Shown piece by piece: positions 1-41,956 of a DNA stretch of 41,956 nt. This DNA comes from a virus: IMG/VR virus record IMGVR_UViG_3300037189_033828, positions 1-41,956 of that record. One strand, 5' to 3'. A program made the translations under genes and the position numbers. Within the stretch, counting starts at the first letter, position 1. Every line of letters begins with the position of its first letter. Under the pieces are notes generated by a model. It had not been told where the DNA came from and did no database searches. It was given only the letters and a program-made list of their open reading frames with translations.

Positions 1-807
1 TTATAAGCGGCTTCGTTCAGCGCGAGCTTCTTTGAGGTCCTCGGCTATAGCCGCCCGTGCCGCGAGAGCCTTATCACGCACATCGTTCAAAATATTGACG
101 TCCCGCCGATAAATAGCACGCTTAAAAAGACGCTGCCTATCAAACCATTCTCTAGGGGAGACTGCCATAGGATCGCCATCCCCCCGGACACGGAACACTT
201 CCAGAGGCGGTTCGCCTTCTACCGGACCGGGATCATACGAAAGACGTTCAGCATCAGATTTAAATTCGATTCGCTCGGGGTGAATCGACATTTCGTGTGC
301 GGCTTGCAACATTGCGATCTGAGTAGCATGCGACCGCATGTCACCATATTGAGGTACAGCAATGAACTCGTCGATACTGGCACGCTCAGCTTTTAACAGC
401 TGATCGAATTCTTTTCTGAGATCCAAAGCGGATTGATAGTTAGAAATTTGCTTATCCAGAAATGCTTTGTGCTCAGCGACACGAATCTGAACTTGCGAAG
501 GGCTATCATAAGCCCTGGCCAGCCGGCGCCAGTTCAGCCACGATTTTAGGGCCGTGCGCCCTCCCAAAAAAGCAGCGTACGCAATGCCTAGCAACCCGGT
601 AAGTATTGCGGCGAGCCACCCCATGTCTCCGGCCGCAAACAAGAGAACCGCGACTGATCCCGCAAGGGGTAAGACAAGGCCAGGACCCCATGACCATTTG
701 CCCTTAAAAGCCTGCTTGAACTCGTTCCAAAGCGCGGCATTCGCGGGTCTCGGTGGGCGAGGCGGTGACTGGTATTTCTGTGCCGGCACGGTTGCGACCC
801 TCATCAT
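1..807 (-). CDS. Hypothetical protein with two membrane segments
   Basis: A complete 268-residue reading frame whose TAA stop is the first codon of the window. After a proline-rich, basic N-terminus (residues 1-40) there are two hydrophobic stretches at about residues 43-60 and 63-83, then a long charged, mostly helical C-terminal part rich in Ala, Arg and Glu. This looks like a small inner-membrane protein with a cytoplasmic coiled domain. I do not recognise a family. It lies outside the compact phage gene blocks and its base composition is clearly less GC-rich than the phage genes, so it may be a host gene or a late-acquired cargo gene. No partner gene overlaps it. Confidence 0.6.
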   Translation of the reverse strand: MMRVATVPAQKYQSPPRPPRPANAALWNEFKQAFKGKWSWGPGLVLPLAGSVAVLLFAAGDMGWLAAILTGLLGIAYAAFLGGRTALKSWLNWRRLARAYDSPSQVQIRVAEHKAFLDKQISNYQSALDLRKEFDQLLKAERASIDEFIAVPQYGDMRSHATQIAMLQAAHEMSIHPERIEFKSDAERLSYDPGPVEGEPPLEVFRVRGDGDPMAVSPREWFDRQRLFKRAIYRRDVNILNDVRDKALAARAAIAEDLKEARAERSRL

Positions 808-1229
808 TTCGCTCTACGTCGAATGGGCACGGTTATGGCCAAGCCGCGTCCAAGTAGACAGAAATACTTTTCTGTTTTGGTACTTGCAACGCTCCCGTTT
901 AGCGACGCCGGGATAATCGTTATTCCATCCTGAATCGCGCTTGCACCTATTGGATAGGACGATCGTGCTGGGAAGGTCCGCGCTGATTGGTTCCTGCGCA
1001 GACGGGCTACCTCTGCGATGCCTGCATATGCATCCTATTTTGAGCATCTACGCGCTATGCACCTAAAATGCGGCGCCCTGACCGGATCACAATCGAAGCT
1101 TGGGTTATCGGCATCATCATGCTGGCATCGTTCGCTCTGTCGATCGCCGGATGGTTTTAGCCAACGTCTAGCAGAACAAACATGGAACGATTATCTTGCT
1201 GCGGATACGATTCGCAGGAGGATCAGACG
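808..1229. other. Intergenic region between membrane protein and small rightward operon
   Basis: About 420 bases with no convincing gene. Composition is more AT-rich than the phage genes. Small dyads are visible: a 10-base palindrome TGCATATGCA at about 1023-1032, the inverted repeat CCTAT-TGG-ATAGG at 946-958, and an imperfect one around 911-926. These may be regulatory sites for the flanking divergent genes or lie near a phage end. A TTGCAA/GATAAT pair (884-917) is spaced about 22 bases, too wide for a good promoter. Confidence 0.4.
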
Positions 1230-1463
1230 ATGGCGACAGCAGATATCGACGACGCCAACCGCCAGCCGTTCGGCGCGTGGTTGGTCAAACAGACCGGCGC
1301 ACGCGGGTTCGTCGCGCAGCTTGCCGACAGCGCCGCCAAGGACCGCAGCTTTCCCCGCTCCGGCACGGTCGAGGACGCCCGGAAGTGGCTCCAGGCGCAG
1401 CGGGCCAGTGGCGACGACTGGGAAGCTCTCGACGATGCCGAGAGCGCGTGGTTGGCGTCATGA
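1230..1463 (+). CDS. YozE-like SAM-fold small protein
   Basis: A 77-residue protein. The ATG at 1230 is chosen over the upstream one at 1182 because AGGAGG (1217-1222) sits 7 bases before it. The sequence has the YozE SAM-like pattern: Phe-Gly-Ala-Trp-Leu near the N-terminus, a Phe-Pro-Arg step in the middle, then Glu-Ala-Leu-Asp-Asp-Ala-Glu and a Trp near the end. Members are small helical proteins of unknown cellular role, common in bacteria and phages. It is the first gene of a three-gene rightward unit; its TGA overlaps the ATG of the next gene (ATGA). The unit converges on the phage lysis genes, so it is probably a phage-borne accessory (moron) unit. Confidence 0.7.
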   Translation: MATADIDDANRQPFGAWLVKQTGARGFVAQLADSAAKDRSFPRSGTVEDARKWLQAQRASGDDWEALDDAESAWLAS

Positions 1464-1717
1464 GGGTCGGAACCGCGACGCCGCGCGGCGGCCGGCCCGA
1501 CCCGCGCGCAGCTTTGGCGAAGGTGATCGATGCGGGACCGGACAGCTATGCCGCGCTGTCCCGCATGATTGGCCGGCCGGCGGGCTACCTGCGTCGCTTC
1601 GTCGTCGACGGCGTGCCGCTCGCGTTGCGCCGGGATGAGCACCGGCGCCTGGCCGAATATTTCGGCCTGCCAGAGCGGGCGCTCGGCATCCGCGACCTCT
1701 GGGCGCACGCGTCATGA
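1460..1717 (+). CDS. Small HTH-type DNA-binding protein, repressor N-terminal domain only
   Basis: An 85-residue protein coupled to the upstream gene by ATGA at 1460 and to the downstream gene by ATGA at 1714. Residues about 28-75 resemble the N-terminal DNA-binding part of sphingomonad S24-type regulators: Tyr-Ala-Ala-Leu-Ser-Arg-Met-Ile-Gly-Arg followed by a Leu-Arg-Arg recognition helix, then Leu-Ala-Glu-Tyr-Phe-Gly. The S24 peptidase half is absent, so it cannot self-cleave. It could be an auxiliary repressor or a Cro-like competitor for the CI protein at 32 kb. The family call rests on pattern resemblance only. Confidence 0.6.
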   Translation: MRVGTATPRGGRPDPRAALAKVIDAGPDSYAALSRMIGRPAGYLRRFVVDGVPLALRRDEHRRLAEYFGLPERALGIRDLWAHAS

Positions 1718-1986
1718 GGCGGATCACACGCGAGGAACTGCGCACGAACATCTGGGTCGCGCTGTCCGTACTGAAGCCATACCAGGCGAAAGCTCTCGGC
1801 CTCAACATTGAGCGCATCCGTGGCGAGGTCACTGACGACTTGGTGCAGCGGATCATGGGGGCAGTCGACAGCGAAACCGTTATGTTGCGCCCAGACATGG
1901 TCGGGTCGGCCCACTCCCCTACCCATGGCAAATGGGGCGTGGACGAGCCGCACCCCCACCCCGATCTGGTCCGCTGCTCAGGGTGA
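1714..1986 (+). CDS. Hypothetical protein, last gene of small rightward unit
   Basis: A 90-residue protein starting at the ATGA overlap with the preceding HTH gene. The first 60 residues look helical and soluble (Arg-Glu-Glu-Leu start, then Leu-Lys-Pro-Tyr-Gln-Ala-Lys); the last 25 are His/Pro-rich. No recognised domain. Its 3' end overlaps the 3' end of the convergent Rz1-like gene by 9 bases, so no terminator fits between them and antisense transcription across the lysis genes is expected if the unit is expressed. Confidence 0.5.
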   Translation: MRRITREELRTNIWVALSVLKPYQAKALGLNIERIRGEVTDDLVQRIMGAVDSETVMLRPDMVGSAHSPTHGKWGVDEPHPHPDLVRCSG

Positions 1987-2343
1987 AGCCGACGGACATC
2001 CCGTCGGCGCTTTGCCGGTCGCGAGAAGCGCGGTTGTGCATCGGCGCTCCAGAGCGACCCCGACCGATCGGCGATTACCCCGCTCAACGGCACCCACAGC
2101 CTCGGCAAAGCGCGTCATGATCTCGGTAAAGATCGCGACGTCGATTGTGACGAGCCGCCCGACGGGCTTCGCGGTCAGCGGGTCAAGATGCTCCGTCTTG
2201 ACCAGATCGGGGGTGATCGGCGGGATCCTCGGCCGCTCGGTTCGCGCGATCGATGCAGGCGTTGAGGCTGTCTTGCAGGCGGTCGACAGGAGCGGCAGGA
2301 ACAGGATCGCCAGCAGCAGCGGGCGGGACGGCTTCGATCGCAT
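1978..2343 (-). CDS. Rz1-like outer-membrane spanin (lipoprotein)
   Basis: A 121-residue protein with a lipoprotein signal: Arg/Lys near the N-terminus, a Leu-rich core, then the lipobox Leu-Ser-Thr-Ala-Cys with Cys at residue 23. Proline-rich stretches follow, as in Rz1 proteins. Its start lies inside the Rz-like gene in another frame, with 161 bases of overlap, the arrangement seen for overlapping spanin pairs. Outer-membrane spanins join the inner-membrane partner across the periplasm and disrupt the outer membrane in the last step of lysis. At 121 residues it is longer than lambda Rz1. It is the last gene of the leftward late operon. Confidence 0.75.
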   Translation of the reverse strand: MRSKPSRPLLLAILFLPLLSTACKTASTPASIARTERPRIPPITPDLVKTEHLDPLTAKPVGRLVTIDVAIFTEIMTRFAEAVGAVERGNRRSVGVALERRCTTALLATGKAPTGCPSASP

Positions 2344-2605
2344 CGCGCAGGTCCTTTATTGTGGCTTTCACGGCCAGAGTGGAGAGGTCATCGGCCCGCG
2401 CCACCCGGCGGCCGATGGAATCGGAAACGGCAGCCGCGGCTCGTTCGTCGGCCCGCGCCTCCGCGGCACGGGCGGAATGCTGTCGCTCGACGCCTTGCGT
2501 CACCCGCGCCGCGCCCGTTCGTTCGCCGCTGCGGTGGATCGCCCACACGATGGCCAGCAGCACCGCGACGGCGACGCCCGCCGCGATCAGACGCGCCCGG
2601 ATCAC
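2183..2605 (-). CDS. Rz-like inner-membrane spanin
   Basis: A 140-residue protein from the GTG at 2605, which overlaps the endolysin stop (GTGA); an in-frame ATG at 2626 is the alternative. A single N-terminal membrane segment (about residues 5-20) is followed by a periplasmic, Ala/Arg/Glu-rich helical domain that should form a coiled coil, the typical plan of an i-spanin. The nested Rz1-like lipoprotein overlaps its 3' half in another frame. Together they would bridge inner and outer membranes after the endolysin has degraded the cell wall. Confidence 0.75.
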   Translation of the reverse strand: MIRARLIAAGVAVAVLLAIVWAIHRSGERTGAARVTQGVERQHSARAAEARADERAAAAVSDSIGRRVARADDLSTLAVKATIKDLRDAIEAVPPAAAGDPVPAAPVDRLQDSLNACIDRANRAAEDPADHPRSGQDGAS

Positions 2606-3174
2606 GCCGCCAGCCCCTGCACGCATATCGCCTGCTCGCGGGCGCGGCGCTTGACGAGGCCCCCGATCACCCGCCCGCCTGCCTTGTTAAACAAGGGGAA
2701 GCGGTCGCAGCCGGCGCGCCACTGCCCGGCATTCCAGAGCCGGGCGATGCTTGACTTGCACACACCTGCGGCCCCGATGTTGTAGGACAGCGACACCGCC
2801 GCGACGACCTGGTTGGTCCGCCCCTTCAATGCGGGAATACAACCGATGATCGGTTCGGCGTGCGCGATCAGCTCCTGTTCGAGCATCGCGTCGCACTGGG
2901 CCGGCGTAAACCGCATGCCGAGCCGGACACCCTTGGTAATGCCGTCGCAGGCGGTCGGCACCTTCACGATATCGAGATAGGCGTCGAGGTATTGCCGGCC
3001 GGCGACGTGGCGGACGGTGATGGACTGGTCCGGGTTGACTGTCGCCGCCACCTGTCGCCCGCTTTCCTCTTTCGGCACGAACATGAACAGTGCCGCTGCG
3101 GCCGCAGCCGACCCAACGACGCCGGCAAGCGTCTTCTTCGACGGCGAGCGCCGGACGGGATCAGGCGTTGCCAT
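2602..3174 (-). CDS. Endolysin, GH24 lysozyme-like with SAR-type anchor
   Basis: A 190-residue muramidase-like protein. Residues about 13-33 form an Ala-rich hydrophobic segment with no clear cleavage site, followed by charged residues, which fits a signal-anchor-release endolysin exported by the host Sec system. The lysozyme domain follows, with Tyr66-x-Asp68-x5-Thr74 matching the Asp-x5-Thr of GH24 catalytic triads and Cys76-Asp-Gly next to it. The Glu expected nine residues before the Asp is not seen (that position is Gly59). Several Cys residues could form the disulphides that regulate SAR enzymes. It sits between the holin-like gene and the spanins. Substrate by family: peptidoglycan glycan strands. 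Confidence 0.8.
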   Translation of the reverse strand: MATPDPVRRSPSKKTLAGVVGSAAAAAALFMFVPKEESGRQVAATVNPDQSITVRHVAGRQYLDAYLDIVKVPTACDGITKGVRLGMRFTPAQCDAMLEQELIAHAEPIIGCIPALKGRTNQVVAAVSLSYNIGAAGVCKSSIARLWNAGQWRAGCDRFPLFNKAGGRVIGGLVKRRAREQAICVQGLAA

Positions 3175-3436
3175 CGGCCGTCCCCTCGATCTTTGCCGCC
3201 GCCTTGGGCTGGGGGATCAGCCGGGCAAGCAGCGTGGCGGCGAACAGCACGACCGGCACCCCCTTCAACACCTGTTCGGGCAGCAGCGCCCGCACGTCGG
3301 CCGGCAGGGCGTTCCACGCCTGCAACAGCGCATCCGGCGTCAGCGCCGCCCACGTCATCAGCAGCGCGCCGAACGCGGACAGCCGCACGGACCAGAGGCG
3401 CCAGGCATGGCGCCACCCGTCGATCAGTTTCATCAT
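3161..3436 (-). CDS. Putative holin (small two-segment membrane protein)
   Basis: A 91-residue protein. The start at 3436 (Met-Met-Lys-Leu-Ile-Asp) has AGGAG just upstream; the longer frame to 3613 adds an Arg-rich out-of-context N-terminus and is rejected. Two hydrophobic stretches (about residues 17-32 and 58-75) flank a short loop, and the C-terminus is Lys/Glu-rich. The Lys-Leu-Ile-Asp-x-Trp-Arg-x-Ala-x-Arg-Leu-Trp-Ser start resembles holin-like proteins found beside endolysins in alphaproteobacterial phages. Position directly before the endolysin supports a holin or pinholin role, releasing or activating the SAR endolysin. Confidence 0.65.
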   Translation of the reverse strand: MMKLIDGWRHAWRLWSVRLSAFGALLMTWAALTPDALLQAWNALPADVRALLPEQVLKGVPVVLFAATLLARLIPQPKAAAKIEGTADGNA

Positions 3437-3473
3437 GATCTCCTTTGAGGGCGGCAGCCGGCCGCCAGCGGTT

Positions 3474-3719
3474 CTAGTACCGACGACGCCGGAAAGGCCG
3501 GCGAAGGCGACGAAGCTTCGCACTCTCGACGGCAGCCTCAGCCGACACCGCCAAGCGATCCAACCGCTGCTCCGGCGGAGGCGGCGGGAACGCGTTGCGG
3601 AGAGCCGGCTCAATCATTTCGGTTCGGATCCACCGTCGGTTGGCGAGCACGCGCTCGAACGGCCCGATCGCCAGCGCCAGCGCGCCGATCAGCATAACGA
3701 TCAGTCCGCCATCGATCAC
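3474..3719 (-). CDS. Small membrane protein of lysis cassette
   Basis: An 81-residue protein with one N-terminal membrane segment (residues 5-20) followed by Pro5 and an Arg-rich tail. No family recognised. It is in the lysis cassette, overlaps the end of the upstream gene by 4 bases, and could be a second holin or an antiholin; the very basic C-terminus would face the cytoplasm. Function is inferred from context only. Confidence 0.5.
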   Translation of the reverse strand: MIDGGLIVMLIGALALAIGPFERVLANRRWIRTEMIEPALRNAFPPPPPEQRLDRLAVSAEAAVESAKLRRLRRPFRRRRY

Positions 3720-3985
3720 GGGGACTTCTCCGGCTTTGGAGGCGCCATCATTTCAAGTTTCACCTCGATACGGGCGAGGCGAAGGTCGAGCTGCTGCAGC
3801 ATTTCCGTGCGCGTCTTCGCATCGGTCCGCGCGTCGATCTCCAACTGATCAAGCCGGCGCGCATGATCCTTCAGCTGGTTGATGTAACCGCCGCTCGCCA
3901 GCACGACGCCGGCAATCACGATGATAAGCGAAATTACGGGCACGAATGGTGCCCACCAAGGCGGCGGGTTCGGTGCGCCGCTCAC
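3716..3985 (-). CDS. Membrane-anchored coiled-coil protein of lysis cassette
   Basis: An 89-residue protein from the GTG at 3985. The longer frame to 4075 begins inside the preceding fibre gene and reads basic low-complexity residues, so I prefer the GTG. Features: Pro-Pro-Pro-Trp-Trp, one membrane segment (about residues 16-36), then a predicted coiled coil with heptad Leu/Ile positions and a Pro/Lys C-terminus. This plan is common among small phage proteins next to holins. The GTG overlaps the stop of an 18-codon frame with a good ribosome site (ATG 4038, GGGAG upstream), suggesting translational coupling or a frameshift. Confidence 0.55.
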   Translation of the reverse strand: MSGAPNPPPWWAPFVPVISLIIVIAGVVLASGGYINQLKDHARRLDQLEIDARTDAKTRTEMLQQLDLRLARIEVKLEMMAPPKPEKSP

Positions 3986-4038
3986 GCCCGAAGCGCCCCG
4001 CCCGCGCGACCACGGGCGGCAGGAAAATTGTTCGTCAT
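3982..4038 (-). CDS. 18-codon leader-type frame coupled to membrane coiled-coil gene
   Basis: A short frame beginning Met-Thr-Asn-Asn-Phe-Pro, preceded by GGGAG at proper spacing and starting just after the fibre-gene stop at 4051. Its TGA overlaps the GTG of the next gene (GTGA). A -1 shift on the GGGG run inside it would join it in frame to the downstream protein. It could be a real leader peptide, the true N-terminus after a base error, or chance. Confidence 0.3.
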   Translation of the reverse strand: MTNNFPAARGRAGGALRA

Positions 4039-4050
4039 AGGTCCGCTCCC

Positions 4051-5967
4051 TTACCCGTGCTGCACGTCGATCCACGGCCGATCGTCGCGGATCGCCCAGA
4101 CGGCGCCGAGGCGGCGCATGTAGAGCGGCAGCGTCATGTCAGCTTCGCGCACGGCTGTGACGCCGATGCCGGCGCCGCGCGCGACTGCGACGAGGTAGAC
4201 GGCGACGCCATCGGCCAGTGCCGCCTCGCACGCGCCCAGTGTGTCCGCGTCGACGTTGACCGGCACCTGCCCCGAGAAGGCGATGCGGTCGACCGTCTGG
4301 CGGGCAGCTTCCAGTTCGACCTCCCAGGTGGCCAGCGCTTCGGCGTGGTCCGTGCGGGCGACGGCATGTGCCGCCTCGCCCGCCTCGACTGCGGTGCGGT
4401 GCGCTGCCTGCGCCTGCTCGTAGGCGGCGCGATCCGTCCGGTACTGCTCGCTGGCTGCGGCATAGGCGCCCTGCGCTTTGGCAGCTTCGATCTGAGCGTC
4501 AGCCGCCGCCTGCGCCGCAGCGATCGTGGCGGCCCGCTCGTTGAGGAACGCGGCCAACCTTAACAGATAGGCGTCGTCATCTTCGCCATCGGCGCGCACC
4601 GGCTGGACCGGAACTTGGATCACCGGTGCCACGAAGGCTGCCGGCTCGACCGGCTTGGTCGGCTCGGCTGGGCCGTCATAGGCCCGGGCGGCGTAGAGCG
4701 GCACCTCCGGCTTGGCGCCGAGGTGCGCAGCCCAGGTGTCACCCCCGACGAGGTTCGGATCGGTCGACTTGACGACATAGCGGCGGGCATCCGCCCAAGT
4801 ACGCGTCAGCTCGCCGTTGCGGTCGATGCCGCAGACGTCACCCTTCGCGATGGAGCCGCATCCAACGGACTTGCGGACATATTCTGCATAGTCGGCGCCG
4901 CTGGCGTTGATCGTGCCCGGCGCACCGATCGATCGCCCCGTGGTCGTGCTATAGGACAGCTTGAGCGCGGCCTGAGCGCCGTTCCCGAGCGAATTTCCTG
5001 ACACACTGTAGAAGGCGCCGGACGGAAATCCGTCCTGCCCTCTAAACGCGATCACTGCGTTATCGGCCTCTCTGGTGGCACCGCGCTGAATGACATGCGT
5101 GTCCGCACTGGCTACACCGACGAGCAGATTGCCGTAGTCATCGAGCGTCAGATAGCTTGTGCCGTTCCGACGCAATGCGAACGCTCCGCCGCTGGTCAGG
5201 CCCCAGTCCCAATTAAAAGTGTTGGCTGCGATCCGGAAAGTGATGTTGCAACCGGCGCCGGACGCGACGTTCTGAATGCCCAGAACTTCCCACCCGCCAG
5301 ACGACGACACTATATGCGTCTTATACCCAGGGGTTGAGGTGCCGATACCGACGTTACCCGAGGGATCGACGCGAAATCGCTCCTTGGTTCCATCGCCGCT
5401 CGTGACACGGAAAGACCCTTCAGTGGCCACCCGCGGGCCGAACTGGCCGTCGCTCATGGTGAACGTTTCGGCGGGGAGGCCGACGACGCCAATCCCCTTG
5501 CCGGTGGGAAACAGCGCCTGACCGTTGGCGTCAAACGTCACCCGGTCCACGCCAGCCGTCACGATCGCAATCGCATTCTCGGCCGGCCGACGCCAACCAG
5601 TGTCTTGATCGTACTTGAAGCGGATGCCGGGAGAGGCGTTGCTTCCGTCCTCAAACATGCCCTTCGCGATCGTGTCGAGCACCCCGCTAAAAAGGTCTTT
5701 GAACCCCAGAAAAGCGACGGCCAGGTCATTAGCGAATTGCTGCGTCGGCAGGATCGTGAACGCCTGCCCGCCTGCCGTGGCGCCGCTGTACGGCTTCGCC
5801 AGCGTGATCTGCGTCGCGCTCTCGATGCTGGCAATCTCCCGCGGCAAACCATCCGGGCCGATAAAGGCGCTGCCAGGCTGGGCGTTGGGAAACGAGAAGA
5901 CGGTTCCGGCGCCCGTGACCACACGCGAGCCGTTGACCACCGAAACCGTGCCGGTGCTATTCCACAT
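4051..5967 (-). CDS. Tail fibre or appendage protein with G2-type autoproteolytic motif
   Basis: A 638-residue protein. The N-terminal 100 residues look like a virion-attachment domain common in alphaproteobacterial phage fibres. Residues 120-350 are beta-rich repeats (Phe-Asp-Ala-Asn-Gly, Val-Gly-Ile-Gly-Thr-Ser-Thr-Pro) of the kind seen in trimeric fibres before an intramolecular chaperone. Residues 355-363 read Ala-Ser-Gly-Ala-Asp-Tyr-Ala-Glu-Tyr, the signature region of peptidase G2 chaperone domains, and 564-570 read Phe-Ser-Gly-Gln-Val-Pro-Val, another G2 element. An Ala-rich coiled coil (about 470-560) is inserted between them. It likely binds the host surface, with cleavage after trimer assembly. 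Followed by lysis genes. Confidence 0.75.
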   Translation of the reverse strand: MWNSTGTVSVVNGSRVVTGAGTVFSFPNAQPGSAFIGPDGLPREIASIESATQITLAKPYSGATAGGQAFTILPTQQFANDLAVAFLGFKDLFSGVLDTIAKGMFEDGSNASPGIRFKYDQDTGWRRPAENAIAIVTAGVDRVTFDANGQALFPTGKGIGVVGLPAETFTMSDGQFGPRVATEGSFRVTSGDGTKERFRVDPSGNVGIGTSTPGYKTHIVSSSGGWEVLGIQNVASGAGCNITFRIAANTFNWDWGLTSGGAFALRRNGTSYLTLDDYGNLLVGVASADTHVIQRGATREADNAVIAFRGQDGFPSGAFYSVSGNSLGNGAQAALKLSYSTTTGRSIGAPGTINASGADYAEYVRKSVGCGSIAKGDVCGIDRNGELTRTWADARRYVVKSTDPNLVGGDTWAAHLGAKPEVPLYAARAYDGPAEPTKPVEPAAFVAPVIQVPVQPVRADGEDDDAYLLRLAAFLNERAATIAAAQAAADAQIEAAKAQGAYAAASEQYRTDRAAYEQAQAAHRTAVEAGEAAHAVARTDHAEALATWEVELEAARQTVDRIAFSGQVPVNVDADTLGACEAALADGVAVYLVAVARGAGIGVTAVREADMTLPLYMRRLGAVWAIRDDRPWIDVQHG

Positions 5968-5984
5968 TGGCGATGTCCTTGCTG

Positions 5985-6443
5985 TTAGAGCGCGGCGCTC
6001 TTGATCTCGACGATTTCGATGTACGCACCCCGGCGCACGGTCAGCGGCCCGTCCGGCTCGCTGTTCGTGACGGAAAAGACGATCTCATGGTCGCCAGCCG
6101 CCAATCCTTCGATGAAGAACGGGATGGTGATAGGCCCTTGCGCCTTGCTGGCCGTCCCGTCGAAAATCAGATTCACCGGCGTCGATTGGCGTATGACGCC
6201 ATCCACCGACACGAAGGCGGTGAGCTGAAGGTCGTCGGGGCTGGAAAGGCTGGCATAGACCAGGACCTTCAACAGACTCTCGGCCTGTTGCTTGGGGAAC
6301 GGAAACTGGAAGACGCGGACGGTTCCACCGCCACCCCCACCTCCGCCGCCACCCCCTCCGCCACCACCGCCACCACCGCCACCACCGCCACCACCGCCAT
6401 CGCCCGGATCGGGATCACCGATCTCAATCGTATCGACTGCCAT
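5985..6443 (-). CDS. Poly-glycine tail tip or adhesin-like protein
   Basis: A 152-residue protein with three parts: a 15-residue acidic start, a run of exactly 25 glycines (codons at 6324-6398), and a C-terminal domain of about 110 residues rich in beta-type residues. That domain has Pro-Phe-Pro near its start and a likely immunoglobulin-like sandwich ending in Tyr-Ile-Glu-Ile-Val-Glu-Ile. It sits between the J-like tip protein and the fibre, so a structural tail-tip role, perhaps receptor contact or linker, is likely. No family recognised. Glycine codons are partly a GGC-GGT-GGT triplet repeat, which could change length by slippage. Confidence 0.65.
   Translation of the reverse strand: MAVDTIEIGDPDPGDGGGGGGGGGGGGGGGGGGGGGGGGGTVRVFQFPFPKQQAESLLKVLVYASLSSPDDLQLTAFVSVDGVIRQSTPVNLIFDGTASKAQGPITIPFFIEGLAAGDHEIVFSVTNSEPDGPLTVRRGAYIEIVEIKSAAL
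6324..6398 (-). repeat. Poly-glycine codon tract with 9-base microsatellite
   Basis: Twenty-five consecutive GGN codons on the minus strand. The first twelve are four perfect GGC-GGT-GGT units (6363-6398); the rest are mixed GGN codons. Length changes of 3 or 9 bases would keep the reading frame. Confidence 0.9.
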
Positions 6444-6453
6444 CCCGATCCTC

Positions 6454-9400
6454 TCAGCCGAAATTGACGATGATATCTGCGGTCGTCATGCGGAAGCGGG
6501 TCTGCATGACCGCCGATGCGGCAAGCTCCCGCGCAGTCACGATACCGGCCTTCAGCGACGCGACGACGGTTTGACCGGTGGTGGTATCGACCTCGAAAAT
6601 CTTGCTGTTGCCGACGATGAGGCGATCGGTCGCGATGGTGAACTCGTGCTTCTCGCCATCGATCATGAAGCCGTCGATCTTGCCGTTATTGTCGATCGTC
6701 AGCTTGGCGACACCGCCCTGCCCGTCGACCGTCCGCAGCAGCAGGTTGATCGTCGTCGTGTGGCCGTTCTGCGTCGTCGTGACCTGCTGCAGCGATTCCG
6801 CCAATGCCCTGTCGCCATCGACCTGGGCTTGCTTGTTGAGCAGGACGCTCGCACGGGTCGCCGGCAGTCCGGTCGACGCGTCATGGATGACGGCCGACAG
6901 ATCCTCGATCGCCCGCGTATTCGCCTTGTCACGCGTGACGCTGGCCTCGCGGTCCGTCGTCATACCAGCATAGGCGGCGGCCAAGCCCGTATTCGGATCG
7001 TTGACCGTCGCCGATAGGCGCTCGATCGCCGCGAGGTTGGCATTGTCACGGTCGACGCTGGCCCGGCGATCGGTCGCCATGCCGGCGAACGCCGCGGCAA
7101 GGCCGGTGTCGGGGTCGTGGACCTCGACGGCAAGCTCGGTGACTTCGATCCCAAGCGCGCTATCGCGCGTCAGGCTCAGCTCCGCCTCCCGATCGATCCG
7201 GCCGGACACGGCCGGCAGGCCATTGGCGCCTTCGAACACATCGGCGCGCAACTGGCTGATATCCCGCACGCGGGCGCTGTTTGCGTCGGCCGCCGCCTTT
7301 CGATCCGCCGCGATCGTCGCGCCGCTGATCGGCGCACCCGTCGCAGGATCGGCCAGCTGCACGTCCATCAGGTCGAGCCTTCCGACCACCACCTTGTTCT
7401 GTTCGGCCTGAAGGGTGGCGAGGGCGACGATCCGCGCCCGCGTCGCGACAAGCCCCGTCGTCGCATCGGTGAACTGCGCCTCCAAGGCATCCTGTCGGCT
7501 GACGAACGCCTTCTGTGCGTCCGCAAGCGCCCGCGAGGTGGTGACGATCGCCGCCTCGCTGCCGCCTAGCCTAGCCAGTATCGCCTGACGGGCGATCGCC
7601 TCAGACTGCTGCCCTGCAAGCAACGTGGTTGTGAACTGCGTCGTGACCTCGACGAGCTGGGCCGCGCGGTTCTGGCCGTCGATCTCGCCGGCCGCGATCG
7701 TGCGCAGCAACGCGTCCGCATCGCTGCCTGCCGCCCCGATCATCTGACGGATCGTCATCTGCGATGCGGCGATCCCGCCGGCCGCATCGATCCGCGCCTG
7801 ATCGAGCCGGCCGATCGCGGCAACCTGGTCGCCAAGCGTCACCCCTTGCGCATCGAGGCGGCGGGTCAGCGCGCCGTCGCGGGTTGCGCTCGCCTCCGCT
7901 TCGGCGACCAACGCGGCATTCGCCTGCGCGATCTGCGCCGAGAGACTGGTTCGCGCCAGCGCCGCAGCCGAAAAGCCGTCGTCCATGCGCGTCGTCAGTT
8001 CCTGCCGCGCCTGCGCGATCTGGGAAACCTGATAACGAGCCGCCGTCTCTCCCGCCGTGATCGTCCGCAACAGGCCCTCGCCGCCCGCCTCTACCGCGCC
8101 GCGCACCTGTCCGACGGTTACGACCAGGCCCGCGGTGTCGGGCAGAGCAACGAGCTTTTGCTCGATCTCGCTCGCCCTTAGCCCGAGCTGGTCGACGACC
8201 GCGGTGCTCGCCTTCAGCGCGATTTCACCCTGTAGGGCATCGACGTCGATTTCGACCTCACGGGTCCGCGCCGCGAGGGTCGTCACCTCGGCGGCCGAGG
8301 CGCGCAGTGCCACCTGCGCATTGAGACCGTCGATCTCGCTTTCCGCCTGCGTCAGGCGGGAAATGATGGGTTCGAGTTCGGCCACCTGCGCCGGGTTCAA
8401 CACCGCCAGCGCGATCCGCTCGTTCACGTAGTTGACCGTCGCCTTCTGCGTCAGCGTGCTTTTTACCGCGTCGACGGTCTGTTCGACCGACGACGTGCGA
8501 TCCTGAAGCTGATCGATAGCGAAAATGCGAACCTTGCCGTCGGCGGGATCTACGACGATGCCGGCATCGCGCAGAACGTCGCGCGTCCGCGTGCTTTCCA
8601 GTACCGACCGCAGGATCGTATCCTGAAGGCGGCCGGCCGCCTGATCGGCGAGCCGCTGCGCTGCATCCTGATCGGCAACGACCCCGCGCAGCGCGGCGAG
8701 CGATGCGTCGGAAGCAACCCGCGCCTCCTTCAGCGCCGAGACGTCGATCTTGATGGGCGCGATCTGATCGGCAGCGTCGAGGATCTGCTGCGCCGGCCTC
8801 CCGCCGACCGCTGCGGTATCCTTGGCTTTGTTGTCCGCAGTTACGTCAGCCCGGTCATGCGGCTTGGTGCCGGCGGGGTCGGCGATATCGCCCCAATTTA
8901 CGGCCGTACCGAGCGGCGCCAGCTTGGCGGCTTGGCTCAGCCCCTCGATCGACAGCGACAGCTTGCTGACCGTTTCGCCGACCTCGATCGAGAAGTCTTT
9001 GAAGAACCCGTAGATGGTCAGACAATCGATCCCGCTCTGCCCGATCCAGAGCGATGGACGGGCGCGGACCGCGGCGATGCGGTTCGACACGACGTCGAGC
9101 GCGGCGGTGTCGATCAGCGCCTTCGCCGCCATCTTCTTCGACCAGGCGCGCTGTACGACCGTCACCTCGCCGAAGTCGTCGACTTCCTTCCGGCTATAGT
9201 CGGTGATGCTCGCGGTAGGCCCGGCCTCGGTTACGCCCAGCGACACGAGCCGGCCGACCAGCAGCGTCCCCACCGACACGCTGCCATTGCCGTCGACCGT
9301 CACCCGGATCGGCGCCCCACCACCCGGCAGGTCGAGGAAGGTGACGGCGCCCTGCCCCACCGCGATCGTCCGATCGTAGCTGCCCGTCCGGACACGCACC

Positions 9401-10146
9401 CACGCACCGACGACGTCGAGCAACGCCAGCGCAGTTGCTGCGCCGGCATTGAGGGTGACGTCGAGACCGATCGCGCTCGTCGTCGCCGAGCCGAGCGCCT
9501 GGTCGAACATCGCCCAGCGGTTGGTCGGGCCGACATCGAGCCACTTGCCGCCCCCGGCTGCGGGATCGGCGCCGACATTGCCGTCGACGATGCTTTCGTA
9601 GATGCGGTGCGTGGCGGGCACGATGACGCGAGCGCCGGCCGCATAGGTGATGCCGCCGCCCCAGCGCGGATAGTCGTTTTCGACCATGTTACTCGCCGCC
9701 AGCACCGCGTCCGACACGTCGATCGGCTGGATCAGCTGCAGGGTCGACGGCAGGCCGACCGGCGCCGGGTCGAGGCCCGGATCGACGAACGCCTCGCCAT
9801 CCGCCAGCCCCTCGACGGTGAGGGTGCAGTAGGACAGTGGCGGCATCGCCACATCGATCGAGAAGTCCTTGTAGAAGCCGCGGAACGCGAGCGACGCGAA
9901 CCGATCGTCGGCGGCCCACATGGCGGGCGTCGCGCGCAGGCGGGCGAGATTGCGCTGCACCTCATCCGCCAGGCCGAACGGAACGGCGAGCCGCACCGAC
10001 ATGGTGCGCGCAAAGCCACGCTCTACGACCGTCGTGACGCCGAAATCGTCGGTGACGCGGCGGCTATAGTCGATGATGCCGACCGTCGGCGTCGTCCCGG
10101 TTACCCCGAGATCGATGGCGCTGCCGTCGTCGAGGACAACCCTCAC
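6454..10146 (-). CDS. J-like tail tip / host specificity protein
   Basis: A 1230-residue protein starting at a GTG that overlaps the tape-measure stop (GTGA). Two related N-terminal blocks (about residues 20-115 and 310-410) share Asp-Tyr-Ser-Arg, Asp-Asp-Phe-Gly and Lys-Asp-Phe-Ser-Ile motifs, an internal duplication. Residues about 440-1090 are Ala/Asp-rich helical repeats, including three copies of a unit with Asp-Pro-x-Thr-Gly-Leu and Asp-Arg-x-Ala-Ser-Val. The C-terminal 120 residues resemble the C-terminal DUF1983 part of lambda J-type central tip proteins (Phe-Thr-Ile-Ala-Thr-Asp-Arg then Phe-Glu-Val-Asp-Thr-Thr-Thr-Gly). It would form the tail tip that contacts the host and opens the channel. 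Confidence 0.75.
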   Translation of the reverse strand: MRVVLDDGSAIDLGVTGTTPTVGIIDYSRRVTDDFGVTTVVERGFARTMSVRLAVPFGLADEVQRNLARLRATPAMWAADDRFASLAFRGFYKDFSIDVAMPPLSYCTLTVEGLADGEAFVDPGLDPAPVGLPSTLQLIQPIDVSDAVLAASNMVENDYPRWGGGITYAAGARVIVPATHRIYESIVDGNVGADPAAGGGKWLDVGPTNRWAMFDQALGSATTSAIGLDVTLNAGAATALALLDVVGAWVRVRTGSYDRTIAVGQGAVTFLDLPGGGAPIRVTVDGNGSVSVGTLLVGRLVSLGVTEAGPTASITDYSRKEVDDFGEVTVVQRAWSKKMAAKALIDTAALDVVSNRIAAVRARPSLWIGQSGIDCLTIYGFFKDFSIEVGETVSKLSLSIEGLSQAAKLAPLGTAVNWGDIADPAGTKPHDRADVTADNKAKDTAAVGGRPAQQILDAADQIAPIKIDVSALKEARVASDASLAALRGVVADQDAAQRLADQAAGRLQDTILRSVLESTRTRDVLRDAGIVVDPADGKVRIFAIDQLQDRTSSVEQTVDAVKSTLTQKATVNYVNERIALAVLNPAQVAELEPIISRLTQAESEIDGLNAQVALRASAAEVTTLAARTREVEIDVDALQGEIALKASTAVVDQLGLRASEIEQKLVALPDTAGLVVTVGQVRGAVEAGGEGLLRTITAGETAARYQVSQIAQARQELTTRMDDGFSAAALARTSLSAQIAQANAALVAEAEASATRDGALTRRLDAQGVTLGDQVAAIGRLDQARIDAAGGIAASQMTIRQMIGAAGSDADALLRTIAAGEIDGQNRAAQLVEVTTQFTTTLLAGQQSEAIARQAILARLGGSEAAIVTTSRALADAQKAFVSRQDALEAQFTDATTGLVATRARIVALATLQAEQNKVVVGRLDLMDVQLADPATGAPISGATIAADRKAAADANSARVRDISQLRADVFEGANGLPAVSGRIDREAELSLTRDSALGIEVTELAVEVHDPDTGLAAAFAGMATDRRASVDRDNANLAAIERLSATVNDPNTGLAAAYAGMTTDREASVTRDKANTRAIEDLSAVIHDASTGLPATRASVLLNKQAQVDGDRALAESLQQVTTTQNGHTTTINLLLRTVDGQGGVAKLTIDNNGKIDGFMIDGEKHEFTIATDRLIVGNSKIFEVDTTTGQTVVASLKAGIVTARELAASAVMQTRFRMTTADIIVNFG

Positions 10147-13100
10147 GCGGCGACCCCAACCGCCACGGCGCTGCCACCGCTCGCTTCGGTGACTGCCTCC
10201 AGCGTCTTTGCGGTCTTGCCGGTGTTGGCGGCGATCGCGGCGAGGCCGGCCGTCATATCCTTGCGCAGCTGGGCGGTTTCGTCGCGCAGTCCCTGAATAT
10301 CGTCCGCCGCGATATCGTTGGCCGCCACGATCGCTGGCGCCGGCTGCGTATCGACGATCTGGCGCAGGACGTCACTTTGTGACGAGGCAGACGATGCCTT
10401 GCCGTTCGCGCGCGCCGTGACCGCCCCATAGGTTGCCTCGAGCGCTGCGGCCGTCTGCGCCTGGATGCGCGCCAGTTCCTGCCGGCTGGTCGCAACGTCG
10501 GCCGCAGCGGTCAGCAAGGCTTGGCTCAACGCCGGCAGGCGCTTGGCCGCATCCATATCCCCGCCGCGCGCAGCCGCGTTCGCCGCGTCGAACTGGGCGA
10601 GCAGCGTGGCAAAGCTATTGCCGCCCCCGGCGTCGGTAAGACCGCGGATGCGGCGCACCTCGTCCATGATGCTGTCGCCGGCCGAGGTCCATGCATCGCT
10701 CAGCTCCTTCGCAGCCGCCGCAGCCGACTGCGCGTCGCGGATGGCATAGATTTGCTCTTGCAAGGCGCGGTTGCTGGCATCGAGCTTGGCAAGTTCGAGA
10801 GCGCGCAGCGCCGCGGTGTCGCCCCGCAATTCCAACAACTGCCGCTCCAGATCCTGCCGTTCGGCGGCCACGTCCGCGGCACTCTTCGCCCCCGCCAATG
10901 CTGCCTGTAGATCGGCGAACGCCGGGGCGAGTTTCAGCAGCGTGGCATAAGTCGCCTGACCCGCCGTAGTCGTGAGGTCCTGCGCCTCGACCAACTGGCG
11001 GAAGCCCGTCAGGGTCGAGGGCATCACAACCCCGATGCTGGCAAACACCTTCTGCATCTGCGCGGCTTGCGCGGCCGATTGCTCTGCCTTGGTGTAGTAG
11101 CTGCCGAAATAGGCATCGACGGCGCTGGTCAGGTCCGACAGGCTGTCGAACTGGTAAGCAAGACCAAGCTTTGCGTCCATCGACATGACCTGCGCGCTGG
11201 TGCCAAGGCGATCGAGCGACACAGTCACCGATTCGAGGGTCGACGCCACGCGGACCAGGGTTTCGAACGCCCCTTCGCCCGCCTTCTGGAAACGCGAGAT
11301 GCCGGGGAAAGCCGCTTCCGCCATTCCATCGGCCGCCGCGCCGAACACCGCCTCTAGCTTTTCCTGAATTTGGGTGCCGGTCAGGCCTTTGAGGTCGATC
11401 TTGCCGATATTCACCACGAAGCCGTTCAGCCGCGCTTCCACCGCGCTCGCCGCCTCACCGAGCGGGTCTGCCGCCTTGGCGATCGATTCGGCAAAGCTGC
11501 GCAGGATCAGGGTAAATTGATTTTCGAGACCGGCGTCGAGGCCGGCATATTGCGTCGAATATTTCGTGCCCGTCGTGATGCCGAGAAACTTCTTCTTCTG
11601 CTCGATATCCGAATAGGTCGAACCGTCGAAGCCGTTGGCGCGGATGCTGCCGATCGTCTGTGCGCCACCATACAGGCCGCTGCCGATCACCGTCGTCTTC
11701 GTGCCGAACAGCGACGACAGGAAACCGCCGATCAGGGGGATTTTGCCGAGCAGCGAGCCGATCGCGTTGGGCTTGAACCCCTCGGTGATGCCCGACGACG
11801 CGTCGACGTTGCCCGCCCGCACCAGCACCGATGCAAGGCCCCCGATCTGATTGTCGATCGACCGAAGCGAGCCAGCCATCTGCCGCGCAAACACGCTGGT
11901 GACGGTGTCGACCTCGCGCAGCTGGTCGATCGACCGCTTGAGGCTTTCACTCTTCGCGTCTGCGTCGCCCAGCACGGTGCCGGTGCCCGTGTTCGACGCC
12001 GGCAGGTTGTTCTTCCCCCCGCCGAAGGCACCCGCGATGCTGACACCGATCGACGCCAGCGCCGCGACGGTCGCCGCACCGGCAACCAGGTTGAGGGGAA
12101 ACGGCAGTCTCTTGATCGCATTGACGACGGCCTCCGTTGCCCCGGCAGCGGTGCGAGCGAGGCTGTTGGCGATCTTGCTGCCCGTCTCGATCGCATCCTG
12201 CGCGATGGCGCGCGCCGACAGGGCGAACTGCACCAACCGGAACGCCTTCTCCGCACTGGCCAGCGCGCGATAGCCGTCCGACCCCTCGGCGAAGAAACCC
12301 TTGGCCGCGGCTGCCATGTCGCCAAATGCGGCGACCTGCGCGCCCGACGAGGCAATGGCGAAACGGGTGTTCTCGCGGTTGATGGCGCCCTGCGACGTCG
12401 CCGCCTTCAGCGCTGCCTCATGGCTCACGCGAGCGCGTTCCTGCTGCGCCCGATAGTCGGCAAAGATCGATACCATATCGCCAAGGGCGCGGCCGGTCTC
12501 ACCGAACGCGTCGGCCATGCCGGAAGCCGCCGACTGCACCTTTTGCGCGATCAGGTCCCAGCGGTCCGCCGTGAACATCAGCGCGTCGTTGTAGTCGCGG
12601 GCGGCTGCGGCGGTGCGTTCGGTCTCGTCGGCGATGCGAACCTGCTGATCGACATACGCCTGCCGCATCGCCGGATCGCGGAATTTGGCCTCAGCTTCCT
12701 GCGTCGCCCGGATCGTCGCCAGCGCGTGGACGCGCTCGGCGTCGGTCGCACCCACTAACCGCAATTCCTCGCGCAGTTCGGCCAGCCGATTGCCCCCGCT
12801 CACCATATCGGCGTTGAACTGACGGCGCTCTTCTGCCGCGGCCAGCTTCTCCCGTTCGGCCCGCTGCATCGCGAGCGCCTTGGTCGCCCGGCCGGCTTCA
12901 TCGGTCAGGCCGCGCTGCTGCGCCGCCTCGATCGCCGCGAGCAACGGAAGGTCGGCGATCTGATCCTGTACGAGCTGCGATGCGCGTTCGGCCGGGATCA
13001 GGCCTGCGGCGACCATCGCGTTCACCCGCTCCTGCGCCGCAGCCTGATCGCGGGCGGCTGCGGTCGACTTGGCCGCATCCGACACACGCTCGGCGATGGC

Positions 13101-15275
13101 GAGTTGCACCTCGCGCGAAACCGCCGCCTCGATATCGGCGCGCTGCTTGATGGCCCGGCTTTCCGCCTTCACGCGGGCTTCGGCGATCAGAGCGGCCGCA
13201 CCCGACACGCCATAGGCATCGGCGAGCGCATAGAGGTTCCGAATTTGCGCCTCGATCGCCTTGGCGTCTCGCGCCAGCGCCTCGGCATGGCGGTCGGGCT
13301 TGTCCTTCTTGTCGTTGCGATCGTCGACAATCTTGTCGCGCTGTTTACGGAGCCGCTTTTCCGCCGCGCCAATAGTGTTCTTCTCGACGTCGCCGACGAC
13401 GCCCTTCATCCATTTCATGGCGGCCTTGGTCTCGGACCGGACGCTATCACCGAAGGCGGCACCGGCCTTGGCACCCGCACCCGCATAGGCCGCGACTGCC
13501 GCATCGATGCCGGGCGTTGCGATCTTGACCTGCGCGATCTGGCCGAAGATCTCCTGCCCGATCAGCGTGTTTGCGCCCTTTGCGACGGCGTTGATCCGGT
13601 CGATCACCCCGTTGACCATCGCCTCGACGGCCATGACGGTCGCTTTGGCCGAGCGACTGACGACGTCGCCTATCGCGGCCGGCAGCAGCTTCCACACCTC
13701 GACGATGCCTTTATAGCCGCCGACGAACAGCCCGTAGATTTCGGCGACGAAGTTGGCGATCTGCTGTGCGTCGTTCGGACTCCACAGATAATCGACGAGA
13801 CGCTTGCCCTTGCCGGACAGCGCAAGGCGATCGTTGAGCGTCTTCCAGACGCCGCCCAGCACGTCACCCGTCGTGATCCCGACGTCCTTAAGCTCCTTCA
13901 TCTCCTTCTTCGTCAGGCCGAGACCCTCCGCGTACTTCTTCATGTTCGCAGTCTTTTCGAGTTCCTTGTTCCAGCGATAAAAGGCGACGCCGGCCACCGA
14001 GGCGACCGCGATGAACGGCAGGCTGGCGAGGACGAGGCCGCCCATCTGCTTGGCAAAGCCCTTCACCCCACCTTCGGCCATCTGCGCGACCTGGATGATC
14101 TGGCCGATCTGCGTCGCGAAAATCTGCATGGGGGGCGAACCCGACATGGCCATCGTCGCCACGTCGTTCATCTGGAACCCGAATTGCTGCATCGTGTGGC
14201 TGGCGCGCTTGCTCGACCGCTCCATTTCATCATGCGAGGCGGCCGTCTGACGCAAGCGCTGCGCCAGCACCTCTTGCTGACGCGCATATTCGACGTGGGG
14301 GGTGACACCCGCGTTATAGAGGCGCGTCGATTCGGCGATCTCGGCATTGAGGCGGCTGGTGGCCGCGTACAGCGGATCGGTCGAGGCGCGCAGCCGCTCC
14401 AGCGACGCCGCGTCGGCGACCTGCGCGGCATGCGAGGCCTGCACCATCGCGGCGAGGCGCGCATGCTCGTCGGCATGGCGACGCGTTGCGGCGGCAGCGA
14501 GGTCCGCCTCTCGCGCCTCATCAGCGGCCGCCTTCGCCGCAAGCGCGCTGTACGTCGCGCCGGCATCTGTGGCCCGCGGGCGATCGACCCCGTTCGTCCG
14601 ATCGAGCGCCGTTTGCAGACGCGCACGTTCCATCAGCTGGCCGTTGAGCATGTCGAGCGCTGCGGCCGTTTCGCGCGCTGCTGCGGCATCGGCGGCCAGT
14701 TGCGCGGCGAGCCGATCCTCGGCGGCCGCCTGTTTCGCAGCGGCAAGGCCCCGCGCGGCCGACTGAAGGTCTTCGGCCAGGCTGCCGACGCCAAGCTCGG
14801 TAGCTTTGATGGCGAGCGCCTCGATCTTCATGTCGCGCAATTCCTCGCGCGTCTTGCCGACCGCGGCCGCTTCGCGGATCAGCGATCCGACCAGCTTTTC
14901 GACCTCTTTTTCGGTGCGGTTGATAGCCGCCGTCGTGGCCGCCGCCTCTCGCGTGGCCGACGGACCGATGACGGACATGCCGGCGGTGCGACCAACCTTC
15001 TGAGCCAGGGCGTCGGCAGCAAGGCCGGTCTCGGCAATGGCGGCAGACGCCGCCCGCATGTCGCGCTGGGCGGCGTCGGCGAAGGCCGTGACGCTCTTCG
15101 TGGCGCCCGCCAGCTTGACCATACCGGCCGTGCCGCCCTCGATCCGGTTGGCGTTGGCGAGAATCTTGCCCTCAGCCGAGTCCATGACCGCAATCAGCTG
15201 CGCCATCTGTCCGAACGAATCCGTCGGATCGATGGTGAAATCGACGCCGAGGCCGGCCGATTCATCGTCAAGCAT
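10143..15275 (-). CDS. Tail tape measure protein
   Basis: A 1710-residue protein, the longest gene here, with GGAGG before its ATG. It is mostly Ala-rich helix with long coiled-coil regions. Residues about 360-450 carry the typical tape-measure block (Met-Gln-Gln-Phe-Gly-Phe-Gln, Gln-Ile-Phe-Ala-Thr-Gln-Ile-Gly-Gln) followed by a hydrophobic segment. The C-terminus has Gly-rich and helical repeats. Tape measures set tail length at roughly 0.15 nm per residue, predicting a tail near 250 nm. It follows the G/GT chaperone genes, as in lambda-like tails, and is directly coupled to the J-like gene, with no separate lambda L, K or I homologues visible. Confidence 0.9.
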   Translation of the reverse strand: MLDDESAGLGVDFTIDPTDSFGQMAQLIAVMDSAEGKILANANRIEGGTAGMVKLAGATKSVTAFADAAQRDMRAASAAIAETGLAADALAQKVGRTAGMSVIGPSATREAAATTAAINRTEKEVEKLVGSLIREAAAVGKTREELRDMKIEALAIKATELGVGSLAEDLQSAARGLAAAKQAAAEDRLAAQLAADAAAARETAAALDMLNGQLMERARLQTALDRTNGVDRPRATDAGATYSALAAKAAADEAREADLAAAATRRHADEHARLAAMVQASHAAQVADAASLERLRASTDPLYAATSRLNAEIAESTRLYNAGVTPHVEYARQQEVLAQRLRQTAASHDEMERSSKRASHTMQQFGFQMNDVATMAMSGSPPMQIFATQIGQIIQVAQMAEGGVKGFAKQMGGLVLASLPFIAVASVAGVAFYRWNKELEKTANMKKYAEGLGLTKKEMKELKDVGITTGDVLGGVWKTLNDRLALSGKGKRLVDYLWSPNDAQQIANFVAEIYGLFVGGYKGIVEVWKLLPAAIGDVVSRSAKATVMAVEAMVNGVIDRINAVAKGANTLIGQEIFGQIAQVKIATPGIDAAVAAYAGAGAKAGAAFGDSVRSETKAAMKWMKGVVGDVEKNTIGAAEKRLRKQRDKIVDDRNDKKDKPDRHAEALARDAKAIEAQIRNLYALADAYGVSGAAALIAEARVKAESRAIKQRADIEAAVSREVQLAIAERVSDAAKSTAAARDQAAAQERVNAMVAAGLIPAERASQLVQDQIADLPLLAAIEAAQQRGLTDEAGRATKALAMQRAEREKLAAAEERRQFNADMVSGGNRLAELREELRLVGATDAERVHALATIRATQEAEAKFRDPAMRQAYVDQQVRIADETERTAAAARDYNDALMFTADRWDLIAQKVQSAASGMADAFGETGRALGDMVSIFADYRAQQERARVSHEAALKAATSQGAINRENTRFAIASSGAQVAAFGDMAAAAKGFFAEGSDGYRALASAEKAFRLVQFALSARAIAQDAIETGSKIANSLARTAAGATEAVVNAIKRLPFPLNLVAGAATVAALASIGVSIAGAFGGGKNNLPASNTGTGTVLGDADAKSESLKRSIDQLREVDTVTSVFARQMAGSLRSIDNQIGGLASVLVRAGNVDASSGITEGFKPNAIGSLLGKIPLIGGFLSSLFGTKTTVIGSGLYGGAQTIGSIRANGFDGSTYSDIEQKKKFLGITTGTKYSTQYAGLDAGLENQFTLILRSFAESIAKAADPLGEAASAVEARLNGFVVNIGKIDLKGLTGTQIQEKLEAVFGAAADGMAEAAFPGISRFQKAGEGAFETLVRVASTLESVTVSLDRLGTSAQVMSMDAKLGLAYQFDSLSDLTSAVDAYFGSYYTKAEQSAAQAAQMQKVFASIGVVMPSTLTGFRQLVEAQDLTTTAGQATYATLLKLAPAFADLQAALAGAKSAADVAAERQDLERQLLELRGDTAALRALELAKLDASNRALQEQIYAIRDAQSAAAAAKELSDAWTSAGDSIMDEVRRIRGLTDAGGGNSFATLLAQFDAANAAARGGDMDAAKRLPALSQALLTAAADVATSRQELARIQAQTAAALEATYGAVTARANGKASSASSQSDVLRQIVDTQPAPAIVAANDIAADDIQGLRDETAQLRKDMTAGLAAIAANTGKTAKTLEAVTEASGGSAVAVGVAA

Positions 15276-15317
15276 CTCGGTCCTCCATCGGTTACGGCCG
15301 GTCGGCCAGGGCGTCGA

Positions 15318-15737
15318 TCAGCCGAGCAGCTTCATCAGCTCGGCTTCCTCGTTTTCGCGCTCGCGCGCGGTCGGCAGGGTCCGCCATGGCGGCGGGCAGT
15401 TTTCGTCTTCGGCACGCCGCCCTTCGGCGACGTAGGCCAGCGACAGGCGGTGCAGGAGGCGGGCTTCCCATGGGGCGAGCGGCACGCCGGTGCAGCGCTG
15501 CCATGCGTCGATCTGGAGCCATGTAATCGGCCCCACGCCCATTCCCGCCTCCGTCAGGCCGATCTCGATCAGCCAGTCGGTGACGTGCGGTGCGGGATTG
15601 GGCGGCAGTTTCGGTGTGACGCGGCGCCGCTTCATGTCGTCGATGCGACTGAGGCGAGGTTGATCTACCTCAGTCTTGCCGCGACGGCTGCGCGGGGGCG
15701 GCTTTGGCGTAGCATGCAACCACGCCAGTTGCCGCAC
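15318..15737 (-). CDS. Tail assembly chaperone T part (frameshift extension)
   Basis: A 139-residue frame with a GTG at 15737, but it is open further upstream to the slippery site at 15773-15779. It is therefore best read as the T part of a G-T fusion of about 292 residues spanning 15318-16195. The region contains Pro-Pro-Asn-Pro, then Trp-Leu-Ile-Glu-Ile-Gly, Gly-Val-Gly-Pro-Ile-Thr-Trp and Trp-Glu-Ala-Arg-Leu-Leu, a pattern seen in alphaproteobacterial tail assembly chaperones. GT proteins bind the tape measure and recruit tail tube subunits. Separate initiation at the GTG, or at an ATG near 15634, is possible but no strong ribosome site is seen. Confidence 0.75.
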   Translation of the reverse strand: MRQLAWLHATPKPPPRSRRGKTEVDQPRLSRIDDMKRRRVTPKLPPNPAPHVTDWLIEIGLTEAGMGVGPITWLQIDAWQRCTGVPLAPWEARLLHRLSLAYVAEGRRAEDENCPPPWRTLPTARERENEEAELMKLLG

Positions 15738-15745
15738 CCACAGCG

Positions 15746-16195
15746 TCAGGCGGTCTTCGACGCGGCGCTGAAGTTTCCCCAGTCGCCGACGAACTTGGAC
15801 ACCTGCTTTGCGACGAAGCCGAGCGCCTGGTCGCCATAGACGGCGCGGAACAGGTCTTCGCCGGCCAGCGGTTCGGCGTCATCGGGCATGCCGGCCGGGC
15901 GATACTCAAAATTCTCGAAGCTGACTGTGATCGAGGCGAGGTCTTCGGCCACCGCCTTCGCCCGCTCTTCCGGCGACGCGGCAACGACCTTGCCGTCATT
16001 GTCGTCCATGCGCTTCAGCGCGCGGGTCGACTGGCGGGCTTCGACGATACCATAAGCGGTCGAGCCGGGGCCGTGGACATGGATGCGAACGGGAAGCTTG
16101 CGCGCGGCGTCGGCGTAGAGCGGCTCGCCGGCCGCGCTCTTGATGTGCAGGGCAGCGGTCGAGGCGACCGCCAGGGTGGCGATATTGAGCTTCAT
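15746..16195 (-). CDS. Tail assembly chaperone G part
   Basis: A 149-residue protein, the zero-frame product. It begins Met-Lys-Leu-Asn-Ile-Ala and contains a central acidic stretch and Ile-Thr-Val-Ser-Phe-Glu-Asn-Phe-Glu-Tyr-Arg. The position, directly after the major tail protein and before the tape measure, and the -1 slippery site eight codons before its stop identify it as the G-type chaperone. The abundant short form and rare G-T fusion together coat the tape measure during tail assembly and are absent from virions in the lambda model. Sequence alone is weakly conserved in this family. Confidence 0.8.
   Translation of the reverse strand: MKLNIATLAVASTAALHIKSAAGEPLYADAARKLPVRIHVHGPGSTAYGIVEARQSTRALKRMDDNDGKVVAASPEERAKAVAEDLASITVSFENFEYRPAGMPDDAEPLAGEDLFRAVYGDQALGFVAKQVSKFVGDWGNFSAASKTA
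15773..15779 (-). other. Programmed -1 frameshift heptamer GGGAAAC
   Basis: On the minus strand, codons of the upstream chaperone read TGG GGA AAC, so the heptamer is in the exact X XXY YYZ register. Slipping back one base gives GGG AAA then CTT, and this frame stays open through the T part to 15318. The zero-frame TGA follows eight codons later at 15746-15748. Lambda G/GT uses GGGAAAG at the same place in its gene order. Confidence 0.85.
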
Positions 16196-16220
16196 GAATG
16201 GTTCCTCGCGGGGGATGGCG

Positions 16221-16265
16221 CACCGACCCGCCCCGCAAACCCGCGACGAGCGGGGCGAGCCGGTG
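16221..16265 (-). terminator. Strong hairpin after major tail protein gene
   Basis: The arms at 16221-16236 and 16250-16265 form a 16-base stem with two mismatches, including a perfect 7-base GC core, in the 110-base gap between the major tail protein and the G chaperone. There is no T-run, so it may be a partial terminator or an mRNA-stabilising element rather than a full stop. A smaller stem (CCGGCG/CGCCGG) lies next to it. Confidence 0.5.
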
Positions 16266-16305
16266 CAGAAGGGTGCCGGCGTCGCGGGCGCCGGAAGGGG
16301 ATGGA

Positions 16306-16758
16306 TCAGGCGGCGGGGACGCGCACGACCTTGGTGCAGATCTCCACCGTCGGCGTCGCCGTCACGATGGGATCGGCGCCGTCGACCGTTTCCGGCCAGC
16401 CGAACACACGCGACTGAAAATAGCGCTTGGCGCCGCTCTGATAGGTGACGCGCACCGCATAGAGAGCATTGGTTTCGTCCTCGGCCGCCGTCCGGAACAG
16501 CATCTGTCCGACGTCGCTTTCGTCCAGGCCGAACTGGGGCTGCAGGGCACCATAATCGGCGCTGCCCTTCAGCTTCTGCTTCGGTCCCTTGAGGGGCTGA
16601 AATTCCGTCTTTGCGAACGTCGCGCCGATCGTGCCGATCTTTTCGCAGTTGCCGGCCTCGGTGTAAGTCAGGGCGGCGTAACCGGCCGCATCCTGAGTGG
16701 CGGGAGCGGCAACCGAAATCGCGATTGCCGAACCCGCTCCGGTCTGAAGACCACCCAT
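16306..16758 (-). CDS. Major tail (tube) protein
   Basis: A 150-residue protein with AGGAG five bases before its ATG, a strong ribosome site fitting a highly expressed product. It is beta-rich, with Thr-Phe-rich strands and a central Gly-Leu-Asp-Glu-Ser-Asp segment, the usual size of siphophage tail tube subunits. The order (tail terminator, small protein, this gene, G/GT chaperones, tape measure) is the conserved order for the tube protein. Followed by a strong hairpin. It would polymerise in rings around the tape measure. Confidence 0.75.
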   Translation of the reverse strand: MGGLQTGAGSAIAISVAAPATQDAAGYAALTYTEAGNCEKIGTIGATFAKTEFQPLKGPKQKLKGSADYGALQPQFGLDESDVGQMLFRTAAEDETNALYAVRVTYQSGAKRYFQSRVFGWPETVDGADPIVTATPTVEICTKVVRVPAA

Positions 16759-16825
16759 AGTTACTCCTGTCGTGTTGGCCGGATCAGTCCGGCGGGGTCA
16801 GTCCTGTCGCGGGCAGGAAAGAGGG

Positions 16826-17032
16826 TTATTCGGCCTTCGCCGGCTTGGCATTCGCCGGCTTGGCGGGGGCAGCATCCGGGGCGGCATTCGGATTGACGTC
16901 CGATGCGCAGCCTGCCGCGATGTAATTTGCGAGGCCCGGCTCGTCGGTCAGATCGGCGCCGAGCTCGAACTCCTTTTCGAGGCCCGCATCGCGGAAGCCG
17001 CGGGCGGCGAACATTTTCGTCTTTTCGGTCAT
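16826..17032 (-). CDS. Small phage protein between tail terminator and tail tube genes
   Basis: A 68-residue protein. The ATG at 17032 has GAGGAG seven bases upstream; the GTG at 17047 has no better site. The first 45 residues are mixed and charged (Phe-Ala-Ala-Arg-Gly-Phe-Arg-Asp), and the C-terminus is an Ala/Pro/Lys low-complexity tail with three Ala-Lys-Pro-Ala type repeats. No family recognised. Small genes of this kind often occur beside the tube gene; a virion or assembly role is plausible but unproven. Confidence 0.55.
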   Translation of the reverse strand: MTEKTKMFAARGFRDAGLEKEFELGADLTDEPGLANYIAAGCASDVNPNAAPDAAPAKPANAKPAKAE

Positions 17033-17043
17033 GGTTGCACTCC

Positions 17044-17445
17044 TCACGCTGGCACGTCGAATGTGACGCGGAAATCCTGTGTCTGTTCGAAGCTGTCGCC
17101 TGGGCCGAGGACGGCGGGGCCAAGCCCCGCAGTTGACACCGACACGCGCAGGCAGCCGGCAAAATCCCCGCGGCGATCACGGCCTGCCGCGCGAACCCTA
17201 TCGATCGCGGCTTTGCGTTCGCGGACGCTCGCGGCGCGCACGGTCACGGCCACCCGCTCGGTCGACCGGACGAAGGCGCCGCCCTTCAGCGGCTGGCGAT
17301 CAACGGAACTGACGGTGCGCAACAGGATGGCGGTCAGCGCTACGCCATCGGGCAGCCGATCCTCTTTCACGGCGCCGCGATCGGCGATCGTCTTGATCGT
17401 CGCGTCGGCCAGCAGCAATTCGCTCATGATCGCGGTGCCGCTCAC
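17044..17445 (-). CDS. Tail terminator / tail completion protein
   Basis: A 133-residue protein overlapping the upstream gp10-like gene by 4 bases. It starts with a helix (Ser-Glu-Leu-Leu-Leu-Ala-Asp-Ala) and continues with alternating beta strands containing Val-Ala-Val-Thr-Val-Arg and Phe-Arg-Val-Thr-Phe-Asp at the end, the plan of DUF3168 or gp17-like tail completion proteins. Such proteins cap the tail tube and fix its length. An alternative start Met lies at residue 7. Assigned mainly by size, fold pattern and gene order. Confidence 0.6.
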   Translation of the reverse strand: MSGTAIMSELLLADATIKTIADRGAVKEDRLPDGVALTAILLRTVSSVDRQPLKGGAFVRSTERVAVTVRAASVRERKAAIDRVRAAGRDRRGDFAGCLRVSVSTAGLGPAVLGPGDSFEQTQDFRVTFDVPA

Positions 17446-18017
17446 GCCTCATCCCCTTCGTCCGTGCCGATGATGCCCGCGCGCCTGACGCGGGAGTTGA
17501 TGTACGCCTGCGCCGCAGCCTTGGCCTCGGCTTCCTTGGTATCGGCAGCGGGACGCAGGAACGGGTGAGGCCGCGCGCCGGGGTGGTAGACGGAGGCGCC
17601 GACGGGCTTGCCGTTAATGACCAACGTGGCGTGTAGCGCCCCGTCCCCGTCGCTGATCCGCCGGTTGATGCGCCGCGCCGTCATGCGCTCGCGATATTCG
17701 TCGTCGACCGTGATGAAATGGGCGCTGGTGCCATATTCCAGCCAGCGGCCGACATAGGACCCAGGGCCGGCCAGCAGGACACGCGCGACGATCAGACCTT
17801 GGCGCTTTTTCGAACGGACCTTAACCGCATCGGCGATCAACACCTTGGCGCCCGAACCGCTGGTCGCCTGACGGCCGCCGAGCCGGACCTTGGCCTCGTC
17901 GGCGATGACCTTCGCTCCGGCCCGCGCAGCGCCGGGCAGGACGCGCTTGACCAGTTCGGCGGGCAATTGTTCCATGCTCTGGCGCCAGCGGGCGCCACCC
18001 CGCCGCTTCGCCATCAA
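17442..18017 (-). CDS. HK97 gp10-like head-tail / tail component
   Basis: A 191-residue protein with the gp10-family plan. A basic helical N-terminus (Leu-Pro-Ala-Glu-Leu-Val-Lys-Arg-Val-Leu) is followed by Ala-Gly-Ala-Lys-Val-Ile-Ala-Asp-Glu-Ala, then Val-Gly-Arg-Trp-Leu-Glu-Tyr-Gly-Thr and a C-terminal Ala-Arg-Pro-His-Pro-Phe-Leu-Arg-Pro-Ala motif, which is typical of the family. Members act in joining head and tail. It lies between the head-tail adaptor and the tail terminator and overlaps both by 4 bases. Confidence 0.8.
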   Translation of the reverse strand: MMAKRRGGARWRQSMEQLPAELVKRVLPGAARAGAKVIADEAKVRLGGRQATSGSGAKVLIADAVKVRSKKRQGLIVARVLLAGPGSYVGRWLEYGTSAHFITVDDEYRERMTARRINRRISDGDGALHATLVINGKPVGASVYHPGARPHPFLRPAADTKEAEAKAAAQAYINSRVRRAGIIGTDEGDEA

Positions 18018-18364
18018 GCGGGATTGCCCGGCGACGTGTAATCCTCGACCATGAACTCAAGTCCGGAACGACGCCCGAGGACCGCAGGACCGGCCACGAT
18101 CTGCATGATCCGACTGCCTTCGACGAAGCGCATATTCGGCGCGATATCCTCGCGATAGCGCATCCGCACGCGGGCGGGCCGGGCAGCGACGTTGATCCCA
18201 TCGGCCAGCCGTTCCGCCCGGCTTGGCAACGCGTCCTGGATGCCAGCCCAGACGTTGGCCTCGACAAGCGCCCATCCCCCCGAGCCGGCGCCATCGACCG
18301 CCGTATCGGGCACCGGCCGCTCGATACTGATCTGTCGATCGAGCTCCCGCGCATCCAACTTCAT
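18014..18364 (-). CDS. Head-tail adaptor / head closure protein
   Basis: A 116-residue protein with the family's usual length and pattern. It opens with Leu-Asp-Arg-Gln-Ile-Ser-Ile-Glu, then has Trp-Ala-Gly-Ile-Gln, a conserved Ala-Arg-Val-Arg-Met-Arg-Tyr-Arg-Glu-Asp-Ile and a C-terminal Glu-Asp-Tyr. These beta-barrel adaptors close the connector after packaging. It overlaps both neighbouring genes by 4 bases in the order connector, adaptor, gp10-like protein. Confidence 0.8.
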   Translation of the reverse strand: MKLDARELDRQISIERPVPDTAVDGAGSGGWALVEANVWAGIQDALPSRAERLADGINVAARPARVRMRYREDIAPNMRFVEGSRIMQIVAGPAVLGRRSGLEFMVEDYTSPGNPA

Positions 18365-18900
18365 GATGCCATCACCGGGACGCGATAGCCTTCGTCGATC
18401 AGTATGCCGATCGTCGCCGGCACGTCATCGACCGAGCCGCCGTCGAACAGATGCTGCAACAGCATCAGGGCGGCGATCTGGAGCGAAGGCGCCTCCGCGC
18501 CCAAACTGTCGTATCCGGCTGTGAACGTCACCTCGACCAGACGGCATGTCGCGAGCCCGGTGACGCCGACGCCGGGGACGATTACGTCACCTCGGACGCC
18601 GACCGATGCCAAACCATCCGTCCACGTCACGCCGTCGGCCGAATAGCGCAGCGCGGTAACGCCCCGAACCGGCTCGCGCGGGAGGCGAATGGATGCGGGG
18701 AAGCCGTCATAGGTGGCGACGAACGCCCGTTTCGCCACGGAATGGCGGGTGTGACTTTCTACCCAGGCGAGGGCAGCAAGGCGCATACCTGACACCAAAG
18801 CGGCCTGCGCTGCCGTCGGCTTCACGTGCTGGTCGACCAGCGCATCCGGCAGGGCTGCACCGCCGTCGAGGGGAGCGGCAGTCAATCGAATGAGAGCCAT
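18361..18900 (-). CDS. Head-tail connector protein, phiE125 gp8-like
   Basis: A 179-residue protein in the gp8 (phiE125) / gp6 (HK97) connector position. Features: Ala-Ala-Pro-Leu at the start, a helical part with Glu-Ser-His-Thr, then Pro-Arg-Glu-Pro-Val, Val-Glu-Val-Thr-Phe-Thr-Ala-Gly-Tyr, and a C-terminal helix with Ile-Ala-Ala-Leu-Met-Leu. The Phe-Thr-Ala-Gly-Tyr motif and final helical pattern are common in this family. It would form the ring under the portal. Confidence 0.8.
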   Translation of the reverse strand: MALIRLTAAPLDGGAALPDALVDQHVKPTAAQAALVSGMRLAALAWVESHTRHSVAKRAFVATYDGFPASIRLPREPVRGVTALRYSADGVTWTDGLASVGVRGDVIVPGVGVTGLATCRLVEVTFTAGYDSLGAEAPSLQIAALMLLQHLFDGGSVDDVPATIGILIDEGYRVPVMAS

Positions 18901-18914
18901 GCCGCCCGCCCCTC

Positions 18915-19580
18915 TTACTTGGCCTTCTTCGACGGCGCGTCGGTCGCCGCCTGTTCGTCGGTCCCCGGCTTCTCGTCACCTGCCGGCTTCGCAGCCGCGG
19001 CGATCTGCTGCTCGAGCGAGACGATACGCGACTTGAGCTCGCCGACCTCCTTCTCGGCATCGGCGCGGGCGCCATCGGCGGTTGCCAACGCGGTCTTTGC
19101 GCTGGCGAGATCGTTGCGGGTGGCGGCATGCGCTTGGCGTTCCGCCTGCAGATCGCCGACGGCCTGATCGAGCGCTGTTGCGAGGCCGTCGCGTTCACCG
19201 CTCGTGCTGTCCAGTTCGGCGGTCAGGCGCGTGATCTCGCCAGCAACCGCGACGGTCTGCTGATCCCCCCCGACCAATACGGAATTGCCCGGCCCGGACG
19301 TGGCACGCTGCGGCGTATCCAGCCCGAGCGACAATTCGCCGGCCCGACCGCCGACCAGCCCGGCGCGCTGATCGCCGGGCGAAACCACCTGCGCGACCGT
19401 AGCCGACGGCGTCAGCGGGTGATGATCCTGATCGACCAGGCCATCGGGAGTGACGTAACCGGCGACGCCGAGGCGGACAAAATACAGTTCGCTGTCGTCC
19501 GACCGCTTCACCTGCTGCCCGAGTTTGAATGTTTCGGGCGGCAGCGCGCGCGTCTGATAGTCCTGAAGGAACTTGATCAT
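18915..19580 (-). CDS. Hypothetical coiled-coil virion-region protein
   Basis: A 221-residue protein. Residues 1-60 look globular (Phe-Leu-Gln-Asp-Tyr at the start, Tyr-Phe-Val-Arg-Leu-Gly). Residues about 110-195 are a long coiled coil rich in Ala, Glu and Leu, and the C-terminus is Lys/Pro/Ala low-complexity. No family recognised. It lies between the capsid-region genes and the connector. It could be a head fibre, decoration or assembly protein. Confidence 0.55.
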   Translation of the reverse strand: MIKFLQDYQTRALPPETFKLGQQVKRSDDSELYFVRLGVAGYVTPDGLVDQDHHPLTPSATVAQVVSPGDQRAGLVGGRAGELSLGLDTPQRATSGPGNSVLVGGDQQTVAVAGEITRLTAELDSTSGERDGLATALDQAVGDLQAERQAHAATRNDLASAKTALATADGARADAEKEVGELKSRIVSLEQQIAAAAKPAGDEKPGTDEQAATDAPSKKAK

Positions 19581-19590
19581 TGCACCCTCC

Positions 19591-20040
19591 TTAGCTGACC
19601 GTCTGCGCGACGGTGGTCGTCTGGTTCGCCCCGGCGGGGCCGTAGCGGGGGTCGAGGCCGAGAAGCAGCGCAGACAGGAAGCTGGCCGCCCCGCCGACCG
19701 TGATCGACAGGCGGACGAACTTGAAGCCGCCGTTCTTATCGAGGTCTTCGGGGCGGATGTTGATCGCGACCTGCTTGTTGTCGCTGGCCGCCTTGGTGAG
19801 TTGCGCGATCGCCGAGCCGGCTACGGGCTTGGCGTTGCTGCCCGCATTGTCGGTCGCCTGCTCGACGATCGCATCGACCGTCGCGGCCGCGCCGAGCACG
19901 CCGGTGGCGATGATCGCGACGAGGGCGAAAAAAACACGAGCGTCGAGCCAGTTCGTGGTGATGGTGCCGGGCGCCACCTGGGCGGGATTGACGACGGCCG
20001 CGATCCCGGCGCGGGCCGTGGGGTTCAAATTGCCGAACAT
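19591..20040 (-). CDS. Phage head-region protein of unknown function
   Basis: A 149-residue protein beginning Met-Phe-Gly-Asn-Leu-Asn-Pro-Thr-Ala. It has a hydrophobic stretch at about residues 36-52 and a second near 113-127, and a middle part with Ile-Arg-Pro-Glu-Asp-Leu-Asp. I have the impression that similar proteins occur just after the major capsid gene in alphaproteobacterial siphophages, where a capsid decoration or minor head role is the natural guess. The hydrophobic segments may be buried helices rather than membrane spans. Confidence 0.55.
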   Translation of the reverse strand: MFGNLNPTARAGIAAVVNPAQVAPGTITTNWLDARVFFALVAIIATGVLGAAATVDAIVEQATDNAGSNAKPVAGSAIAQLTKAASDNKQVAINIRPEDLDKNGGFKFVRLSITVGGAASFLSALLLGLDPRYGPAGANQTTTVAQTVS

Positions 20041-20074
20041 ATTGGGTCCTTTTCGCTCCGGCCGCCGAGGGGCG

Positions 20075-20099
20075 ACCGGCCGGCGCCGCGGCGCCGGTC
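20075..20099 (-). terminator. GC palindrome after major capsid gene
   Basis: The 70-base gap after the capsid gene holds a perfect 18-base palindrome (20080-20097), extended by GACCGG/CCGGTC flanks. As RNA it would form a very stable stem-loop. No T-run follows. Likely a partial terminator or mRNA-protecting hairpin that sets capsid expression above downstream genes. Confidence 0.5.
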
Positions 20100-20110
20100 G
20101 GGGCTAGTCT

Positions 20111-21427
20111 TCAGGCGCGCTCGGCGAGCGCGACGAAGTGCGACTTGGTGTTGGCGCCTTGCGCCGGGGCGACGGGCTTCGACAGCACCGGTTGGCCGCC
20201 GATGCGGAACACCCAGCGGAACGCCCGGATGTTATAGTCGAAATAGAGGTGGATCGAGTCGGCGAAGCTGACGCCGTTCTGCTTGCGGAACGCCTCATAG
20301 CCGTTCGGATTGACGAACTGCAGGTCGCCGTACTGGCCGATGGAGCGCGAATGCTCGTTAAACACCACCGGACGGCCGAGCAGTGTGCCGCCAGGCGCCG
20401 CCTGATAGTTCGGGAACCACAGGGGCACGCCCGCGTCCGTCTTCAGCTCCATCAGTGCCGGCAGCGTGTCGCTGTTCGCCAGCCAGCTCGCTTGCGTCGG
20501 CATAATCATGCGCGAGAACATCTTCGCGATGTTCTGGCGTACCAGCGACGCGGCGGCTTGCCCGGCTTCCTTGGCCACCATGATCGCCGCCTGCGATTCG
20601 AGCCAGCCGAGCGGCTTCTCGACGCCGTCGCCGTACATGAAGGCATCGGCCGCCTTCCAACGGATCGCGGCCGCCGCATGGGTCGTCAGAAGCGTCGAAA
20701 CGCGCGGCGCATCCTCGAGCAACTCTTCGGTCGCCAAGACGAAGGCGTAGAGTTCACCGAGCTTGGTTTCGCGCGGGGTGAGTTCCGTGCGGCTGGGCTG
20801 CATCTGCTCGCCCTCCGAACGCCATGCCGCGCGGATACCGCTCGCCCCCCACGGCGTCGTCATATCGCCCAGGCCGATCACCCGGTTGGACGAGGTGGGA
20901 TCGGGCGAAATGAGATCCATGATCGGATCGTTGCCGTCGTCGAACACGAGGTTGACGATCTGCTGCCGGAACTCGGCGGGCACGAGATAGCTGCCCGCGG
21001 CGTCGCCCTGTTCCATGTGAACGTTGGCCGGCGCCGCCAATCGGTCATCCCGCCGGAAGTTCTGACCGGCTGCCGGATTAGCCAACCGCACCGCCGACGC
21101 GAACTCGGCGAGGTTGCGGAAGCCGGCGTTCTCGGTCGTCGCAACGAACTCGATGCGGGGGCGACTGCCGTTCTGGTCATGCTGACCGGCCGACTGACCG
21201 CCCTGCTGCTGACCGTTGCCGCCCAGACCGATCGCCGAGGCCGACGCCATCAGTTCCTCGGCACGCGCGATCTGCTTTTGCAGGCGGTCGGCCTTGGCCT
21301 TGTCTTCGGCTTCCGCCGCCTCTTCTTCCGCGGTCAGATCGCGGTTTTCGTCGATCGCCTTCTGGAGACGTGCCTGCCGCTGTTCCGCGGTTGCACGCGC
21401 CTCCGCCCTCAGAACCGCAAGGTTCAT
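20111..21427 (-). CDS. HK97-type major capsid protein
   Basis: A 438-residue protein. The ATG at 21427 is preferred (AAGGA upstream) over the one at 21448. The N-terminal 100 residues are a charged helical delta domain (Glu-rich, Gln-rich) that acts as internal scaffold and is normally removed by the phage protease. The HK97 fold follows: Gly-Ser-Tyr-Leu-Val-Pro-Ala-Glu-Phe near residue 143, a Trp/Glu-rich central part with Ala-Thr-Glu-Glu-Leu-Leu-Glu-Asp-Ala, and a C-terminal Phe-Val-Asn-Pro-Asn-Gly-Tyr and Arg-Trp-Val-Phe-Arg-Ile-Gly-Gly. No separate scaffold gene is present. Confidence 0.92.
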   Translation of the reverse strand: MNLAVLRAEARATAEQRQARLQKAIDENRDLTAEEEAAEAEDKAKADRLQKQIARAEELMASASAIGLGGNGQQQGGQSAGQHDQNGSRPRIEFVATTENAGFRNLAEFASAVRLANPAAGQNFRRDDRLAAPANVHMEQGDAAGSYLVPAEFRQQIVNLVFDDGNDPIMDLISPDPTSSNRVIGLGDMTTPWGASGIRAAWRSEGEQMQPSRTELTPRETKLGELYAFVLATEELLEDAPRVSTLLTTHAAAAIRWKAADAFMYGDGVEKPLGWLESQAAIMVAKEAGQAAASLVRQNIAKMFSRMIMPTQASWLANSDTLPALMELKTDAGVPLWFPNYQAAPGGTLLGRPVVFNEHSRSIGQYGDLQFVNPNGYEAFRKQNGVSFADSIHLYFDYNIRAFRWVFRIGGQPVLSKPVAPAQGANTKSHFVALAERA

Positions 21428-21516
21428 GGTCGTTTCCTTCTTCGTCATGGATGGGCGTGCGCCCGCATCGGTCGGACCCGGATGGTCCGCCCGTCATCCC
21501 CTCGCGGGGAATTTCG

Positions 21517-22386
21517 TCAGATGGCGGCGGCCATCGCTTCGGCTTGCCGGCGCATGAGCGCCAGCCGAGACCGGCTTGAACTGTACTTGGCGACGGTGTC
21601 GCGTAGCGTGGCAATCCCGTCGATCGCGCCGTTGGCCAGGGCGCGCGGCGCGGAAAACGTCTTGCCGGTGCCATGGATCGCAGCGACGTCAGCTGCCTTC
21701 ATGCCGCGACCCCGCGCGATGGCATTGGCGAAGGCGACGTTGCTCTCGTCGACGCCGGCCTGAATGTCCGCGCGATCTTCCTCGCTCAGCGGGGCGTGTG
21801 GATGGCCGGCGATCTTGTCCGGCGACGACGCGACAAGCGTCGTGACCATACCGATTTTCTGCTCAAAACCGCTGATATCCGTGTGACCGGACCGAACGCC
21901 AACCGAACCGACCTCACCGCTGGTCGTGCAGTAAAAGGCGCTGCACTGCGTTGCGAGCCAGTAGGCGGCCGAGAAGCAATAGGGGTCGGCGACCGCGACA
22001 ATCGGCTTGGCGTCGCGCGCGGCAAAAATCGCGTCGCCCGCTTCCGCGCAGCCCCATACGTAGCCACCGGGCGACCGCACCGCGAGGACGATCGTGCCGA
22101 CCTTGTTGTCGGCCGCCGCCTCGCGGACCCGGTCGGCCAGCGTATCGTAGTAGGTACTGCCATACAGCCCGCGCGGCGCCAGCGTGCCGGTCACGGGCAG
22201 GATTATCGTCGAGCCTTCCCGGATCGGGTCCGCCGGCTTTGCGGCCTCGCGCGTGCCGCCCAGCGCGCCCGCGAGATTACGGATCGAATCGGGCAGCATG
22301 GCTTCGATCGATCCGCTCTTGAGCAGTTCGGCAAGGAAGCCGGGGTGCATCGCCCACAGCGCCGACGAGGCGAGCATGCGGTCCAT
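21517..22386 (-). CDS. S49-family head maturation protease
   Basis: A 289-residue serine protease of the SppA/lambda C type. Visible elements are Arg-Ser-Pro-Gly-Gly (about 104-108), the nucleophile Ser139 in Cys-Phe-Ser-Ala-Ala-Tyr-Trp, Gly-Ser-Val-Gly-Val (160-164) and the likely general-base Lys191 in Asp-Lys-Ile-Ala-Gly-His-Pro. It would cut the delta domain of the major capsid protein and itself during procapsid maturation. It overlaps the portal stop by one base. No internal scaffold start analogous to lambda Nu3 is obvious. Confidence 0.9.
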   Translation of the reverse strand: MDRMLASSALWAMHPGFLAELLKSGSIEAMLPDSIRNLAGALGGTREAAKPADPIREGSTIILPVTGTLAPRGLYGSTYYDTLADRVREAAADNKVGTIVLAVRSPGGYVWGCAEAGDAIFAARDAKPIVAVADPYCFSAAYWLATQCSAFYCTTSGEVGSVGVRSGHTDISGFEQKIGMVTTLVASSPDKIAGHPHAPLSEEDRADIQAGVDESNVAFANAIARGRGMKAADVAAIHGTGKTFSAPRALANGAIDGIATLRDTVAKYSSSRSRLALMRRQAEAMAAAI

Positions 22387-23645
22387 CAGTTCACCTTGTC
22401 CTGTGGCGCCGTCTCGCCGCCCGTGGCGGTGTCAGCGGCGCGGTTGCTGTTGAGGGGTGCACGCGGGTCATCGGCCCAGTCTTCCTCGATTCGAGGTTGG
22501 CCAAACCACTGCGTGCCGATCGTGTTGACGCTGAGAATGCCGGCCGTCCGAGCGAGCACCGCGTTACGCCACTGCGTTGCCGCATCCCCGCGCAGCATAC
22601 TGTCGAGATTGAACTTGGCCCGCACGCCGGCCGCGCGAATGTCCGGCGGCAGCATCCGGACCGTGATCGCTTGCTCCATCCGCCGCGTCAGCGGACGAAG
22701 CGCCCAGTTCACGAAGCTGCGCGTGTCCTGCTCGCTATTCCCGGCGTTGCCACCATCATCGCCGATGATCGAGCGCGGGATGCGCCAATAACGACCCATC
22801 TCCAGCGTGCGCTGCTTGATGAGGTCGACCAACTGCGCATCGGTGTTGCTGGTGCCGACGGGCTGATACTTAAGGCCCTGTTCGAACACGGGCGTACCGC
22901 CGCGCTGCCATTTCCGAACGCCTTCCGCGATCCGATCGGCCGAAGCCTCGTTCAATTGCTTGTCGGTCGTGACGATCCCCGACGGACGGCGATCGTTGCG
23001 GAAGAACGACCGGGCACCCACCTCCAGCGCCAGCTGGAAGTCAATCGACCCCTTAGCCTGCTTCCATGGCACCAGCGGTTGCAGCCCGCCGTCCGCAATG
23101 CCGGTGAACCAGAACAGCTCCTGTGGCAGCAGCCGACGATAACCGCGCTCCGATTGATAGTGGACGACGAGGCTACGCTCTCCCCACTCGGGCGTGATCC
23201 GCTGCGGATTGAGCGCCCATACTTCAACATTGTCGAACCCGACGGTCGGCTCGGCGAAGGCCGCACCCCGCAGCACCGCGGCGAAGGCCATGGCCGCCCA
23301 GAACTCGGCGCCGGTTTGGAGCGGGTTCGGTTCATAGGCGAGCGTCGTCGCCAGCGGGAAGTCGTCGCGCAGGCCACGATCGTCGCGGAACTCAAGCGAC
23401 AGACTGCCGACCGCCTCCGCGATCAGCGAAACGCAGAAGAACACAGCCGCGACGCGCGCAGCCGTCTCGGCCGTGTTCGCCTCGATCGGCAGCGCGGACA
23501 GCGTGTTCCACACATCGTCATCGCCGAAGAAACGGCCGTCCATGACGTTCGTCGGCGCCGGGCGCGACGGCACCGGCCCTATCGCCATATGCCCGTGCGA
23601 CGAGTTGAACCCGCCCGCCCTGCGTCGATAGTCGTCCGGTCCCAT
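22386..23645 (-). CDS. Phage portal protein, HK97 family
   Basis: A 419-residue portal. Recognisable are the N-terminal Thr-Ala-Ala-Arg-Val-Ala-Ala-Val-Phe helix, Pro-Asn-Pro-Leu-Gln-Thr followed by Glu-Phe-Trp, and the Leu-Asn-Pro-Gln-Arg-Ile wing strand. Further on are Phe-Phe-Arg-Asn-Asp-Arg-Arg-Pro-Ser-Gly and a C-terminal clip/stem with Arg-Ile-Pro-Arg-Ser-Ile-Ile-Gly-Asp and Glu-Gln-Asp-Thr-Arg-Ser-Phe. It forms the dodecameric channel for DNA packaging at one capsid vertex. The start shares a base with the terL stop (TGATG), indicating coupled translation. Confidence 0.9.
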   Translation of the reverse strand: MGPDDYRRRAGGFNSSHGHMAIGPVPSRPAPTNVMDGRFFGDDDVWNTLSALPIEANTAETAARVAAVFFCVSLIAEAVGSLSLEFRDDRGLRDDFPLATTLAYEPNPLQTGAEFWAAMAFAAVLRGAAFAEPTVGFDNVEVWALNPQRITPEWGERSLVVHYQSERGYRRLLPQELFWFTGIADGGLQPLVPWKQAKGSIDFQLALEVGARSFFRNDRRPSGIVTTDKQLNEASADRIAEGVRKWQRGGTPVFEQGLKYQPVGTSNTDAQLVDLIKQRTLEMGRYWRIPRSIIGDDGGNAGNSEQDTRSFVNWALRPLTRRMEQAITVRMLPPDIRAAGVRAKFNLDSMLRGDAATQWRNAVLARTAGILSVNTIGTQWFGQPRIEEDWADDPRAPLNSNRAADTATGGETAPQDKVN

Positions 23646-25417
23646 CAGATTACCAGCATCGGCCTTTCGTCATAGACGAAGCCGGCAGCGGCTTCGGGGT
23701 TGAGGGTCATCAGCATGGCGGCCGAGAACATCGCCGCGGCCGGGTCGATCTTCGCGCTGGGCGATTGCTTCGTGACCGCCACGCCACTGGCGCCGCGGGG
23801 TTCCTGTTTCACGTTCCCAATGCACCAGGTCATGAGCGCCTGACCGCCATGCCGCAGCGTGCGGGCGGCGGCCTTTCGCGCGAGGCCTTTGATCGCGCTA
23901 CCCAGCTTGTAGCCCTGCGGGATGCCTTTCAGCATCTCGTCGGCGAATCCCTGATCGGCGAGTTCGTCCACGATCGCAGCGACACCAGCCGGGTCTAAGC
24001 CGATAGCCTCCTGCTCGGGGAACTTCCCGGCATCCCGGACCCTAACCAGCACGTCGACCACGCCACGGACGTCTTCGGTAAGATCCTCCGCTTCACCGTC
24101 TTCGCCAGCTTCTGCGACAGCGTCGAGGTCATCGTCATCCGGCATTTCACACCGGGTCAGTGACCCTTCCGCGATGCACTCATTGAGCTTCGTCGCGATA
24201 TCTTGCCGTCGCTTCCAGACGATCGACCATGCCCAGGCATGTGTCCATATCAGCCAGCGCTTGCTGCCTTTCTCGCGGCCGATCAGGCAGAGGCCAAGCA
24301 GATCGTCCATGCCGCCGCCATCGACCGCCGCCACGATTACCTCGCTGCGCGCGATCAGATCGTCTAAGTCGAACGGCTTCACCGCGCATCGGGGCCAGAA
24401 CGCCGCGCCGGTCCACCGATCGCGCGCAAGGCGCTGTCCGATCTCGACATTGAGATACTTGGCCAGCACAATCTGCTCAGACGTGTCCCCGTCCTCGCCG
24501 CGCCCTTCCTTCACCTGCCGCAGCTTGCGCTGGATGAAACCGACCGACTGCGACCGCCCCATGTTCGGGTTGGTCACATAGAAGTTGGCGGGATCGAGGT
24601 ACGCCTCGTCCTCCCGCATCTGTTCCGGCCACTCATAGAGCATGCCGAAGCTGCGTGGATCGTCGATCGTGCCGTCCCGAACGCCGCGGAAATAGTCGAG
24701 CTTGTCCTTAAACACGCCGCGCGGCGGCTCGTCGCTATGCGTCGTCAGATAGATGACGAAACCTTCCGGACGCGACGCCAGGCCACCGGTGGCCTCTTCC
24801 AACATGGACTCGGCGTTCGCCCGCTTCCCGAACAGCCACAGCTCATCCACTAGCACGAACCCGGCCTTGCTACCGCCCACAGTGCCGGTGTCCGCAGCGA
24901 TGACCTGCAACTCCGCCCCCGTCTTGCGATGCTTGATCAGTCGCTGATTATCGATCGGATGCAGTAACACTTTCAGCTTCGGATCGGCGCGCACCATCGC
25001 GGCGGCAGGGCCGAAGCTATTGTTTGCGACCTTCTGCGTCGGGGCCAGGATGCTCAACGACGCGCCGTGCCGCCAGTTGCGGATGAGCGCGGTCAACATG
25101 ATGCCGGCCGCAATCGTCGACTTGCCGTTCTTCTTGCTGATCAGAAGAAGAAACTCTTCGATCAGCCGGTTGCCGCTGTTGGCGTCGTACGCTCCAAAAA
25201 TCGCCTCGACCAGGTCGAATACGAACGGCTCGCAAGCCTCGCCGAACGTCGGCTGACCGGCCACGTCGACCATGCGCAGCGATTTGAATACCTCAAGCGC
25301 CGCGGCGGCTTCGCTGGGGAAAAGCGGAGCGAACGGCACGAGCGACTGTCGCTCAACAATTCGCCTTTCCCAATCCGGGCATGCCGTTGACCACACTGGC
25401 GTCGCTGGCGACGTCAT
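23645..25417 (-). CDS. terL: Terminase large subunit
   Basis: A 590-residue packaging motor of the HK97-like Terminase_1 type. The ATPase has a variant Walker A, Ser-Lys-Lys-Asn-Gly-Lys-Ser-Thr at residues 94-101, and Walker B Phe-Val-Leu-Val-Asp-Glu at 187-192. The C-terminal RNase H-like nuclease has Asp366 and Asp371/372 as candidate metal ligands. An Asp/Glu-rich insert lies near residue 425-455. It pumps DNA into the procapsid through the portal and cuts concatemers together with TerS and the nearby HNH protein. Directly downstream of terS (one-base gap). Confidence 0.93.
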   Translation of the reverse strand: MTSPATPVWSTACPDWERRIVERQSLVPFAPLFPSEAAAALEVFKSLRMVDVAGQPTFGEACEPFVFDLVEAIFGAYDANSGNRLIEEFLLLISKKNGKSTIAAGIMLTALIRNWRHGASLSILAPTQKVANNSFGPAAAMVRADPKLKVLLHPIDNQRLIKHRKTGAELQVIAADTGTVGGSKAGFVLVDELWLFGKRANAESMLEEATGGLASRPEGFVIYLTTHSDEPPRGVFKDKLDYFRGVRDGTIDDPRSFGMLYEWPEQMREDEAYLDPANFYVTNPNMGRSQSVGFIQRKLRQVKEGRGEDGDTSEQIVLAKYLNVEIGQRLARDRWTGAAFWPRCAVKPFDLDDLIARSEVIVAAVDGGGMDDLLGLCLIGREKGSKRWLIWTHAWAWSIVWKRRQDIATKLNECIAEGSLTRCEMPDDDDLDAVAEAGEDGEAEDLTEDVRGVVDVLVRVRDAGKFPEQEAIGLDPAGVAAIVDELADQGFADEMLKGIPQGYKLGSAIKGLARKAAARTLRHGGQALMTWCIGNVKQEPRGASGVAVTKQSPSAKIDPAAAMFSAAMLMTLNPEAAAGFVYDERPMLVI

Positions 25418-25418
25418 G

Positions 25419-25898
25419 TCAGTTCAACAGCCCAGGCGGTGGGGGCGGTGCTTCGTATGGTCCGCGCAGGTCATTGGCCGCCTGCTGCGCTGCTTCCTTC
25501 TTCCCGACCACCGGCGGACGAGGCGGACGCGCACCGCGCGACACTTCGTCCGACAACTTGTCGACGCGTAGCTTGTCGAGCCGACGGGCGAGTTCCTTCT
25601 CAGCCGCGACGCTCCCGCCTTTCGCCCCCTCGTTCAACCGATGAAGCTGGACCATTTCGAACCGGAGCGCCGCGGCGTCGCGCTTGGCGACCTCGGCAAA
25701 ATAATGCTTCCGTAAAGTAGGGACCGACACTCCGATCGCCGTTGCGGCCTCCTTCACGCTACGGCCGCTCGCAAACGCCAATAGCACCTTGTTTGAGTTT
25801 TCGAGCGACCACGCATGCTCGGGTCGTCCACGGCCTTCCTGACGCGGCCGGACTGGGTCTCCGAACAGGTCGACCCCCGAAAAATCCGCGTCCGACAA
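25419..25898 (-). CDS. terS: Terminase small subunit
   Basis: A 159-residue protein with a TTG start supported by GGGAG seven bases upstream. It contains an HTH (Ser-Val-Lys-Glu-Ala-Ala-Thr-Ala-Ile-Gly-Val-Ser-Val-Pro-Thr-Leu-Arg-Lys), a central helix and a Pro-rich C-terminus. TerS proteins bind the packaging site and recruit TerL. The position directly before terL and after the C/G-rich gap suggests it recognises that gap. Confidence 0.82.
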   Translation of the reverse strand: MSDADFSGVDLFGDPVRPRQEGRGRPEHAWSLENSNKVLLAFASGRSVKEAATAIGVSVPTLRKHYFAEVAKRDAAALRFEMVQLHRLNEGAKGGSVAAEKELARRLDKLRVDKLSDEVSRGARPPRPPVVGKKEAAQQAANDLRGPYEAPPPPPGLLN

Positions 25899-25971
25899 AA
25901 AATATCTCCCGATGGGGGCATATGTGGTCTAGGCGCCGGCCCCCCTTGGGGGTTTGCCCCCCCCCCACCCC
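25899..25971. other. Candidate cos region between HNH and terS
   Basis: This 73-base gap between the HNH endonuclease gene and terS has C6 (25940-25945), TT, G5 (25948-25952) and a run of ten C (25957-25966). In cos phages with an HNH protein next to terminase, the cohesive-end site commonly lies here and often includes G/C runs. No terminus data are available, so it remains a candidate. The C6-TT-G5 could also form a small hairpin. Confidence 0.45.
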
Positions 25972-26343
25972 TCACTCGTCCCGTCGTTCCTGCCGTTGCT
26001 TGAGGCTGTCGTGGCACCGCTTGCACAGGCACCACAGATTGTCCGCGTCCCAGAACAGCGCTTCGTCCCCGCGGTGCGGCTTGCGATGATCCGCCACCAG
26101 CAGCGACGTGTCCGCCTCGACCCGACCGCATCCCCGCCATTGGCAGGTGAACAGATCGCGCCGCAGGATCGACATGCGCAGCCGTTGCCAGCGCGCCGTC
26201 TTGTACCACTTACGCCAGCCGCGCTGATCGCGCTGCCGATCGAACGACACGCGATCGACGGGCGCGCTTGCGATGCGGGAGCGCAGACCGCTGAGGCGTG
26301 GCCGCAGACTGGTCAGCTTCGCCACACGCACCATCCAAAGCAC
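25972..26343 (-). CDS. HNH endonuclease of packaging module
   Basis: A 123-residue protein (GTG start at 26343; an in-frame ATG at 26334 is possible). A basic N-terminal half leads to the HNH domain: Phe-Thr-Cys-x5-Cys-Gly-Arg, Val-Ala-Asp-His-Arg-Lys-Pro-His with the first catalytic His, then Asp-Asn-Leu-Trp-Cys-Leu-Cys-Lys-Arg-Cys-His-Asp. The cysteines form a zinc site and the Asn/His complete the motif. Such phage HNH proteins work with terminase to cut concatemers at cos. Its place next to terS supports that role. Confidence 0.85.
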   Translation of the reverse strand: MLWMVRVAKLTSLRPRLSGLRSRIASAPVDRVSFDRQRDQRGWRKWYKTARWQRLRMSILRRDLFTCQWRGCGRVEADTSLLVADHRKPHRGDEALFWDADNLWCLCKRCHDSLKQRQERRDE

Positions 26344-26377
26344 GACGGGCGGCGAAGCCGAAGCCGCGCCGCCCGTC
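26344..26377 (-). terminator. 11-base-stem hairpin before HNH gene
   Basis: Arms GACGGGCGGCG (26344-26354) and CGCCGCCCGTC (26367-26377) pair perfectly around a 12-base loop, immediately upstream of the HNH start. No U-run follows. It could be an attenuator or antitermination target at the entry to the late operon, or a block to the HNH ribosome site. Confidence 0.45.
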
Positions 26378-26453
26378 GGGAGGTTCAGGGAGGATATTCA
26401 GCGACCCGAAGGGGATGCACGTTTCGCCGAACGTATCGCTAGATATGGCCACA

Positions 26454-26491
26454 GACCCCTAGAGACCGAATTGTTTATTTGACCCCTAGAG
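26454..26491. repeat. Direct repeat GACCCCTAGAG at start of late operon
   Basis: Two perfect 11-base copies at 26454-26464 and 26481-26491, 27 bases apart, flank the end of the DUF6362-like gene. A related inverted element CCTCTAGG lies at 26510-26517. The repeats are outside coding sequence or at its edge and upstream of the leftward packaging genes. They may be binding sites for a late regulator. Confidence 0.45.
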
Positions 26492-27035
26492 CATTCGAGG
26501 GGTTGACGCCCTCTAGGTGCGAATTTCCGCCATTTCCGCCCCGTGAAAGCCGTTGGGCGATGCGCGTGATTGCCCGGCTCCACCGCTTCGACAGCGTGTC
26601 AGGATGGCCCGCCCAGCCGAGACGCTTGGCAATCCGTCCCCATGGCACCTGCGCTTCGTCGCCACGATGCAGGACGTGGAGCACCATGCCGACCAGCCGA
26701 CGGTGCGCAGGATCGACCCACTCCACCCAACCGAGCGCTTCCTCCATTCGGTCGACCTCATGCGAGCGCAGGCCGGGCAGCTTCGGCAATGCGTCGCGAT
26801 CATAGTCGTCGCTGTCGATCTGATAGAGCGCCCAAAGCTCCTGCCGGCCGATCTGCCCGCGCGAGTAGATGGCCCCTGCGCGTACGTCCCGCAGCCAGCC
26901 CGCCTCACGGTCGGGCATGCGTCCCATGAAGCCCCAGGCCTCGACCAGACGCTCTACGACCCCATCGAACGTGATCCTTCCGGCGTCGGAAGCATCCTCG
27001 CCAACCCTTCCGGCCTGATGAAACCCATAACTCAT
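26475..27035 (-). CDS. DUF6362-like phage protein, possible late regulator
   Basis: A 186-residue protein; the ATG at 27035 has GAGG seven bases upstream. Residues 25-120 contain Trp-rich helices with Arg-Met-Glu-Glu-Ala-Leu-Gly-Trp-Val-Glu-Trp-Val-Asp. Near the C-terminus there is Val-Pro-Trp-Gly-Arg-Ile-Ala-Lys-Arg-Leu-Gly-Trp followed by Thr-Leu-Ser-Lys-Arg-Trp, which looks like a DNA-binding HTH. This matches the DUF6362-type phage proteins of unknown function. It is the last gene between replication and packaging, the place where Q-like late regulators lie in lambdoid phages, so that role is a reasonable guess. Confidence 0.65.
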   Translation of the reverse strand: MSYGFHQAGRVGEDASDAGRITFDGVVERLVEAWGFMGRMPDREAGWLRDVRAGAIYSRGQIGRQELWALYQIDSDDYDRDALPKLPGLRSHEVDRMEEALGWVEWVDPAHRRLVGMVLHVLHRGDEAQVPWGRIAKRLGWAGHPDTLSKRWSRAITRIAQRLSRGGNGGNSHLEGVNPSNALGVK

Positions 27036-27234
27036 TACCAAACCTCGATTTTCTATTTCTCATGGAAGGATCGGAAGGATCGGAAGGATATTCGTATGAA
27101 TTGATCGTGCGCCTGCGCATGCGCACATGATGTGGGAGAATATCGCGATTATCCTTCCGACCCTTCCGAAGGCGCGCAAATCCTCACCTTTTCCCTTCCA
27201 GTATCCTTCCGGCACCCTTCCGGATGGAAGGATA
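26974..27234. repeat. Iteron-like array of ATCCTTCCG/ACCCTTCCG repeats, candidate replication origin
   Basis: At least nine copies of a 9-base element occur in both orientations: 26974, 27004, three tandem GGAAGGATC/A copies (27064-27090), a tandem pair at 27151-27168, then 27203, 27214 and 27226 (inverted). The tandem copies have a 9-base period, close to one helical turn. Most lie in the 212-base gap between the primase-helicase and DUF6362-like genes; two lie in the start of the latter. AT-rich stretches lie between them. This is the layout of an iteron origin or a multi-site operator. One further copy is inside the primase gene near 29176. Confidence 0.6.
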
Positions 27235-27247
27235 GGGATCGCGCGGC

Positions 27248-30200
27248 CTACGGCGGCAGATCGCCGAACGGGTCGCCGGGATCGGGCGGCGGACGGCCGG
27301 CGATCGGATCGGCTTCGTCGGGCAGCGCACGCGGCCTGCCATCCTGATCGACGAAGTCGTGCACCTCTCGCACCAGCTTGAGGTTGAGCCACCACATGCC
27401 GTCGCTGGCTTTCTTCTCATAGCCCTTTTCAGTCATGGCATTGGAGAAGCCCTTGTTCGACCATTCTCGCTCACCGGCCGCCTTTGCCCAGGCGACGAAC
27501 ATCTCGTGCAGCTTGGACGACTGGATGCGACTTCCGTCCTCAGGCACCGTGCACATGCGCATGAAGCGCGCGATCGGGTCGCTGGCATCGCGATAGGCAT
27601 CGGTCGCCTCCGTCACGCTACGGGGCTCCACAAGCCCGTTGACCATATGATCGAGCAGGCCGCGGATCAGGTGGTTGAGCACCCCGGCCGATTCCTGCTG
27701 GATGATCTTGCTCGGCAGCTTGGGGTCCTTCTCCGGCCAGTTCGCAACGCCCGGTTCTGGTTTCTCGATGTTGCGCAGCCACGGCACCAGCTTCATGCGG
27801 CTCCAGATGCCGTCGTCGGTGTCCGGAATGTCGAACCGGCTGTTTCCCATGATGATGAGCTTGAACAACGGCTTGAGGTTGAAGAAGCCGCGGTGGAGCA
27901 TGCGTACCGGCAGCGGATCGCCGCCCGTCACCAATTTGATGAGCCCGCTATCGAGCTTCTCGTTCCGCCCCGGCTCAGACGATCGCAACATGCGCACGCC
28001 GCCCAGCTTGGCGAGGTCCGGGGATGCCTGATCGCCGCGTTTCTTGATCCCCTGATCGAGGAACGACCCGATCGGGATGTTGTCGCTATATTCGCCGCTG
28101 ACGTGCTGCCAGACGTCGAGGGTCGTACCTTTGCCGTTGCGCCCGCGCCCGTACCAGAACCACAGCTTCTGTTCGCCGGCATCGCCCGTCAGCGAATAGC
28201 CGCCGATTTGATGAAGGTAGCGCCGCATCGCCGCATCGGGTTGCGCCCAGGCGAACATGCCGTCGTACAACGGCGAGGTCGCGGCCGGATCGTATTCCAC
28301 CGGCGATAGCTTCGTCTGCATGTCGTCGCGGCAATGATCGGACAGCGAAACCGTGGCTTCACGCTTGCCGTTCGGCCCCGTCTCAATCCGGAAGCGCAGT
28401 GTGCCGTTCATGACGTTGAACGCGTAGTGATCGTGATCGAAAGCCTCGATCGGCACGGTCAGCCAGCGCCGCGCGAGCATGGCGATCGACGACGGCTTAC
28501 CGACCGTCTCCGAATCCCGGCCCCACTTGGCCATCATCGCCGACAGCTTGACGAGCTGCTTGCCCTTGGCGACCCACCGGTCAAGCCCGTGGGGGTGTTC
28601 TTGTTCCAGATCGAGGGTGCCGTCCTCCGAATCGTGACGGATGCCGGTGTCGGCCATGAACCGCGCTTCGTCCTGGATCAGACGCACCGTTTCGAACACC
28701 GCAGCGATGACCTCGGCAGGCGGCGTCTTCTCGTCCTGATCGAGCACCTTCCAGCGCCGGCCATCCCAGCCCAGCCAGCCTTTGGCGGTCGTGAACCGAA
28801 AGTCCTGCCCGAAGCGGTCACGAAAACGCTCGGCAATGCCAAAATCCGTCATCGGATAGCCGATACATTTCATGGTCAGCAGCAGCGGCGCTATGTCGAA
28901 ACCACGGTTGAACCCGTCGTCAATCGCGCGATCAATGTCGCCGTGGCCGACGTCGGCGACCAGTTCATACTTCGCCCACAGCGCTTCTTTGGCCGATCCT
29001 TCCTCGATTAACCCGGCCGCAACCCGGCGGCCGATAGAATAGGCCAATCGCCGGATAGCGTCGGCCTCGGCCGCCCCGTGCAGCAGGCGCCGCTCCATCC
29101 ACCGGCGGTTGACGTCGACCAGCCGCGCCGCCTCCCCCACCTTCAGCGATGCTAGGCCATCCAAGCTTCCGGGGCGGAAGGATAACGTTTCGGCCGCCGC
29201 AGCGGCAGGCGCGGCGCGGCGCGGGGCGGGGCGTGAGGGGCCGCGCTCCCGTCGGGAGCGCGAAGCGGCCGCGATCTCTGCGAGATCGCGAGGGCTGCTG
29301 AGCCCGGCGGTCCAGCCGCTTGCGATCGTGGCGAGCAGCTGGGCTTCATCATCGTTGCCGGGGTTGTCACGGGCGGCGGCTTCGACCGTCATTCGCGCGA
29401 ACCGTTCGTCGAGGACGCCCGCTGCGACCAGGCTGGCGACCTTCAGCGCACTGACGTTCAATTGCGGGTTGCGCTTGCCGGACGGCGCCTCACGGATCGA
29501 CCGGCATTCGCCTTCAAGCGCACGCATGCCGTACTTGCGCATATCCTCGTCCACGTCGGCCATCACGCGATCCGGACGGCGGGACGCCCGGTCGGCAGGC
29601 TCGACCACAGCCGCAGGCGCTGCCGTGCTGCGCTTCACCTTTCGCGTTCGGAGGATCTCGATCAGCGCGGCCGGCGCTTCGGCAATGGCCCCGTCATCGC
29701 GCCAGTCGCCGCGGTCGAGCCACCGATACCGCGCGCCGGTTTCGACCATGATTGATGGCGGCGCGATCACATACCCGCCGAGGCCGCGAACATCGACGTG
29801 TTCGGGCAGGTTGCCTCGGTTTCGGATCGGCTCGCCGGCGGGCTGTCGGAAATAGACATGGACGCCGTCCGACTGAGTTACCGCAGTCACCGACTGGGGT
29901 AACTCGCACCCCATCATCGCTTCCAAATCGGCCTTAAGCCGTTCCAGCGTGAAGACCTCGCCGCTACTGGCATCGACCCGCGGATCGAAGTCGAGGACGA
30001 AACAGCCGTTGGCACCTGTCGGCAGGCCGATCAATGCGTTGGGATGCTCCCGCCACCAGGCACGAATGCGCGCCTCGTCGGTCGTCGCTGCCTTCAAGCC
30101 CGTGGCAATATAAGGTTGCTTGGCCTTCGGTATCTTCTCGACCCGTTCGCCGGTGCGCGGATGCTTGACGAAGAACGGTTCGCCATCACGCTCCCGGCAT

Positions 30201-30277
30201 GGAAAGACCGGCCAGCCACGGCGCGCGAATTGGAGTGCCGCCGAACACATGGCCGACGGCAGGTTTGTTACAGACAC
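27248..30277 (-). CDS. Primase-polymerase / D5-type helicase replication protein
   Basis: A 1009-residue replication protein. The N-terminus is a Prim-Pol domain with Leu-Asp-Phe-Asp (Asp96, Asp98) and Ser-Asp-Gly-Val-His (His140) as metal and nucleotide ligands. A linker with a low-complexity Arg/Ala region (about 340-370) follows, then a D5 N-terminal-type domain and a helicase with Walker A Gly-Arg-Gly-Arg-Asn-Gly-Lys-Gly-Thr near residue 710. The C-terminus has a small wing-type domain. The start used is GTG at 30277; an ATG at residue 10 is possible. It would open and prime the phage origin, probably the iteron array just downstream of its gene. Confidence 0.88.
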   Translation of the reverse strand: MSVTNLPSAMCSAALQFARRGWPVFPCRERDGEPFFVKHPRTGERVEKIPKAKQPYIATGLKAATTDEARIRAWWREHPNALIGLPTGANGCFVLDFDPRVDASSGEVFTLERLKADLEAMMGCELPQSVTAVTQSDGVHVYFRQPAGEPIRNRGNLPEHVDVRGLGGYVIAPPSIMVETGARYRWLDRGDWRDDGAIAEAPAALIEILRTRKVKRSTAAPAAVVEPADRASRRPDRVMADVDEDMRKYGMRALEGECRSIREAPSGKRNPQLNVSALKVASLVAAGVLDERFARMTVEAAARDNPGNDDEAQLLATIASGWTAGLSSPRDLAEIAAASRSRRERGPSRPAPRRAAPAAAAAETLSFRPGSLDGLASLKVGEAARLVDVNRRWMERRLLHGAAEADAIRRLAYSIGRRVAAGLIEEGSAKEALWAKYELVADVGHGDIDRAIDDGFNRGFDIAPLLLTMKCIGYPMTDFGIAERFRDRFGQDFRFTTAKGWLGWDGRRWKVLDQDEKTPPAEVIAAVFETVRLIQDEARFMADTGIRHDSEDGTLDLEQEHPHGLDRWVAKGKQLVKLSAMMAKWGRDSETVGKPSSIAMLARRWLTVPIEAFDHDHYAFNVMNGTLRFRIETGPNGKREATVSLSDHCRDDMQTKLSPVEYDPAATSPLYDGMFAWAQPDAAMRRYLHQIGGYSLTGDAGEQKLWFWYGRGRNGKGTTLDVWQHVSGEYSDNIPIGSFLDQGIKKRGDQASPDLAKLGGVRMLRSSEPGRNEKLDSGLIKLVTGGDPLPVRMLHRGFFNLKPLFKLIIMGNSRFDIPDTDDGIWSRMKLVPWLRNIEKPEPGVANWPEKDPKLPSKIIQQESAGVLNHLIRGLLDHMVNGLVEPRSVTEATDAYRDASDPIARFMRMCTVPEDGSRIQSSKLHEMFVAWAKAAGEREWSNKGFSNAMTEKGYEKKASDGMWWLNLKLVREVHDFVDQDGRPRALPDEADPIAGRPPPDPGDPFGDLPP

Positions 30278-30339
30278 GGCGTGATTACCCCCGGACGCGG
30301 CAGCGCCGCGTATGATTGTCGGTCAGGCGCGGCGAACGA

Positions 30340-30864
30340 TCACAGCGCGCCGTCGGGCGTGGATCGGCCCCCGATCGTGCAGATGCGCCGCAGCTTGGGC
30401 CCGCGGTCATCCATCAGGATCAGCCGGGCGGCGCGTAGAAGGCGGATGCGATAGGCGACCTGCGGCGCGATCAGCCCGACCTGCTTCCCGATCTCGGCAT
30501 TGGTCGGGCATGGCAGACCCAAGCCGACGTGGCGCCGTAAGACACGTAGCACTGCCATCTCTTCGGTTTCTTCCGCCGGATCGACGACGGGCGGCACAAC
30601 GGTAACGCCGACCGGCACCGGCCGCTTGACCATGTACCACTCGCGATCGCCGCCAGTCCGCCGACGATCGTGCAAGCGCACCTCATTCTCGTCGGATAGT
30701 TCGCGAGCGCGCGTCCAGGCCGCCCGCTCGCGAGGCGGGGCAAAGCCCCACGCATAGACCAGCTCCGCGCCTACCTCCGCCGTGGCGACCCAGTTCTCGA
30801 CGTCCGCAACGTCGAGCGCATGCGCCACAGGCCGGAGTGCGACCGATCCCGCCAGACGGGCCAT
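30340..30864 (-). CDS. Phage HTH protein of replication region
   Basis: A 174-residue protein. The ATG at 30864 has AAGGGGG upstream; the longer frame to 31305 covers two other genes and is rejected. The C-terminal 70 residues contain a winged-helix-like segment: Met-Ala-Val-Leu-Arg-Val-Leu-Arg-Arg, Pro-Thr-Asn-Ala-Glu-Ile-Gly-Lys-Gln-Val-Gly then a recognition helix Pro-Gln-Val-Ala-Tyr-Arg-Ile-Arg-Leu-Leu. The N-terminus looks like a small mixed domain. It may help origin recognition or early regulation. Confidence 0.6.
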   Translation of the reverse strand: MARLAGSVALRPVAHALDVADVENWVATAEVGAELVYAWGFAPPRERAAWTRARELSDENEVRLHDRRRTGGDREWYMVKRPVPVGVTVVPPVVDPAEETEEMAVLRVLRRHVGLGLPCPTNAEIGKQVGLIAPQVAYRIRLLRAARLILMDDRGPKLRRICTIGGRSTPDGAL

Positions 30865-30884
30865 TGGGAATCCCCCTTGCCGTC

Positions 30885-31163
30885 TCAAGCGGCGATGTTG
30901 ACGATTTGGGCGTCGCACCAGCCGCCACGCGGCTTGCTCCGCCAGTGTTCGCGCGTGATGGCGCCGGCCGTCGCCTTGGAGAGATCGGCGACCAGGTCTT
31001 CCCCCGGCACGACCTCCCCGTTCACGAGCCGCTGCAGCATCGGCACCGGGACCTTCGTCGACCGACAGGCCAGCGGAAGGTTGCCGCGATAGGCGGACAT
31101 GATACGGCGGGCGAGCAAACGCGCGCCTTCGTTCGGCACCACGGCCGGCAAGTGCAGCTTCAT
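30885..31163 (-). CDS. Small hypothetical protein, possible DNA-binding
   Basis: A 92-residue protein joined to the upstream CII-like gene by an ATGA overlap at 31160. It has a short helical core: Ala-Arg-Leu-Leu-Ala-Arg-Arg-Ile-Met, Cys-Arg-Ser-Thr-Lys-Val-Pro, Leu-Gln-Arg-Leu-Val-Asn-Gly-Glu, which resembles a Cro-type HTH. The C-terminal Trp-Arg-Ser-Lys-Pro-Arg-Gly-Gly-Trp is basic. Probably an early regulatory or replication accessory protein; no family assigned. Confidence 0.5.
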   Translation of the reverse strand: MKLHLPAVVPNEGARLLARRIMSAYRGNLPLACRSTKVPVPMLQRLVNGEVVPGEDLVADLSKATAGAITREHWRSKPRGGWCDAQIVNIAA

Positions 31164-31645
31164 GCGGAGGCTCCTTCACTGGTATGGCGGGCGACGGCCC
31201 GCATCTGGACGACGATACGCAGCAGCTGGTCGAGCTCGATGCCGAGCCGCGCGCCATCCTTGCTGCACCACGTTCCGTCAGCGAGGCCGGCACAGACCGC
31301 GGCAACGGAATCGTTGAACTCGGACGACAGCTGCGCGCAAAGCGTCAGCAAGTCCGCTGGAGTGGCCGGCGCTTCCGGCTCGGCAACGAACGCCCCGCCC
31401 GCCATCCGACAGAGTAGTTCCGTCATCGGTCGCGCGCCGGCGACGCGCTCAAGGTCAGCGACCACATCGGTAGGCGGAAAATATTCAGCGTCGGCAGGCG
31501 ATAAAGACCGATAGCGCGCGATCGTCGCGCGACTGACGCGCGTGATGGTCGCGGCGACAGAGTCGTCACCAACCAGACGCACGAGTTCGCCGAAGGAAAT
31601 CTTGATGAGGCGCCCCCGCGCCATATCAGCGGGCGAGTTAAGCAT
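31160..31645 (-). CDS. CII-like phage regulatory protein
   Basis: A 161-residue protein just after the Cro-like gene, the place of cII in lambdoid phages. It contains Phe-Gly-Glu-Leu-Val-Arg-Leu-Val-Gly-Asp-Asp and an HTH-like Val-Ser-Arg-Ala-Thr-Ile-Ala-Arg-Tyr-Arg-Ser, then a helical C-terminal part that could oligomerise. The second Met (31624) is an alternative start. Role inferred: activation of lysogeny promoters or early control. Confidence 0.55.
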   Translation of the reverse strand: MLNSPADMARGRLIKISFGELVRLVGDDSVAATITRVSRATIARYRSLSPADAEYFPPTDVVADLERVAGARPMTELLCRMAGGAFVAEPEAPATPADLLTLCAQLSSEFNDSVAAVCAGLADGTWCSKDGARLGIELDQLLRIVVQMRAVARHTSEGASA

Positions 31646-31928
31646 TGGCAGGGTGTGCCTCGATACACTGAGAAGATGCCGCCGAACTTCTCGCTGACGA
31701 GCCTACAGCAGAACCGATAGGTGGGAGTTCGACGCCGTACTCCGCGGCGAGCGCTTCAACATCGAGGTTCGGGTGATCCTGTCTTGCAATTCGCCGCAGA
31801 TGATTGAGCCGCGATGGGGTGAGATTGCTGCGCATGTTGCTCACCGTCGTCGGGGGCGCGTTCATAGCTTGGGCAACCTTCGCGGTGCCGCCGAGAGCGT
31901 CGATGAGGGCGCAGGCAAATCCGTTCAT
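31638..31928 (-). CDS. Cro-like repressor (YdaS/Cro type HTH)
   Basis: A 96-residue protein. The ATG at 31928 gives the typical start of Cro/YdaS-type proteins: Ala-Leu-Ile-Asp-Ala-Leu-Gly-Gly-Thr-Ala-Lys-Val-Ala-Gln-Ala-Met, then Pro-Thr-Thr-Val-Ser-Asn-Met-Arg-Ser as recognition helix. The C-terminus is low-complexity Ser/Ala. It is divergent to the CI repressor across a 93-base gap with operators, the usual immunity switch. It would repress cI and favour lytic growth. Confidence 0.8.
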   Translation of the reverse strand: MNGFACALIDALGGTAKVAQAMNAPPTTVSNMRSNLTPSRLNHLRRIARQDHPNLDVEALAAEYGVELPPIGSAVGSSARSSAASSQCIEAHPANA

Positions 31929-31946
31929 GCGCCACCACATCCCAGA

Positions 31947-32003
31947 ATGGTATGTTCAGCGCAAGCAGAAAAGTACCATAACAGTAATTGCCATAATGGT
32001 ACT
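31947..32003. promoter_or_regulatory. cI/cro operator region
   Basis: Between the divergent start codons lies a perfect 8-base inverted repeat AGTACCAT (31972-31979) and ATGGTACT (31996-32003), plus a half site ATGGTA at 31947-31952. The same ATAATGGTA 9-mer occurs again at 32897-32905 before the rightward operon. These are the likely CI and Cro binding sites. The two promoters must lie here but no clean -35/-10 pair stands out. Confidence 0.65.
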
Positions 32004-32021
32004 CGGGGGTTCAATCGGCGG

Positions 32022-32600
32022 ATGGCATACGAAGACATCCAGCAGCGGCTTACCGACAGCGGGAAGCGGCAGGTCGACCTCGCGAATATGCTGGGCATTC
32101 TGCCAAACGCCATATCGAAGGCTTTCGCGGGCAAGCGCCGTTTTACCGCTGAAGAGATGGACAAGATAAGGAACTGGCTTGGCGGGACAGATGCGCCACC
32201 CCCAGGCGAGAGTGTCGGTACAATTCCCGTGCTCGGCAGCGTGGCGGCAAGCGGGTTTGCCGATCCAGCTGCCCATGCAGTCGGGCGCATGCACAAGCCT
32301 GATCCATCAATACCAGACAGAGCTATTGCACTCGACGTCGATGGCGACTCGATGGACTTGTACGTTCCAGCAGGTGGCCGGATTATCTACGATCCAGAGG
32401 ATCGCGCTCTTTACCCCCGTCGTTTTTACGTCGTGCTGAATGCTGCAGGCGAAACAACTTTCAAACGGTTTTTCGGCGATCCCGCACGTTTAGAACCGTG
32501 CTCGCACAATCCCGCCCACGTCACAATTTCGCTTAACGGTGACGAACCTTATACGATTGTTGGCCGGGTGATCTGGCAGGCTTCGCGCATGCCCGACTAA
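32022..32600 (+). CDS. CI-type repressor with S24 self-cleavage domain
   Basis: A 192-residue repressor. The N-terminal HTH (residues 5-52) has Gln-Val-Asp-Leu-Ala-Asn-Met-Leu-Gly and Asn-Ala-Ile-Ser-Lys-Ala-Phe. The C-terminal S24 domain has Ser110 in Gly-Asp-Ser-Met-Asp and Lys148 in Thr-Thr-Phe-Lys-Arg as catalytic dyad. The expected Ala-Gly cleavage site appears as Val-Ala-Ala-Ser-Gly-Phe (75-79). No clear Shine-Dalgarno lies at proper spacing before the ATG at 32022, so the message may be leaderless as for lambda cI. RecA-stimulated cleavage after DNA damage would induce the prophage. Confidence 0.88.
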   Translation: MAYEDIQQRLTDSGKRQVDLANMLGILPNAISKAFAGKRRFTAEEMDKIRNWLGGTDAPPPGESVGTIPVLGSVAASGFADPAAHAVGRMHKPDPSIPDRAIALDVDGDSMDLYVPAGGRIIYDPEDRALYPRRFYVVLNAAGETTFKRFFGDPARLEPCSHNPAHVTISLNGDEPYTIVGRVIWQASRMPD

Positions 32601-32820
32601 CTTTCCGACAGTGCGACTCCAGCCAAACTGTGTAGTCCATCCAGTCACTTTCGCGAGCTATCCCGCCAGGAACTGTGACATAGAACTGCCCGCCCTCGTC
32701 GTACCCGCCCAAACCTTGCCCTTCTAGGTCCGCTCGCACTTCGCGAAGGCTAGTACGCCAAGGGCCACATGCCTCACCGAAGCACGTTGCTCGATACCAG
32801 TGCGCCACGATGCTACTCAT
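32533..32820 (-). CDS. Hypothetical protein antisense to cI end
   Basis: A 95-residue protein whose 3' end overlaps the cI 3' end by 68 bases on the opposite strand. The sequence is Trp/Arg rich (Gly-Pro-Trp-Arg-Thr-Ser-Leu-Arg-Glu, Gly-Leu-Gly-Gly-Tyr-Asp-Glu, Tyr-Val-Thr-Val-Pro-Gly-Gly), a natural protein-like pattern that I believe is shared by small sphingomonad phage proteins. A TATAGT at 32893-32898 on this strand may be its -10. It might influence cI by antisense transcription. Function unknown. Confidence 0.5.
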   Translation of the reverse strand: MSSIVAHWYRATCFGEACGPWRTSLREVRADLEGQGLGGYDEGGQFYVTVPGGIARESDWMDYTVWLESHCRKVSRACAKPARSPGQQSYKVRHR

Positions 32821-32896
32821 CCGACTCGCTCGATAGCCATAGCCGCGAGTTGGAACAAAACGGGCACATCGGCAAGCGAGGCAAAGTGAAATTACT

Positions 32897-32943
32897 ATAA
32901 TGGTATTTTTCCTTTGACGATCGACATACCGTTACGGTAACTC
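32897..32943 (+). promoter_or_regulatory. Promoter/operator of rightward PRTRC-integrase operon
   Basis: A TTGACG -35 box (32914-32919) with a weak -10 (GTAACT/TAACTC) 17 to 18 bases later. Overlapping it are ATAATGGTA (32897-32905), identical to the cI/cro operator 9-mer, and the palindrome TACCG-TTA-CGGTA (32927-32939). The first gene begins at 32981. The arrangement suggests control by CI or Cro. Confidence 0.5.
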
Positions 32944-32980
32944 GCTGCTCCAAGGGCATCCCGCCCGATGGGAGCACAGC

Positions 32981-33334
32981 GTGCCGCATCCTCACATCCC
33001 TAGCCGCGAACAGGCCGACGCCTCGCTTCGCCGGTTCTATGATCGCTTGGGCCACCGCCCGCCCGCCTTGCGTTTCGATGATACGCCCCGGTTCGCGGAC
33101 CGACCGGTTCACGCCGACCTTGGCGCAACCGTTCGTCGCCTGCGCCGGGCCAACCCAGTCGCCACCATCGTTCGGCCAGCGCAGCCCGTTCGCTTGCGCT
33201 ATCGCCTCGCGCGACGCCGGTTCATCGACGGCACGAAGCGCCTGTTCGATGCCGGCATTACGATCGCGGTCGTCGGCATCGCCGGCTGGGTCGTCGTTCC
33301 CGCCGTCCTGTCCCTGATCGCGGGGAGGTTCTGA
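32981..33334 (+). CDS. Hypothetical C-terminally anchored membrane protein
   Basis: A 117-residue protein with a GTG start preceded by GGGAG. It is Arg/Pro/His-rich and soluble-looking for 85 residues, followed by one membrane segment (about 91-113, Ile-Thr-Ile-Ala-Val-Val-Gly-Ile-Ala-Gly) near the C-terminus, making a tail-anchored topology likely. First gene of the 9-kb rightward operon; its stop and the next start share a base (TGATG). No family recognised. Confidence 0.55.
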   Translation: MPHPHIPSREQADASLRRFYDRLGHRPPALRFDDTPRFADRPVHADLGATVRRLRRANPVATIVRPAQPVRLRYRLARRRFIDGTKRLFDAGITIAVVGIAGWVVVPAVLSLIAGRF

Positions 33335-33579
33335 TGGGCGACAGCACGAACCTCGAAGCTGATCCCCGCACGATCGCGTCGCGCCTGTCCGTCGGCCAGC
33401 GCCGCACGGTGCAAGCACTCGACGAGGACTATTGCATCCTTGGCTGCGCCGCAGCCTCGGCGAAACGGCTGGAGCGCAATGTCCCCGCCCGCCCCGCGCT
33501 GGTCGTCAGCCGTCGCGGCGAAGTGCACCGGGAGTTTGCCCTCAACGCGCTCGGCATGGCCGTGCAGGCGGTGCTCTGA
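33334..33579 (+). CDS. Hypothetical small protein of rightward operon
   Basis: An 81-residue soluble protein joined to both neighbours by TGATG overlaps. It has a helical start (Arg-Thr-Ile-Ala-Ser-Arg-Leu-Ser-Val-Gly-Gln-Arg-Arg-Thr-Val), then Cys-Ile-Leu-Gly-Cys and Ala-Lys-Arg-Leu-Glu-Arg, and Val-Val-Ser-Arg-Arg-Gly-Glu-Val. This could be a small winged-helix-like protein. No family assigned. Confidence 0.55.
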   Translation: MGDSTNLEADPRTIASRLSVGQRRTVQALDEDYCILGCAAASAKRLERNVPARPALVVSRRGEVHREFALNALGMAVQAVL

Positions 33580-33860
33580 TGGAGGCCGCACGCACCGCAG
33601 AACGCGAAGTCGCCGCAGTCATCGACCGACTCATGGCCGGCGCACCAGACGCACAGGCAAAGACCGAAGTTGCGATCATGGGGGCCGCAAGCGCGGTCGG
33701 CACCGCAGCAGGCGCCTTCTACGCCTTGCATGAAGCCAAGTTCGCGGCCGTGGACGAACGGGAATTTGCGCAAGCGCTTTGGGACATTCTCGCGCCGATG
33801 GTGTCTCGAAGCATCAGCGCCGTCCGGCTTTCCAGGGCCGCCGTGGAGGGCAATGCATGA
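33579..33860 (+). CDS. Hypothetical small helical protein of rightward operon
   Basis: A 93-residue, Ala-rich, helical protein starting at a TGATG overlap and ending in an ATGA overlap. It contains a weakly hydrophobic helix (Ile-Met-Gly-Ala-Ala-Ser-Ala-Val-Gly-Thr-Ala) and a C-terminal Arg-rich helix. No domain recognised. Translationally coupled within the operon. Confidence 0.5.
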   Translation: MEAARTAEREVAAVIDRLMAGAPDAQAKTEVAIMGAASAVGTAAGAFYALHEAKFAAVDEREFAQALWDILAPMVSRSISAVRLSRAAVEGNA

Positions 33861-34312
33861 CGCCGCTCGACGCCCCCGCGCCGCCCCCACCCTTCATTCA
33901 ACCGACCCTCGCCGACGTCACCACCGCCGCGCGCATTGTGGACAGTCGTGCTGTTATCTCAGCCTACGGATCAGTCGAATGGGACTGCCTCCACGATGAC
34001 GGCCAGATTTGGATCGCGGCAATAGTCCGTGAGGCGATGCGCCAGCCCCGATTCGTATCCGCCGAACTCCATGCGGAGATCAGCGGGTTCATCGTTCACA
34101 TGGCGAAGCACTATCGTCGACGCACCAGTCGCCGGCTGTGCGGCATCCGCGTGAACACGATGGGTCGCCAACAGGCGATGGAGCTTGCCTACGCCACCTA
34201 CGGTGCCTCGCTCGACGTCTTGGGCGTCCCCTTCGGCGACCCCAGCCTGCCTTGGGATCGCGACACGGCTCACGCCCTGGTCGACGAAGACCTTCAGCAT
34301 TGGGAACTGTGA
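33857..34312 (+). CDS. Hypothetical protein before the PRTRC ParB gene
   Basis: A 151-residue protein from the ATG at 33857 (ATGA overlap). After a Pro-rich N-terminus there is a folded-looking region with Trp-Asp-Cys-Leu-His-Asp-Asp-Gly-Gln-Ile-Trp-Ile-Ala, then a basic patch (His-Tyr-Arg-Arg-Arg-Thr-Ser-Arg-Arg), and Ala-Thr-Tyr-Gly-Ala. No family recognised. It ends two bases before the ParB-like start, so it is co-transcribed with the PRTRC set but is not one of the standard members I know. Confidence 0.5.
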   Translation: MTPLDAPAPPPPFIQPTLADVTTAARIVDSRAVISAYGSVEWDCLHDDGQIWIAAIVREAMRQPRFVSAELHAEISGFIVHMAKHYRRRTSRRLCGIRVNTMGRQQAMELAYATYGASLDVLGVPFGDPSLPWDRDTAHALVDEDLQHWEL

Positions 34313-34314
34313 CA

Positions 34315-35658
34315 ATGCTACCCGAAAGCACGAACTCGCCGGCAGCGCCGGCCACCACTTCCGAGCCGGACCTCGCGAACGCGCTGCTGTTCCCGCTGTC
34401 GCGGATCAAGCCCGGTGCCAACCCGCGTCGATACTTCGATCCGAAAAAGCACGCCGAACTCGTCGCATCGTTGAAGCTGCGGGGCATCCTGCAGCCGCTG
34501 CTCGTGCGCCCCGACCCGATCGACGCCGATTTCGTCCAGATCGTTGCCGGCGAGCGTCGTCATCGCGCCGCGGTCGAGGCGTTCGGCGCCGATGGCAGCG
34601 CGCCTGTCTTCATCCGCGACATGACCGATAGCGAGGCGCTGGAAGCGGCGATCGACGAGAACGACGCGCGGGACGATGCTTCAGAAACGGAGCAGGCCGA
34701 CGCCGCGGTTCGTCACCTCGCGGCATGCGGCGACGATCGCGCGGAAGCGGCGCGCCGGCTGGGCTGGTCGCGGGCCAAGCTCGACCGGCGCCTCGCCCTC
34801 GCGAACCTCGACGAGGCGGTGAAGGTCGCACTCGACGAGCGGCGGATCAAAGTCGGCCATGCCGAGCTGCTCGCCGTGGTGCCGCCCGACAAACAGGCCA
34901 AGGCGCTCGATACGATCCTGACCGCGGCGCTCGACGTCAACAAGACGCGCGAGATCCTCACGCGCATGACACAGAGCCTTGCGGCCGCAACGTTCGACAA
35001 GACCGAGTGCCTCACCTGCCCGTTCAATTCGGGATCGCAGCGCGCGCTGTTCGAGACGCACGTCGACGACGGCCACTGCACCAACCCGGGCTGCTATCAA
35101 CTGAAGAGCGAGGCAGCCGCTGAGACGGGCACCACCCCCGTCGTCGGCAATGGGGCTGCCGATGCCCCGGCGTCGGCGGGCGTAGCGGCTGCACCGGCAA
35201 CCAGTGCGCCGGCCGGCCCACGATCGTCCAAGCCTGCCAGCAAGCCGGCGTCGGCCGCAGCGCCAGCAGTCACTGCCGCATCGATGATCGCCACCGTGCG
35301 GACGACGATCTTGCGCGAGGCAGCTTGGCGCGCGGTGCTGATCCAGGCTGCGGAAGGCGACCCGGAGTTCGGCGCCACGTTCGAGGCGGTGCTGCGCGCC
35401 ACATGGCAGGTCGACGCCGCGTTCCTGACCGGCTTCGGCAAGGATGAGCTCAAATTCATCGCGCAGGAATGCGGGCTGGTCGCACACATGGGGCCGCGCA
35501 AGTTCGCCAAGCTGCTCGAGGCGAAGGTGCCCGACATCATCGCCGGCATGCTCAACGCCAAGGGCTTCGACTGGGCGGGACGCCTGCCGAGCGCGATGAC
35601 GTTCACCGGCGCCTACAGCCCCCCGCCGCCCGCGGCGCCCTCCACCGACAAGGATTGA
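34315..35658 (+). CDS. PRTRC system ParB-family protein
   Basis: A 447-residue ParB-like protein. The N-terminal ParB/Srx domain has Asn-Pro-Arg-Arg-Tyr-Phe-Asp (36-42), Gly-Ile-Leu-Gln-Pro-Leu-Leu-Val-Arg (57-65) and the nucleotide-binding Gly-Glu-Arg-Arg-His-Arg-Ala-Ala motif (79-86). An HTH segment follows (Ala-Ala-Arg-Arg-Leu-Gly-Trp-Ser-Arg-Ala-Lys). Near residues 225-265 a Cys-x2-Cys and Cys-x4-Cys cluster may bind zinc, which fits the PRTRC type. The C-terminal third is Ala/Pro-rich then helical. ParB proteins bind DNA and, in known cases, hydrolyse CTP. No ParA or ParM partner is encoded in the window. Confidence 0.85.
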   Translation: MLPESTNSPAAPATTSEPDLANALLFPLSRIKPGANPRRYFDPKKHAELVASLKLRGILQPLLVRPDPIDADFVQIVAGERRHRAAVEAFGADGSAPVFIRDMTDSEALEAAIDENDARDDASETEQADAAVRHLAACGDDRAEAARRLGWSRAKLDRRLALANLDEAVKVALDERRIKVGHAELLAVVPPDKQAKALDTILTAALDVNKTREILTRMTQSLAAATFDKTECLTCPFNSGSQRALFETHVDDGHCTNPGCYQLKSEAAAETGTTPVVGNGAADAPASAGVAAAPATSAPAGPRSSKPASKPASAAAPAVTAASMIATVRTTILREAAWRAVLIQAAEGDPEFGATFEAVLRATWQVDAAFLTGFGKDELKFIAQECGLVAHMGPRKFAKLLEAKVPDIIAGMLNAKGFDWAGRLPSAMTFTGAYSPPPPAAPSTDKD

Positions 35659-35662
35659 TCCC

Positions 35663-36094
35663 ATGCTGGTCAACAGCCTGTTGCCGCTGCTCGCCCGTTA
35701 TTCCCTCGGCTTCGATCTCGTTGCGGGTCCGGACGGCACCGTCACCCTAACCATCCTGCCCCGCAAGGCCGAGGGCGCGAAGCACACGCCCGAAGGCGCC
35801 GAGGTACGTCCGATCTCAATCACCGGCACCGCGGCCGAGATCGATGCCGAATTGGCGTTGGGTGCCGACGGCGCGCTCGGCCGACTGATCGCCACCCGTA
35901 GGGCGCTGGCCGATCAGATCGCCGAACAGCACGCTGCGGCCGACCATGCGAAGACCGCAGCGGCAGCGAAGGTGAAGCCTGCCACCAAGCCGGCCGCAGC
36001 CGCCGCAAAGGCCACTCCGACGCCGGCCGCGCCCGCCACGCCGCCGCCCGCCGTCGCCGATCCCGGCGAACCGGTCAGCCTCTGGAACGACTGA
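35663..36094 (+). CDS. PRTRC system protein E
   Basis: A 143-residue protein with AAGGA upstream of the ATG. The first 75 residues form a compact beta-type domain (Leu-Gly-Phe-Asp-Leu-Val-Ala, Val-Thr-Leu-Thr-Ile-Leu-Pro, Ile-Ser-Ile-Thr-Gly-Thr-Ala-Ala-Glu-Ile-Asp). The rest is an Ala/Lys/Pro linker ending in Leu-Trp-Asn-Asp. This is the plan of PRTRC protein E, and it lies in the expected order between ParB and protein C. Molecular function is not known. Confidence 0.75.
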   Translation: MLVNSLLPLLARYSLGFDLVAGPDGTVTLTILPRKAEGAKHTPEGAEVRPISITGTAAEIDAELALGADGALGRLIATRRALADQIAEQHAAADHAKTAAAAKVKPATKPAAAAAKATPTPAAPATPPPAVADPGEPVSLWND

Positions 36095-36132
36095 CCACGT
36101 CCGCACCCGCCAACCCCGTTTCGAGGCTTCCC

Positions 36133-36339
36133 ATGCAAATTACCGAACTCACCCGCGCCTACCGCTACGACGGCATCGATCTGCCCGTGCCCCCGCACCT
36201 TGCCGCCGATCCGCAGGGCCTGCGCGCCTATCATGCGACGCTCTACCCCGCGATCCTCAACGCCGAGACGATCGATGCCGGCATCACGAACGGGGTCCAC
36301 GTCACCGAATACCGCCGCGCTGTCGGCACAAAGGGCTGA
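36133..36339 (+). CDS. PRTRC system protein C, ubiquitin-like modifier candidate
   Basis: A 68-residue protein of the PRTRC_C / prokaryotic ubiquitin-like type. Signatures are Leu-Thr-Arg-Ala-Tyr-Arg-Tyr-Asp-Gly-Ile-Asp-Leu-Pro-Val-Pro at the start, a Tyr-His-Ala-Thr-Leu-Tyr-Pro middle helix and a C-terminal Tyr-Arg-Arg-Ala-Val-Gly-Thr-Lys-Gly. The chain ends in a free glycine, as needed for adenylation and conjugation by an E1-like enzyme. It would be the tagged modifier, activated by the ThiF-like protein and processed by the JAMM protein encoded downstream. No Cys and no lysine except at position 67. Confidence 0.85.
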   Translation: MQITELTRAYRYDGIDLPVPPHLAADPQGLRAYHATLYPAILNAETIDAGITNGVHVTEYRRAVGTKG

Positions 36340-36341
36340 CG

Positions 36342-36566
36342 ATGGCGCGGGCTTCGCGCGCCGCCATCCCCGCTTCGTCTCGCAAAACCCTGCTCAACTG
36401 GATCGACCATGATGATGGCGACACGCCCGGCACGACCCAACCCGCCTGCAGCCCCGACGTCCAGGCGCTCCACGCGCAAGTCCTCCTTTCGCCGGGCAGC
36501 AACCGCCACGGCCGCGGCGAACCCTTGCAGCCCCCGTCCGGCTTCCATCTTGCGCCGCTCGGCTGA
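36342..36566 (+). CDS. Small frame overlapping protein F start, uncertain
   Basis: A 74-residue frame starting two bases after the protein C stop. Its third codon positions are strongly GC, like real genes here, whereas the overlapping first part of the protein F frame is less so. It could be a real small gene, the true N-terminal part of protein F separated by a frameshift, or a shadow. No family recognised. Confidence 0.3.
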   Translation: MARASRAAIPASSRKTLLNWIDHDDGDTPGTTQPACSPDVQALHAQVLLSPGSNRHGRGEPLQPPSGFHLAPLG

Positions 36567-37542
36567 TCTGGCGGGGCGACCCGTCGCCCTGTCTATCGAC
36601 GTCCCCATCATGTTCGACGCGCCGCTCGCGTCGCATCACCGGACGATAGGCCGGTGGGTAGCCGAGCGCGAGCAGTCGGCGCAGCGTTGCACCCGGAACG
36701 GCGCCCGGCAGCGGATCGAGCGCGCCTTCGACGTTGCCGTTACCGAGATCCTCGGGCCGTTCGACCTCGCCGATCTCCGCGTCGTCGCGCTTATTGGCGA
36801 GGACGACCTTCCACCGGCCCTCGTCGTCGTTTGCGACTCGATCGGCCAGATCGACTTGGGCTGGATCGAGAAAAACAACGTCCTGTCGAACACGCTATTC
36901 GGCAATGTCGCACCGGTTGGGTGGCGCGCGGCCGCCTATCAGGCGCTCGTGCAGAGCCTGCGCGGCACCCTTCCCTACATCGGGTACGACGACCTCGTTG
37001 AGGAAATATCGGCGTACTATTGGGACGGCGAAACCGACGACGAGGGCGCCCGGAAGGCGTTGGTCGAGTGGCACGGCCACGACCCCGATGACCTCGACGA
37101 GATGACCTTGCCGTCGCAGATGGCCGCCAAGCGTCCCGACTGGATGACCGCGAAGGCGGCACCGCTGAGGGACATGCCGGCCGCTTTGCGCAAGGCGATC
37201 GCCCGACTCCGCAACGCCGATATCGCGTTGCGGGCAAGCCAGATGGCCCACAGCGCGTGGCGCCACGACCGCGACGAGGTTCTCGCCTACCTGCCGGAAT
37301 ACGAAGAGCGGGCGCCGATTCCGCCGCTCACACTCGTACCGATGGATCAGTTCGCCCGCGAACTGGATGACGTCGGCCGCTTCGGCATGGAGCAGGGGTT
37401 CGACGACGTGATCGGCCTGTGTCCGCTGATCGAACCAGCCCCGATCGACGCATGGCTCGCGTCCCTGCGCATCGGCGCCGAGGTTCTGCTGGCCGCCCAG
37501 GACCTCATCAACCTCGATCCCGCCAACTCGGTGACGTCATGA
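36409..37542 (+). CDS. PRTRC system protein F
   Basis: A 377-residue frame in the PRTRC F position. From about residue 58 the sequence is a normal protein (Val-Ala-Leu-Ser-Ile-Asp-Val-Pro-Ile-Met-Phe-Asp-Ala-Pro). It continues with a domain containing Val-Val-Cys-Asp-Ser-Ile-Gly-Gln-Ile-Asp and Tyr-Ile-Gly-Tyr-Asp-Asp-Leu-Val-Glu-Glu-Ile-Ser, and ends in a helical acidic C-terminus. The first 55 residues are Arg/Ser/Ala low-complexity and may not be translated; a start nearer 36550-36610 is possible. Function of protein F is unknown. Its stop overlaps the protein B start (ATGA). Confidence 0.7.
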   Translation: MMMATRPARPNPPAAPTSRRSTRKSSFRRAATATAAANPCSPRPASILRRSADLAGRPVALSIDVPIMFDAPLASHHRTIGRWVAEREQSAQRCTRNGARQRIERAFDVAVTEILGPFDLADLRVVALIGEDDLPPALVVVCDSIGQIDLGWIEKNNVLSNTLFGNVAPVGWRAAAYQALVQSLRGTLPYIGYDDLVEEISAYYWDGETDDEGARKALVEWHGHDPDDLDEMTLPSQMAAKRPDWMTAKAAPLRDMPAALRKAIARLRNADIALRASQMAHSAWRHDRDEVLAYLPEYEERAPIPPLTLVPMDQFARELDDVGRFGMEQGFDDVIGLCPLIEPAPIDAWLASLRIGAEVLLAAQDLINLDPANSVTS

Positions 37543-38351
37543 GCATCACGACACAATTCGAGGCCACCGACGGCAGCCTGACGCTGACCAACGCCATCCT
37601 GCTGTATCAGGGCGGGGAGCGCGACGACCTCAATCGGTTCGTGCTGTCGCGTAAGCACGGCCCAACGTTCGCCAGCATCCACGACGTCGAGCTTCTCGCC
37701 GACGGCATGCCGACGATCGCAGCCGGTACGCCGCTGACGCGCGAACACCTGCGGCAATGGACCGAGGCGCTGGGCCGCAACCAGGTGCCGGAGATCCTTC
37801 CCGACAACGTGTTGGTCGCCCACCCCGACGTCCTCGCGTGGTGGGTGCCGGCGAAGGTCCGCACCTCCTACTTTGCCCTCTCGCACCCGCCAAAGACCCT
37901 GCAGGCGCTCGCGAAGCGGATCGTCCTGCAGCTTCCCTATCCCGCGCACGTCTTCGTCGCGACGCGTGGGCGGCTTGGCGTCTATGCCCTCCGCTCGAGC
38001 GAGCGGCCGACCGCGGACACCGCGCTCCTGCACTCGCCCATTCTGAATGTCTTCATCAGCGGGCAGTTGTGCTGGGGCAACGTGCCCGTGCCGAAGTCGA
38101 TCAACCCTGCGGCCATCCCGGAATACGAGCGCGCAGTATTCGATTCATGGTCGACCCACCCAAACCCCGGCCAGGAGCACACGGTGCCCGGTCGCGGCGG
38201 CCTCGTGCGCCTGTGGGACAAGCTGGCAGCGCGCAGGGCGACGACCTTCCCGGCCGAGCTGCTCAAGCCGTTCCCTGCGGATGCCGGCGCCGCCACCTCG
38301 CAAGAGGCGCTGACGCTCGGCGCGCTCATCAAACGGAGCGCTCGCGCATGA
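37539..38351 (+). CDS. PRTRC system protein B, E2-like candidate
   Basis: A 270-residue protein starting at the ATGA overlap with protein F. The pattern (Leu-Tyr-Gln-Gly near residue 22, Trp-Trp-Val-Pro-Ala-Lys-Val-Arg-Thr-Ser-Tyr-Phe near 101-112, Leu-Pro-Tyr-Pro-Ala-His-Val-Phe-Val at 132-140, Gly-Gln-Leu-Cys-Trp-Gly-Asn at 175-181) matches PRTRC protein B. From memory, related families have been described as divergent prokaryotic E2 proteins. Cys178 is the only cysteine in the chain and lies in a Leu-Cys-Trp-Gly context, so it is the natural candidate for a thioester-forming residue. This role is inferred, not shown. Confidence 0.8.
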   Translation: MSITTQFEATDGSLTLTNAILLYQGGERDDLNRFVLSRKHGPTFASIHDVELLADGMPTIAAGTPLTREHLRQWTEALGRNQVPEILPDNVLVAHPDVLAWWVPAKVRTSYFALSHPPKTLQALAKRIVLQLPYPAHVFVATRGRLGVYALRSSERPTADTALLHSPILNVFISGQLCWGNVPVPKSINPAAIPEYERAVFDSWSTHPNPGQEHTVPGRGGLVRLWDKLAARRATTFPAELLKPFPADAGAATSQEALTLGALIKRSARA

Positions 38352-39007
38352 CCCCGCTCGCTGACGACCTGACGGCCGCCGAGGTACTGGACGCCGTCCC
38401 CTGTCTGCCGGTGCCGCCCTTCGGTCGGTCGCCCGCGATCGATGCGCTGCGCGCGATGCGGACCGGCCATGGCGTCACGCTGGGCAACGACGGCGTCATG
38501 ATGATCCTGCGCCGGCCATGGCTCGAGGTCGACATGCCGGTCGCCACGCCGATCGCCGCATACCTGCCGTATGGCAGCATGGGCGAGCCGCGGTTGGTGC
38601 TGCGCTGCGGCCTCGTGCCGGCCGACGTGCTGTCGGAGATCCTCGCGCACCTCCGCGCCGCGCTGCCCGACGAGGCCGCGGCGTTCGTGATCTGGAACGA
38701 GGCAACGCGGGATTTCGCCGTGCAATATCCGGTGGTCGATCACGCCACGCCATCGCGCCTGGTCTATCGGACGCCCGCTATTCCGATGGGATGGCACCTC
38801 GTCTGCGACGTCCATAGCCACGGCCGGGCGCCGGCGTTCTTCAGCGCCACGGACGACGCGGACGACGCGCACGCGACCAAGATCGCGATCGTCTTCGGCC
38901 ACCTCGACGCCCCCGACGGGCCAACGACAGCTTCCCGCCTATGCGCGGGCGGCATGTTCCTGCCCCTGCCCCGCAGCCCTTTCGCTGGAGCTTCCCATGT
39001 CGACTGA
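38348..39007 (+). CDS. PRTRC system protein A, JAB/JAMM metalloprotease
   Basis: A 219-residue protein from the ATGA overlap at 38348. The JAMM motif is complete: Asp154-Val-His156-Ser-His158 then seven residues to Ser166 and Asp169 (HxHx7SxxD), with Glu118 a likely upstream catalytic Glu. Such enzymes bind zinc and cut isopeptide bonds or trim ubiquitin-like proteins at their C-terminal glycine. Its expected substrate here is protein C or its conjugates. The 3' end overlaps the ThiF-like gene by 11 bases. The N-terminal 80 residues may be a regulatory domain. Confidence 0.87.
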   Translation: MTPLADDLTAAEVLDAVPCLPVPPFGRSPAIDALRAMRTGHGVTLGNDGVMMILRRPWLEVDMPVATPIAAYLPYGSMGEPRLVLRCGLVPADVLSEILAHLRAALPDEAAAFVIWNEATRDFAVQYPVVDHATPSRLVYRTPAIPMGWHLVCDVHSHGRAPAFFSATDDADDAHATKIAIVFGHLDAPDGPTTASRLCAGGMFLPLPRSPFAGASHVD

Positions 39008-39770
39008 CGTCACCAACCGGCACTTCCTGCCCGCGGGCTATGGCGAGCGCGGGATCGAAGTCCTTCTCGTCGGCTGCGGTGGCAATGGCGCGCAGATGCT
39101 CATGGGGCTGGCGTCGCTCGACGCGGCACTGCGCGCGATCTCGTCGCGGTCGTTAAACGTCACGGTCGTCGACGACGACACGGTGAGCGAGGCGAACCTT
39201 GGTCGTCAGCCCTTCTATCGCTGCGACCTGGGCGCGTCGAAAGCCCGGACGCTGGTCGAGCGCATCAACATCGCGCATGGCCTCGACTGGCGCGCGGTGC
39301 ATGGCCGTGCCCCCGACGCGGTCGGCCTGCGCGGCATCGACGTCCTTATCACCTGCGTCGACACCGCGGCCGCGCGACGGGCGATCGGCGCTGCGATCGT
39401 CAGCGGCCAATCCGCCCCCCGCTACTGGCTCGATCTCGGCAACCGCGCGACCGACGGGCAATTCATCATCGGCTGCCCCGAACCGTCGTTCGGAAAGCAC
39501 GCCGGCCGGCTGCCGACGGTCCTCGAATATTTCCCCGAACTCGCCGACGCCGGCATTGCCGAAGATGATGCGCCGTCCTGCTCGGTCGCCGAGGCGCTCG
39601 ATCGGCAGTCGCTCTTTATCAACCGAGTGGTGGCCAGCCATGCGTTGGCGCTGCTGTTCGATCTGCTCGGCCGCGGGTCGATCGGCCACGCCGGCGCCTT
39701 CATCAACCTCGCCAGCGGGCAGGCGGCGCCGATCGCGCTGCCGCGCTCTGAAACGGAAGCAAAGTCATGA
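38997..39770 (+). CDS. PRTRC system ThiF/E1-like adenylating enzyme
   Basis: A 257-residue E1-like protein. The Rossmann nucleotide loop is Gly-Cys-Gly-Gly-Asn-Gly (26-31). Asp-Asp-Asp (59-61), Asn-Leu-Gly-Arg-Gln (67-71, Arg70) and Ser81-Lys82 are the conserved ATP and metal residues of the E1/ThiF family. Cys195 in Pro-Ser-Cys-Ser is the best candidate catalytic cysteine; others are Cys27, 76, 120 and 160. It would adenylate the C-terminal glycine of protein C and pass it on, perhaps to protein B. The following gene is coupled by ATGA. Confidence 0.87.
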   Translation: MSTDVTNRHFLPAGYGERGIEVLLVGCGGNGAQMLMGLASLDAALRAISSRSLNVTVVDDDTVSEANLGRQPFYRCDLGASKARTLVERINIAHGLDWRAVHGRAPDAVGLRGIDVLITCVDTAAARRAIGAAIVSGQSAPRYWLDLGNRATDGQFIIGCPEPSFGKHAGRLPTVLEYFPELADAGIAEDDAPSCSVAEALDRQSLFINRVVASHALALLFDLLGRGSIGHAGAFINLASGQAAPIALPRSETEAKS

Positions 39771-40180
39771 ACATCGATCCTATCGCGAAGATCGGTCCGC
39801 GGGTTCGCGAATTGGTCAACGATGGCGACGGGTACTGGCGGTCGTGTTCCGGATGCCACGAAACCGAGGATGGTCATCCAGTCGGGCATTACGACCACAG
39901 TTCAGCGCTCGGGTGCAGCCTCGGAAGCGGCTGCCGCGAATGTGGCGGCATCGGTGCCACTTGGGATAGCGCGGATTACGAGGGCTATGCCGAATTCGCT
40001 CGTGAACAGGACGAGAAGCGAGACGCGGTTCGCATCCTTCGTCGGCGGTTAGCCTGGCTTCAGACCACCTTTGCTCACGATCTGCCTAAGCATCCCGGTT
40101 ACAGCGACAGCGACGGGTTGTGGAACGCAGATCAGATCCTCGAACAGGCTCGCGCGCAGCTGGATGAGGATTGGCCATGA
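39767..40180 (+). CDS. Hypothetical Cys/His-rich protein after the ThiF gene
   Basis: A 137-residue protein with a Cys/His cluster in the first half: Ser-Cys-Ser-Gly-Cys-His at about 26-31, His-Tyr-Asp-His, then Cys at 50 and Cys-Arg-Glu-Cys-Gly-Gly at 56-61, a likely zinc-binding site. The C-terminal half is helical with Arg/Glu/Trp. Similar proteins occur in alphaproteobacterial phages but I know no function. Coupled by ATGA overlaps to both ThiF-like and downstream genes, so it may be a partner of the PRTRC set. Confidence 0.6.
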   Translation: MNIDPIAKIGPRVRELVNDGDGYWRSCSGCHETEDGHPVGHYDHSSALGCSLGSGCRECGGIGATWDSADYEGYAEFAREQDEKRDAVRILRRRLAWLQTTFAHDLPKHPGYSDSDGLWNADQILEQARAQLDEDWP

Positions 40181-40638
40181 CACCCCCCATCTATGCCGCC
40201 CCCCAGCACCGCCACCTATGTGCTCGCGCCGCGCAGATGCTGTTGCGCATTCGCGAGGAAGGCTACCCCGCCGCGATCGAGGCGAAGAAGATCACCCCGG
40301 CCGATGCCGAGCGTGGCCTGCGGCTGGCGCGGTGCATCGTCGATCAGTGGCGATGGATCATGGACCCGGCGCAGCCGCCATGTCCCGCGTGGGACGAGAA
40401 GACGGACCTGTTCGGTGCATACAGCTTCGAATTGGAGGCCGAGCTATCGCGCGCTGCCGTGCGGCAGCGGGCAATCGCCAAGCGCAAGCCGGTCAACGAT
40501 GCAGCGGTGCAGCTGGCCGACCTATACGAGGCGTTGGCCTGGCTGCAGCGTACCCGTCACGGCGTCGCCTGGATCGTCATGCGGGTCGACGTCGAGCGGT
40601 CGGCCGCCGCAGCGAAGTCTCTGGCGAGGGCGGCATGA
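40177..40638 (+). CDS. Hypothetical phage protein before integrase
   Basis: A 153-residue protein from the ATG at 40177 (ATGA). It is helical, with Tyr-Pro-Ala-Ala-Ile-Glu-Ala-Lys-Lys-Ile-Thr-Pro-Ala-Asp-Ala-Glu-Arg, then Trp-Arg-Trp-Ile-Met and a C-terminal Val-Glu-Arg-Ser-Ala-Ala. No family assigned. It is part of the same compact operon. Confidence 0.55.
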   Translation: MTPPIYAAPQHRHLCARAAQMLLRIREEGYPAAIEAKKITPADAERGLRLARCIVDQWRWIMDPAQPPCPAWDEKTDLFGAYSFELEAELSRAAVRQRAIAKRKPVNDAAVQLADLYEALAWLQRTRHGVAWIVMRVDVERSAAAAKSLARAA

Positions 40639-40814
40639 CGGCGCCGGCTCGCTTCAAGCAAGACGACGTGACCCGGGCCGTCAAAGGCGCGACCGCCGCC
40701 GGCATGCGCGTCGGCCGTGTCGAAATCGACCCCAACGGTCGGATCGTGGTATTGAGCGAATCGGTCGCGCCCCCGACGGCGCGCAACGATTGGGACGACG
40801 AACTCCGCAGATGA
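40635..40814 (+). CDS. Small phage protein upstream of integrase
   Basis: A 59-residue protein from the ATGA at 40635. It has a basic helix (Arg-Phe-Lys-Gln-Asp-Asp-Val-Thr-Arg-Ala-Val-Lys-Gly), then Gly-Arg-Val-Glu-Ile-Asp-Pro-Asn-Gly-Arg-Ile-Val-Val and an acidic C-terminus. Very short proteins of this type are common just upstream of integrases in alphaproteobacterial prophages. Could be an excisionase-type accessory, but this is not shown by sequence. Confidence 0.6.
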   Translation: MTAPARFKQDDVTRAVKGATAAGMRVGRVEIDPNGRIVVLSESVAPPTARNDWDDELRR

Positions 40815-41956
40815 CACGCCGGCAGCTGAAGACGAACCGCTTCCTTCCCCAGTATGTCACGACGTTTAAAGATCGGCATGGCAAGCCCCACCTGCGCTTC
40901 CGTCGCAAAGGTTTCCCATCGGGCTATTTCAAGTCTGCGCTCGGCACCGAAGACTTTCGGATAGAGTACGCCGCATTCATGGACCCGACAGCCCCCGCGA
41001 AGGCAGCGGAACAGGCGCGCATCGATCGGGCGACGCCAGGCAGCCTGCTCGACCTGTTCAACCGTTATGTCGGCGTCCCCGAACGTCTCGGCCCAACGGT
41101 GCCGACACAGAAGCGAGTGCGGGGAGTGTTGGAGCGCTTCGTGGAAGGGCGTGAGGCGCGAATGGTCCGCGACGTGCGGTTCGACCACCTCGACGCAATC
41201 ATCGCGAAGGCGCGGGTAAAAACAGGCACAGGCAACAAGACGCTTGGTGGCATCGAGGCCGCGAAGAAACTGCGCAAAGAGCTTGTCCGTTTCTTCGAGT
41301 TTTCGGTGAAGATTGGGATGCGCGCCGACAACCCGGCGACGCACACGGATCGTGTCAAGGTCGCGCCCGCGGAACGCTCGAAGGGCTATCACACTTGGAC
41401 CGAAGACGAAATCACCCAGTATCGCGCCCATCACAAGCTCGGGACCGCCGCTCGCCTCGCGATGGAGCTGATCCTCTGGACCGATCAGCGACGGGTCGAC
41501 AGCATCCATCTTGGGCGCCAGCATATCGCCGATGGCCGGTTCACCATCAGCCAGACCAAGACGGGCAAGACGCTGCGCATCGCAATCGCGCCGCAGCTGC
41601 TCGAGGCTATCGTTGCTATGCCGCCAGCGCCGGGCGCCATGTGCTTCCTGCTCAACGAATTCGGCCGGCCATTCAGCAAAGCAGGTTTCGGCAATAAGAT
41701 GCGCGACTGGTGCAATGCGGCCGGGCTGCCCCACTGCACCGCCCATGGTCTACGCAAGGCGACGATGCGCCGCATGGCTGAGCTCGACATGGGCAATCAG
41801 ACGATGAAGGCGATGTCGGGTCACAGCAAGGATGACGAGGTCGCGCGCTACACGCGCGATGCCAATCAGATGCGCATGGCAGACACCGCGGTTGCCGCTC
41901 TTTCCAAGTGGGAAGTGTCTAACCTCAGCCCCGAGTTAGACACCAAATCCGCCTAG
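40811..41956 (+). CDS. int: Tyrosine integrase
   Basis: A 381-residue tyrosine recombinase starting at the ATGA overlap at 40811. The N-terminal SAM-like core-binding domain (about 75-175) precedes the catalytic domain with Arg227 (Thr-Asp-Gln-Arg), Lys250, His312-x2-Arg315, His338 (Gly-His-Ser) and the nucleophile Tyr347. It would integrate and excise the phage by recombining attP with attB. Its stop codon is the last codon of the window, so the attachment site and host junction lie outside. The gene is the last of the rightward operon. Confidence 0.93.
   Translation: MTRRQLKTNRFLPQYVTTFKDRHGKPHLRFRRKGFPSGYFKSALGTEDFRIEYAAFMDPTAPAKAAEQARIDRATPGSLLDLFNRYVGVPERLGPTVPTQKRVRGVLERFVEGREARMVRDVRFDHLDAIIAKARVKTGTGNKTLGGIEAAKKLRKELVRFFEFSVKIGMRADNPATHTDRVKVAPAERSKGYHTWTEDEITQYRAHHKLGTAARLAMELILWTDQRRVDSIHLGRQHIADGRFTISQTKTGKTLRIAIAPQLLEAIVAMPPAPGAMCFLLNEFGRPFSKAGFGNKMRDWCNAAGLPHCTAHGLRKATMRRMAELDMGNQTMKAMSGHSKDDEVARYTRDANQMRMADTAVAALSKWEVSNLSPELDTKSA

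Follow-up and report, generated by a model that had tools for sequence, protein, structure and literature searches.

The window, i.e. the whole stretch of DNA that was analysed, is an IMG/VR virus record of 41,956 nt that encodes a terminase, a portal protein, an HK97-type capsid protein, a tape measure protein, a primase, CII-like, Cro-like and CI-like regulators and a tyrosine integrase. With terminase, portal, capsid, tail, repressor and integrase genes on one contig, it is an HK97-type temperate tailed phage. Stop codons mark both ends of the record, that of one gene at the start and that of the integrase gene at the end, in keeping with a provirus trimmed back to gene borders, and the host flanks lie outside it. 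Between the CI and integrase genes we found a cassette of seven adjacent ORFs on the + strand (positions 34315-39770), encoding ParB, E, C, F, B, A and ThiF; all ORFs, their order and their strand were as the earlier note had described them from the letters of the sequence. Genes for the Cro-like, CII-like and primase proteins are located upstream of the cassette on the opposite strand. The features of the region are the following:

31941-32021, divergent gap between the CI and Cro genes, with ATAATGGTAY-type operator-like boxes at 31944 and 31993
32022-32600, + strand, CI-type repressor (PHROG transcriptional repressor, E=9e-26)
32897-32906, + strand, third operator-like box ATAATGGTAT, before the cassette operon (putative function)
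32981-33334, 33334-33579, 33579-33860 and 33857-34312, + strand, four short overlapping ORFs without assigned function
34315-35658, + strand, PRTRC ParB-like protein of 447 aa (TIGR03734, 326 bits, cut-off 278.6)
35663-36094, + strand, PRTRC E (TIGR03741, 75 bits, cut-off 38)
36133-36339, + strand, PRTRC C, ubiquitin-like modifier ending in ...YRRAVGTKG (Pfam Prok_Ub, 63.5 bits, cut-off 25)
36409-37542, + strand, PRTRC F, large alpha-helical protein (placed through homologs)
37539-38351, + strand, PRTRC B, E2-like conjugating enzyme with C178 and H207 (TIGR03737, 171 bits, cut-off 131; Pfam Prok-E2_D)
38348-39007, + strand, PRTRC A, JAMM/JAB deconjugase (TIGR03735, 156 bits, cut-off 102; Pfam DUF2016 and Prok-JAB)
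38997-39770, + strand, PRTRC ThiF, E1-like activating enzyme (TIGR03736, 270 bits, cut-off 145; Pfam ThiF)
39767-40180, 40171-40638 and 40635-40814, + strand, three short overlapping ORFs without assigned function, joining the cassette to the integrase gene
40811-41956, + strand, tyrosine integrase (Pfam Phage_integrase, PHROG integrase)

The block of ORFs at 32981-34312 runs into the ParB gene without a gap. No family match was obtained for the three ORFs of this block that were scanned, and no significant one for the ORFs at 39767-40180 and 40171-40638. From 32981 to 41956, where the integrase ends, the ORFs overlap or nearly touch all across the cassette, which suggests that this whole stretch is one transcription unit. 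A single unit ending in the integrase, as had been proposed, is found in the window and in several relatives; elsewhere the cassette lies upstream of the terminase. Scans with promoter and terminator consensus sequences gave nothing above chance. The window has CI, cassette and integrase on one strand, as is the case with lambda rexAB.

Assignment and conservation of the cassette proteins

The seven genes were confirmed to be a PRTRC set. In the HMM search that the earlier note had suggested, five of the seven proteins (ParB, E, B, A and ThiF) scored above the NCBIfam cut-offs; a failure to match A, B, C or ThiF, which had been named as evidence against the assignment, did not occur. C passed the Prok_Ub cut-off and scored just under that of TIGR03738 (40.6 bits, E=2e-10, cut-off 45.95), and it is counted as PRTRC C on the Prok_Ub score and the conserved gene order. 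F was placed via its homologs only: the window protein had no direct HMM match to TIGR03742 (PRTRC_F), this model matches 32 of the 53 members of our alignment of F (A1), the members besides the window F itself are 48-66% identical to it, and the position of F in the cassette is conserved.

The cassette is the ubiquitin-like/E1/E2/JAB operon type "6d" of Iyer et al. 2006 (PMC1779556), described as comprising a ubiquitin-like protein, a JAB protein with a JAB-N domain, an E1, an E2 and an alpha-helical protein, and predicted to conjugate the ubiquitin-like protein via E1 and E2 and to remove it by means of JAB. All five components are found in the window, including the C-terminal Gly of the modifier, the Arg and Trp of JAB-N and the E2 Cys with its downstream His. 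F represents the alpha-helical protein, for which conserved charged/polar residues were described, as its structural model (pLDDT 83) is mostly helical and carries conserved residues; no significant fold match of this model was found in PDB and BFVD, and F of the isolated Burkholderia phage BgVeeders33 (see below) scored 23.7 against Pfam alpha-hel2 (cut-off 25). No phage is named in the table and text on type 6d, and ParB and E are outside that description. The window ParB has the CTP-binding motifs GERRHRA and ENxxR, a helix-turn-helix (Pfam ParB_N/HTH_ParB) and a Cys-rich segment, and resembles the structures of Spo0J, Noc and KorB. A fold search of PDB with the model of E (pLDDT 75) returned no significant match, nor did PDB sequence searches with B and C give any; the PDB sequence matches of ThiF to PPR proteins were set aside as a probable short composition artefact.

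Among the PHROGs, the families built from phage proteins, there is none for E, C, B and A, a marginal match for F and a weak match of ThiF to one family without a function, and therefore the cassette is essentially invisible to standard phage annotation.

We surveyed the residues of the cassette proteins in about 70 alpha-proteobacterial loci and in BgVeeders33. Invariant or nearly so were the JAMM residues of A (E109, H156, H158, S166 and D169) and the Arg/Trp of its N-terminal domain (R55, R56 and W58), C178 and the downstream H207 of B, the E1 ATP-site residues of ThiF together with C195 (presumably the E1 catalytic cysteine) and the C-terminal GTKG of C. The catalytic residues of the cassette are thus intact. 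Invariant residues were likewise seen in ParB.

Carriage by temperate phages and relation to plasmid copies

The complete set of genes for ubiquitin-like tagging and its removal recurs in dozens of other temperate phages: the survey of prophages that had been proposed revealed the same gene order in some 70 viral contigs, among which several types of head and tail are represented. A scan with ThiF as the query yielded 23 viral loci, most of them with the full order ParB-E-C-F-B-A-ThiF. Genes for an HK97-type capsid, terminase or portal are present in the records of L004, L005, L014, L018, L020 and L022, those for terminases of a different family in four or five further records, lambda-type terminase and portal genes beside L067, a close relative from an isolate, and a portal gene beside L070. 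In Novosphingobium NDB2Meth1 the cassette (G015) lies inside a prophage that has tail sheath and baseplate genes (contractile tail) and that is bounded by 49-bp direct repeats at 120622 and 183400, the first of which coincides with the 3' end of a tRNA-Val gene.

Three of 50,697 phage records were found by a protein search, and BgVeeders33 (OK665841) was the only one to cover nearly the whole query. This isolated Burkholderia phage carries E-C-F-B-A-ThiF in the order of the window, all above the NCBI cut-offs and mostly annotated as hypothetical proteins. It differs from the window in the lack of a PRTRC ParB, in a 61-residue extension of the ubiquitin-like protein, in a ThiF that is 44% identical and in its contractile tail. 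With BgVeeders33 ThiF as the query, 47 more viral loci were found, with all six genes in 46 of them and, as in BgVeeders33 itself, no PRTRC ParB in any; structural genes were recognised by similarity in four of the six records examined, and the hosts, judging by similarity, are probably Burkholderia. Outside each lineage, no recurrent neighbour of the cassette was widely common.

PRTRC is usually described from plasmids, and one could suppose that a plasmid or integrative element had been joined to the phage by assembly or by adjacent integration. Against this, ORFs overlap from 32981 as far as the integrase, and the same region and arrangement recur at about 100% identity in L002, a second metagenome contig. 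Furthermore, neither ParA (PF13614) nor a T4SS conjugation coupling protein was found in 24 phage records, while the positive controls of both searches were detected, and the same set is present in an isolated phage and between the att repeats of another prophage. These results already contradict such a junction, which we regard as extremely improbable and which the earlier note had listed as a way in which its reading could fail. The cassette is a phage trait and not a neighbouring plasmid, as that note had held, and its carriage in many phage lineages, including one isolated phage, is shown by these records.

The PRTRC sets (NCBIfam TIGR03734-TIGR03742) of sphingomonad plasmids, e.g. pLA4, have the same genes in the same order, with a ThiF that is 75% identical. 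Compared to these, the window set is carried by a temperate phage, is under probable CI control, lacks a detectable PRTRC D and has a shorter ParB (447 aa versus 510-590 aa in the plasmid clade). The tree built from B, A and ThiF placed 40 plasmid or genome loci that have the long ParB (510-590 aa) in one group, together with a single phage; nearly all other rows were phages or prophages, mostly with a ParB of 420-485 aa. A wider ThiF tree separated the Burkholderia-type phages from the sphingomonad phages and plasmids with 99% support. On the basis of both trees, phage carriage is old and comprises at least two branches. The root of the first tree is unusable due to the long branch of BgVeeders33, and we do not claim that the cassette passed from plasmids to phages or the reverse. 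One further locus (L100) grouped with a phage in one tree, and the one protein of this locus that was scanned matched no phage family.

Between closely related phage cassettes, dN/dS was mostly 0.05-0.27 for all seven genes, with one F value of 0.47 as the exception, and some close pairs had no amino-acid change at all in C; these ratios show that in the phage copies all seven genes are under purifying selection. This selection, the radiation on the phage side with its own shorter ParB and the repeated retention across different head modules argue against a passive cargo, i.e. a selfish or decaying insertion without a role for the phage. The presence of the cassette on plasmids as well and a C gene that appears frameshifted in a Novosphingobium ST904 prophage would agree with such cargo, which nevertheless seems very unlikely.

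A search of open-licence papers yielded no function for PRTRC and no report of PRTRC in phages. The family is thus known, and its carriage by phages, the breadth of that carriage and its regulation appear to be undescribed.

The ParB-like protein and partition

PRTRC on plasmids was described as a partition system (PMC7466150), and a phage might have borrowed a plasmid-style aid to segregation or replication, centred on ParB, for the maintenance of its DNA. The frequent occurrence of PRTRC on plasmids and the conservation of the CTPase motifs of ParB in the sphingomonad phages are in line with this. However, a ParABS system has a ParA ATPase partner, and none was found with the phage cassettes; PRTRC D was not found in the same 24 records in a search that lacked a positive control, no shared parS-like palindrome stood out near the cassettes, the 47 Burkholderia-type loci and BgVeeders33 have no PRTRC ParB, and integrated prophages need no partition. 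Because ParA, PRTRC D and the coupling protein were not found and the Burkholderia phages do without ParB, partition does not appear to be the core function of the cassette. Maintenance, which we consider unlikely, is for the same reasons the weakest of the functions that the earlier note had suggested (DNA maintenance, host takeover and defence). The conserved CTP-binding and helix-turn-helix motifs and the resemblance to Spo0J, Noc and KorB make the window ParB fit a putative CTP-switched, DNA-binding regulator or localiser.

Operator-like boxes and possible function

The operator evidence in the window consists of three short boxes. Allowing up to one mismatch, there are three copies of ATAATGGTAY in the 42 kb (0.39 expected), and the exact TAATGGTA occurs twice in the window (0.03 expected). 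In the Burkholderia-type phages, where the pattern is clearest, we found an AT-rich dyad of 17-23 bp in seven loci, a different operator-like word of 15 bp in five, and others, with one copy in or near the CI/Cro gap and an inverted copy about 0.85-0.95 kb away, before the cassette operon. The case for operators in this set is based on the length of the words, the AT-rich dyads and the constant geometry and not on raw counts, as repeated words of 13 bases occurred in 18 of 45 loci and in 24 of 45 in a GC-rich control stretch, i.e. not above the control.

The layout resembles that of lambda, where OR and OL flank cI, and the cassette occupies the position that the pL operon has there. The products of the lambda pL operon act early and include counter-defence proteins. 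The motifs suggest that the cassette may likewise be an early, CI-repressed, pL-like operon. Expression in the lysogen, as for lambda rexAB, was our first idea and was weakened by the operator-like boxes. Several other phages, e.g. L070 and G017, have the cassette on the terminase side of the repressor, an arrangement seen in several sphingomonad phages, and therefore one regulatory scheme may not fit all phages.

The predicted pathway would start with the adenylation of the C-terminal glycine of C by ThiF (E1), after which B (E2) would hand C on via its cysteine, and A (the JAMM protease) would trim C precursors and remove C from its targets. F and E are probably subunits with a target-recognition or accessory role, and the ParB-like protein would act as a CTP switch that binds DNA and localises or regulates the set, and not as a partition protein. 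The chemistry of reversible tagging is well predicted; chemistry and targets alike are inferred. In the quiet lysogen, CI would keep the operon at this pL-like position silent; infection or induction would turn it on at an early stage, and the most likely outcome would be that host or phage proteins are tagged to the benefit of the phage. As the operator-like boxes point to early expression, we favour a phage-owned, reversible protein tagging for host takeover or counter-defence over a defence by the quiet prophage; this is our tentative first choice, with prophage defence second and DNA maintenance third. An infection role cannot be the sole one, since sphingomonad plasmids keep the same cassette.

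Defence by the prophage would mean that, as in Bil systems, virion proteins of competing phages are tagged and the lysogen resists superinfection. Protection against invading replicons was proposed as the role of mobile E1/E2/Ub/JAB operons (PMC1779556), and Bil operons, which are of this broad kind, are anti-phage, as cited in PMC11354881. Bil and Bub operons encode E1, E2, JAB and a ubiquitin-like protein, as the window does, and the rexAB-like position on one strand with CI and integrase would also suit a lysogen function. On the other hand, the boxes before the operon suggest repression by CI in the lysogen, in PADLOC ThiF shows no more than a weak E1-E2 similarity and the six remaining proteins have no match, and BilA has two ubiquitin-like domains where the window modifier has one (a single Prok_Ub). 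The cassette thus does not look like a Bil-type system with a tandem ubiquitin-like modifier, and we consider a defence role rather doubtful, takeover or counter-defence remaining our preferred reading.

JAB and ubiquitin-like folds as such are also known from the lambda K (JAB) and I (ubiquitin-like) genes, but these are tail assembly genes without E1 and E2, whereas the window set lies outside the tail region. The carriage of the PRTRC cassette by phages also means that ubiquitin-like conjugation is not solely a matter of host defence: phages appear to own it, in lineages that are both diverse and long-lived. The name PRTRC is years old, and protein tagging was predicted for the system; the phage-borne cassette, that of an isolated phage included, makes targets and benefit measurable in a small genetic system.

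The phages differ in what follows the GTKG of C. The window C ends exactly there, five sphingomonad phages have one extra Arg, and most Burkholderia-type phages have up to about 100 very variable residues. A modifier with such an extension would look like a ubiquitin-like precursor that is cut by the JAMM protease. More speculatively still than for the takeover role itself, temperate phages of alpha- and beta-proteobacteria might possess their own E1-E2-Ub-DUB pathway, expressed early under the control of the immunity repressor and rewiring host or defence proteins, with the modifier of the Burkholderia branch being a precursor whose exchangeable extension is cut by the phage JAMM protein and may act as a separate variable effector. 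In most plasmid copies that were looked at, C ends at GTKG or within a few residues of it, the copy of Azonexus being an exception.

Window: the ORF before the cassette and PRTRC F

One of the four short overlapping ORFs that lead into ParB gave a match that lies below threshold and is by itself no evidence:

ORF at 33579-33860; domain matched: Acb2/Tad1 hairpin domain, E=0.07

For PRTRC F (window 36409-37542) the predicted model was confident (pLDDT 83), and no significant fold match to it was found in PDB or BFVD.

Cassettes in other phages

In the Burkholderia-type viral loci (L165-L211, host inferred from similarity), the motif RRAVGTKG is invariant in the ubiquitin-like protein C, the gene of which lies at about 6.4-7.0 kb in most loci, and is followed by C-terminal extensions that are hypervariable and exchangeable and belong to several unrelated types. 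The isolated Burkholderia phage BgVeeders33 encodes an integrase (L026:31749-32918, minus strand) for which its GenBank record (OK665841) holds no annotation. In the Novosphingobium ST904 prophage (L004 and L068) the terminase ORF is split and the C gene has an apparent frameshift; both appear to reflect decay or sequencing error.

Plasmid-borne cassettes

Variant cassettes were seen on a Pseudomonas aeruginosa LYT4 plasmid (L230; no gene A seen between B and ThiF) and on an Azonexus plasmid (L231; no ParB seen, C protein of 124 residues). In the sphingomonad plasmid pLA4 (L140:1-6500), the region upstream of the PRTRC cassette contains two recombinases and a gene with a Piwi domain.
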